Assembly (NCBI GenBank): GCA_017552435.1
Contig: JAFZPZ010000066.1
Coordinates: 1 to 44,330 of the forward strand
Reading direction: 5' to 3'
Length of the DNA stretch: 44,330 bases
From: Bacteroidaceae bacterium
Lineage (GTDB): Bacteria; Bacteroidota; Bacteroidia; Bacteroidales; Bacteroidaceae
Position 1 is the first letter of the stretch. The number at the start of each line of letters is the position of its first letter. Shown one piece after another: positions 1 through 44,330 of the stretch. The notes beneath the pieces were generated by a model. It worked only from the letters and a program-made list of their open reading frames with translations, had not been told where the DNA came from and did no database searches. The translations under genes and the position numbers were made by a program.

Positions 1-4
1 TACT

Positions 5-934
5 ATGAACATCAACGCAAAACAAATCGAGGCACTTGACTTCAATTACCTCGACCAGGCAGAGACCTATCAGTACATGGTGGACCAGTTGGCTCGCGCC
101 AAGGCCAGCACACCGCTCATGACAAAGTTGGGCACCGAGATCGGGGCCTGGGAGTCTTCGATGCAGGCATTCGATGTTGCCTTCCGCAGGGCGACGACTG
201 CCGGACAGACAAAGGTCGTGGAAACGCTCGACGACGAGCGCGACACGCTCTATACCGGCCTCAACGGGACCGTCAACAATGCCACAAAGAGCCCGATTGC
301 CGGGCAGAAGGCCGCAGCGACCGAACTGCTGGAGCCATTCAAGCGCTACGATGTCAAGATCGGAGGCGAATACCAACAGGAAACGATGCGCCTGGACCAG
401 CTTTGCCAGGACTTGCTCACCAACTACAGCTCGCAGCTGACTGCGCTCGGCATCACGGCATGGGTGGAGGCGCTGCAGTCCAAGAACCAGGAGTTCCAGG
501 CAGCCATGATTGCCCGAACCAACGAGCAGGCCGGCTATGTGAAGAGCGAACTCACACAGCTGCGTCAGCAGATGATTGTCGCCTACCGCGCAGTCGTGAA
601 GCTTGGGAACGTGGTGTTCATCTACGAGGGCGATACGGCCTACGCCACCACCATCGACCAGATGAATGCCGAAGTACGTCACTACAAGCAGATTATTGCC
701 CGCAAAGGCGGCGGCTCCGGCTCCAGCTCCAGCGGCGGTGGGACAGCCTCACCCGACCCCTCCCAAGGTGGGGGGAATGAAGGCGGCGGTACCGGAAATT
801 CCGGCAACTCCGGAGATTCCGGAGGCTCTACCGGAGGCAATGAAGGCGATGATACCCCTGGCACCGGCGGTGATTCCGGTGGCGGCGATGATAATGGGGA
901 TGACAACAATGGCCCCATCGGAGACGCCGAGTAG
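5..934 (+). CDS. DUF6261-like protein with Gly/Ser/Asp-rich tail
   Basis: This 309-residue protein has no signal peptide. Residues 1-230 are mostly helical and resemble the Bacteroidetes-specific DUF6261 family, whose function is unknown; the assignment is from memory of the family's look and is moderate. From about residue 232 the protein turns into a low-complexity tail of Gly, Ser, Asp, Asn and Pro that ends in an acidic stretch. Part of the tail (755-776) is encoded by a G/C-rich palindromic string related to elements elsewhere in the window. The ATG at position 5 is at the window edge, so its promoter is not visible. No neighbour gives a functional clue; the next gene has its own promoter. 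Confidence 0.6.
   Translation: MNINAKQIEALDFNYLDQAETYQYMVDQLARAKASTPLMTKLGTEIGAWESSMQAFDVAFRRATTAGQTKVVETLDDERDTLYTGLNGTVNNATKSPIAGQKAAATELLEPFKRYDVKIGGEYQQETMRLDQLCQDLLTNYSSQLTALGITAWVEALQSKNQEFQAAMIARTNEQAGYVKSELTQLRQQMIVAYRAVVKLGNVVFIYEGDTAYATTIDQMNAEVRHYKQIIARKGGGSGSSSSGGGTASPDPSQGGGNEGGGTGNSGNSGDSGGSTGGNEGDDTPGTGGDSGGGDDNGDDNNGPIGDAE
755..776 (+). repeat. G/C palindromic element remnant inside a coding region
   Basis: The string ACCCCTCCCAAGGTGGGGGG lies in the low-complexity tail of the DUF6261-like gene. It is a degenerate relative of the dispersed palindromes at 1792, 3708, 12511, 13545 and 26811. It is read as Pro-Ser-Gln-Gly-Gly-Gly without breaking the frame. Confidence 0.4.
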
Positions 935-980
935 GTCTCCAGGGCCTGGCTCTTCACTCTGATGTTAAATATTTAATCAA

Positions 981-1019
981 AATAAATCCTCCGTGTCAAC
1001 CAGATATGGAGGATTTATT
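981..1019. promoter_or_regulatory. 12-bp perfect inverted repeat abutting the GH106 promoter
   Basis: AATAAATCCTCC (981-992) and GGAGGATTTATT (1008-1019) are perfect inverse copies with a 15-base spacer. The right arm ends one base before the -7 box of the GH106 gene. It may be an operator overlapping the promoter, or a terminator stem for the upstream gene, but no T-run follows. Confidence 0.55.
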
Positions 1020-1020
1020 G

Positions 1021-1028
1021 TAACTTTG
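1021..1028 (+). promoter_or_regulatory. Bacteroidetes -7 box for the GH106 gene
   Basis: TAACTTTG matches the TAnnTTTG consensus. It lies 28 bases before the ATG at 1056 and inside the longest possible reading frame from 993. This makes 1056 the likely start codon. I see no clear -33 TTTG at the usual spacing. Confidence 0.7.
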
Positions 1029-1055
1029 CAAAAGAAACATGTCATTTTCAATGCG

Positions 1056-4000
1056 ATGAAAAGAATACACGTCCTCCGAATACTTGTTATTGCACCCATC
1101 ATGGGGCTTAGTGCTATGACGCCGACAGAGTACCCTGCTGTGCCTGATACGGCGAAGCTGCGTTCTGCTTTCTCGAAAAAGGATCAGGCGGCCTTCCTGC
1201 ATCCCGACCGCATCTATTACCCCGAGACGTGGTTCCATTTCATCAACACCAATATCCGGCGCGAGGGCATTACCCGCGACCTGGAGGCTATCGCGGCCTC
1301 TGGCATTCAGGGCGTGCAGTTCTTCCACGGGCAGATGGGTGACACCAAGGATTGGCCGGGAACTGAGGAACACGTGAAATGCCTGAGCCCCGAATGGGAA
1401 GACTTGGTGCGGCATACGGCAGAGGAGGCGCACCGGCTGGGACTGCGCTTCAGCCTGCAGACGTGTCCAGGATGGGCCATGAGCGGCGGACCGTGGATTG
1501 AGCCCGAGCAGGCCATGCGCCACCTGAGCTACTCGCGGACTGATGTGTCGGGCGCGGGGGAGGTGGATGTAGAACTACCCGTTCCGCAGACAGAAGACTG
1601 GCGCGACTGGCGGGACATTGCCGTGTTGGCCTTCCCGGCTCCGCAGGGCGACAGTGGCCGGTACTGTGAGATAGAAGAGGTGGAAGCCGAGGAACATCAA
1701 GAGGACTGGCAGCGACTCCTCAGCGGCGAGCGGGGCTTCAGCCTGGAACCCACCACTCCACAGAAACCCCACCGCGTCCGCGTCAAGACAAAACTCCCTC
1801 TAAAGGGGGTTGGGGGGTCCAGGTCAATTCGTTCCATTGAGTTCAATCCCATCGACCACTTTAATCATGAGTTCTGCGTACAACCTGATATCCATCTGCG
1901 TGTCCTGACATCCGGACAGACCGTCACCCTCGATACGGACTTCCCGCACGCCAATTGGCAGGACGATGAGAAGACGATGACTTTCGCTCTGCCAGACCTC
2001 AGGGAACAGGCGGAGTACATCCTGGAAATCACTAACCTACATCCCATGCGCCTGACGAGCCTGCGCTTCTCCACAGCCACGCGCGGCCACAACTGGGAGA
2101 TGGAGGCTGGCTGGACATCGCGCTGGCTGCTACCTCTTCCAAAGAATATGAACGAGGACGGCAGCGGCTTCGTCAAAAGAGCCGAAATCATCAACCTGAC
2201 AGACAGGATGACAGCCGATGGACGGCTCTGCTGGACGGCTCCCGAGGGGCGGTGGATAGTGCTGCGCATCGGGCATGTGAACACAGGACGACAGAACGGC
2301 CCTGCTCCCAAAGAGGCTACAGGCTGGGAGGTGAACAAGCTCGACTCGGCATACGTCGCCTACCAGTTCCGCAGCTACATCGGAAGGCTCACAGACGGGC
2401 CGCTGAAGGGACTGGTGAACAATATGCTGATGGACAGCTGGGAATGCTCGTCGCAGACGTGGACAAGATACATGCAGCAAGAGTTCCAGCAACGACGACA
2501 CTACGACCTGCTCGACTGGCTGCCCGCCATCTTCGGATGGGTGATAGACGGCCGCCGGCAGACAAGCAGGTTCCTGTCCGACTGGCGCCGCACCATCAAC
2601 GAACTCTTCACCGACAACTTCTACGGTCAGATGACGCGTCTGGCTCATGAGAAGGGAATGACGGTCAGCTATGAGACGGCGGCGGGTGACATCTTCCCTG
2701 GCGACCCGATGGAGTTCTACAAATATGCCGACGTGCCGATGACGGAATACTGGCAGCCCATCAGGAATTGGCTGGCCAACCACAACTACAAACCCATCCG
2801 CTGCACGGCTTCGGCTGCCCGCATGTACGGCAAGCCGCGTGTCTCGGCAGAGAGCTTTACGTCGTTTGAACTCACATGGGACGAACACCTGAGCCAACTG
2901 CGCGAAGTGGCGAACCAGAATATGGCGGAGGGCGTGACGCATACCGTCTTCCATACCTACACGCACAACCCCGATGCAGACCGCTACTTCCCGGGCACGT
3001 CGTTCGGCGGCGGCATCGGAACACCGTTCCTCCGCAAGCAGACGTGGTGGCCCTTCATGCACCATTTCAACACCTATCTGGCCCGCTGCGCCTTCATGCT
3101 GGAGAGGGGACTGCCCGTGAGCAGCGTCCTCTGGTACATCGGCGACGAGATAGAACAGAAACCCGACCAGTATGCGCCCTTCCCCGAAGGGTATGCCTTC
3201 GACTACTGCAACACCGACGCCTTTCTGCATCGCATCAGCGTCAAGGACGGACGTTGGACTACTCCCGAGGGCATCTGCTATGACGTGCTCTGGATTCCCG
3301 ACACAAAGCGTCTGTTGCCCGAAACCTTTGAGAGGCTGGAACAATTGGCGGCGCAAGGCGGACGCATCGTCAGGAATGTTTCCATTTCGAAATTGGGAAG
3401 CGCCCTCGAGGCTTTAGGGCTGCAACCCGATGTAAAACCCACAACGCTGCGCTGGCTCCATCGTCATACAGACGGAGCCGACTGGTACATGATTTGTCCG
3501 CAACCGGAGCAGGGATTCAGCGGCGAGGTCGCTTTCCGACAGAAAGGATGTGCCGAGCTCTGGAACCCGATGAACGGTAGCATTCAGCCTGTCGAAACAC
3601 AGGCCGACGGCGACTACACCCGGGTGCGTTTGAACTTGCAGCGAGGAGAAATGATGTTTCTGGTGTGGGGCGGACCAACTTCCTCTAAATCTCCCCAGAC
3701 TTCAATCCACTCCCCCTCGGGGGAGACGGAGGGGGGCCGCTTTGGCCCGTGGACTCTCACTTTCCCAGAAGGGTGGGGTATCGAAGGGCCGCTTCAACTG
3801 ACAGAACTGAAGGCCTGGAAAGACTTGCCGCTCAGCGACGAAGGACGCGCTTTCTCAGGTACTGCTACCTACGAGACTACCATTCACTTCGACCGCATAA
3901 AGCGAGGGCGTAAGTGCCTGCTCCGACTCGGCGAAGTAGAAGAGATTGCTGTCGTTAGGGTGAATGGAGAAGTAGCCGATACACTCTGGGCTGCACCTTA

Positions 4001-4199
4001 TCAGACCGACATTGCTCCTTATCTGCATCGTGGCAATAACAACATCAGCATACAGGTTACCAGCACCTGGTTCAACCGTCTGGTCTATGATGCATCTTTG
4101 CCAGAGGAGCAGCGAAAAACTTGGGTCATCAACGGTCCCTCTGCCAAAGAACCCCTGCGCCCGTCTGGTCTGCTGGGCCCCGTCGAGATAGTCATGTAA
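1056..4199 (+). CDS. GH106 family alpha-L-rhamnosidase, secreted
   Basis: The 1047-residue product begins with a hydrophobic signal peptide (MKRIHVLRILVIAPIMGLS). Its N-terminal half has GH106-type features: YPETWFHFINTNI, GVQFFHG, CPGWAMSGGPWI, then LLMDSWE and the VSAESFTSFELTWDEHL stretch. The last 150 residues look like a galactose-binding-type beta-sandwich. GH106 enzymes cleave terminal alpha-L-rhamnose from plant pectin-type glycans, in Bacteroides in the periplasm. The longer frame from 993 would begin upstream of the promoter, so 1056 is chosen. A complete rhamnose catabolic set follows 160 bases downstream, which supports the substrate. Two G/C palindromic elements (1792-1820 and 3708-3740) are translated in frame, the second in the linker before the C-terminal sandwich. 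Confidence 0.85.
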   Translation: MKRIHVLRILVIAPIMGLSAMTPTEYPAVPDTAKLRSAFSKKDQAAFLHPDRIYYPETWFHFINTNIRREGITRDLEAIAASGIQGVQFFHGQMGDTKDWPGTEEHVKCLSPEWEDLVRHTAEEAHRLGLRFSLQTCPGWAMSGGPWIEPEQAMRHLSYSRTDVSGAGEVDVELPVPQTEDWRDWRDIAVLAFPAPQGDSGRYCEIEEVEAEEHQEDWQRLLSGERGFSLEPTTPQKPHRVRVKTKLPLKGVGGSRSIRSIEFNPIDHFNHEFCVQPDIHLRVLTSGQTVTLDTDFPHANWQDDEKTMTFALPDLREQAEYILEITNLHPMRLTSLRFSTATRGHNWEMEAGWTSRWLLPLPKNMNEDGSGFVKRAEIINLTDRMTADGRLCWTAPEGRWIVLRIGHVNTGRQNGPAPKEATGWEVNKLDSAYVAYQFRSYIGRLTDGPLKGLVNNMLMDSWECSSQTWTRYMQQEFQQRRHYDLLDWLPAIFGWVIDGRRQTSRFLSDWRRTINELFTDNFYGQMTRLAHEKGMTVSYETAAGDIFPGDPMEFYKYADVPMTEYWQPIRNWLANHNYKPIRCTASAARMYGKPRVSAESFTSFELTWDEHLSQLREVANQNMAEGVTHTVFHTYTHNPDADRYFPGTSFGGGIGTPFLRKQTWWPFMHHFNTYLARCAFMLERGLPVSSVLWYIGDEIEQKPDQYAPFPEGYAFDYCNTDAFLHRISVKDGRWTTPEGICYDVLWIPDTKRLLPETFERLEQLAAQGGRIVRNVSISKLGSALEALGLQPDVKPTTLRWLHRHTDGADWYMICPQPEQGFSGEVAFRQKGCAELWNPMNGSIQPVETQADGDYTRVRLNLQRGEMMFLVWGGPTSSKSPQTSIHSPSGETEGGRFGPWTLTFPEGWGIEGPLQLTELKAWKDLPLSDEGRAFSGTATYETTIHFDRIKRGRKCLLRLGEVEEIAVVRVNGEVADTLWAAPYQTDIAPYLHRGNNNISIQVTSTWFNRLVYDASLPEEQRKTWVINGPSAKEPLRPSGLLGPVEIVM
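1792..1820 (+). repeat. In-frame G/C palindromic element, copy in GH106 gene
   Basis: The core is CTCCCTCTAAAGGGGG followed by TTGGGGGGTCC. It is read in frame as Leu-Pro-Leu-Lys-Gly-Val-Gly-Gly-Ser. The copy in sufS at 13545 is read in the same frame and gives nearly the same peptide. Confidence 0.75.
3708..3740 (+). repeat. In-frame G/C palindromic element, second copy in GH106 gene
   Basis: CTCCCCCTCGGGGGAG (3710-3725) is a perfect palindrome followed by ACGGAGGGGGGCC. It is translated as Ser-Pro-Ser-Gly-Glu-Thr-Glu-Gly-Gly in the linker before the C-terminal domain. It is a related but distinct variant of the 1792 element. Confidence 0.65.
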
Positions 4200-4265
4200 G
4201 GATGAGATAATGATTATTCAAAAGAAAAAAATTAAATTTATAATGTAAATAATGCCACTTTTTTG

Positions 4266-4273
4266 TAACTTTG
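4266..4273 (+). promoter_or_regulatory. -7 box for the lactaldehyde reductase gene
   Basis: TAACTTTG lies 88 bases before the ATG at 4362. The implied leader is about 80 bases, A/T-rich, with no obvious structure. The rest of the 4200-4361 gap is A/T-rich and holds no other feature I can support. Confidence 0.65.
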
Positions 4274-4361
4274 CAAGCGACAAGCGTGTAAAGATGAAGA
4301 TGTAAGTCTGATGCTTAAAAGAAGAAAAACTAAAATTATTCATCAATATAAATAAAGTATT

Positions 4362-5516
4362 ATGGTCAACAGATTTATCCTTAACGAAGTGTCATACTTC
4401 GGTCCTGGTGCTCGCAAGGAGTTGCCAGGAGTAGTGGCTCGCCTCGGATTCAAGAAGGCGTTGGTAGTGACAGACAAGGGCTTGATGCAGTTCGGCGTTG
4501 CCAAAATGGTGCTCGATGTGATGGACCAGGCCGGCATCGCTTACGACATCTTCGACGATGTGAAACCTAATCCCACCGTTACAAATGTAAAGAACGGCAT
4601 AGAGGCCTGCAAAAAGGCTGGAGCTGACTTCATAGTTGCCATCGGAGGCGGTTCGAGCATGGACACGGCCAAGGGAATAGGCATTGTAGTGAACAATCCG
4701 GAATTTGCAGACATCGTTTCATTGGAGGGTGTGGCGGACACGAAGAAGAAGTCGCTGCCCATCATAGCTCTGCCAACTACAGCAGGAACGGCTGCCGAGA
4801 CAACCATCAATTACGTTATCATAGACGAAAAGCGCCAAGCCAAGATGGTGTGCGTAGATCCCAACGATATTCCTTGCGTGGCCATCGTGGATGCCGAGTT
4901 GATGTATTCTCTGCCCAAGTCGCTCACGGCTGCTACGGGTATGGATGCTATGACTCATGCCATAGAAGGACTTATTACGAAGGGTGCATGGGAACTCTCT
5001 GACATGTTCGAGGTGAAGGCCATAGAGATGATATACCGCAACCTGCCCATCGCTGTTGAAGACCCCAAGAACCCTGTAGGACGTGACGGTATGGCTGTGG
5101 CTCAGTATGTGGCCGGAATGGCTTTCTCGAATGTAGGCTTAGGTGTAGATCATGGTATGGCTCATCCGCTGAGTGCCCTGTTCGATGTGCCTCATGGCGT
5201 AGCCTGTGCCATGTTGCTGCCTACGGTTATGCGCTTCAACATGCCTGCAGCCAAGGAGAAGTACGTACAGATAGCCAAGGCTTGTGGCGTTTATCAGGAC
5301 GGTATGAGCACAGATCAGGCTGCTGAGGCTGCCTGCAAAGCCATTGAGGGCCTGAGTGCTAAGGTTGGCACAAACAAGCGTCTCACCGACTTGGGCATTA
5401 AGGAATCCGACATAGAGGCTCTCGCTGAGCAGGCCATCAATGATGTATGCACACCGGGCAATCCCCGCCCTGTAACCAAGCAGGACATCATAGACCTATA
5501 CCATCAGATACTCTAG
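4362..5516 (+). CDS. fucO: Lactaldehyde reductase (iron-type alcohol dehydrogenase)
   Basis: The protein is 384 residues, the usual length for group III iron-dependent alcohol dehydrogenases. The NAD-binding GGGS motif is at 96-99. The metal ligands expected from FucO are present: Asp195, His199, His264 and His278, within TGMDAMTHAIEG and GVDHGMAHPL...VPHGVA. It reduces the L-lactaldehyde formed by rhamnulose-1-phosphate aldolase to 1,2-propanediol, regenerating NAD. It precedes the kinase gene by 91 bases, and that gene has its own promoter. In Bacteroides thetaiotaomicron the equivalent gene (rhaO) ends the rhamnose operon, so here the order is changed. Confidence 0.92.
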   Translation: MVNRFILNEVSYFGPGARKELPGVVARLGFKKALVVTDKGLMQFGVAKMVLDVMDQAGIAYDIFDDVKPNPTVTNVKNGIEACKKAGADFIVAIGGGSSMDTAKGIGIVVNNPEFADIVSLEGVADTKKKSLPIIALPTTAGTAAETTINYVIIDEKRQAKMVCVDPNDIPCVAIVDAELMYSLPKSLTAATGMDAMTHAIEGLITKGAWELSDMFEVKAIEMIYRNLPIAVEDPKNPVGRDGMAVAQYVAGMAFSNVGLGVDHGMAHPLSALFDVPHGVACAMLLPTVMRFNMPAAKEKYVQIAKACGVYQDGMSTDQAAEAACKAIEGLSAKVGTNKRLTDLGIKESDIEALAEQAINDVCTPGNPRPVTKQDIIDLYHQIL

Positions 5517-5560
5517 CGTTAATTCTTTATCCATAATTTTCAATTCTTAATTCTTCTTCG

Positions 5561-5568
5561 TATCTTTG
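5561..5568 (+). promoter_or_regulatory. -7 box for the rhaB-rhaA-rhaT-rhaD operon
   Basis: TATCTTTG lies 40 bases before the rhaB start. The preceding intergenic sequence is a run of imperfect AATTCTTAATTCTT repeats. Confidence 0.65.
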
Positions 5569-5607
5569 TGGCTGGTTTATCCTATATGATACCAAAAACT
5601 AACGATT

Positions 5608-7083
5608 ATGGCAGATAAAAACTTTTTTGCAGTCGATCTCGGAGCCACCAGCGGCAGAACCATACTTGGCTCAATTAATGAAGGAAAATTGCAACAGCGG
5701 GAACTGACGCGATTTCCGAATCATATTATCGAGACGGGCGGACACTTCTACTGGGACATCTATGCCCTTTATCACGAAATCATCCGCGGACTGAAGCAGG
5801 TAGCCGACGAGGGCATCCAGCTGACCAGCATCGGCATCGACACCTGGGGAGTGGACTTCGTTTGCATAGGCAAAGACGGAGGACTGCTCCGCAATCCTTA
5901 CTGCTACCGCGATCCGCACACGGACGGTGCGATGGAGGACTACTTCAAACGGATTCCCCGCGAACGTGTCTATGAGAAGACCGGTATTCAGTTCATGCAG
6001 TTCAATTCCCTGTTCCAACTCTCGGCTATGCGCAGCCATAATGACTCCGCGCTGGAGGCTGCCGACAAAATACTGTTCATCCCCGATGCCCTGATGTATA
6101 TGCTCACAGGCGAAGCCGTTTGTGAATACACTATCTTGAGCACCAGCCAGATGCTCGATCCCCGCATAAGGCGCATCGAACCAGAGCTGATAGGAGCCAT
6201 TGGTCTGAAGGAAGAGCAGTTTGGCCGCTATGTGAACCCAGGCAATGTGGTGGGTACTCTCTCGCCAGAGGTGCAGCGACAGACGGGTCTCGGTCCTGTT
6301 CCCGTAGTGGCTGTAGCAGGACACGACACTGCCTCTGCCGTTGCTGCCGTTCCCGCACAGGACGAACGGTTTGCCTACCTCAGCTGCGGCACGTGGAGCC
6401 TGTTGGGCATCGAGACTCAGAATGCCATCATTAACGAGAAGAGCTTCCAGTACAACTTCACCAACGAGGGCGGCATAGAAGGCACAACACGCTTCCTGAA
6501 GAACATCTGCGGTATGTGGTTGCTGGAGCGTTGCCGCAAAGAATGGACGGACGCACCTGCCGATGTAAATCAAGTGAATGCCGATGCCATGCAGGCCGAA
6601 CCGTTCCGCAGTCTCATCAATCCCGATGACCCGCGATTCGCTAATCCGGTAAGTATGGTTGAGGCCATCCGTAGCTATTGTAAGGAAACAGGTCAGTCCA
6701 TCCCCGATGACTACCGACAAATGGCCCGCTGCATCTTCGAGAGTCTGGCCCTGCGCTATCGTCAGGTCTTGAACTATCTCCGCGAACTTGCCCCGTTCCC
6801 CATCGAGCGGCTGCACGTCATCGGCGGCGGCACTTATAACCAATATTTGATGCAGATGACAGCCAACAGCTTGGGCATCCCTGTACTGACGGGACCTGTC
6901 GAGGGGACAGCCATCGGCAATATCATGCTGCAGGCAAAGGCAGCAGGATTGGTCCATGACCGCTTCGAGATGCGGAAAGTCATAGCCGACTCCATAGAGC
7001 TGAAGACCTATCTGCCTGCGGACAAAGAGGCCTGGGATAAGGCTTACGAACACTTTGAAGAGATTATCTCAATACCGCAATAA
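5608..7083 (+). CDS. rhaB: Rhamnulokinase
   Basis: This 491-residue FGGY-family sugar kinase has the first ATP/phosphate motif at the N-terminus (AVDLGATSGRTILG). It also has SIGIDTWGVDFV and, in the second ATPase-fold domain, VAGHDTASAVAAVP and HVIGGGTYNQYLMQMTANSLG. It phosphorylates L-rhamnulose to rhamnulose-1-phosphate. It is the first gene of a compact run (gaps of 26, 49 and 3 bases) with isomerase, permease and aldolase, which settles rhamnulose rather than xylulose or fuculose as substrate. Confidence 0.93.
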   Translation: MADKNFFAVDLGATSGRTILGSINEGKLQQRELTRFPNHIIETGGHFYWDIYALYHEIIRGLKQVADEGIQLTSIGIDTWGVDFVCIGKDGGLLRNPYCYRDPHTDGAMEDYFKRIPRERVYEKTGIQFMQFNSLFQLSAMRSHNDSALEAADKILFIPDALMYMLTGEAVCEYTILSTSQMLDPRIRRIEPELIGAIGLKEEQFGRYVNPGNVVGTLSPEVQRQTGLGPVPVVAVAGHDTASAVAAVPAQDERFAYLSCGTWSLLGIETQNAIINEKSFQYNFTNEGGIEGTTRFLKNICGMWLLERCRKEWTDAPADVNQVNADAMQAEPFRSLINPDDPRFANPVSMVEAIRSYCKETGQSIPDDYRQMARCIFESLALRYRQVLNYLRELAPFPIERLHVIGGGTYNQYLMQMTANSLGIPVLTGPVEGTAIGNIMLQAKAAGLVHDRFEMRKVIADSIELKTYLPADKEAWDKAYEHFEEIISIPQ

Positions 7084-7109
7084 CGTAATACCGAATTAAA
7101 AAAACAAAT

Positions 7110-8366
7110 ATGAAAAGCGAGAACATCACAAAAGCTTACGAACTGGCGAAAGAGCGTTACGCCGAGTTCGGCATCGACACAGAGAAAGTAATCAAGCAGT
7201 TACAGGACTTCCACCTCAGCATGCACTGCTGGCAGGCTGACGACGTTGCGGGTTTCGAGGTACAGGCTGGGGCACTCTCCGGCGGCATCCAGAGTACAGG
7301 CAACTATCCTGGTAAGGCTCGGAACATCGACGAGTTGCGCAGCGACATCCTCAAGGCTAAGAGCCTCATTCCAGGCACTCATCGCCTGAACCTCCATGAA
7401 ATCTATGGCGACTTCAAGGGAAAGGTTGTGGATCGCGACGAAGTGACCGTAGAGTATTTCCAGAGCTGGATTGATTGGGGTAAGGAAACAGGCACGAAAC
7501 TCGACTTCAACAGCACATCCTTCTCCCACCCGAAAAGCGGCAACCTATCCTTGTCCAATCCCGATAAGGGCATCCGCGACTTCTGGATTGAGCACACGAA
7601 GCGCTGCCGCGATATCGCCAACGCTATGGGCGAGGCACAGGGCGACCCCTGCATCATGAACCTATGGGTACACGATGGCTGCAAGGACCAGAGTGTCAAC
7701 CACTTCCTCTATCGGCATTATCTGAAGGACTCACTCGACCAGATCTTTGCCAAACCACAGCCCATGATGAAGGACTGCATCGAAGGCAAAGTCTTCGGCA
7801 TCGGACTGGAAAGTTTTACGGTCGGCAGCCACGACTTCTACACGGCGTATGCAGCCAAGAACAACATCATCCTCACCATCGACACGGGGCACTACCACCC
7901 GACGGAAAGCCCAGCCGACAAGGTAAGCGCCGTTTTGCAGTTCGTTCCAGAGCTGATGCTGCACGTGAGTCGTCCCATTCGTTGGGACAGCGACCACGTC
8001 ACCATCATGGACGACCCGACGGTGGAACTCTTCCAGGAAATTGTGCGAGCCAATGCTATGGACCGCGTACATTACGGCCTCGACTACTTCGACGGCAGCA
8101 TCAACCGCGTCGGTGCTTACGTGACCGGTTCGCGTGCCGCCCAGAAATGCATGCTTCGTGCCCTGCTGGAACCCACAGCACAGATTGGCAAGTATGAATT
8201 GGAGGGCAAAGGTTTCCAGAGCCTCGCCCTTCTTGAAGAAGCGAAGGCACTGCCCTGGAACGCTGTCTATGACGAGTTCTGCCAGCGTAACAATGTGCCT
8301 GTAGGCAATGACTTTATTGCTGAAGTTGAGAAGTACGAAGCAACGGTGACAAGGTATAGGGATTAG
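7110..8366 (+). CDS. rhaA: L-rhamnose isomerase
   Basis: The 418-residue length matches RhaA. Recognisable stretches are FHLSMHCWQADDVAGFE near the N-terminus, NSTSFSHPKSGNLSLSN, GIGLESFTVGSHDFYTAYA, LTIDTGHYHPTE and VHYGLDYFDGSINR. These carry the metal- and substrate-binding His, Asp and Glu residues of this TIM-barrel, metal-dependent isomerase. It converts L-rhamnose to L-rhamnulose in the cytoplasm. It lies 26 bases after rhaB in the same operon. The last codons run into a GGATTA-type simple repeat that continues past the stop. Confidence 0.95.
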   Translation: MKSENITKAYELAKERYAEFGIDTEKVIKQLQDFHLSMHCWQADDVAGFEVQAGALSGGIQSTGNYPGKARNIDELRSDILKAKSLIPGTHRLNLHEIYGDFKGKVVDRDEVTVEYFQSWIDWGKETGTKLDFNSTSFSHPKSGNLSLSNPDKGIRDFWIEHTKRCRDIANAMGEAQGDPCIMNLWVHDGCKDQSVNHFLYRHYLKDSLDQIFAKPQPMMKDCIEGKVFGIGLESFTVGSHDFYTAYAAKNNIILTIDTGHYHPTESPADKVSAVLQFVPELMLHVSRPIRWDSDHVTIMDDPTVELFQEIVRANAMDRVHYGLDYFDGSINRVGAYVTGSRAAQKCMLRALLEPTAQIGKYELEGKGFQSLALLEEAKALPWNAVYDEFCQRNNVPVGNDFIAEVEKYEATVTRYRD

Positions 8367-8389
8367 GGATTAAAGATTAAGGATTAAGG
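8358..8389 (+). repeat. GGATTA-type simple repeat across the rhaA stop codon
   Basis: Repeated GGATTA and AGATTA hexamer-like units begin before the rhaA stop codon (8364-8366) and continue into the gap before rhaT, where AGATTAAAGATTATG leads to the rhaT start. Similar strings occur at 11091-11121 and at 43952-43973. Confidence 0.6.
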
Positions 8390-8415
8390 TTTGGCTGTTT
8401 TTTAGATTAAAGATT

Positions 8416-9432
8416 ATGAGTTTAATCATAGGGCTTCTTATTATAGCTGTCGGGGCGTTCTGCCAGTCGAGCAGCTATGTTCCCATCAACCGCATCAAGC
8501 AGTGGAGTTGGGAAAGTTACTGGATTGTGCAGGGTGTCTTTGCCTGGCTGCTGTTCCCGCTATTGGGGACCTTGCTGGCTGTACCCGAAGGTCACTCGCT
8601 CCTTGAACTGTTCACGGCAGACCAGTCGTTCAACATTTGGATGACCATCTTCTTCGGCATCCTTTGGGGTATCGGCGGACTGACGTTTGGCCTCTCGATG
8701 CGCTATCTGGGCGTTGCCCTCGGTCAGAGCATCGCCTTGGGAACATGCGCTGCACTGGGAACCATCATGGGGCCAGTGCTCTTGAACATCTTCTTTCCCG
8801 AACTGAATGCATTGGAATCTCTTACTTATGCCGTCATTCTCGGAGTGGTGGTGACACTCGTTGGCATCGCCATTATCGGTGTGGCAGGAGGATTGAGGAG
8901 CAAGGAGCAGGGAGCAGGGAACCAGGAGTTTAACTTCCCCAAGGGACTCGCCATCGCCCTGCTGGCAGGCTTTATGAGCGGCTGTTTCAACGTAGGTCTG
9001 GAGTTTGGAAAGGGTATTCACTTTGCTGACACGCCCGACATGTTCAAGACGCTGCCAGCTACGTTGCTCGTGACGCTGGGTGGCTTCCTCACAAATGCCA
9101 TCTACTGTTTCTATCAGAATTCGAAGAACAAGACGTGGGGCGACTACGGCAAGACCTCCGTTTGGGCCAACAACTTGTTCTTCTGCGCATTGGCTGGAGC
9201 CTTATGGTACAGCCAGTTCTTCGGTCTGTCGTTGGGTCGCAGCTATTTCGAGGCCGGCGGTACGATGGACACCCTCTCCTTCTGCATCCTTATGGCACTC
9301 AACGTGACTTTCAGCAATGTCTGGGGCATCATCCTAAAGGAATGGAAGGGATGCTCCCGGAAGACCATCGCTGTGCTTGTATGCGGCATCATCGTTCTCA
9401 TTTTCAGTACCTTTGTTCCTCAATTGCTATAA
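8416..9432 (+). CDS. rhaT: L-rhamnose/proton symporter
   Basis: This 338-residue integral membrane protein has about ten hydrophobic segments, as in RhaT of the drug/metabolite transporter superfamily. The N-terminal MSLIIGLLIIAVGAFCQSSSYVPINRIKQWSWESYW is typical of RhaT. It imports L-rhamnose across the inner membrane with protons. A hydrophilic loop at about residues 155-170 (GGLRSKEQGAGNQE) is encoded by a GGAGCAGGGA-type simple repeat and looks like inserted filler. It is followed after 3 bases by the aldolase gene, so the two are surely cotranscribed. Confidence 0.92.
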   Translation: MSLIIGLLIIAVGAFCQSSSYVPINRIKQWSWESYWIVQGVFAWLLFPLLGTLLAVPEGHSLLELFTADQSFNIWMTIFFGILWGIGGLTFGLSMRYLGVALGQSIALGTCAALGTIMGPVLLNIFFPELNALESLTYAVILGVVVTLVGIAIIGVAGGLRSKEQGAGNQEFNFPKGLAIALLAGFMSGCFNVGLEFGKGIHFADTPDMFKTLPATLLVTLGGFLTNAIYCFYQNSKNKTWGDYGKTSVWANNLFFCALAGALWYSQFFGLSLGRSYFEAGGTMDTLSFCILMALNVTFSNVWGIILKEWKGCSRKTIAVLVCGIIVLIFSTFVPQLL

Positions 9433-9435
9433 CGT

Positions 9436-10257
9436 ATGAACAGTATTCTTGATTCTCGCCCAGACTTGACGAAGGTCATCAACGACGTTGCCGAAGTCAC
9501 CGGCTACCTATGGCAGAACGGATGGGCCGAACGTAATGGTGGAAACATCACCGTCAACATCACAGAGTTTGTGGACGCAGAGATGGCAGCAATGCCTGCC
9601 ATCGCACCCATACAGCCAATCGGCAAGACGCTGCCATTCCTCAAAGGTAAGTATTTCTACGCAAAAGGTACAGGCAAGCGTATGCGCGACCTCGCTCGAT
9701 TGCCCATGCAGAACGGAGCCATCATCCGCATCTGCGACGACTGCGCCTCCTACGAGATTATTGCCGACGAACCTGTGATGCCCACCAGTGAACTCCCATC
9801 GCATCTGGCGCTGCAGAACTATCTTTTGGAAACAGGCAGTTGCTACAAGGCGACCCTACACACTCACCCCATCGAACTGGTGGCTATGAGCCACAACGAG
9901 CGTTTCCTGCGCCCAGACGAGATGACGCGCGTACTTTGGTCGATGATTCCCGAGACCCTCGCCTTTGCCCCACTCGGCATCGGCATCGTGCCTTATACAC
10001 TCCCAGGTTCTGTCGAATTGGCTGATGCCACACTCGAACAAATCCGTCACCACGATGTGGTGCTTTGGGAGAAACATGGCACAGTGGCTGTTGGAAAGGA
10101 CATCATGGATGCTTTCGACCAGACCGACGTGCTCTGCAAAGCAGCGAAGATCTATATGTGTGCCCGCTTGATGGGCTTTGAACCCGACGGCATGACTCCC
10201 GAGGCAGTACGCGAAGTGCAGCAGGTTTTCAATTTGCCCACCAAAAGGCCCTGCTAA
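9436..10257 (+). CDS. rhaD: Rhamnulose-1-phosphate aldolase
   Basis: This 273-residue class II, zinc-dependent aldolase belongs to the AraD/FucA/RhaD family. The zinc ligands are visible: His142 and His144 in LHTHPIEL and His214 in WEKHGTVAVG. Glu119 in TSELPSHL is the likely catalytic acid/base. It splits rhamnulose-1-phosphate into DHAP and L-lactaldehyde; the latter is the substrate of the reductase encoded at 4362. It is the last gene of the rhamnose operon. I see no hairpin terminator after it, only T-rich CATT/TTTC repeats (10261-10320). Confidence 0.93.
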   Translation: MNSILDSRPDLTKVINDVAEVTGYLWQNGWAERNGGNITVNITEFVDAEMAAMPAIAPIQPIGKTLPFLKGKYFYAKGTGKRMRDLARLPMQNGAIIRICDDCASYEIIADEPVMPTSELPSHLALQNYLLETGSCYKATLHTHPIELVAMSHNERFLRPDEMTRVLWSMIPETLAFAPLGIGIVPYTLPGSVELADATLEQIRHHDVVLWEKHGTVAVGKDIMDAFDQTDVLCKAAKIYMCARLMGFEPDGMTPEAVREVQQVFNLPTKRPC

Positions 10258-10324
10258 CCATTCAATTCACTTTCCACTTTTCATTTTTCATTCTTTCATT
10301 CTTCCATTCTTTCATTTTTTGTCG

Positions 10325-10332
10325 TACCTTTG
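10325..10332 (+). promoter_or_regulatory. -7 box for the suf operon
   Basis: TACCTTTG lies 22 bases before the sufC start. It shows that sufC begins its own transcription unit rather than following a sufB gene. Confidence 0.7.
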
Positions 10333-10353
10333 CGCCTGAAATAGAGAAAACAC

Positions 10354-11112
10354 ATGCTAAAAATAGAGAACCTGCACGCCAGCATTGGCGGCAAAGAGAT
10401 ATTGAAGGGCATCAATCTGACGGTGCGCGACGGCGAGGTTCATGCCATCATGGGACTCAACGGCGCAGGCAAGAGCACCCTCTCCAATGTCATCGTGGGG
10501 CATCCTGCCTACGAGGTGACAGAGGGCAGCATCATCTGGGATGGAAAAGACCTGCTTTCGCTCAAACCCGAGGAGCGTGCCCACGAAGGCATCTTCCTGA
10601 GCTTCCAGCAGCCTGTGGAGATACCGGGCGTGTCGATGGTGAACTTTATGCGCGCCGCCCTCAATGCCCAACGTAAGTATCGGGGACTCGAGCCTTTGCC
10701 AGCCGGCGATTTCCTAAAACTGATGCGGGAGAAGCGCAGCATCGTGGAGCTTGACAGCAAGCTGGCGAGCCGTAGCGTGAACGAAGGATTCTCGGGCGGC
10801 GAAAAGAAACGCAACGAGATCTTCCAGATGGCGATGCTCGAACCGAAGCTCACCATTCTCGATGAGACAGACAGCGGCCTCGACGTCGATGCCCTGCGTA
10901 TAGTGGCAGAGGGCTTCAACAAACTGCGAAAACCGGAGTCGAGCGCCATCGTCATCACCCACTACCAGCGTTTGCTCGACTACCTGAAGCCGGATGTCGT
11001 GCATGTGCTTATCGACGGACGCATCGTTAAGACCGGAGGCCCGGAACTGGCAACGGAGATAGAGAACCGAGGGTTCGACTGGATTACAAAGGGATTAGGG
11101 ATTAAGGATTAG
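10354..11112 (+). CDS. sufC: Fe-S cluster assembly ATPase SufC
   Basis: This 252-residue ABC-type ATPase has Walker A at 34-42 (GLNGAGKST), a Q-loop FLSFQQPVEIPGVS, signature FSGGEKKR at 146-153 and Walker B KLTILDETDSGLD at 165-176, all standard for SufC. It powers the SufBCD scaffold in the cytoplasm. It is followed by sufD after 91 bases and then sufS. The usual partner sufB is not upstream (the rhamnose operon is) and is not in the window. The last residues (GLGIKD) are encoded by a GGATTA-type repeat that spans the stop codon. Confidence 0.95.
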   Translation: MLKIENLHASIGGKEILKGINLTVRDGEVHAIMGLNGAGKSTLSNVIVGHPAYEVTEGSIIWDGKDLLSLKPEERAHEGIFLSFQQPVEIPGVSMVNFMRAALNAQRKYRGLEPLPAGDFLKLMREKRSIVELDSKLASRSVNEGFSGGEKKRNEIFQMAMLEPKLTILDETDSGLDVDALRIVAEGFNKLRKPESSAIVITHYQRLLDYLKPDVVHVLIDGRIVKTGGPELATEIENRGFDWITKGLGIKD

Positions 11113-11121
11113 GGATTAAGG
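11091..11121 (+). repeat. GGATTA-type simple repeat across the sufC stop codon
   Basis: GGGATTAGGGATTAAGGATT and further units run from inside the sufC C-terminus past its stop (11110-11112). They are like the string at the end of rhaA. Confidence 0.65.
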
Positions 11122-11203
11122 GCGGTAACAAATTCTTGGATTCTTTAGAACCAAGGCGCGATTGTAGTCGCGGAACTTCATTCTTCACTCTTCATTCTTC
11201 ATT

Positions 11204-12412
11204 ATGAGGCAATACATAGACTTCTATAGCGAGGTGCGGAAAACAATAAAAAGCCGCAGCTGCGATGAGATGAACGCCCAGCGCGAGGAGGCTTTGCAGA
11301 CTTTCTCCGCACAGGGTTTCCCCTCTCCGAAGGTCGAGCGCTACCGCTATGCGAAGGTCGAGGCCGACTTCTCGCCCAACTATGGTATTGCACTCACCCC
11401 TATTGCCGGAAAGCTCCCGCCCTACTGCTTCCGAATTGCGGATGCTGAGCCTCGCGTGCGTACATTATATAATAGTGTGGCCGACACGACCGATAGCATT
11501 GTGGCGCTCAACACCCTGCTCTGCGTCGATACGTTGGTCGTGCATGTGCCGCGAGGCATCAAGGTGGAGCACCCCATACAAATCAGCAACATCCTCAAAG
11601 GCGAACAGGACACGATGGTCAACCGCCGCATCCTCATCGTGATGGATGACCTGGCGGAGGCCGATGTCATCATCACCGACCTGGCAGCCAGCCAGAGCCG
11701 TTTCCTGACCAATCAGGTTATCGAGGTGGTGATGGGCGACGGTTCGCACCTCAGCCTCTACGAGGTGGAGGAGACGCATCTGCTCTGTACCCGCTATGGC
11801 AGCGTCTTCGTGCGCCAAGGGAAGGATAGTAGCCTTCACCACACCAGCCTGACGCTCTTCAACGGTCACACGCGCAACCGCCTCGATGTGCAGTTGCAGG
11901 GCGAGGGCAGCGAAGTGACGGCGAATGGCTGCGTGATTGCCGACAAGATGCAGCGCGTGGATAACAACACGCTCATCGACCATCAGGTACCCAACTGCCA
12001 GAGCAATGAACTCTACAAGTACGTCCTCGACGATAGCGCTGTGGGAGCCTTTGCCGGCAAGGTCTTGGTGCGCGAGGGAGCACAGAAGACGGTAAGCCAG
12101 GAGACAAACGCCAACCTCTGTGCTACTCGCTCGGCCCGGATGTACTCGCAGCCCATGCTGGAAATCTATGCCGACGACGTGAAGTGCAGTCACGGCAGCA
12201 CCGTCGGTCAGATGAACGAATCCGCTCTCTTCTACATGCGGCAGCGCGGCATCGACGAGAAGGAAGCCCGTCTGTTGCTCAAAGCCGCCTTTATCACAGA
12301 AGTCATCGAAAACATACCTCTCGAATCGCTCCGCGACCGCTTGCATGTGCTGGTCGATAAGCGTCTGAGGGGCGAACTCAGCAAATGCGAAGGATGCAAA
12401 CTGTGTAAGTAA
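11204..12412 (+). CDS. sufD: Fe-S cluster assembly protein SufD
   Basis: The protein is 402 residues. The C-terminal half has the SufB/SufD core signature: VSQETNANLCATRSARMYSQPMLEIYADDVKCSHGSTVGQ, then LFYMRQRGIDEKEARLLL. The N-terminal PSPKVERYRYAKVEADFSPNYG is typical of SufD rather than SufB. With SufB and SufC it forms the scaffold on which Fe-S clusters are built. The start is preceded by CTTCATTCTTCA repeats and no clear promoter, so it is probably cotranscribed with sufC. Confidence 0.92.
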   Translation: MRQYIDFYSEVRKTIKSRSCDEMNAQREEALQTFSAQGFPSPKVERYRYAKVEADFSPNYGIALTPIAGKLPPYCFRIADAEPRVRTLYNSVADTTDSIVALNTLLCVDTLVVHVPRGIKVEHPIQISNILKGEQDTMVNRRILIVMDDLAEADVIITDLAASQSRFLTNQVIEVVMGDGSHLSLYEVEETHLLCTRYGSVFVRQGKDSSLHHTSLTLFNGHTRNRLDVQLQGEGSEVTANGCVIADKMQRVDNNTLIDHQVPNCQSNELYKYVLDDSAVGAFAGKVLVREGAQKTVSQETNANLCATRSARMYSQPMLEIYADDVKCSHGSTVGQMNESALFYMRQRGIDEKEARLLLKAAFITEVIENIPLESLRDRLHVLVDKRLRGELSKCEGCKLCK

Positions 12413-12450
12413 GACCCACCCCCTGTTCCCTCCCTTGTAGGGAGGGGGGG
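12413..12450 (-). repeat. G/C palindromic element, inverted copy at the sufD-sufS junction
   Basis: The sequence just after the sufD stop (core CCCTCCCTTGTAGGGAGGGG) is an inverse relative of the copy at 12511-12549. The two face each other across about 60 bases and could fold into a long stem in the suf mRNA. Confidence 0.65.
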
Positions 12451-12465
12451 AGATAGTAATTGCAG

Positions 12466-13770
12466 ATGGTAAAGAAAACGAAAACAGATATTCAGTCAAC
12501 AATAGTAACTTCTCCCCGCCCTACAAGGGAGGGGTTGGGGGAGGGTCTGTTCCCTATCCTGGACAAGGTCCTCTACGGCAAGTACCCCCTTGTCTATCTC
12601 GATAATGCCGCGACGACGCAGAAGCCGCGACAAGTGGTGGAGGCCATGACGGAGGAATACTACAACGTCAATGCCAACGTGCATCGCGGCGTGCATTTCC
12701 TTTCGCAGCAGGCAACAGATTTGCACGAGGCATCGCGCGAAACGGTACGCCGTTTTCTGAATGCCCGCAGCACCAGTGAGATTGTCTTCACGCGCGGCAC
12801 TACCGAGAGCATCAACCTCGTGGCGTCCTGCTTCGGACAAGCCTTTATGAAGGAGGGCGACGAGGTCATCCTCAGCGAGATGGAGCACCACAGCAACATC
12901 GTCTCGTGGCAGCTTCTTCAAGCAAGACAGGGCATCCGCCTGCGTGTGGTGCCTATCACCGATGACGGACGCCTTTGCATAGATGAGTACGAAAAGCTCT
13001 TCAGCGAGCGCACGAAAATCGTCAGCATCACGCACGTCAGCAACGTCCTGGGTACGATCAATCCTGTCCGCGACATCATCCGCATAGCCCACGAGCACGG
13101 CGTTCCCGTTCTCATCGACGGAGCCCAAAGCACACCCCACATGCCCATCGATGTTCAGGAACTCGACTGCGACTTCTTCGCCTTCAGCGGCCACAAGATT
13201 TACGGCCCGACGGGAATCGGCGTACTCTATGGCAAAGAGCAGTGGCTCGACCGCATCCCGCCATACATGGGCGGCGGCGAGATGATAAAAACGGTCAGCT
13301 TCGAGCGCACTACCTTCAACGACCTGCCCTTCAAGTTCGAGGCTGGAACACCGGATTATGTGGCATCCACCGGTCTCGCCAAGGCACTCGACTATGTCTC
13401 TTCTGTAGGCTTCGATAGTATCGAAGCTCATGAACGCGACCTGACGGCCTATGCCCTCCAGCGTATGAATGAGATAGAGGGAATGAGGATCTTCGGTCCC
13501 AAGGACATCCAGGAGCACGATGCCGTCATCAGCTTCCTGGTGCACCTCCCCCTAAAGGGGGCCGGGGGGTCTTTTATCCACCACCTCGATATGGGCACTC
13601 TGCTCGACCGCCTCGGTATCGCCATTCGTACCGGCCACCATTGTGCCGAACCTTTGATGCACCGTTTGGGCATAGAGGGAACCTGTCGTGCCAGCTTTGC
13701 TCTCTACAACACTCGCGAGGACGTTGATGCCCTCGTCGCCGGAATCCAGCGTATAACTAAAATGTTTTAA
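12466..13770 (+). CDS. sufS: Cysteine desulfurase SufS
   Basis: This PLP-dependent class V aminotransferase-fold enzyme releases sulfur from cysteine for the Suf system. The PLP lysine is in FSGHKIYGPTG (Lys244 from this start) and the persulfide cysteine is in GTCRASFALYN (Cys407). NNATTQKP-like DNAATTQKP and RTGHHCAEP are typical. The ATG at 12466 is chosen; a TTG at 12460 is also in frame. Two oddities exist. Residues 1-28 are not SufS-like and include a translated palindromic element (SPRPTREGLGEGL). A second element inserts HLPLKGAGGSF between ISFLV and IHHLDMGTLLDRLG, a stretch that is normally continuous with only about two residues there. Both are in frame, so the gene looks functional. 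Confidence 0.93.
   Translation: MVKKTKTDIQSTIVTSPRPTREGLGEGLFPILDKVLYGKYPLVYLDNAATTQKPRQVVEAMTEEYYNVNANVHRGVHFLSQQATDLHEASRETVRRFLNARSTSEIVFTRGTTESINLVASCFGQAFMKEGDEVILSEMEHHSNIVSWQLLQARQGIRLRVVPITDDGRLCIDEYEKLFSERTKIVSITHVSNVLGTINPVRDIIRIAHEHGVPVLIDGAQSTPHMPIDVQELDCDFFAFSGHKIYGPTGIGVLYGKEQWLDRIPPYMGGGEMIKTVSFERTTFNDLPFKFEAGTPDYVASTGLAKALDYVSSVGFDSIEAHERDLTAYALQRMNEIEGMRIFGPKDIQEHDAVISFLVHLPLKGAGGSFIHHLDMGTLLDRLGIAIRTGHHCAEPLMHRLGIEGTCRASFALYNTREDVDALVAGIQRITKMF
12511..12549 (+). repeat. In-frame G/C palindromic element at the SufS N-terminus
   Basis: The core CCCTACAAGGGAGGGG followed by TTGGGGGAGGGTCTG is read in frame as Pro-Arg-Pro-Thr-Arg-Glu-Gly-Leu-Gly-Glu-Gly-Leu. It lies directly before the conserved SufS start region (FPILDKVLYGK) and opposite in orientation to the copy at 12413-12450. 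Confidence 0.7.
13545..13573 (+). repeat. In-frame G/C palindromic element in the SufS core
   Basis: CTCCCCCTAAAGGGGG is followed by CCGGGGGGTCTT. It is almost identical to the copies at 1792-1820 and 26811-26838 and in the same orientation. It adds about nine residues to a conserved region of SufS. Confidence 0.8.
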
Positions 13771-13829
13771 GGGCAAACAAAATATTTTTGTCCGTAATAA
13801 AAACATCTTTCTTTCCCCTTTAAAAACTT

Positions 13830-13913
13830 TTTTCAAGGCGTGATTATTTATTTTCATGGCCTGAAAAATTATTTTCAAGGCTTGAAAATATATTTTCAAA
13901 GCTTGAAAATAGT
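13830..13913. repeat. Four-copy tandem array, exact 21-base period, palindromic units
   Basis: Units start at 13830, 13851, 13872 and 13893. The consensus core TTTTCAAGGCTTGAAAA is a near-perfect palindrome; the first unit has lost its right arm. The array lies between the convergent sufS and AraC-type regulator genes, 53 bases past the regulator stop codon. There are no spacers, so it is not a CRISPR. It could fold as consecutive hairpins at the 3' end of either transcript. Confidence 0.8.
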
Positions 13914-13965
13914 TTTAGATAGGGAAGGAAATCTTTTTCTCCAGTATCTTAGAGGGTTTTTCTAC

Positions 13966-15048
13966 CTATGATAAATGATTTTCGTGCCGTTGCTTTTCGA
14001 GCCAGGCATTAGGCGTCATCCCTGTGAACTTGCGGAAGTTGCGATAGAAAGATTGTTCGTTGGTGAAACCCACCTCGAGGGCTATTACCGAGAATTTGCT
14101 TTCACCATTCGAACGGTCGTGTCGCAGTATCAGTTCCTGGGCGTGGGCTATACGCATTCGGTTGACATAATCCGAGAAAGTACAACCGAGCTCGTTGTTG
14201 ATGTAGCTCGATATGTAAGTGCGGCAGGAGCCTACCTTGCGCGCCACGTCCGTCAGGGTGATATTCTGTTGCAGATAATATGCCTCCGTCACCATCAGTT
14301 GCTCTATCTTCGCTCCGAGTTCCTTGTTTTCGGCTGGTGTGTCGGGCAACATTTCCTCCGGGTTGTCGGCAAGGAACTGCTCCACGCGGAAGGAACGCCT
14401 GTAGCCGATGTATCCCAACAAAAAGAGCTGGACGGCTATGGGGTCGAGAGCAAAGAGGATGAGCCACTGGCTTGTGATGACACTCTCACGGCCAAGTATG
14501 TTCAGCACGATGGAGTTGATTGCTATCAGCAAGATGACAATCAGGAGGTTACGTGTCGGTCGCATATCCTTGTCCTCTGTCTCTGCATACGACTCGGCAA
14601 GCCTATGGTCGAAAGCACGCAGACGGCGGGAGCCGAGGACAACCACACAGGCTACTTGTACGATATTGACTACCAGTCGCACCGTGTCTATTATGGCGCT
14701 CGGCCACAGCAGGAAAGCAAGGGCGATGAGAATGCCCGGGGCAAGAATCAGCGCCGTTTTGCGAGGAGAGACAGAATCCGCAGTCAGCCGACAGATGTAG
14801 AGGTAGTAGATGGGATAAACTGACAGTGTGCAGGCAAACCACAGGCTTTCGAGCGGAACCGGCAATACGTGGTCCTCGAACACGTTGTATAACAGCGCAT
14901 GGCACAATTCCAGCACGGAGCAGACGCCAAAGAAGATCGTCAGCACACGCTTAGCAGCATCCAATTCCCGATAATGCTTGGCAAACGCGAAGAACCAGAA
15001 TATGCTGACCAGAAACGGCAATATGCTGAAGTAAAAGTCCAGTGACAT
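13966..15048 (-). CDS. Membrane-anchored AraC-family transcriptional regulator
   Basis: In this 360-residue protein the first 225 residues hold about six or seven hydrophobic segments (for example FYFSILPFLVSIFWFFAF, LILAPGILIALAFLLW, NLLIVILLIAINSIVLNIL). Residues 255-355 form an AraC-type double helix-turn-helix (ITLTDVARKVGSCRTYISSYIN; VIALEVGFTNEQSFYRNFRKFTGMTPNAW). This architecture is common in Bacteroidales, where the signal is thought to be sensed in or through the membrane; the ligand is unknown. It is divergent from the BspA-like gene, and the region between holds four TGTACG half-sites, so that gene is the best target candidate. It is not close enough to the rhamnose operon to be called RhaR. 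Confidence 0.85.
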   Translation of the reverse strand: MSLDFYFSILPFLVSIFWFFAFAKHYRELDAAKRVLTIFFGVCSVLELCHALLYNVFEDHVLPVPLESLWFACTLSVYPIYYLYICRLTADSVSPRKTALILAPGILIALAFLLWPSAIIDTVRLVVNIVQVACVVVLGSRRLRAFDHRLAESYAETEDKDMRPTRNLLIVILLIAINSIVLNILGRESVITSQWLILFALDPIAVQLFLLGYIGYRRSFRVEQFLADNPEEMLPDTPAENKELGAKIEQLMVTEAYYLQQNITLTDVARKVGSCRTYISSYINNELGCTFSDYVNRMRIAHAQELILRHDRSNGESKFSVIALEVGFTNEQSFYRNFRKFTGMTPNAWLEKQRHENHLS

Positions 15049-15074
15049 TTAACTTGTTTTCATGTTTTGTCCCA

Positions 15075-15082
15075 CAAAGATA
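15075..15082 (-). promoter_or_regulatory. -7 box for the AraC-type regulator gene
   Basis: On the minus strand this reads TATCTTTG. It lies 26 bases before the regulator start at 15048. Confidence 0.6.
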
Positions 15083-15143
15083 CATTTTTTCGCGTTTCCA
15101 TCGCACTTTTACCCCAAAGAAAAATGCCGATGGAATGGGGGAT

Positions 15144-15209
15144 TGTACGTTTTGTTAGTCTTTTTGTACGAAAACGTAGTTAAATAATGTACGTAACGCG
15201 CACGTACAT
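15144..15209. promoter_or_regulatory. Cluster of four TGTACG sites, candidate operator
   Basis: TGTACG occurs at 15144, 15165 and 15188, and inverted (CGTACA) at 15203. The last two form a perfect inverted repeat, ATGTACGT (15187-15194) and ACGTACAT (15202-15209). The cluster lies upstream of the BspA-gene -7 box in the divergent region shared with the AraC-type regulator. The first two sites are 21 bases apart, two helical turns. Confidence 0.55.
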
Positions 15210-15223
15210 AATTATTCTTTTCG

Positions 15224-15231
15224 TATCTTTG
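15224..15231 (+). promoter_or_regulatory. -7 box for the BspA-like gene
   Basis: TATCTTTG lies 51 bases before the ATG at 15283 and 14 bases after the inverted repeat of TGTACG sites. Confidence 0.65.
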
Positions 15232-15282
15232 AGTGTCATAAAGTGTGCACAACAAACATAAATTAACCAAAATATTGTTATT

Positions 15283-18200
15283 ATGAAGAAAAACCTAACT
15301 CTTTTATTTGTCCTTTTCTGCCTGTTTGGCGGCAGCATTTGGGCGCAAACCTTCACTCAGGGCAACCTGAAGTTTACAGTAACCGATGCAAATGCCAAGA
15401 CCGTGTCTGTGGCAAAGGCAAACAACGACATTTCGGGAGACATTGTGATTCCCTCCACTGTCACCAACTCAAACGTGACCTACACGGTGACGACTGTTGC
15501 CGAATACGGCTTCCAGAACACTGGCATCTCAGCCGTGACCATTCCCGCTTCAGTGGAAAAGATTGGCTATTATGCCTTCCAGGGCACCCAATCGTTGACA
15601 AAGCTCACCATTCAGGACAGTGCCACACCCATAGAGTTTGTCACGGGCTACAACCTTTCCTTCGGCACCTCACTCAAGGAGCTTTACATTGGCCGCGACA
15701 TCAACCGCACAGGTGACTATGCTAGCTATCGCCTGCTCGATGGAGCTGAGAAAGTCACCTTCGGCCCGAAAGTGACCGCCATCCCCAACAACTTTATGTC
15801 GGGTCAGGACAACATGCACACGCTCATCATTGGCGACGGCGTGAAGACCATCGGCGACGATGCCTTTGCAGGCGACCGCTACGGACAGCCTGAACTATCT
15901 GTCACGATGGGTGCCAACGTGGAGAGCATTGGCGCTCGTGCATTCCAAAACTGCTTTACCTTGAAGAGCATCACCCTGCCCTCGAAGCTGAAGACCATTG
16001 GCAGCAATGCATTTAACGGCACCTACATCACATCCATCACCATCCCCGCATCGGTCACCGACATCGAATACTATGCATTCCTTTCTTGCGGACAACTGAC
16101 CAGCATCAATTTCGAAGACAGCGACGAACCCGTCAACTTCGTCTCGGGATACGCTCGCTCCTTCGGTGGCTCAGCCAAGGAGGTTTACATTGGCCGTGAC
16201 ATCAACCGCACAGGCGACTATGCTGGTGAACGCATGTTCGACAATGTAACGAAGGTGACCTTCGGCCCGAAAGTGACCGCCATCCCCAACAACTTTATGT
16301 CGGGTCAGGACAACATGCACACGCTCATCATTGGCGACGGCGTGAAGACCATCGGCGACGATGCCTTCCAGGGCGACCGCTACGGAGAACCTGAACTATC
16401 TGTCACGATGGGTGCCAACGTGGAGAGCATCGGCGCCCGTGCCTTCCAAAGCTGCTTTGCCCTGAAGAGCATCACCCTGCCCGCAAAGCTGAAGACCATT
16501 GGCAACAATGCATTTAACGGCACCTACATCACATCCATCACCATCCCCGCTTCGGTCACAGACATTGAATACTACGCCTTCGTTGGTTGCGACCAACTGA
16601 CCAGCATCAAATTCGAAGACAGCGACCAGCCCGTCAACTTTGTCACGGGATACACTCTCTCCTTCGGAGGTGCCGCCAAGGAAGTCTATCTTGGCCGCGA
16701 TGTCAACCGCATAGGCGACTATGCTGGCGAACGCTTGTTCAACAATGTAACGAAGGTGACATTCGGTCCGAAGTTCACAGAGATTGGCCGAAATATGTTC
16801 AACGGCAACAGGGAACTCACCAGTATCGTCATCGGCTCGGGCGTAAAGACTATCGGCCAGAGTGCCTTCTACAACTGTGGTAACTTGGACAACATAGAAG
16901 AGCTGAAGGTGACGATGGGAGCCAACGTGGAAACGCTGGCCGACAATGCTTTCCAGTACTGCTCGAAGCTGAAGAGCATCACCATCCCCTCGAAGGTGAA
17001 GGCCATTGGCGCATATGCCTTCGATGGCAGCGGACTCACCACCCTCACCATTCCGGCTAACGTGACCGTCGTCAACTACTATGCTTTCCGGAATTGCGAC
17101 GCACTGGCCAGCATAAACATCGAAGAAAGCACAGAACCCCTCGAGTTCGTCACAGGCTACACTCGCTCCTTCGGCTACAACAACCCCAAGACTGTGTTCT
17201 ACGGACGAAATGTAATCCGCACAGGCGACTACACAAACGAGCGCATGTTCAACAAAGTTACAGACCTGACCATCGGCGACATGGTGACGGAGATTCCCAA
17301 CTTTATGTTCGACGGCAACAGCGAACTGCAGAACGCAACCATTGGCACGGGCGTGAAATACATCGGAGAGAGTGCCTTCCGTAACTGTGGCACTTCGGAC
17401 GACGTAACGGAACTGAAGGTCGAGTTGGGTGTCAACGTGGATTCGCTGGCAGCCTATGCTTTCCAGAATTGTAAGAAACTGCAGACCATCAGCCTGCCAT
17501 CAACGCTGAAGGTCATCGAATCATGTGCCTTCGATTACAGCGGACTGACCGCACTATCCATCCCCACATCGGTTAAACGCTTGGGCTATTATGCTTTCCG
17601 TGGCTGCGATTCGCTGACCAGCGTAAGAATAGAAGAAAGCACTGAGCCTATCGAGTTCGTCACTGGCTACACTCGCTCCTTCGGCTACACCAAGCCAAAG
17701 ACGGTGTTCTACGGGCGAAATGTAATCCGCACAGGCGACTACACAAACGAGCGCATGTTCAATAAAGTAACAGACCTGACCATCGGCGACATGGTGACGG
17801 AGATTCCCAACTTTATGTTCGATGGCAATGTCGAACTGCAGAACGCAACCATCGGCACAGGTGTTAAGTACATCGGCCAGAGTGCCTTCCGTAGCTGTGG
17901 CACTTCGGACGACGTAACGGAACTGAAGGTCGAGATGGGTGCCAACGTGGATTCGCTGGCAGCCTATGCCTTCTACGACTGTAAGAAACTGCAGGCCATC
18001 AGCCTGCCATCAACGCTGAAGGTCATCGAATCATGCGCCTTCGATTACAGCGGACTGACCGCACTATCCATCCCCACATCGGTTAAACGCTTGGGCTATT
18101 ATGCTTTCCGTGGCTGCGATTCGCTGACCAGCGTAAGAATAGAAGAAAGCGCTGAGCCTATCGAATTCGTCACAGGCTACAGTCGCTCCTTCGGCAGCGC

Positions 18201-20022
18201 CGAAAAGGAGGTGTTCTACGGACGAAATGTAGTCCGCACAGGTGACTACACAAACGAGCGCATCTTCAACAAGGTGACGAAGCTAACCATCAGCGACAAG
18301 GTGACGGAGATTGGTTCGAATATGTTCAACGGCAACAATGAGCTGGAGCTGATCTACGTAGCTTGGCTAACTCCTATCGACATCAATGCGAACGTTTTCA
18401 GTTCAGCAACCTACAATACGGCCAAGTTGCGTATTCCCGGCGGCACAGTTAATGCCTATAAGAGCCACCAGGTATGGAAACTGTTCCTGAACGTGGAGGA
18501 AAGTTCCTTCTTCGTAACTGGTACAGCTACTCAGGGCGGAACTCTGACATTTGCCGGAGAGAGCGTAACGAACGGCACGAAGAAAGTGCTCGTGGACCGC
18601 GAATCGGATGTGACATTCCAGGTTAAGGCCGAAGAGAACTACGACTTCACAAGCCTCACCGTGAACGGCACCGCCGTAAATGTGGCTAACGGTATCTACA
18701 CTTACCCCAACCTGCAATCCAACATCGACGTAGTGGCTACGTTCACCGAGAAGCCCAAGTTCGACATCAAGGCAACGGCTACAGGTGGTACTGTATCGCT
18801 GAACGGCGCAACACCTTCCGCTTCTCAGACCATCAATGTCTATCGCGACACCAACGTTACACTCACCATCGCAGCAGCTGAAGGCTATGAGAATCCGAAG
18901 GTAACAGTCAACGGTATCGACGTGACCGCTCAGCTCAAAGACAACCAGCTGACAATAGAGAACATCCAGGAAGCTCAGACCATCGTCGTGACTTATGCCA
19001 AGATTAAGTTCCAGATTGCTGCCGAGACGACTCAGAACGGTACTATCGAGTTGAGCAAGAACGTGGTTGAATGGGGCGACAGCTTCACTGCTACTTTCAA
19101 GCCGGCTACTGGCTACGAGTTCGCAACAGCTACCCTGAACGGCGAGAATGTAACTGCACAGGTTCAGGATGGCGTGCTTACCGTCACCAATGTCAAGGAG
19201 AACAAGACCGTAGGCGCAACATTCGTGAAGCAGACCTTTACCGTCAGCATCAGTGGTGGCGGTATCAACGTCAGCACCACGACTCCGCAGTATGGCGACA
19301 ACGTGACCGTGACCATCGACGATGATCCCGACCGCACACTTGTCAGCCTGATTGTCAACGGTCAGGACGTAACCTCTCAGGTTGTGAACGGCCAGTACAT
19401 TATTAATAATGTGACCGGCAATGTAACCATCGAAGCAACCTTCAAGTCAACGAAGGAGTTCATCACCCTGACCGGCACATACGCTATGTTCAGTTGCCCG
19501 CAGGACCTCAACTTCACAGGCAGCGACCTCCGCGCTTACATCGCTTCCGGCTTCAACAAGAACACCAACCAAGTTCTTTTAGTTCGTGTCTATGATGTAC
19601 CTGCTGGAACTGGCGTATTCCTGGTAGGCGAGCCCAGCACAACCTACAAGATTCCGTATGCCGAGTCCGTATCCTACTATGTCAACCTCTTCAAGGCCAA
19701 CCTGCAGAAGAGCAGCATCTACGCTACAACTGGTGATTTCACCAACTTCAACTTTGGCGAGCAGGACGGCGATCCCGGTTTCTATCCCATTATCGATTAC
19801 GTGACACTTCTGGCTCAGACTGCCTACCTGCAGCTGCCCAGCAGCTTCGTAGCAGCTGGTGTGAAGGTAAGCTTTGTCTTCGAGGATGACATCATCGACG
19901 GCATTGAGGACTTCCGCATCAGCGAAACCGACGAGACCATCTACGACCTCGCAGGCCGCCGCCTCGGCAAGACGCAGAAGGGTATCAACATCGTGAATGG
20001 CAAGAAGATTGCGATTAAGTGA
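15283..20022 (+). CDS. BspA-like leucine-rich repeat surface protein
   Basis: This 1579-residue protein has a clear signal peptide (LTLLFVLFCLFGGSIWAQ). Residues 30-1070 are BspA/Treponema-type LRR_5 repeats with the recurring pattern SITIPxxVxxIexyAFxxCxxL. They are organised into six larger units of about 167-170 residues, each with a GRDINRTGDY or GRNVIRTGDY motif (near 15691, 16189, 16687, 17203, 17713 and 18219). Residues 1075-1395 hold four or five beta-rich repeats of about 80 residues (FxVTGxATQGGT...VxATFxE), like bacterial divergent InlB-type repeats. The end (IYDLAGRRLGKTQKGINIVNGKKIAIK region) resembles the C-terminal sorting-like tails of Prevotella secreted proteins. Likely cell-surface or secreted adhesin; the ligand is unknown. 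Confidence 0.85.
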   Translation: MKKNLTLLFVLFCLFGGSIWAQTFTQGNLKFTVTDANAKTVSVAKANNDISGDIVIPSTVTNSNVTYTVTTVAEYGFQNTGISAVTIPASVEKIGYYAFQGTQSLTKLTIQDSATPIEFVTGYNLSFGTSLKELYIGRDINRTGDYASYRLLDGAEKVTFGPKVTAIPNNFMSGQDNMHTLIIGDGVKTIGDDAFAGDRYGQPELSVTMGANVESIGARAFQNCFTLKSITLPSKLKTIGSNAFNGTYITSITIPASVTDIEYYAFLSCGQLTSINFEDSDEPVNFVSGYARSFGGSAKEVYIGRDINRTGDYAGERMFDNVTKVTFGPKVTAIPNNFMSGQDNMHTLIIGDGVKTIGDDAFQGDRYGEPELSVTMGANVESIGARAFQSCFALKSITLPAKLKTIGNNAFNGTYITSITIPASVTDIEYYAFVGCDQLTSIKFEDSDQPVNFVTGYTLSFGGAAKEVYLGRDVNRIGDYAGERLFNNVTKVTFGPKFTEIGRNMFNGNRELTSIVIGSGVKTIGQSAFYNCGNLDNIEELKVTMGANVETLADNAFQYCSKLKSITIPSKVKAIGAYAFDGSGLTTLTIPANVTVVNYYAFRNCDALASINIEESTEPLEFVTGYTRSFGYNNPKTVFYGRNVIRTGDYTNERMFNKVTDLTIGDMVTEIPNFMFDGNSELQNATIGTGVKYIGESAFRNCGTSDDVTELKVELGVNVDSLAAYAFQNCKKLQTISLPSTLKVIESCAFDYSGLTALSIPTSVKRLGYYAFRGCDSLTSVRIEESTEPIEFVTGYTRSFGYTKPKTVFYGRNVIRTGDYTNERMFNKVTDLTIGDMVTEIPNFMFDGNVELQNATIGTGVKYIGQSAFRSCGTSDDVTELKVEMGANVDSLAAYAFYDCKKLQAISLPSTLKVIESCAFDYSGLTALSIPTSVKRLGYYAFRGCDSLTSVRIEESAEPIEFVTGYSRSFGSAEKEVFYGRNVVRTGDYTNERIFNKVTKLTISDKVTEIGSNMFNGNNELELIYVAWLTPIDINANVFSSATYNTAKLRIPGGTVNAYKSHQVWKLFLNVEESSFFVTGTATQGGTLTFAGESVTNGTKKVLVDRESDVTFQVKAEENYDFTSLTVNGTAVNVANGIYTYPNLQSNIDVVATFTEKPKFDIKATATGGTVSLNGATPSASQTINVYRDTNVTLTIAAAEGYENPKVTVNGIDVTAQLKDNQLTIENIQEAQTIVVTYAKIKFQIAAETTQNGTIELSKNVVEWGDSFTATFKPATGYEFATATLNGENVTAQVQDGVLTVTNVKENKTVGATFVKQTFTVSISGGGINVSTTTPQYGDNVTVTIDDDPDRTLVSLIVNGQDVTSQVVNGQYIINNVTGNVTIEATFKSTKEFITLTGTYAMFSCPQDLNFTGSDLRAYIASGFNKNTNQVLLVRVYDVPAGTGVFLVGEPSTTYKIPYAESVSYYVNLFKANLQKSSIYATTGDFTNFNFGEQDGDPGFYPIIDYVTLLAQTAYLQLPSSFVAAGVKVSFVFEDDIIDGIEDFRISETDETIYDLAGRRLGKTQKGINIVNGKKIAIK

Positions 20023-20032
20023 GAATAAAGCT

Positions 20033-20068
20033 GAGCTTGCTTATGCTTTATCGAGCGTGAGCAAGCTC
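20033..20068 (+). other. Stem-loop after the BspA-like gene
   Basis: GAGCTTGC (20033-20040) and GCAAGCTC (20061-20068) pair perfectly with a 20-base loop. A second perfect 9-bp stem follows: AAATTGCCC at 20121-20129 and GGGCAATTT at 20146-20154. Neither is followed by a T-run, so they may stabilise the mRNA end rather than act as classical terminators. Confidence 0.4.
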
Positions 20069-20154
20069 GGCAAAGCCAAGGTTCTTGTGAAATAGAAGAC
20101 CCCCTCTATAGGGAGGATACAAATTGCCCCGGGCTTGAATGCTCTGGGCAATTT

Positions 20155-20190
20155 GGTTAATGGGGCTAATAAGGCTAATGGGGCCTATGG
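20155..20190. repeat. Four-copy 9-base tandem repeat
   Basis: GGTTAATGG, GGCTAATAA, GGCTAATGG and GGCCTATGG follow each other with an exact 9-base period between the BspA-like gene and the pnp terminator. Confidence 0.6.
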
Positions 20191-20200
20191 GCGTCATAAG

Positions 20201-20229
20201 AAAAAAAAGCCCCTCTCCGAGGAGAGGGG
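20201..20229 (-). terminator. Rho-independent terminator of pnp
   Basis: Read on the minus strand, CCCCTCTCCTCGGAGAGGGG forms a strong hairpin and is followed by C and eight T. It begins 15 bases past the pnp stop codon. The stem resembles the dispersed G/C palindromes of this window. Confidence 0.85.
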
Positions 20230-20243
20230 TGTGGGATGAGGCT

Positions 20244-22511
20244 TTATTCTGCCTCAGGGGTTGTACCTTGTTCAGGGCGGGGACGGCGCTCACCGCGCTC
20301 GCGGCGCTCGGGACGCTCACGGCGTTCGCCACGCTCTCCACGCTCGGGACGGGGACGACGTTCACGCTCTACATAGCCTTCGGGCTTCTCGAGCAGGACA
20401 CGGTGGCTCAGTTTGAACTTGCCTGTCTTAGGATCAATCTCCAAGAGCTTCACCATCAGCTTGTCGCCTTCCTTGATGCCAGCCTCTTCGACAGTCTCAA
20501 GGCGCTTCCAGTCAATCTCGCTGATGTGCAGCAGACCGTCCTTGCCAGGCATGAACTCTACGAAACATCCGTAAGGCATGATGCTGCGAACGGTGCCTTC
20601 ATAGACTTCACCTATCTCGGGAACAGCAACGATGGCCTTGATTTTAGCCATAGCTGCATCGATGACCTCCTTGTTGGGGCCAGAGACTTGAATCTTGCCA
20701 ACACCATCTTCTTCGTCGATGGTGATGGTGGCGCCGGTCTCTTCCTGCATGCCCTGGATAATCTTTCCGCCCGGGCCAATGACAGCACCGATGAACTCCT
20801 TCGGGATAATCATCTGCTCGATGCGTGGTACATGAGGCTTCAGCTCTGGACGCGGTGCGTCGAGTGTCTTCATCATTTCTGCGAGGATGTGCTCACGACC
20901 GGCCTTAGCCTGCATCAGAGCCTTCTCAAGAATCTCATAGCTGAGGCCGTCGCACTTGATGTCCATCTGTGTGGCGGTAAGGCCCTTCGGTGTACCTGTG
21001 GTCTTGAAGTCCATATCGCCCAGATGGTCCTCGTCGCCAAGGATATCTGAAAGGACTGCATATTTGTCTTCACCAGGATTCTTGATGAGACCCATAGCAA
21101 TACCGCTCACGGGAGCCTTGATGGGCACACCGGCATCCATCAGAGCCAGACAGCCTGCACAGGTGCTGGCCATAGAGCTGGAACCATTACTCTCGAGAAT
21201 ATCACTTACCACACGAATCGTGTAGGGGAAGTCTGCGGGAATCTGACCCTTCAGACCGCGCCAAGCCAGATGGCCGTGACCAATCTCGCGACGACCTACG
21301 CCGCGCTGTGCCTTGGCCTCGCCAGTTGAGAAAGGCGGGAAATTATAGTGCAGCAGGAAACGCTGGTACTCGTGGATGAGCACATCGTCGATGAGCTTCT
21401 CGTCGAGCTTGGTGCCCAGCGTACAAGTAGCCAGAGACTGTGTCTCGCCGCGGGTGAAGATAGCACTTCCGTGAGGTCCGGGCAGAGGACTAGCCTCGCA
21501 CCAGATGGGACGGATATCGGTGGTTTTACGACCATCCAGACGAATGCCTTCGTCCAGGATGCAACGACGCATAGCGTCCTTCTCTACATCGTGATAGTAA
21601 CGGTCGATTAGGGTGTTCTTCTCCTCCAATTCAGCAGCCTCCATATCGGCGTGCTCAGCAGCGTATTTCTCTTTGAACTGCTCGCGGATGGCTTCGAAAG
21701 CCTCTGCACGGGCATGCTTTTCAAGACCCTGCTTGGTCACATCGTAAGCGGGCTGGTAGCAAGCAGCCTTGACAGCTTCGCGGAGTTCGTCATCGTTTAC
21801 TTCGTGGCAGTATTCACGCTTAACGTCCTTGCCCAGTTCCTTGCTCAGTTCTTTCTGGAGGCGGCACATAGGCTTGATGGCCTCGTGAGCACACTTGAGG
21901 GCAGCCAGGAGGTCGGCCTCCTGCACTTCCTTCATCTCGCCTTCCACCATCATAATGTTCTCTTCGGTAGCGCCGACCATGAGGTCCATATCGGCCTCCT
22001 TGAGCTGCTGGAAGGTGGGGTTGATAACAAACTCGCCATTGATGCGTGCTACGCGAACCTCGGAGATGGGACCCTCGAAGGGAATATCACTGCAAGCCAG
22101 AGCTGCAGAAGCGGCAAAGCCAGCCAGAGCATCGGGCATGTCCACACCATCGGCAGAGAAGAGGATTACATTCACATAAACTTCAGCATGGTAGTTGCTG
22201 GGGAAAAGGGGACGCAGGGCGCGGTCCACGAGACGACAAGTCAGTATCTCGTCGTCATTAGCCTTACCCTCACGCTTCGTAAAACCGCCGGGAAAACGTC
22301 CGGCTGCAAAATACTTCTCTCTGTACTCTACCTGTAAGGGCATGAAATCTGTACCGGGAACGGCATCTTGGGCAGCACAAACAGTGGCCAGCAGCATGGT
22401 GTTGTTCATTCGCAACATGACAGCTCCATCGGCTTGTTTGGCAAGTTTCCCGGTCTCGATGCTGATGGTTCTTCCATCAGGCAACTCGACTGTCTTTGTA
22501 ATTACGTTCAT
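20244..22511 (-). CDS. pnp: Polyribonucleotide nucleotidyltransferase
   Basis: The protein is 755 residues. It has two RNase PH domains (about 1-220 and 315-545) separated by a helical segment, a KH domain near 565-625 with the GPGG loop ([14 protein letters not shown]), and an S1 domain near 630-700 ([20 protein letters not shown]). PNPase degrades RNA 3' to 5' by phosphorolysis and takes part in mRNA turnover. The C-terminal 40 residues are an Arg/Glu/Pro-rich tail (repeats of RGERRERPE) that may add RNA contacts, as such tails are common in Bacteroidales. The gene stands alone with its own promoter and terminator. Confidence 0.96.
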
Positions 22512-22565
22512 CTTGATTTGGTTAAAAACTTATTGTTTCTGTAACATCTTGTATAAAAAATCGCA

Positions 22566-22573
22566 CAAAGGTA
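22566..22573 (-). promoter_or_regulatory. -7 box for pnp
   Basis: On the minus strand this reads TACCTTTG, 54 bases before the pnp start. The rest of the 22512-22914 gap holds ATGAACT-type heptamers (near 22636-22660) and a 21-base-period array, and no gene I can support. Confidence 0.65.
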
Positions 22574-22801
22574 CGAAAAATAGTTCATAGTTCTTCGCAT
22601 TTTCTTTAAAAAAAATGCTTAGGCGCAGGCGAAACATAGTTCATAGTTCATAATTATGCATTAAATGCCAATTTTGTGCCTTTGTTGAGATTATGGCATA
22701 CCTTGAAAGCCTGTCTTTTCCTGATTTTGGTGGTTCTTCTGCAATTTAGTTGAAAGTAAATACATCTTTTCTTCTCACATAGAATGGAATTTTATGTTTC
22801 C

Positions 22802-22885
22802 GGTGCAGAAACACAAGTTCTCAGTGCAGAAACACATATTTCCGGTGCAGAAACATAAGTTCTCGGTGCAGAAACATAAACTTCC
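22802..22885. repeat. Four-copy tandem array, exact 21-base period
   Basis: Units start at 22802, 22823, 22844 and 22865. The consensus is GGTGCAGAAACATAAG followed by TTCTC, with one to five differences per unit and a decayed possible fifth copy after it. Unlike the array at 13830 the unit is not palindromic, but the period and copy number are the same. It ends 29 bases past the stop codon of the hemerythrin-LuxR regulator. Confidence 0.8.
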
Positions 22886-22914
22886 TTTCGAGACAATAAG
22901 TTTTTTTCGCGGAC

Positions 22915-23868
22915 TTAACGAGAGAGGCATTTCGCATCAATCATGTTATTGGCGATTGCATAAATGGTGAGGCCTGCAAGAGAGTGTATTTGGAGCTTTC
23001 GCGAAATGTTGCGTCTATGAGTAATAACCGTATTGACGGAGATGAACAACTTAGCCGCTATCTCTTTGTTTGACATTCCCTGAACCAGACACATAATAAT
23101 CTCCTTCTCCCGTTCCGATACCGTTTCCGTCGATTCAGCCTTATTAATCATGCTGGAAATCTTGGCCGATACATCCTTTTCCTTTACCTTCTGTTCCAAG
23201 AGACGAATGGCTGGAACGAACAAGACCTCCTCCACATTACTATGATTGAGAAGCCACTCTTCATTGTTATAAATGTCGTAAAGTGTCGCTGTTAACTGAT
23301 TGTTAGCCAATCCATTATGCGGCAAGTACTTGATGATAATGTTCTTCAACTCCTGGAACTTGCCTGTAGTGTCGCTATGATGCTTTGAGAAGATGTCGAC
23401 GTTATAGCCAGAAGGTTGCTCGCCACGAAGAAGAGCCTCGACATAAGGGAAGAGCGTCTTCTCCTCATATTTCATATGAAGGTGAATATCGTGAGCATAT
23501 TCATCATAGAGACGCAGAATAAGTGGGACCAGATCGTCGCCTTTGTGGAGCGATTCTTCGAGTTTCGTTCGGATGGAAGGCAGCTGATAATCAAGGAAAT
23601 ATCGATGCGAAGCCTGCAGATAAGCAAGGAGCGTCTTCACGGATATCTTGTCGTCAGTCTCCTTTGGAGCATAGCCGTTGATGAGGAAATTGACGACAGT
23701 CAGGAAAGTATAGCAGTCAACTCCTTGCTCGAAGCAGACTTCGTTGACCGTTTTGTCGCCAAATCCAAGCCGAATACCAAAGGCGCTCAAACCCTGAAGC
23801 ATGCTGTAATTGTCGCTGATGAGGTCTATCATCTTGTCATCAGCCTCGTATAGTTTCATCTTTTTCAT
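22915..23868 (-). CDS. RIC/hemerythrin-like protein with C-terminal LuxR HTH domain
   Basis: Residues 1-65 of this 317-residue protein resemble the N-terminal domain of ScdA/RIC iron-centre repair proteins (NYSMLQGLSAFGIRLGFGDKTVNEVC...VDCYTFLTVVNFL). Residues 80-230 look like a hemerythrin helical bundle. Candidate di-iron ligands are His88, His126 or His129/131, Glu135 or Glu136, His163 or His164, His209 and Glu213 or Glu214. Residues 249-306 are a LuxR-type HTH (SEREKEIIMCLVQGMSNKEIAAKLFISVNTVITHRRNISRKL). By inference it senses oxygen, nitric oxide or iron state through a di-iron site and binds DNA. It has no receiver domain. It is divergent from the porin-imelysin-di-haem locus, its likely target. 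Confidence 0.8.
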   Translation of the reverse strand: MKKMKLYEADDKMIDLISDNYSMLQGLSAFGIRLGFGDKTVNEVCFEQGVDCYTFLTVVNFLINGYAPKETDDKISVKTLLAYLQASHRYFLDYQLPSIRTKLEESLHKGDDLVPLILRLYDEYAHDIHLHMKYEEKTLFPYVEALLRGEQPSGYNVDIFSKHHSDTTGKFQELKNIIIKYLPHNGLANNQLTATLYDIYNNEEWLLNHSNVEEVLFVPAIRLLEQKVKEKDVSAKISSMINKAESTETVSEREKEIIMCLVQGMSNKEIAAKLFISVNTVITHRRNISRKLQIHSLAGLTIYAIANNMIDAKCLSR

Positions 23869-23875
23869 TTTTCTG

Positions 23876-23957
23876 GTCGTTTAGTGGTTTGGTGGTTTAG
23901 TCGTTTAGGAAAATATCAGATGGTTGTTGGTAATATCCCTAAACGACCAAACGACTA
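23876..23957. repeat. Octamer tandem repeats in inverted arrangement, regulator leader
   Basis: GTCGTTTA, GTGGTTTG, GTGGTTTA and GTCGTTTA follow each other with an 8-base period (23876-23907). An inverted partner, TAAACGAC then CAAACGAC, is at 23940-23955. GTCGTTTAGG (23900-23909) pairs perfectly with CCTAAACGAC (23938-23947), and pairing extends with few mismatches. The whole lies between the regulator promoter and its start codon, so it would form a large hairpin in the leader RNA, or serve as an operator. Confidence 0.65.
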
Positions 23958-23982
23958 ATCTCCTATAGGACTAATCCGGCTG

Positions 23983-23990
23983 CAAAGTTA
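23983..23990 (-). promoter_or_regulatory. -7 box for the hemerythrin-LuxR regulator
   Basis: On the minus strand this reads TAACTTTG, about 115 bases before the start at 23868. It leaves a long leader that contains the octamer inverted repeat. Confidence 0.6.
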
Positions 23991-24158
23991 CGCTTTTTCA
24001 TTGAAAACACCAATCCCCTTTTGTAGGTAATTCATATTTCTTGATGCGTCATTCATAATTAATATATGGTACGCGCGTAATAAAATGCGATTACAGATAT
24101 CGAAAAGCACAGATAAGAATACTCATTAACGGGTATTGCAGGCTTCATGGGAAGGAAG

Positions 24159-24166
24159 TACCTTTG
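24159..24166 (+). promoter_or_regulatory. -7 box for the porin-imelysin-di-haem operon
   Basis: TACCTTTG lies 20 bases before the ATG at 24187. It falls inside the longest open frame (from 24136), which rules out that earlier start. Confidence 0.7.
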
Positions 24167-24186
24167 CGGTCGCAAAACAATTCGAT

Positions 24187-25572
24187 ATGAAAAAGACATT
24201 ATTTACTATTATCCTTTTGCTGTCAACACTTAGTATGGTTGGTCAGGAAAAGGAGGTGGATGCCATTTCAGGCGCTTCTTCGCAGATAAAAAAGACAGGG
24301 AAGCTGGAGAAAGCCCTTTCGCGCCTTTCCCTTGGAGGCTATGGCGAGGCCGTGATGACCCGCAACTTCTACAGCCAGAGTTTCAATCGCTACAAGATGC
24401 CAGAGAACTATAAGGACGACAAGAGCCACGGGCGTTTCGACTTGCCTCACGTTTGCCTCAACATCGGCTATGACTTCGGTAAGGGCTGGACGATGGGCAG
24501 CGAGATTGAGTTCGAGCATGGCGGCACGGGTTCTGCCGTTGAGATTGAGGCAGAAGAGGCTGGCGAATACGAAGCAGAAGTAGAGAAAGGTGGAGAGGTG
24601 AACATCGAGCAATTTTGGATAAACAAAGCCTTTTGGAGCGGGAAGTTCAACATTAAGGCAGGAGAAATCATCGTGCCTGTCGGTTATTCCAATGCCTACC
24701 ACGAGCCGAATCAGTTCTTCACCTGCTATCGTCCCGAAGGCGAAGCAACCATCCTGCCAAACACTTGGCACCAGGTCGGGCTTTCTCTGTGGGGAAGGAT
24801 AAAGGATTGGCGCTATGAGGCTCAGTTCCTATCGGGATTGAACTCCGAGAGCTTCACGGCAGAAGACTTCGCTCACTACGGAGCCACAAGCCCATACGAG
24901 TTCAAGGTTGCCAACAACTTTGCAGGAGTCCTGCGCATCGATAACTACTCCGTGAAAGGCTTGCGTATCGGATTGAGCGGCTATTATGGCTACACTTTCC
25001 GCAACACTCTTCGCACGCCAGGCAGTCAGTACGAAGACGTGACAGGAGCGTTGGGCATCGTGGCGCTCGACTTTACGCTCAACCGTTGGAACTGGATTGT
25101 GCGAGGCAATGTGGATTACGCCCACCTCAGCGATGCCGACGCAATCTCTTCCTACAACCAAGCCAATTGGACGCACCACAAGTATCAGGACGGCAACCCG
25201 CATCACTATACCAATATCGGCAGCAACGCCTTGGCATACGGCATCGAGGCTGGCTACAATGTGTTCTCGCAAATTCACAAACTGAAAGAAAAGAGCGGGA
25301 AGATGTTTGTGTTCGGACGCTTCGAGCATTACAACTCGATGGCTTCCGGCACATACAAGTCGATGTACAAATACACGAAGCGATACCGCATGGCCTTTGG
25401 CGTGAACTATTCACCCATTAAGCAGATTACCATAAAGGGAGAATACTCCTATCGCTTCTTCGACAAGCCGAACAACAACGGTCTGACCTCCGACAGCCCG
25501 CTCTACACGCAACCCTACAACAACGAGCCAAGCATCAGTCTGGGCGTTACGTATTGCGGAAAATTTTTATAA
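24187..25572 (+). CDS. Outer-membrane beta-barrel porin-like protein
   Basis: The 461-residue product has a signal peptide (KKTLFTIILLLSTLSMVGQ). After an N-terminal linker come many alternating beta-strand stretches, beginning with LSLGGYGEAVMTRNF, and the protein ends in a strand finishing FL. This fits a 16- to 18-strand phosphate-selective-porin-like barrel. Residues near 120-145 are very acidic (AVEIEAEEAGEYEAEVEKGGE), a possible cation or metal-binding loop. It is first in a tight operon with imelysin (26-base gap) and the di-haem protein (5-base gap), so it may supply the outer-membrane route for iron or another ligand. Specific substrate is unknown. Confidence 0.75.
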   Translation: MKKTLFTIILLLSTLSMVGQEKEVDAISGASSQIKKTGKLEKALSRLSLGGYGEAVMTRNFYSQSFNRYKMPENYKDDKSHGRFDLPHVCLNIGYDFGKGWTMGSEIEFEHGGTGSAVEIEAEEAGEYEAEVEKGGEVNIEQFWINKAFWSGKFNIKAGEIIVPVGYSNAYHEPNQFFTCYRPEGEATILPNTWHQVGLSLWGRIKDWRYEAQFLSGLNSESFTAEDFAHYGATSPYEFKVANNFAGVLRIDNYSVKGLRIGLSGYYGYTFRNTLRTPGSQYEDVTGALGIVALDFTLNRWNWIVRGNVDYAHLSDADAISSYNQANWTHHKYQDGNPHHYTNIGSNALAYGIEAGYNVFSQIHKLKEKSGKMFVFGRFEHYNSMASGTYKSMYKYTKRYRMAFGVNYSPIKQITIKGEYSYRFFDKPNNNGLTSDSPLYTQPYNNEPSISLGVTYCGKFL

Positions 25573-25598
25573 CGATATAATGTAATAAAGAAAGGAAA

Positions 25599-26786
25599 AT
25601 GAAAAATCTTTTAAAACTGGCGGCTTTGGCTGCCGTAATTACAGGCTTCGCATCGTGCTCCAACGATGAAGAGGACAACATTACTAATATTAAAGGCACG
25701 CAAGCTGCACTCGATCAGGCTTGTGCGGATTGGAAAACAGCCCGTGCCGATTGGGAGAACTCCGAGGCGTTCCTCTTTGGAGCAGCCGATGTCTATTCCA
25801 TCGACCCGCACACCGACACTTGGCCCGTTGCTGCCAACGACCTCGCCCAGGTGTTGCGCGATGAGAATGCAATGGGCAACCTCGACAACTTCATCAAGAT
25901 TGCCAACTCGGGCATTCTTGGTTATCATGGCTTGGAATATGTGCTCTTCCGCGAAGGGCAGCCACGCAAGATTGACCAGATTACCAACCTCGAGTACAAG
26001 TATATCTGTGCTGTTGCCAAAGACCTCTACAACGCAACCGCAACGCTCGAAGCCGCTTGGGATTCAAAGGAAAGCAATGCCGAGCGGAAGCAAATAGCAA
26101 AGGAATATGTAGCCACACATCTCGCCATCGATGACAAAGGCAATCAGGAGGGAACGTTGGCAGGCTTCCAGAACTTCGGCAAGGCTTTCAAGACACCTGG
26201 TACAGGCGATTGGGCAACGGCTCTCGAGGCGACGCTTGAAATCATCTCCGGCTGTCAGGATATTATCGCCGAAGTAGGCGACTCGAAAATCGGCTTGCCT
26301 TATACTGGTCAGGATGCCAATTATATCGAGTCACCATACGCCTACAACTCCATTACCGACTTCTATGACAACATCATTTCGTGCAAGAACGCCCTTTATG
26401 GACAGATGGGAGCCACAACTCCTAATAACAAATCGTTGATTTATTTCTGCCAGAATGCAGGTAACGCCACGCTGGCAAATCAGGCAAATGTCGTCGTTTC
26501 AAAGCTCGAGATAGCTTTGGCTAAAATCAAAGGCATGAAGGCTCCCTTCGCTCTCTACTATACAGACGCCTCTTGCAAGGAAGCCATCGATGCCTTGGGC
26601 GAGTTGGACGATGCTCTTGGCGCGCTCTCTGGGACATTATCAGGCTATGCAGGTAATGCGACAGTCGAGGCACAATGCCAAGTCATCAACGAGAACTATG
26701 TCGATAACGTCGTGCTCGCCACCTATCGCACCCTTGCCGACAACGCGCAGAAGCTCTATCAGTCTATTGTGAACATAAAGAACTAA
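25599..26786 (+). CDS. Imelysin-family lipoprotein
   Basis: The 395-residue product has a lipoprotein signal (ITGFASC, Cys20), so it is membrane-anchored facing the periplasm. The conserved imelysin motif GxHxxE is present as Gly108, His110 and Glu113 in GILGYHGLEYVLF, and the two-part helical layout fits the family. Imelysin-like proteins (IrpA, EfeO-like, ICMP) are linked to periplasmic iron uptake in other bacteria. The next gene, a di-haem oxidoreductase, is the family's usual neighbour. Inference: iron capture coupled to a redox step. Confidence 0.85.
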   Translation: MKNLLKLAALAAVITGFASCSNDEEDNITNIKGTQAALDQACADWKTARADWENSEAFLFGAADVYSIDPHTDTWPVAANDLAQVLRDENAMGNLDNFIKIANSGILGYHGLEYVLFREGQPRKIDQITNLEYKYICAVAKDLYNATATLEAAWDSKESNAERKQIAKEYVATHLAIDDKGNQEGTLAGFQNFGKAFKTPGTGDWATALEATLEIISGCQDIIAEVGDSKIGLPYTGQDANYIESPYAYNSITDFYDNIISCKNALYGQMGATTPNNKSLIYFCQNAGNATLANQANVVVSKLEIALAKIKGMKAPFALYYTDASCKEAIDALGELDDALGALSGTLSGYAGNATVEAQCQVINENYVDNVVLATYRTLADNAQKLYQSIVNIKN

Positions 26787-26791
26787 ACAGC

Positions 26792-28522
26792 ATGAACAAA
26801 CATTTGTTTTCTCCCCCTAAAGGTGGATGGGGGGTCTTAATCCTCATTCTTTCATGTCTCTTATTCTCATGTGCTGACGATGAGGGACCTGCAAAGCTCA
26901 TCACTTGGGACATCGGCGACCCAGCTACCGCCGAGTACAACGAAGACTACTATGCAGGCGGATTGCTTGGCACAACAACTGATAACACTGCAACTGCCTT
27001 CAAGCAGCCCACAAAATCTGTAGAGAACGAGGGCATGGTGACCGCCTTCAACGAGGGAGAATACCTCTTCGAGAAAGACTACAACACCAATACCGAAGGT
27101 GCTTTCCGAGGACTTGGCCCCGTCTATGTGCGGCGAAGCTGTATCTATTGCCATCCCGGTTACGGTCATGGAGCACGCCAAACCGAGTACAAGGCCGACA
27201 ATCATCGCAACGGCTATCTGCTCGTCATATACGATAAGACAACCAATGCCTACATCCGTTCCGTAGCAGGAATGCCGCAGACGGGAGCTGTCAAACCATT
27301 CAAGGCACCCATCGACGAGAACCAAATCAAGATTGCATGGAACAGCTACACAGACGAATGGGACAATCAGTTTCCCGATGGAGAGGCCTATTCCCTTATC
27401 TATCCGGAAGTGACGATTCCCTATACAGCTTACTACGCACCCATAATGGTTCAACGAGGTGGAACTGACGTTGAACTCTCCGAAGAAGAGTATAACAACG
27501 AAATAGGCGTTCTGCTTGAATCCACCATAGGCATCTACGGCACAGGCCTCACGGATGCTATTCCCGACGAGGATATCACGGCGCAATGGAAAGCGGAGAG
27601 CCAGTACTTCAAGAGCATCGGACGAACAGATGCCCTGAATCCTTCTCTATGGAACAGCACAACCGATACTTGGAACAGTTTCTATAGCAATGCCTTACAG
27701 GGCGACGGCACGAAGTATGTCCGCCGCTACACCTACGCCCTTTCTCGTGGCCCTATCCTTGATGCTGCCGGAGCCAACGCCATCTGGAACATCACAAACG
27801 TCACACGCTCCGACCGCCGTTACCATTATCTCGACCTTGCAGGCAAATACTACGCCACGAAGTCTTCCCAAGACCCCGATGTGCAGGCAGGCTTCACGGA
27901 GTACATCAACCATATCGACCCTACGAATGCCCATCCTGAATGGCATACTGGCGACCTCCAGAAGGACATCTATACCTATTTGACAAGCAAGTCGCTTGAC
28001 CTCGAAATGACTGACACCCAATACAAAAGCTTTATGGTTTGGCATCGAGGTCTCGCTGTTCCCGCTGCACGCAACACCACAACCGACAACTTCAAGCGGG
28101 GCAAGGAACTGTTTGCTCAGATTGGTTGTGCCGCTTGCCACCGTCCTTCTTGGCAGACGGGTGACGACCACATCCAAGATCCCGCCAAGTTCTTTCTGTC
28201 CGACAGCGACATGCCTCGCTACCCCAGTCAGAAGATATGGCCCTATACGGACTTCGTACAGCATCGGCTTTGGATGAAGAATGACATCCGAACAGGCTGG
28301 TGCCGCACGACACCACTATGGGGAAGAGGCTTGGCAGCCAAATGTGGAAGTGGTACGGAACGCCTGCATGACTGCCGCGCACGCAACGTTGTCGAAGCCA
28401 TCATGTGGCACGGATGTAGATTTGAAGGTGGCACAAGCGATGCCTACCAAAGCATCGTCAAGTTCCGCAACTTGACGAAGGAGGAGCGCAACCAAATAAT
28501 CTTCTTCATCGAATCCATCTGA
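26792..28522 (+). CDS. Di-haem oxidoreductase (DHOR/DUF1111-type) lipoprotein
   Basis: This 576-residue protein has two CxxCH haem c motifs, CIYCH at 117-121 and CAACH at 446-450. C-terminal motifs are typical of the family (IWPYTDFVQH, RTTPLWGRG, LHDCRARNVVEAIMWHG, LTKEERNQIIFFIESI). The lipobox is LLFSC (Cys27). Members are putative peroxidases or thiol oxidoreductases, usually next to imelysin genes. The signal peptide is odd: its n-region FSPPKGGWGV is encoded by a copy of the dispersed G/C palindromic element (26811-26838). The gene follows imelysin after 5 bases. Confidence 0.87.
   Translation: MNKHLFSPPKGGWGVLILILSCLLFSCADDEGPAKLITWDIGDPATAEYNEDYYAGGLLGTTTDNTATAFKQPTKSVENEGMVTAFNEGEYLFEKDYNTNTEGAFRGLGPVYVRRSCIYCHPGYGHGARQTEYKADNHRNGYLLVIYDKTTNAYIRSVAGMPQTGAVKPFKAPIDENQIKIAWNSYTDEWDNQFPDGEAYSLIYPEVTIPYTAYYAPIMVQRGGTDVELSEEEYNNEIGVLLESTIGIYGTGLTDAIPDEDITAQWKAESQYFKSIGRTDALNPSLWNSTTDTWNSFYSNALQGDGTKYVRRYTYALSRGPILDAAGANAIWNITNVTRSDRRYHYLDLAGKYYATKSSQDPDVQAGFTEYINHIDPTNAHPEWHTGDLQKDIYTYLTSKSLDLEMTDTQYKSFMVWHRGLAVPAARNTTTDNFKRGKELFAQIGCAACHRPSWQTGDDHIQDPAKFFLSDSDMPRYPSQKIWPYTDFVQHRLWMKNDIRTGWCRTTPLWGRGLAAKCGSGTERLHDCRARNVVEAIMWHGCRFEGGTSDAYQSIVKFRNLTKEERNQIIFFIESI
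26811..26838 (+). repeat. G/C palindromic element inside a signal-peptide coding region
   Basis: CTCCCCCTAAAGGTGG is followed by ATGGGGGGTCTT. It is close to the copies in sufS and the GH106 gene but is read in another frame (Ser-Pro-Pro-Lys-Gly-Gly-Trp-Gly-Val). Confidence 0.75.
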
Positions 28523-28584
28523 CGTCTGCGCCCTTAAGCATAAATTATTGGGTAGTTTGCTTGGTATTGTATTCGCTTCTTCGT

Positions 28585-28592
28585 ACCTTTGC
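28585..28592 (+). promoter_or_regulatory. -7 box for the DUF4369 lipoprotein gene
   Basis: TACCTTTG lies 23 bases before the ATG at 28616 and overlaps the longer open frame from 28589, so 28616 is the real start. Confidence 0.7.
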
Positions 28593-28615
28593 ACTGCATT
28601 TATCACTTGAAAGGA

Positions 28616-29761
28616 ATGAAGAAGACACTTTACATATTTTTTTCGCTCATTTTGTTGTACGGATGTAGGCAAGAGAACAAGTTCTGCATAGAGGGCAACA
28701 TCAAGGGTGCAGACTCTTGTATGCTCTACCTTGAACACCTTACTTTGGGCGAGGGAACAGTGGCTATCGATAGTGTTCGGCTGAAAGAGGACGGTACGTT
28801 CTGTTTCAAAGCTGAAGCCAAGGGCAATCCAGAGTTCTACCGCCTCCGCATAGGCGGACAAGGCATCAACCTGGGCATCGACAGCACCGAGACTGTACGT
28901 GTGACGGCAAGCCTGGACAGCATGTCGTTCGGCTACAGCGTGGAGGGCAGCAGTACTTGCGACACGATACGCCTGCTCTGTCTCAAACTTGCCAGCCTGG
29001 AACGGAAAGCTCGCAGCATTTCAACAGACCGCAATTACACACTGCAGGAACGCGACGATATGATAGGTGAGCTTGTGGAACAATACAAGACAGAGGTCAA
29101 GCGGGACTACATACAGAACCACTACGATGCAGCCTACAGCTACTATGCTTGTTTCCAGACACTCGGCAACCAACTCATTTTTGATCCTGTACTCAACAAG
29201 AGCGACTTGACCTGGTTGCATGCCGTTGCCAATGCTTGGAACGAGAAATACCCTGGATGCCAGCGCACTGAGAATCTTTGCAACATTATTCAGGAATGCC
29301 GTCGCCGTCAGGCTAAACCGCGTGAGATTGTACTCAATATAGACGGAGAAAAGGTGCGCGAACTGGGCATCATCGATATGACCTTCCCTGATATCAACGG
29401 ACAAGAACGGGAGTTGAGTAGCTTGCGCGGCAATGTCGTTTTGCTAGACTTCATGGCCTTCTCGATGGACGGCAGCACGGAGCGTACCCTGTTGCTGCGC
29501 GAACTATACAACAAATATCATGAGCGCGGGTTGGAGATATACCAGGTGAGCTTTGATCCGAGCCAGCATCTGTGGAAACAGCGCTGTGAGGCTCTGCCCT
29601 GGGTTAGTGTTTATTGTGAAGAAGGTCTGGAAAGTGATATGCTGCGGCTCTACAATGTGCAGTATCTGCCCTGTTATTTCCTGATAGACCGCAACTGCGA
29701 CCTTCAAGCGCGACAGGAAGATATCCCCAATTTGGAAGAAGCAATAGAAAAACTGTTATAA
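28616..29761 (+). CDS. DUF4369 lipoprotein with degenerate thioredoxin-fold domain
   Basis: The protein is 381 residues with a lipobox LLYGC (Cys17). Residues 20-110 match the DUF4369 pattern (FCIEGNIKGADSCMLYLEHL...EDGTFCFKAEAKGNPEFYRLRIGGQ). The C-terminal 130 residues are an AhpC/TlpA-like thioredoxin fold (LSSLRGNVVLLDF...YQVSFDPSQHLWKQ...LPCYFLID). The redox CxxC is missing: after LLDF comes MAFSMDGS instead of WASWCGPC. It therefore probably does not act as a disulfide oxidoreductase; such variants are frequent in Bacteroidales. It has its own promoter and is convergent with the DUF4833 gene. Confidence 0.75.
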   Translation: MKKTLYIFFSLILLYGCRQENKFCIEGNIKGADSCMLYLEHLTLGEGTVAIDSVRLKEDGTFCFKAEAKGNPEFYRLRIGGQGINLGIDSTETVRVTASLDSMSFGYSVEGSSTCDTIRLLCLKLASLERKARSISTDRNYTLQERDDMIGELVEQYKTEVKRDYIQNHYDAAYSYYACFQTLGNQLIFDPVLNKSDLTWLHAVANAWNEKYPGCQRTENLCNIIQECRRRQAKPREIVLNIDGEKVRELGIIDMTFPDINGQERELSSLRGNVVLLDFMAFSMDGSTERTLLLRELYNKYHERGLEIYQVSFDPSQHLWKQRCEALPWVSVYCEEGLESDMLRLYNVQYLPCYFLIDRNCDLQARQEDIPNLEEAIEKLL

Positions 29762-29785
29762 TTTATTCCCGCTCGAGATGGAATA

Positions 29786-30280
29786 TTATGGAACAATCCG
29801 CTCACGTCGCTTTTCGCCCGTTTGAGTGTCTATTCCATGAATATCTACATACTCACACCTGATGCACATTGGCGGCTTCATGTAAGCATACATCTTCTCA
29901 AGAATCATTTCGTGGCCATGTAGCTTCACGATACCTACCCATTTGCCCTTGTGCTTACAGATGCGTATGCTTAGGTCTTTGTAGGCCGTTAAGTGTACAA
30001 GCGCTTCATCTTTTTCCGCACTGATTACCTTTACTCCGAAAGCCATCTTGCGATCTAAAAATGTGAGTCCTTCAGTTTTCTGACCTTCGCACAACACCCA
30101 ATATGCATTAAGTGGCGCCTTCTGGCAGAGTGAGCCGTCTTGAAGGTTGATATCATAACAAATATAATTGGTGTTTGTATTGCGCTCAAACACAAAAATA
30201 TGTTCCTTGGGTATCTCGATACTCCAAGTAGTAAGGCAGGATAAAGCGTACAACAGTGTACATAGTATTGATTGTTTCAT
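29786..30280 (-). CDS. DUF4833-like secreted protein
   Basis: The 164-residue product has a signal peptide (ILCTLLYALSCLTTWS). The pattern IFVFERNTNTNYICYDINLQDG...APLNAYWVL...EGLTFLDRKMAFGVKV resembles the DUF4833 family, which has no known function. It is the last gene of the minus-strand cluster, 17 bases after the DUF5686 gene, so it is probably cotranscribed with it. The family match is from memory of its motifs. Confidence 0.65.
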   Translation of the reverse strand: MKQSILCTLLYALSCLTTWSIEIPKEHIFVFERNTNTNYICYDINLQDGSLCQKAPLNAYWVLCEGQKTEGLTFLDRKMAFGVKVISAEKDEALVHLTAYKDLSIRICKHKGKWVGIVKLHGHEMILEKMYAYMKPPMCIRCEYVDIHGIDTQTGEKRRERIVP

Positions 30281-30297
30281 GGGCAGATTTGTTGATA

Positions 30298-32832
30298 TTA
30301 AAATGAAAAGGTCAGGTTAAAGCGGATACCATTTTTCTTAGTTCCCGGAATGTCCAAATAGTTGAGACGGCGGACATAGTCAACGCCAAAGAGTTTGAAA
30401 ATATTACGGATGCCACAAGCAAACTCCATATAGGGAGTATGGGAGTCTATAGCGTAAGAACGCTCTGGGAATATATATAGCATCTCATCGTTTGGATTCA
30501 GCAGCGGATTGTTTTTATCTGTGAGCATACCCCAACAACCTTTGAAAGCAACGTATTCGCGAAGCTTTAATTTCTTGAAGAGTGGAATGCGATTGAATAT
30601 CTTGCCGTTCATGTTCCATTCTACTGCCCAGGAGACACGGCGGTCCATAAAGAACTCCATGTTATGAAGCATATTGAAAGTTCCCGGCTGTTCAACATAG
30701 GAAATACAGATAGGTGGTGTGAGAAGGAACTGGAAAGGTACCTTGTTCCATTGTGCCGAAGCCTGAATACGGAAATCCACACGTCCCCAACTGCCCAACC
30801 ACTGGCGTTTGTATATGCTGATGTCGGATTGGTTGGTATTGAACTGTCCACCCAGGAATCCCTTGAAACCGGTAGTGTGGCCAATGATAAATTCTGGACG
30901 GTCTTTGTTGAGCGGCCAACGATCTTGTTTGGTCATAATATAAGTTTGGCCCGGACAGAATTGTAACGTTGTACTCCATTCGGTAGTCCGCAGTTTAATG
31001 TCCTCTATATTGTTGTTGACATGTACGAAATGTAAGTCACCCGCCACCTCATTACTTTCTAACTTGAATTTGGTACTGAAGTTCAAGCCATAGTCGGTTT
31101 CCCATGTAAATGAGAGACGTTGCATGTTGGTCTTATACAACATGTTTACCGTCTCGGTCTTGAAGCTGACGAAAAGGTTATCCTTACTGTTCTGAAGGAA
31201 TTTATCAGCGGCGGATGTTATATCATAGGTGCTTTCGAAGGAAATCTTCCGCATCGGGAACTCGTAGGGGGAATACTTCTTTTTGTTGAAGCAGTAATCT
31301 GCCACAATACCATAGTAGTTGCCATTTGACTTAAAGCCATGTGTGTAGTATCCATCCAAAAATACATGCCTGTTCAAGGCACCGGTAGTCTTACCACCAA
31401 CACGCATACGAAAACCGTCGTGGAAATTGGAAGAGAACATACTGGTGAAAGGACCTATGTCGAACTTGCTGGGCTTACCAGCCTTGGAGGTCTCGATATA
31501 GTTTTCAAAGAGTGTCTTGACGATAAACAAGGGGATTCGCATGGCTTTCGACTTGGCCATTTGGTCCATAAAGTTGTTCAGGTCATCCTCCTTTTCTGAT
31601 AACTGAACGGCACGGTACTGGTTCCAGAAACTTTCATCCTGGTTGCGAGAGTCGGCCATGTGTATGACCTTCGCTTTGTTGCGGAAGAGGTTCTTCTGGA
31701 GCGGCTCAAAGTCATAATCGGAAAGGCGCGTATTGCGCACCACGAGTACACTTTTGCCTAAAAGCGTCATCTCTGCCCACATATCATCGGTGGTCAGTAC
31801 CCATTCGTCGTTTGGCAATTTAGTATAGACTTGGTTGATTTGCAGTGAGCTGACGAAGTTCACATCGCTCTTGGGTGGGATAGAGAGATGACACTTTTTG
31901 ACGTGAAGTGTCGAGTCCTTCAAAATATAAAGATCACCGTTGAAACCAATGTCCTGAGGATTGTTAGGCGTGAACTGCAGATGATAGCAAGAATCACGAT
32001 CCACCAGGGTCGTATCGACAATGTAATACCGGTAAAAGGCGGTGGCACCGGCACCAATGGGACTTAGGAAAGGGAACTTGAGTAACCTGACATAGTTGTC
32101 ATAAATGTCAACATCTTGGAAAACCTCCTTGAGTGTCGCATTGACAATATCACCCGTAGTGATGAGCTGATTCAGTCCTGAACTCTGTTCTCCCTGGATG
32201 ATATCCTTCTCTGATCTCGGTTCTTTGCGGAAAACATGCTTTGTAACAGTCTCATCAAGCGAAATAGGTACTACAATTTTCCCATTATAAGGGCTCAGTT
32301 CTGCCTGCATTGTCCATTTCACCTTACCGACGTCAGTACTGTCAAGTTCCTTGACCTTATAGTCGTTTAGGGCCATGGAAAGCTTCTGGTATTTGGTGTA
32401 CTGATAAAAGTCGTGGTTTTCAAGCCGAGATTCCTTCTTAGCTTCTATCACACGCTTCATCAGCTCCACGGCCGGATTGTCTTTACGGACATAACGTTTC
32501 CTTTCTGCCTTGATGACGACCTCCGAGAGCTCTTTCGTGTCGGGCTTGAGTTTGATGGTGAGTCGGCTGGGGGTAGCTTTTGTAATGTTTACCTTCTCCT
32601 CTTTATAGCCCATACAGGAAAAAGAAAGCGTTGCACCGTTGATACGTGTAATGGTAAATTTACCATCTAAGTCAGCTATAGTGGAAACCTTGCGCTCCTT
32701 GTAAGTAACACCGGCCAAAGAAAGGCTATCGCCAGTGGAGGCATCAAGAATGACACCGGTGATCTTTTGTCCTAGGACATTCACTGTGAATGCCATAAGC
32801 AATACAAGGGATGCAAAGAGTTTTCTTCTCAT
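30298..32832 (-). CDS. DUF5686 outer-membrane protein with carboxypeptidase-like N-terminal domain
   Basis: The product is 844 residues from the ATG at 32832, which starts a proper signal peptide (MRRKLFASLVLLMAFTVNVLG). A longer frame from 32883 would overlap the upstream gene by 41 bases and is rejected. Residues 22-110 form a carboxypeptidase-regulatory-like beta domain (ITGVILDASTGDSLSLAGVTYKERKVSTIADLDGKFTI), as in many Bacteroidetes outer-membrane proteins. The rest matches DUF5686 and ends as a beta-barrel with terminal strand RFNLTFSF. It lacks TonB-dependent receptor plug features. Function unknown; it lies 10 bases after the FAD oxidoreductase gene, tying the envelope protein to the acyl cluster. 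Confidence 0.8.
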   Translation of the reverse strand: MRRKLFASLVLLMAFTVNVLGQKITGVILDASTGDSLSLAGVTYKERKVSTIADLDGKFTITRINGATLSFSCMGYKEEKVNITKATPSRLTIKLKPDTKELSEVVIKAERKRYVRKDNPAVELMKRVIEAKKESRLENHDFYQYTKYQKLSMALNDYKVKELDSTDVGKVKWTMQAELSPYNGKIVVPISLDETVTKHVFRKEPRSEKDIIQGEQSSGLNQLITTGDIVNATLKEVFQDVDIYDNYVRLLKFPFLSPIGAGATAFYRYYIVDTTLVDRDSCYHLQFTPNNPQDIGFNGDLYILKDSTLHVKKCHLSIPPKSDVNFVSSLQINQVYTKLPNDEWVLTTDDMWAEMTLLGKSVLVVRNTRLSDYDFEPLQKNLFRNKAKVIHMADSRNQDESFWNQYRAVQLSEKEDDLNNFMDQMAKSKAMRIPLFIVKTLFENYIETSKAGKPSKFDIGPFTSMFSSNFHDGFRMRVGGKTTGALNRHVFLDGYYTHGFKSNGNYYGIVADYCFNKKKYSPYEFPMRKISFESTYDITSAADKFLQNSKDNLFVSFKTETVNMLYKTNMQRLSFTWETDYGLNFSTKFKLESNEVAGDLHFVHVNNNIEDIKLRTTEWSTTLQFCPGQTYIMTKQDRWPLNKDRPEFIIGHTTGFKGFLGGQFNTNQSDISIYKRQWLGSWGRVDFRIQASAQWNKVPFQFLLTPPICISYVEQPGTFNMLHNMEFFMDRRVSWAVEWNMNGKIFNRIPLFKKLKLREYVAFKGCWGMLTDKNNPLLNPNDEMLYIFPERSYAIDSHTPYMEFACGIRNIFKLFGVDYVRRLNYLDIPGTKKNGIRFNLTFSF

Positions 32833-32842
32833 ATCTCGTTTG

Positions 32843-34246
32843 TTATCTTGCGTAATCTTGCGTGATTTTTCTGCACGTCTCAAAAGCAGTCATAGTAACA
32901 CCCTCAATACCTGGCAGGATGAGATTCTGTCCTGTGAGCAGCAAATTGGGCAACGGCGTGCCCACAGAATGGAAACTAAGCATCGGAGTACGGCAATCCT
33001 TCCGCATTCCAAAAGCACTGCCTTTTGGGCTTCCCAAATAATCGCGATAGGTAAGTGGAGTACTAGTATAGCACTGCTCTACCATATTATGCAAACCGGG
33101 AATGTATTGTTCGGCCAAAGTGATACACTGTTCAACTTTCTTTTTGCACAATTCCTTGTAGCCATTACCGCGGCACCCGACCTTAGTATCTTCCCAAGCC
33201 TTGCATTCGTCCCATAACATGGGCGTGAGGAGGTCTATCTGTAAGAGTGTGTCCGTGCCGTCCTCCGGAGCCCTTGCACTGATCATAACACCTTTCACGG
33301 GATCGTTTTTTTCGGCCATGGTCCATACGTTAGGTTTGTCATAGACGAAGACATTGTGAGCAAAGTAGCGCAGTGCGCCGGGCTTAATGCTTAATTGCAC
33401 AGTGAACATACCGCAGGTGTTTTCTGCTGCCATCATCCGTCTGCGGAAAGCTTTGCGTACAGAAGGACAATCTTCCAGCAACTGGCATAGCACGGCGGGA
33501 TGTATATCGGAAATAAAGTATCCGGCTTCATAGGATGTGCCATCTGCACAAGTGGCTTTCGTAATGCGGCCGTCTGTCTCTGTCAGTCGTAAAACCTTGC
33601 TGTTCGTCCGAACCTCACCTCCTGCCTCGCGGATAATGCTGACGAGTTTGTTCACCAACAAATTACCGTCTCCCCTAAGCCGCCAGCTACTCTCAATGTA
33701 ACTAGAGCATGTGTGCGCGAAATTGAAGAGCGGAAGCGACTCTCGCCTAAGTTCTGTCTTCATCGCAGCAGCACTGACAACATTCAATAGCAGCTCGTCA
33801 GAGAAAACCTGATGAAGATAATCGTAGGCGCAGACATCCATATCGGCATCTGTGATGTTTTGCAACCGATGGACATAACTTTGGAGCGCCTCACGCTGAT
33901 GTGGAAAGTCCTTAGCAAGTCCTTCGGCAAATGCTTCATAACCCTGATGGAAAGCAAAGTGTCGGCCTGCAATGATGACATGGTCAAAGTCTTCGTCCAT
34001 CTGTTGCCAAGGGAGGGTTAGGAGTCCTAGTTGTTCAAAGGCTTTGTGCATCGCCTGACCAGGAGCCAGCCCGCCCACATAGTGCAGTCCTGTATCATAG
34101 TGCAGTCCGCCTCTGCGGAAACTCTGCATGCAGCCGCCAAGCTGATGAGAGCCTTCCAACACGAGCGTCCTCAGCCCCTGCCTGGCAAGTAATACGCCAC
34201 ACTCCAGCCCGCCAAGTCCGCTACCGATAATCAGGACATCGTGCAT
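32843..34246 (-). CDS. FAD-dependent oxidoreductase, CrtI/RetSat-like
   Basis: The protein is 467 residues. The N-terminal dinucleotide-binding motif is IIGSGLGGLECGVLLARQG, followed by LVLEGSHQLGGCMQSF, typical of phytoene desaturase and retinol saturase relatives. The C-terminal FAD motif is NLLLTGQNLILPGIEGVTMTAFE, and CYTSTPLTYRDYLGSPKGSAFG is like bacterial proteins annotated as all-trans-retinol 13,14-reductase. It should oxidise, saturate or isomerise double bonds in a lipid chain. Its start codon directly follows the ACP stop, so the two are translationally linked. The substrate may be the acyl chain made by the upstream ketoacyl synthase; this is inference. Confidence 0.82.
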   Translation of the reverse strand: MHDVLIIGSGLGGLECGVLLARQGLRTLVLEGSHQLGGCMQSFRRGGLHYDTGLHYVGGLAPGQAMHKAFEQLGLLTLPWQQMDEDFDHVIIAGRHFAFHQGYEAFAEGLAKDFPHQREALQSYVHRLQNITDADMDVCAYDYLHQVFSDELLLNVVSAAAMKTELRRESLPLFNFAHTCSSYIESSWRLRGDGNLLVNKLVSIIREAGGEVRTNSKVLRLTETDGRITKATCADGTSYEAGYFISDIHPAVLCQLLEDCPSVRKAFRRRMMAAENTCGMFTVQLSIKPGALRYFAHNVFVYDKPNVWTMAEKNDPVKGVMISARAPEDGTDTLLQIDLLTPMLWDECKAWEDTKVGCRGNGYKELCKKKVEQCITLAEQYIPGLHNMVEQCYTSTPLTYRDYLGSPKGSAFGMRKDCRTPMLSFHSVGTPLPNLLLTGQNLILPGIEGVTMTAFETCRKITQDYAR

Positions 34247-34489
34247 TTATTTCTGGTGCTGCTCGATGTAGTCGTAGAGTTGAGCAAAGGTCTTGATAGT
34301 GGGAAGCTCTGCTTTCGAGATGAGCACGCCATACTTAGTCTGTACAATACCAATAAGATCCACAAGGCTAAGGCTGTCGAGCTCAAGCGTCTGATAGATG
34401 GGAGCATCAGGAGTGATAGCTGTCTCATCGATTTCAAACTCTTCTGCCAGTTCCGCATTGATTTCAGCAATGATTTCTTCTCTTGTCAT
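34247..34489 (-). CDS. Acyl carrier protein
   Basis: This 80-residue acidic helical protein carries the phosphopantetheine site Asp38-Ser39-Leu40 in LELDSLSLVDL. It is not the housekeeping AcpP: it is more divergent and lies in a cluster with a ketoacyl synthase, a GNAT-fold acyltransferase and an FAD oxidoreductase. It likely carries the acyl chain of a dedicated pathway. It abuts the oxidoreductase gene with no gap and is 57 bases after the ketoacyl synthase gene. Confidence 0.9.
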   Translation of the reverse strand: MTREEIIAEINAELAEEFEIDETAITPDAPIYQTLELDSLSLVDLIGIVQTKYGVLISKAELPTIKTFAQLYDYIEQHQK

Positions 34490-34546
34490 ATCGTTCTTTT
34501 TTTGATTATAATGAATAATACGTTTAATTAATATTATGATGTACCG

Positions 34547-35767
34547 TTATACGTTCTTCACGATGAGAGTAGAGTTGGTGCCACCGAAGCCGAAACTATT
34601 GGAGAGGAACATATCAAAATGCTGTTCCTTCGTTTCGGGCAGGACGTTGAGACAGGCTGTTCCGTCATCAGGCTTCTCAAAGTTGATATTGCCGGCGATA
34701 AAGCCGTTTTTCATCATTAGTGTAGAATAGATGATTTCACTGGCTCCAGCCATCCACATTTCGTGACCTGTCTGGCTCTTTGTAGAGGTGACAGGCACGG
34801 TACGTTCTCCGAAAATCTGTGCAATGGCCTGTGCCTCTCGCTGGTCTCCGATGACGGTACTTGTAGCATGAGCATTGATGTATCCAATTTGTTTTGGATC
34901 AATTCCTCCGTTATGGAGGCAGAGTTCGAGCGAGCGAGCGGGACCAGCTACATCCGGTGTAGAAATATGGTCACCGTTTCCAGAGAAGCCCCAACTTATT
35001 ACCTCAGCAATGATTTTGGCTCCACGCTTAACAGCGTGTTCATAACTTTCCAATATAACTGTCGCACCACCACCACTTGGCACGAGACCGTCTCGACCTG
35101 CATCAAACGGACGGCTGGCTTTCTCAGGTTCATCTTCGCGAATGGAGAAAGCTTGAATACCATCGAAGGATGCAATGCCATACATGTTGTTTTCTTCAGC
35201 ACCACCACAAACCACACAATCCTGCAAACCCTGTTGGATGAGCAGTGCACCTAAACCAATGCTCTGAGAACCAGATGCACAGGCTGCCGATGCAGTAAGA
35301 TTGATACCACGAAGTTTGAAAAGGCAAGCTAGGTTCATTGTGATATTGGAGTTCATACTTTGGAATATGGCGCCGCTACCGCAAGCTACTGTACTATTAG
35401 CTTGGCGGAATTTGTCAAGACTATTCATCGTGGCTTCTGCAGCGGAATCGTTTCCATAAATGATACCCACTTCATGTGTAGCGAGATAGTCCTCATCAAT
35501 GCCAGCATTTTCAAGAGCTTGCTTAGTAGCGATGTAACCGTATTGTGCTTCTTCGGGCATAAAATTGCGAAGGTTGCGTGGAACGTATGCTTTGAGGTCT
35601 ACCTTGGGCACATCGCCCACAAGTGCCGAACGGAAACCGGCATCTTTACGCTCCTGACTGAAGATGATGCCACTCTTTCCCTGATAGAGTGCATCGCGCA
35701 CTTCGTCAAGAGATGTTCCGATGCAGGACCAAATGCCCATACCTGTTATAACTACTCTATTTGCCAT
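34547..35767 (-). CDS. Beta-ketoacyl-ACP synthase (FabF-like)
   Basis: In this 406-residue condensing enzyme the Cys-His-His triad of KAS I/II is complete: Cys163 in SAACASGSQ, His300 in NAHATSTVIGD and His335 in KSQTGHEMWMAGASEI with Lys330. The end SNSFGFGGTNSTLIV is typical. It extends an acyl chain on ACP by decarboxylative condensation. The sequence HATST in place of HGTST and the context suggest a specialised enzyme rather than the housekeeping FabF. It lies 69 bases after the GNAT gene. Confidence 0.9.
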   Translation of the reverse strand: MANRVVITGMGIWSCIGTSLDEVRDALYQGKSGIIFSQERKDAGFRSALVGDVPKVDLKAYVPRNLRNFMPEEAQYGYIATKQALENAGIDEDYLATHEVGIIYGNDSAAEATMNSLDKFRQANSTVACGSGAIFQSMNSNITMNLACLFKLRGINLTASAACASGSQSIGLGALLIQQGLQDCVVCGGAEENNMYGIASFDGIQAFSIREDEPEKASRPFDAGRDGLVPSGGGATVILESYEHAVKRGAKIIAEVISWGFSGNGDHISTPDVAGPARSLELCLHNGGIDPKQIGYINAHATSTVIGDQREAQAIAQIFGERTVPVTSTKSQTGHEMWMAGASEIIYSTLMMKNGFIAGNINFEKPDDGTACLNVLPETKEQHFDMFLSNSFGFGGTNSTLIVKNV

Positions 35768-35836
35768 CTTTTTCTCTATGATTTTTACTATTTACGATTA
35801 ACTGTTTATTCCCTCTCTATGAAACGGGTTAAGAGG

Positions 35837-36967
35837 TTATATCTCTTTGCTGAAGCACCTTCTGCGCTTGCAGAATGTTGGGCTAAGTGCCTTCCACTGC
35901 GAGAGTACCTTCATGTTGTCCTCAAGCATGGGTCCTGTCTCTGCCAGATGGAACCCCTTTTCGTTGAAGATAGGAATGAGGTCGGCAAAAAGCAAGGCAT
36001 TGACGCCCAAAGCTTGCCATTCGGGATGAACAGCGATGAGGAGTAATTCCACTTCGTCCTCGTGCTGCCATTTCAGCGCTCGAAGCAAGTGATACCAGCC
36101 AAAAGGGAACAATCGCCCACCTGATTTTTGCAATGCCCTTGAGAGGTTAGGCATTGTTATGCTGCAAGCGATGAGATTACCTTCGCAATCTTCTACCATT
36201 GGAAGCATGCGAAGGTCGAGCATCTTGATGTATTCTTCGACGAAAGCGTCAGCCTCTTCATCGGTGTGAGGCGTATAGCCGAAGAGTTGTTTATAGGCAG
36301 CATTGAGCAGATGGAATATCTTGCGTCCGTATCCACCTTTGACGATTTCGTCATATGAAAGTTTCTTAACTTTTAGTCCATATAGATCACCTACAAGCTT
36401 TTGTACGCGAGCAAAACGTTCGGGTACTTCTGCAGGGACCTCCACTTTGACTTGCACCCAATCGACCTCCTTGCTGTAGCCATGCAACGTCATGTGCTCG
36501 GGATAATAAGGGGGATTATAGATGGTAATGGCGGTACCCATTTGGTCGAAATCTTCGATGAGCATTCCTTCCTTGTCAAAATCGGAAATACCCAAAGGTC
36601 CCTGAATAGAGTCCATACCTTTGCTACGCCCCCAATCCTCTACGGCTTTTAACAACGCAGAGGAGACGTCTGTGTCATCCACGAATTCAATCCAACCGAA
36701 ACGTACACAGTTACCCTTCCAAATTTGATTGGCCTTGTGGTTAATAATGCCCACAATGCGCCCAACGGGTTCTTCTTCGCTATAAGCCACGAATTGAACT
36801 ACGTCGCAATGTTGCAAACCTGGATTGTGCTTTGGGTCAAACCAACCTCGGACATCTCTTTCCAAATCAGGCACATAGCGCGAATTGCCCTTGTAAATCT
36901 TCTTGGGAAGTTCCACAAAGTCGTTCATCTGACGTTTGGTTTGGACAGTTTTTATGGTGCACTTCAT
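35837..36967 (-). CDS. Long GNAT-fold acyltransferase
   Basis: This 376-residue protein starts with KRQMNDFVELPKKIYKGNSRYVPDL and contains VGRIVGIINHKANQ, SIQGPLGISDFDKEGMLIEDFD and LLIAVHPEWQALGVNALLFADLIPIF, a GNAT acyl-CoA-binding core in a longer chain. The overall look resembles the group that includes the bacterial ceramide synthase of Caulobacter (bCerS), but I cannot verify this. An N- or O-acyltransferase acting with the neighbouring ACP and ketoacyl synthase is the likely role. It is the first gene of the minus-strand cluster and has its own promoter and a GC-rich leader hairpin (36983-36998). Confidence 0.75.
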   Translation of the reverse strand: MKCTIKTVQTKRQMNDFVELPKKIYKGNSRYVPDLERDVRGWFDPKHNPGLQHCDVVQFVAYSEEEPVGRIVGIINHKANQIWKGNCVRFGWIEFVDDTDVSSALLKAVEDWGRSKGMDSIQGPLGISDFDKEGMLIEDFDQMGTAITIYNPPYYPEHMTLHGYSKEVDWVQVKVEVPAEVPERFARVQKLVGDLYGLKVKKLSYDEIVKGGYGRKIFHLLNAAYKQLFGYTPHTDEEADAFVEEYIKMLDLRMLPMVEDCEGNLIACSITMPNLSRALQKSGGRLFPFGWYHLLRALKWQHEDEVELLLIAVHPEWQALGVNALLFADLIPIFNEKGFHLAETGPMLEDNMKVLSQWKALSPTFCKRRRCFSKEI

Positions 36968-36982
36968 GTCTTAAACTATGCG

Positions 36983-36998
36983 TGCGCGCAAACGCGCA
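36983..36998 (-). promoter_or_regulatory. GC-rich hairpin in the leader of the GNAT cluster
   Basis: On the minus strand, TGCGCG, TTTG loop, CGCGCA forms a tight 6-bp stem with a four-base loop. It lies between the -7 box and the start codon at 36967, 16 bases before the ATG, so it could affect translation. Confidence 0.45.
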
Positions 36999-37009
36999 TT
37001 AATCGGCTG

Positions 37010-37017
37010 CAAAATTA
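37010..37017 (-). promoter_or_regulatory. -7 box for the GNAT-KS-ACP cluster
   Basis: On the minus strand this reads TAATTTTG, matching TAnnTTTG, 42 bases before the start at 36967. Confidence 0.55.
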
Positions 37018-37125
37018 CTAAAAAATATCCAAAATCTCACTATAGGAGGCACTAAAAATGTGAAATAGTTCTCTTTTTCGTGATATAATATGAGTTTTTG
37101 TGTAATAATAGATAAAGCAATAACA

Positions 37126-37179
37126 GAGAAAAAGGCGAAAACCATGCAACAGAACATCTCTGTTGCAGGCTTCCGCCTT
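37126..37179 (-). terminator. Rho-independent terminator of the DUF349 gene
   Basis: On the minus strand an outer stem AAGGCG/CGCCTT (37174-37179 with 37132-37137) encloses an inner stem GCAACAGA/TCTGTTGC (37146-37153 with 37159-37166), followed by a short T-run. It lies 30 bases past the DUF349 stop codon. Confidence 0.7.
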
Positions 37180-37208
37180 CATAGTTTTGTGAACGACGGT
37201 ACAGATGC

Positions 37209-39179
37209 TTATTCCTGTTCGTTGGTCTTCTGTTCTTCGCTTTGCTCTTGTGGCAATATCGGAGCATCAAGCATTTTTATTTTCTGCGCCAAAAGATTAA
37301 GTTCGCTACGGAGTTTTTCAATCTTCTTATTCATAGCCTCAACCAAAGAATTGCCTTTTTTACTACTTGAATTGAGGAAACCGATGTTGTTTTCATAGGT
37401 TTTGATTTCGCTCAACATTCGTTCATAGGCACGTTGCATACGCTGACGCTCTGTGTCAAGTGAGCCTGATTCTTTTTCAATCCTTTGCTGAAGGCCTTGA
37501 CGGAAGTTGTTGAGGCGACGTTTTGCCTGACTGACACCATAAGCATCATAGATTTTGTCGCAGATGGCACGGTATTCTTTGTAGAGAGCTTCTTTGTCAC
37601 GGAAGGGAACGTGTCCTACTTCGTTCCATTTCTGTTGAAGTTCCCTAACTTGTGCAATGATATTCTCGCCTTCTGTCTCAGCCAGTTCCTTGAGTTGTGC
37701 AATGATGCCGAGTTTTTTCTCTTTGTTGGCTTTTTCCTCGTTGCGTGTGTCGGCTGTAGCGGCTTGCCTTGCTTCAAAGAAATGGTCGCAAGCAGCGGTA
37801 AAACGTTTCCAAAGATCTTCACTATACTTGCGAGGAACGGTACCAATTTCTTTCCATTGCTTCTGGAGGTTGATGAGGATATCGCCAGTGGAACGCCAAT
37901 CAGTGCTCTCCATGAGTGCTTCGGCTTTCTCCACCAATTCTTTTTTCTTGGCGAGATTGGCGTTAAGTTCTTCTTTTAGGTCGTGGAAGAAGGCCGTCTT
38001 TTTCTCGAAAAATGCATCACATGCCTGACGGAAGCGCTCGAAGATGACTGTATTCATTTTTTGCGGAGCAAAGCCTATGGTTTTCCATTCTGCCTGAAGT
38101 TCCTTAATTTTTTGTGTGACAGCATCCCAATCGGCGAAAGTTTTGAGGCTTTCGGTCTCAATGGCTTCAATTTGTTCACAGAGGGCAGTCTTTTTTGTCA
38201 GATTTTCTTCCTCACGGGCTTTAAGTGCATCGAAATATGCCTGATGTTTTTTATTTATAATGGTGGAAGCCTCTTTGAACTTTGCCCACACCTCCTCGCG
38301 GATTTCCTTAGCGACTGGACCAGTTTCTTTCCATTCCTGATGGAGCGCCTGTAGTTGGTTGAAAGCCTGTAAAATATCTGGGTTTTCAGCAAGAGCTTCT
38401 GCCTGACTGATAAGACGTGCCTTGATTTCAAGATTCTTCTTGAAGTCATAATCGCGAAGTTCGTGTCCAAGTTTAAGAAGATCGTAATACTGCTCGACAT
38501 AGAGCTGATAGTTCTTCCAGAGTTCTGTGGCACGTTCGGCAGGAACAGCTTTGATTTCCTTCCATTCTGTCTGCAAGGCTTTGAATTCGTCGAAATTTTG
38601 GTTTGCTTCTTCTGGTGTGGAAGCAAGCTGCTGAATGCGTTCTAATATTTCGAGCTTTCGCTTGAGGTTATCCTGTTTCTGCTTCTCCTGAGCTTCCTGA
38701 ATAGCAGCACGACGTTCGCGTATGGTTTGCATCGCTTCACGGAAGACAGGTTCTTCTGGGTCTATTTGTGGCATGAACTTATCCTCCTCGCCACCAGCTT
38801 CGATGAAAGCGTTGAAGGCTTTCTGAATCTCAGAATTATGGAATTTGTAGAAGAGTTGCTTGAGCAAATTGAGTTCCGTCTTGTCACCCGCTTCGCCGCT
38901 TTGAGCGATTTCCTGTATTCGGGCAACAACTTCTTCTTTTGTGCGGAATGTTTGCTGAATAATCTCCTGCTCGGTCTCAGGTATTTGCTCGGTTTCTTCC
39001 GGCTGTTCTACCTCATCGGGCAGTTCTACAGAAATCTCGCTTTGTTCTAACGAAGACGGAGCATCGCTCACTGTTGCTTCAACTGTTGCCTCAGCTACAG
39101 ATTCTTTTGCCTGTTCGGCTGTAATCTCAGAAGACTGCTCAATGGCAGTAGTCTCATTAGTCTCTAAAGAGTCCATCAT
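37209..39179 (-). CDS. DUF349 repeat protein
   Basis: This 656-residue, highly charged and helical protein has at least five DUF349 repeats with the pattern LQxxWKEIGxVPRK...LWKRFxxACDxFFE (for example LQTEWKEIKAVPAERATELWKNY and LQKQWKEIGTVPRKYSEDLWKRF). The first 75 residues are Glu/Thr/Val-rich and probably disordered. The last 100 residues look like a coiled coil. No signal peptide, so cytoplasmic. The family has no firmly known role. It is a stand-alone gene with its own terminator. Confidence 0.9.
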   Translation of the reverse strand: MMDSLETNETTAIEQSSEITAEQAKESVAEATVEATVSDAPSSLEQSEISVELPDEVEQPEETEQIPETEQEIIQQTFRTKEEVVARIQEIAQSGEAGDKTELNLLKQLFYKFHNSEIQKAFNAFIEAGGEEDKFMPQIDPEEPVFREAMQTIRERRAAIQEAQEKQKQDNLKRKLEILERIQQLASTPEEANQNFDEFKALQTEWKEIKAVPAERATELWKNYQLYVEQYYDLLKLGHELRDYDFKKNLEIKARLISQAEALAENPDILQAFNQLQALHQEWKETGPVAKEIREEVWAKFKEASTIINKKHQAYFDALKAREEENLTKKTALCEQIEAIETESLKTFADWDAVTQKIKELQAEWKTIGFAPQKMNTVIFERFRQACDAFFEKKTAFFHDLKEELNANLAKKKELVEKAEALMESTDWRSTGDILINLQKQWKEIGTVPRKYSEDLWKRFTAACDHFFEARQAATADTRNEEKANKEKKLGIIAQLKELAETEGENIIAQVRELQQKWNEVGHVPFRDKEALYKEYRAICDKIYDAYGVSQAKRRLNNFRQGLQQRIEKESGSLDTERQRMQRAYERMLSEIKTYENNIGFLNSSSKKGNSLVEAMNKKIEKLRSELNLLAQKIKMLDAPILPQEQSEEQKTNEQE

Positions 39180-39225
39180 TAATTATTTACGATTTAACTA
39201 TTTACAATTTTCTTAATAGTGGACG

Positions 39226-39232
39226 CAAAGTA
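39226..39232 (-). promoter_or_regulatory. Possible -7 box for the DUF349 gene
   Basis: On the minus strand this reads TACTTTG, one base shorter than the usual TAnnTTTG, 46 bases before the start at 39179. Confidence 0.35.
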
Positions 39233-39287
39233 CGCAAAAAAAGCCCTAACCTGCAAGGAAAGGGCCTGATTTTTTTACTTTTAAACG

Positions 39288-40214
39288 TTAAATCCACGTT
39301 TTGCGCTTAAAATACCACATGAAGAGAACAGTAACACCTATCGAGAGGAACAATGCGAGGGGGAAACCCCATGAGGCATTTTCCATACCATTTATCAGGT
39401 TCATGCCAAAGAGGCTAGCAATGAGAGTCGGGAACATCAAGATAATACTGATACTGGTGAGCATCTTCATGACCGAACTCATGTTGTTGTTGATAATATT
39501 GGCATAGGTGTCCATTGTCGAGTCGAGGATATTAGCGTAGATGTTGGTCGTTTCGCGAGCCTGACTCATTTCGATGCCGACGTCTTCTATCATATCTGCA
39601 TCCAGCTCATCTATGGGCAGTTTAAACTTCAGTTTGGAAAGAAGGTTTTCGTTGCCTCGGATGGAGGTAACGAAGTAAGTGAGGCTATCCTGCAACCGGC
39701 TTAGGGAGATAAGATCAGCATTGTCAACCTTGCGGTCCAGGTTCTGCTTAGCTTTGTCGATGAGGGTGCTGATCTGCTTGAGTCGCTTTAGGTACCATAC
39801 AGCACAACAGAGGAAAAGCCGGAATATCATATCTACAGAATCGACGAAACCCAAACCTCGTTTCTGTTGATAAGAGACAAAGTCTATCATCATGTTTGTC
39901 TCGAAGTTGCAGACAGTGATGAGTACATCGCCCTTCATGATGATACCTAGTGGGATGGTGGTATAGGGTGTACGACTCTTAGTTTCCTTGATGAAGGGGA
40001 TACGCAGGATGATGAGCACCCAACCTTCGTCAATGTCGTAACGTGCACGTTCGTCGGTATCGGCGATATCGCTGATGTAGTAATCGGGGATTTTAAGTGT
40101 TGTTTCAAGGAAGTTAACATCTTCCTCTGTGGGGCAGGTTACTTGCACCCAGCAGCCGGGCTGCCATTCCTCAATGGTGCGCAGACCATTCGAAGTGTTC
40201 CAGTATGTTCGCAT
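39288..40214 (-). CDS. corA: CorA-type magnesium/metal ion transporter
   Basis: The 308-residue product is from the ATG at 40214; the longer frame from 40286 adds residues that are not CorA-like. The family signature GMN is at 270-272 (ASLFGMNLINGMEN), in the usual place after the first of two C-terminal transmembrane segments, and the chain ends with the basic KRKTWI. The N-terminal part is the cytoplasmic alpha/beta funnel domain. It forms a pentameric channel for Mg2+ or other divalent cations in the inner membrane. Two tRNA-Gln genes lie upstream on the same strand, so it may partly share their promoter. Confidence 0.92.
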   Translation of the reverse strand: MRTYWNTSNGLRTIEEWQPGCWVQVTCPTEEDVNFLETTLKIPDYYISDIADTDERARYDIDEGWVLIILRIPFIKETKSRTPYTTIPLGIIMKGDVLITVCNFETNMMIDFVSYQQKRGLGFVDSVDMIFRLFLCCAVWYLKRLKQISTLIDKAKQNLDRKVDNADLISLSRLQDSLTYFVTSIRGNENLLSKLKFKLPIDELDADMIEDVGIEMSQARETTNIYANILDSTMDTYANIINNNMSSVMKMLTSISIILMFPTLIASLFGMNLINGMENASWGFPLALFLSIGVTVLFMWYFKRKTWI

Positions 40215-40379
40215 CGTTCTTTTTCCTCCTCTGTTTAGGGATGGGGTACATGCACAGAAATCTTTGGCTCCTTCTGGAGCTTGCATGACGATGCAGACTC
40301 CGGAGCGCTAAGAATTGTAATTATCCGCGTGATAGTCGTCCATTGTGGTTATAGAAATATTGTTTGTTGTGTTTCTTTG

Positions 40380-40450
40380 TTGGGCTACCCGGACTCGAAC
40401 CAGGAAAGGCAGGACCAGAATCTGCAGTGTTACCATTACACCATAGCCCA
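40380..40450 (-). tRNA. tRNA-Gln (CUG), copy 2
   Basis: The minus strand folds as a 71-base cloverleaf: acceptor TGGGCTA/TAGCCCA, D-arm GTGT/ACAC, anticodon loop TTCTGGT with anticodon CTG, and T-loop TTCGAGT. CCA is not encoded. It is identical to the copy at 40469-40539 and 18 bases from it. Confidence 0.93.
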
Positions 40451-40468
40451 ATCGGCTCAAAATTTCTG

Positions 40469-40539
40469 TTGGGCTACCCGGACTCGAACCAGGAAAGGCA
40501 GGACCAGAATCTGCAGTGTTACCATTACACCATAGCCCA
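40469..40539 (-). tRNA. tRNA-Gln (CUG), copy 1
   Basis: Sequence and fold are identical to the copy at 40380-40450. It is the promoter-proximal member of a tandem pair on the minus strand. Confidence 0.93.
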
Positions 40540-40573
40540 ATGCTTAACACGCCTTAACAGACGTTTGCGGCTG

Positions 40574-40581
40574 CAAAGGTA
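40574..40581 (-). promoter_or_regulatory. -7 box for the tRNA-Gln pair
   Basis: On the minus strand this reads TACCTTTG, 34 bases before the 5' end of the first tRNA-Gln. The region beyond (40629-40688) is a run of imperfect AACTCTTAATT repeats. Confidence 0.65.
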
Positions 40582-40628
40582 CAGCTTTTTTATAAACTCG
40601 CAAATCTTTATGCTAAAAAAAACAAAAT

Positions 40629-40688
40629 AATTCTTAATTCTTAACTCTTAACTCTTAATTATGAACTCTTAATTATGAACTATAAACT
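40629..40688. repeat. Imperfect AACTCTTAATT/ATGAACT simple repeats
   Basis: Short direct repeats such as AATTCTTAA, AACTCTTAA and ATTATGAACT fill the space between the divergent tRNA-Gln and rsfS promoters. The same words occur near 5535, 22640 and 43079. Confidence 0.5.
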
Positions 40689-40696
40689 ATTTTTCG

Positions 40697-40704
40697 TACC
40701 TTTG
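40697..40704 (+). promoter_or_regulatory. -7 box for rsfS-ftsH-cdsA
   Basis: TACCTTTG lies 36 bases before the rsfS ATG at 40740. Confidence 0.7.
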
Positions 40705-40739
40705 CACGCATCTTGTGATACATATATTTTATTTTGCGA

Positions 40740-41099
40740 ATGAAGAAAAAGAATGAATTGGTCGAAGTCATCGTAGCCGGGTTGCAGGATAAGAAAGGGC
40801 GCGACATTGTTGTGGCCGACCTTATGGACATTCCCGATGCTGTATGCCATTACTTTGTCATCTGTTCGGGGGGATCACCACAGCAGGTACAAGCTCTTGC
40901 GCATTCGGTGGGAGACTCCTGTCGTGACAAAGCCTCTGTCAAACCAATAGCAGTGGATGGCCTGCATAATGCTATTTGGGTTGCAATGGATTATGCCGAT
41001 GTTATCGTACATATTTTCCTACCTGAGCAGCGTGCTTTTTACGATATCGAGCATCTGTGGGCTGATGCTGACCTTCACTGTATTCCTAATATAGATTGA
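40740..41099 (+). CDS. rsfS: Ribosomal silencing factor RsfS
   Basis: This 119-residue protein of the RsfS/Iojap family contains KGRDIVVADLMDIPDAVCHYFVICSG, HNAIWVAMDYADVIVHIF and YDIEHLWADA, all typical. It binds ribosomal protein uL14 and blocks subunit joining when nutrients run out. ATG at 40740 is preferred; a TTG at 40734 is also in frame. It is followed by ftsH after 15 bases and cdsA, an order common in Bacteroidales. Confidence 0.94.
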   Translation: MKKKNELVEVIVAGLQDKKGRDIVVADLMDIPDAVCHYFVICSGGSPQQVQALAHSVGDSCRDKASVKPIAVDGLHNAIWVAMDYADVIVHIFLPEQRAFYDIEHLWADADLHCIPNID

Positions 41100-41114
41100 T
41101 TTTTCCGAAAACCT

Positions 41115-43076
<1,962 letters not shown>

Positions 43077-43078
43077 CT

Positions 43079-43106
43079 ATGAACTATGAATTATGAACTA
43101 TGAACT
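43079..43106 (+). repeat. ATGAACT heptamer repeat covering the cdsA start codon
   Basis: ATG triplets occur every 7 bases at 43079, 43086, 43093 and 43100 within ATGAACT/ATGAATT units. The last one is the cdsA start; the other three open very short frames that stop within a few codons. Confidence 0.7.
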
Positions 43107-43948
43107 TGCGTAGCCTCATCATCCGCACCTTGACCGGTGCCATTTATGTACTGCTGCTTGTCGGCTGCACCGTCTATAGTCCTGTCAGTGCCTTCTTCTT
43201 CTTCGCCGTTGTGGCAGCGGCTACACTGTGGGAGTTCGGCTCGCTAATGAATACCCACGTCCACACACAAATGGTGCGTCCCATCAATGCGATGGCCGGA
43301 GTCGTGCTTGTCGCAGCCGTATGGCTCAGTGCTATCGCCAGTCCGCAAACAGCGCAGATGTTCTCGCTCTATGGCTTGCTGCTGCTCTATATCCTTGTGA
43401 GTGAGCTCTACCGGCATTCCAATACCTCTTTGCGGAACTGGGCATTCTGTTTTGCCTCACAACTCTATATCGCAGTTCCCTTTGCCCTATTGCCCCTGCT
43501 CAGTATTGTCTATGACGCCGAGAAGGGTACCTTGGCCTACAACTGGATTTATCCACTTGCTCTCTTCATTTTCCTTTGGGTGAACGACACCTTCGCATAC
43601 CTCTGCGGATGCTCGTTGCAACGCTACATTCCCTTCAAGCTTTTCCCCCGCATCTCGCCCAAGAAATCATGGATAGGCAGCATTGGCGGTGGACTCTTCA
43701 CCCTCGCAGCAGCCATCATCATCTGGAAGTGGCAGCCTGACACAATGCCCTTGCAGCGCTGGTTGGGCTTTGCATTCGTGGTCATCGTCTTCGGTACTTG
43801 GGGCGACCTCGTGGAAAGTCTCATCAAACGGCAGTTCGGCATCAAGGACAGCGGCAAGATCCTGCCTGGTCACGGAGGTTTGCTGGACCGTTTCGACAGT
43901 GCTCTCCTTGCCATCCCAGTCAGTGTTATCTACTTCATATTGACGTAG
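43100..43948 (+). CDS. cdsA: Phosphatidate cytidylyltransferase
   Basis: This 282-residue polytopic membrane protein has about seven or eight hydrophobic segments. The CDP-alcohol family signature is complete near the C-terminus: SLIKRQFGIKDSGKILPGHG followed by GLLDRFD. It makes CDP-diacylglycerol from phosphatidate and CTP, the branch point of phospholipid synthesis. Among four ATG codons spaced 7 bases apart, only 43100 is in frame with the protein. It is third in the rsfS-ftsH-cdsA operon, 23 bases after ftsH. Confidence 0.95.
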   Translation: MNLRSLIIRTLTGAIYVLLLVGCTVYSPVSAFFFFAVVAAATLWEFGSLMNTHVHTQMVRPINAMAGVVLVAAVWLSAIASPQTAQMFSLYGLLLLYILVSELYRHSNTSLRNWAFCFASQLYIAVPFALLPLLSIVYDAEKGTLAYNWIYPLALFIFLWVNDTFAYLCGCSLQRYIPFKLFPRISPKKSWIGSIGGGLFTLAAAIIIWKWQPDTMPLQRWLGFAFVVIVFGTWGDLVESLIKRQFGIKDSGKILPGHGGLLDRFDSALLAIPVSVIYFILT

Positions 43949-44044
43949 TGTGGATTAGAGATTAGGGATTAGAGAAAAAGAACAAATTCAGCATAAAGCG
44001 AAAAATAATTTTTAATTTTTAATTTTTAATTCTTAATTTATTTG

Positions 44045-44052
44045 TACCTTTG
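44045..44052 (+). promoter_or_regulatory. -7 box for tRNA-Leu
   Basis: TACCTTTG lies 24 bases before the tRNA-Leu 5' end. Upstream are TTTTTAATTTTTAA-type repeats. Confidence 0.65.
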
Positions 44053-44076
44053 CACCGCAATTAGCGAATTGCAAAT

Positions 44077-44162
44077 GCCCAGATGGTGGAATTGGTAGAC
44101 ACGAGGGACTTAAAATCCCTTGGCCAGTGATGGCCGTACGGGTTCGATTCCCGTTCCGGGCA
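44077..44162 (+). tRNA. tRNA-Leu (UAA)
   Basis: An 86-base class II tRNA with a long variable arm (TTGGCCAGTGATGGCCGT). The anticodon loop CTTAAAA gives anticodon TAA, with stem AGGGA/TCCCT. The T-arm is ACGGG/CCCGT with loop TTCGATT. The acceptor GCCCAGA/TCCGGGC has an A-C mismatch at position 5-68. CCA is not encoded. Confidence 0.92.
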
Positions 44163-44237
44163 CGAAAAGAAAAGAGGGTATGCCAATTTGGGAGGGCACT
44201 GAAAAAGTCCCGTTAGGCTCTTTTTAACAAATTAGTT

Positions 44238-44281
44238 CTGCACATAGTCACTTAAAAGTTTGGCTATGTGCAGATTTTTTT
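44238..44281 (+). terminator. Hairpin with T-run upstream of the partial ORF
   Basis: CTGCACATAG (44238-44247) pairs perfectly with CTATGTGCAG (44264-44273), followed by A and seven T. It could end tRNA-Leu transcription or, if an IS begins at 44193, shield its transposase from read-through. Confidence 0.6.
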
Positions 44282-44310
44282 GTACCTTTACAGCATAAAG
44301 GAATCTATTT

Positions 44311-44330
44311 ATGCTGTCACAACAACAAAA
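44311..44330 (+). CDS. Start of a partial ORF, possible transposase
   Basis: Only the first six codons (MLSQQQ) are in the window. This beginning is like IS1182-family transposases from memory and agrees with the IS-like sequence upstream. Too short to be certain. Confidence 0.3.

Follow-up and report, generated by a model that had tools for sequence, protein, structure and literature searches.

A palindromic repeat read in frame within sufS of a Bacteroidaceae bacterium, and its probable kinship with REP/REPIN-like mobile elements

The window analyzed here is a stretch of 44,330 nucleotides from a Bacteroidaceae bacterium in which sufS lies downstream of sufC and sufD, the latter scoring above its family cut-off. 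The sufS ORF (12460..13770, plus strand) opens with TTG at 12460 and has an in-frame ATG at 12466. In a profile search its product scored 568.8 bits against TIGR01979 (cut-off 475.1), and with the RTGHHC cysteine motif also present we assign it to the SufS-family cysteine desulfurases. The six residues of this motif (R360, T361, G362, H363, H364 and C365) are invariant across 40 aligned SufS rows. Between the segments ISFLV and IHHLDMG, the protein reads HLPLKGAGGSF (13543..13575, plus strand), a position at which the majority of relatives carry just two residues, typically GN; the peptide spanning this lengthened turn is ISFLVHLPLKGAGGSFIHHLD. The corresponding DNA, CACCTCCCCCTAAAGGGGGCCGGGGGGTCTTTT, is in frame within ORF 12460–13770. 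Nested in it is a REP-like half-element, CTCCCCCTAAAGGGGGCCGGGGGGTC (13546..13571, plus strand), which consists of a hairpin followed by a G-rich tail ending in GGTC. The original prediction had placed a palindromic element in frame in SufS at 13543–13575, with a gain of about nine residues, and sequence and ORF bear this out. In G027 and G005, the two top-scoring genomes after the window's own, SufS (89–90%) has V-GN-IHHLD at this point; 11 residues thus stand for GN, a net gain of nine. Frame and downstream catalytic motif are kept as predicted, with the RTGHHC codons at 13627–13644. What was described as an insertion into the conserved core is actually in a variable turn between conserved segments.

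A second repeat occupies the sufD–sufS junction. This inverted pair (I3), a doublet of another sequence variant, has its left half at 12413..12452 (minus strand), with a GACCC end that adjoins the sufD stop codon TAA (12410–12412). The right half (12512..12547, plus strand) is in frame in the SufS N-terminus, part of which the doublet encodes; nucleotides 12508–12549 read TSPRPTREGLGEGL. The SufS proteins of G027 and G005 have N-termini related to the doublet-encoded one. Another repeat class enters a gene end nearby: the C-terminus of sufC (KGLGIKD and stop; 11090–11121) is encoded by an AGGGATT-like heptamer repeat that recurs near 8358.

At two mismatches or fewer, CTCCCCCTAAAGGGGG matched three times in the window (at 1794, 13546 and 26811) and never in 100 shuffles. 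All three copies are inside ORFs, by Pfam names those of a GH106 glycosidase, SufS and the start of a DHOR-family protein, which confirms the expected near-unchanged copies in two other genes. The first (1794..1819, plus strand) reads LPLKGVGGS in frame inside the GH106 domain of ORF 993–4199. The last (26811..26836, plus strand) reads SPPKGGWGV in frame near the start of ORF 26792–28522, within what looks, by eye, like a lipoprotein signal peptide. A variant copy with stem CCCCCTCGGGGG (3710..3737, plus strand) is also in frame (SPSGETEGG) in the GH106 gene, beyond the Pfam match. The sole Rfam hits at the gathering threshold were tRNAs across the whole window. Side by side, two tRNA-Gln (ctg) genes (40379–40450 and 40468–40539, minus strand) share an identical 75-base stretch over each, and an ORF of 1579 amino acids (15283–20022) has repeats ∼501–510 bases apart that by eye are leucine-rich-repeat-like.

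Across the 3.5-Mb genome, the 26-base unit CTCCCYCTAAAGGGGGNNGGGGGGTC gave 157 matches at three mismatches or fewer (80 forward, 77 reverse), against none for the reversed pattern used as a control, so the repeat family is real. The SufS copy is base-for-base identical to other copies in this genome. We examined 117 copies in fetched stretches, chosen by the pattern at three mismatches or fewer; conservation inside the unit is therefore by construction. The stem is CCCCC/GGGGG, the tail is NNGGGGGGTC, and the unit ends in GGTC (GACC on the other strand). Flanks of the 117 copies are weakly conserved and T-rich on the hairpin side. Of 22 neighboring pairs less than 300 bases apart, 16 are head-out inverted (−+), spaced 45–167 bases start to start and 14 of them 71–96. 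Inverted doublets with a spacer, as in REPINs, thus account for 16 of the 22 close pairs, and many copies are partnerless by this pattern. Heptamer-like tracts, such as CATTGAC repeats, often lie on the inner side of copies, as judged by eye. Within the window, A/T-rich tracts of this sort occur at 22566–22664, 40628–40704, 43073–43106 and 44006–44038. Similar tracts adjoin palindromes elsewhere in the genome, and some apparently encode the opening residues of ORFs resembling, by eye, RimO and RsmG.

A coding-score script placed 62 of the 117 copies with a coding region on the GGTC side only, 5 with one on the other side only, 24 without coding context and 1 at an edge. It scored 19 as in-frame within coding sequence, an undercount, since the SufS copy itself came out as 'conv/div'. 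Five more, apparent frame shifts at first, proved to sit where two ORFs meet. Of 38 gene 3′ ends that point toward the element, 20 have their stop codon within −2 to +1 bases of its outer end; the sufD stop likewise adjoins GACCC at 12413.

We then compared the SufS turn among relatives, most of whose genomes are metagenome bins. In the genome set (59 genomes with a SufS match, 30 loci aligned), the turn is lengthened in four loci including the window's: G013 has a doublet of another type, and G009 and G004 have unrelated loops with no evident palindrome. A second set, overlapping the first, comprised the best 80 of 265 SufS loci, from bins mostly named Bacteroidaceae, Prevotellaceae or Bacteroidales and in many cases from ruminants. 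The turn is lengthened in 19 of these 80, often by different palindromes, and short in 61; a loop common to most relatives, which would have told against an insertion, is not what we see. Inserts include HLPLKGAGGA (L296), SLPLREGRGGS (L256), SLPPGGGQEGAI (L254), FLPLGGGQERGF (L270) and SSPHRGDEGGF (L329, 67% identity), and L253, L257 and L260 share a doublet. Among single-element inserts compared by eye, palindrome orientation is constant, and the window, L296, L256, L254 and L270 share a frame that L329 does not. Solved SufS relatives have the short turn (three alignments shown).

In a quick tree that excluded the turn and comprised 80 rows, the window and 79 loci (the short-turn L263, missed by a motif search, was omitted), the lengthened or short state requires at least 10 changes. 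Support was uneven, with 20 of 77 inner branches starred. The window falls in a branch of nine rows, eight of which have an insert at the same codon position, its type varying between them; L270, L278, L317 and L329 sit in other branches alongside short-turn rows. Grouping the twelve REP-like rows as a single clade was rejected (p-AU 3e-55; at least six changes), with REP-like inserts classed by eye after the tree had been seen and eight lengthened rows left out (L264, L266, L288, L291, L295, L316, L326 and L327). Single-element inserts mostly do not outfold 500 mononucleotide shuffles: the fraction folding as well was 0.076 for the window, 0.052 for L329, and 0.098–0.258 for L254, L255, L270, L278 and L296. 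Folding stands out for the doublets L253, L257 and L260 and for L317 and L256; that of L295 does too (0.034), though it was not classed as a palindrome.

One pair of loci comes close to an empty-site comparison. Outside the turn, the sufS DNA of L270 and L271 is 96.6% identical, and the insert is present in L270 alone. At the turn, GTGGGCAAT in L271 corresponds to 39 hairpin-bearing bases in L270. This is compatible with a replacement of 9 bases by 39, or with a 30-base insertion plus a few nearby substitutions. Over ∼4.2 kb the two loci show four gap runs, of 30 bases in sufS, 62 just downstream of it, and 6, the fourth falling where the locus ends. The 62-base gap reflects a fuller doublet in L271 (∼2725–2797), the left half and spacer of which are missing from near-identical L270. 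Two of the four gap runs involve such repeats, which points to their recent movement.

The repeat also crosses other conserved genes in frame, as Rickettsia palindromic elements do. Genes so crossed and scoring above the NCBIfam cut-off encode HtpG, a RelA/SpoT family protein, Mfd (three copies), RmlD and ThrC; PurM, QueE and a PmbA/TldD-like protein are matches below cut-off, and by Pfam GH106, GH32, GH2, GH127, esterase, SPOR, HATPase and PKD proteins are crossed as well. Four reading frames of this DNA are used, giving LPLKGxGGS, xPPKGGxGV, TPQPPLGGE and DPLTPFRG. The two frames with a consensus stop were not seen among the in-frame ORFs listed.

For HtpG, the element is absent from the 12 aligned relatives (12 of the 29 loci besides the window's). 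Ten of the 12 carry close variants of ETKREKLEAERSDKL where the window's genome has EKTPQPPLGGEDKL, so native codons appear to have been replaced. No PDB match to HtpG was found at E ≤ 1e-110, an overly strict limit. The QueE peptide aligns to 4njg with just a 2-residue gap, and this copy is more a replacement than an addition. RmlD has 24 residues versus 3 in 1vl0. Among 16 aligned PurM relatives (of 29), 12 have a short loop, as does the structure 3mdo, and four have repeat-like loops (G005, G017, G035 and G003). Three of these kinds differ from the window's, and that of G017 is the same doublet kind as in the window's own genome. The PurM loops of G005, G035 and G003 (L122, L128 and L133) hold three more repeat-like sequences; loop sequences include NGQWSMVNGQ and ELRMKNEE/NSSFFILN. 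Taken with the element-free relatives, the other palindromes at the same turn and the genomic copy number, these housekeeping-gene copies support reading the SufS feature as an inserted, in-frame palindromic element, as first proposed. That reading needs an amendment: native codons were apparently replaced too, not just added to.

The window pattern was found in 16 of 61 genomes, all of the window's own genus, and in none of 24 genomes from other families. Which version is common differs from genome to genome. Among 13 genomes searched, pattern A occurred 155 times in the window's own genome (G000), 123 times in G063 and 6 times in G061, and pattern B 92 times in G061, 36 in G063, 29 in G064, 22 in G068 and 4 in G000; G066 and G070–G072 had neither. 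In G000 and in G064, the copy in sufS fits a pattern that is common in the genome concerned. Likewise, the SufS insert of L256 includes, exactly, a form that recurs several times in its genome. For the L329 palindrome, a search of its own genome at three mismatches or fewer gave a single match. Two IMG/VR viral contigs (L333 and L334) have an exact copy of the element.

As a candidate mover we considered the Y1/RAYT family (PF01797). No such gene was found in the window's genome, which is 88% complete, and RAYT-driven mobility there was set aside. In the genus, 8 of 37 genomes have a PF01797 match above cut-off, and among the five with at least 28 copies of the repeat, one has a Y1/RAYT gene.

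The Rickettsia palindromic elements RPE-1, RPE-4 and RPE-6 reportedly lie in frame inside conserved genes. The likeness to them that had been pointed out thus holds for in-frame palindromes in housekeeping genes; in form the present element is nearer to REPs and REPINs than to RPE-1. The host differs, and the comparison is by description, not sequence. Neither a GTAG nor a CGTC tag is present in our element, which behaves like the Rickettsia elements and intragenic REPs.

In Di Nocera et al. 2013 (PMC3733652), RPE-1 is described as longer, and REPs of the GTAG and CGTC super-families are high-copy short hairpins, often inverted dimers, found for the most part downstream of genes. Certain REPs supply a stop codon and others are in frame within ORFs, repair genes included, and in recB of two Xanthomonas species different REPs occupy about the same site (PMC3733652). 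CGTC REPs, reported there from Bacteroidetes among other phyla and with no known transposase, have a CGTC (TGTC, CCTC) tag, stems of 8–9 bp with A–T in the first positions, and a CCA tail (PMC3733652). Against this, our unit ends in GGTC, with no GTAG conserved in the flanks of 117 copies, its ends being part of the search pattern. It shares the GTC ending with CGTC REPs, yet by that description it differs in its C/G-only stem, which lacks first-position A–T pairs, and in its tail, NNGGGGGGTC. By the same account of intragenic REPs, what sets the SufS case apart is one turn occupied by many palindrome types across related species.

REPINs, as described in PMC3116915, are likewise inverted doublets with a variable spacer, here 71–96 bases start to start in 14 of 16 and 71 for the GI type. 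They are tied to a RAYT gene (PMC3116915), whereas the window's genome yielded none and many copies are single. Enterobacterial RU repeats, as portrayed in PMC2759123, are also small mobile repeats that keep reading frames in genes; at 103–168 bp and in enterobacteria, they are likened to ours by description, not sequence. A report of this repeat family was not found in the open-access literature searched, most subscription papers being outside the search, and the available sections of PMC5771137 hold nothing on such elements. Given the in-frame intragenic REPs, varied REPs at recB and CGTC REPs in Bacteroidetes of PMC3733652, the kind is already known. New here are a GGTC-tailed, G-rich form outside both tag classes and the breadth of palindrome turnover at one enzyme turn.

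We consider it quite probable that a REP/REPIN-like mobile palindrome, itself non-autonomous, has spread to many copies in this Bacteroidales genome, and that 13546–13571 is one of its half-units. The basis is the copy number, the hairpin with its GGTC tail, the inverted doublets, the frequent place at gene ends (often at the stop codon), lineage-specific versions, copies read in frame within numerous conserved genes, and a SufS turn that is occupied in some close relatives and empty in others. Telling against it are the lack of a RAYT gene match in this genome and in four of the five copy-rich ones, the mostly unremarkable folding of single-element inserts, the lengthened turns that are not palindromic, the lone match of the L329 palindrome in its own genome, and the predominance of metagenome bins. 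Most likely, the SufS insert is a selfish repeat of this type tolerated as a putative surface turn; that the turn is exposed, we infer from sequence. A transposition-like process, driven by some enzyme, would bring in the copies, and those surviving within genes would mainly be frame-keeping ones located where a surface turn or linker tolerates them. In SufS, the peptide would be translated and retained as a longer turn, with no benefit to the enzyme needed. A turn once tolerant could then have its palindrome replaced by later ones, which would explain the different palindromes at one codon position in sister SufS genes.

The constant orientation of single-element inserts, several in one frame, might instead suggest that a PLKG/GG turn tunes SufS, for example in partner binding, and was selected for its peptide. 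L329 departs from that frame, other proteins use this DNA in four different frames, many relatives lack the insert, and only open frames could survive anyway; we find such selection improbable. It is more improbable still that the turn is simply hypervariable and its G/C-rich peptides came to resemble repeats convergently, without any mobile DNA. Several lengthened turns are indeed non-palindromic, and the loops of G009 and G004 are unrelated, but the window copy is identical to others in its genome and the L256 insert contains a form repeated in its own. Least of all do we credit an assembly or binning artefact. The source looks like a bin, as most relatives are, and repeats misassemble; nevertheless separate bins share related inserts (L296 resembles the window; L253, L257 and L260 have one doublet) with the frame kept.

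A further alternative concerns history: one ancestral SufS insertion inherited by a clade and later overwritten by gene conversion from copies in each genome. The window's branch, with its eight inserts of several types at one position, fits such a history, as do the SufS copies of G000 and G064 that match the common type of their own genome. Yet L270, L278, L317 and L329 lie among short-turn rows elsewhere, a single clade is rejected, and the sisters L270 and L271 differ by a gain or precise loss in a short time. A single ancestral insertion is thus possible but doubtful. Under the preferred reading of tolerated selfish repeats, the data suggest that the SufS and PurM turns may be permissive sites whose contents turn over by new insertions or gene conversion. 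We offer only tentatively, as rather unlikely, the stronger proposal that these turns are standing docking sites, which would persist over long evolution while their DNA is repeatedly overwritten by each genome's spreading palindrome, in a RAYT-independent process that exchanges native codons for the element instead of just adding it.

These data indicate that, in common bacteria of gut type, mobile palindromes reshape conserved proteins. Where near-identical genomes differ at the SufS site, they allow direct tests of how such repeats move with no known transposase and of enzyme tolerance. For annotators, LPLKGxGGS, TPQPPLGGE or SPRPTREGLGEGL in Bacteroidales proteins can derive from repeats.
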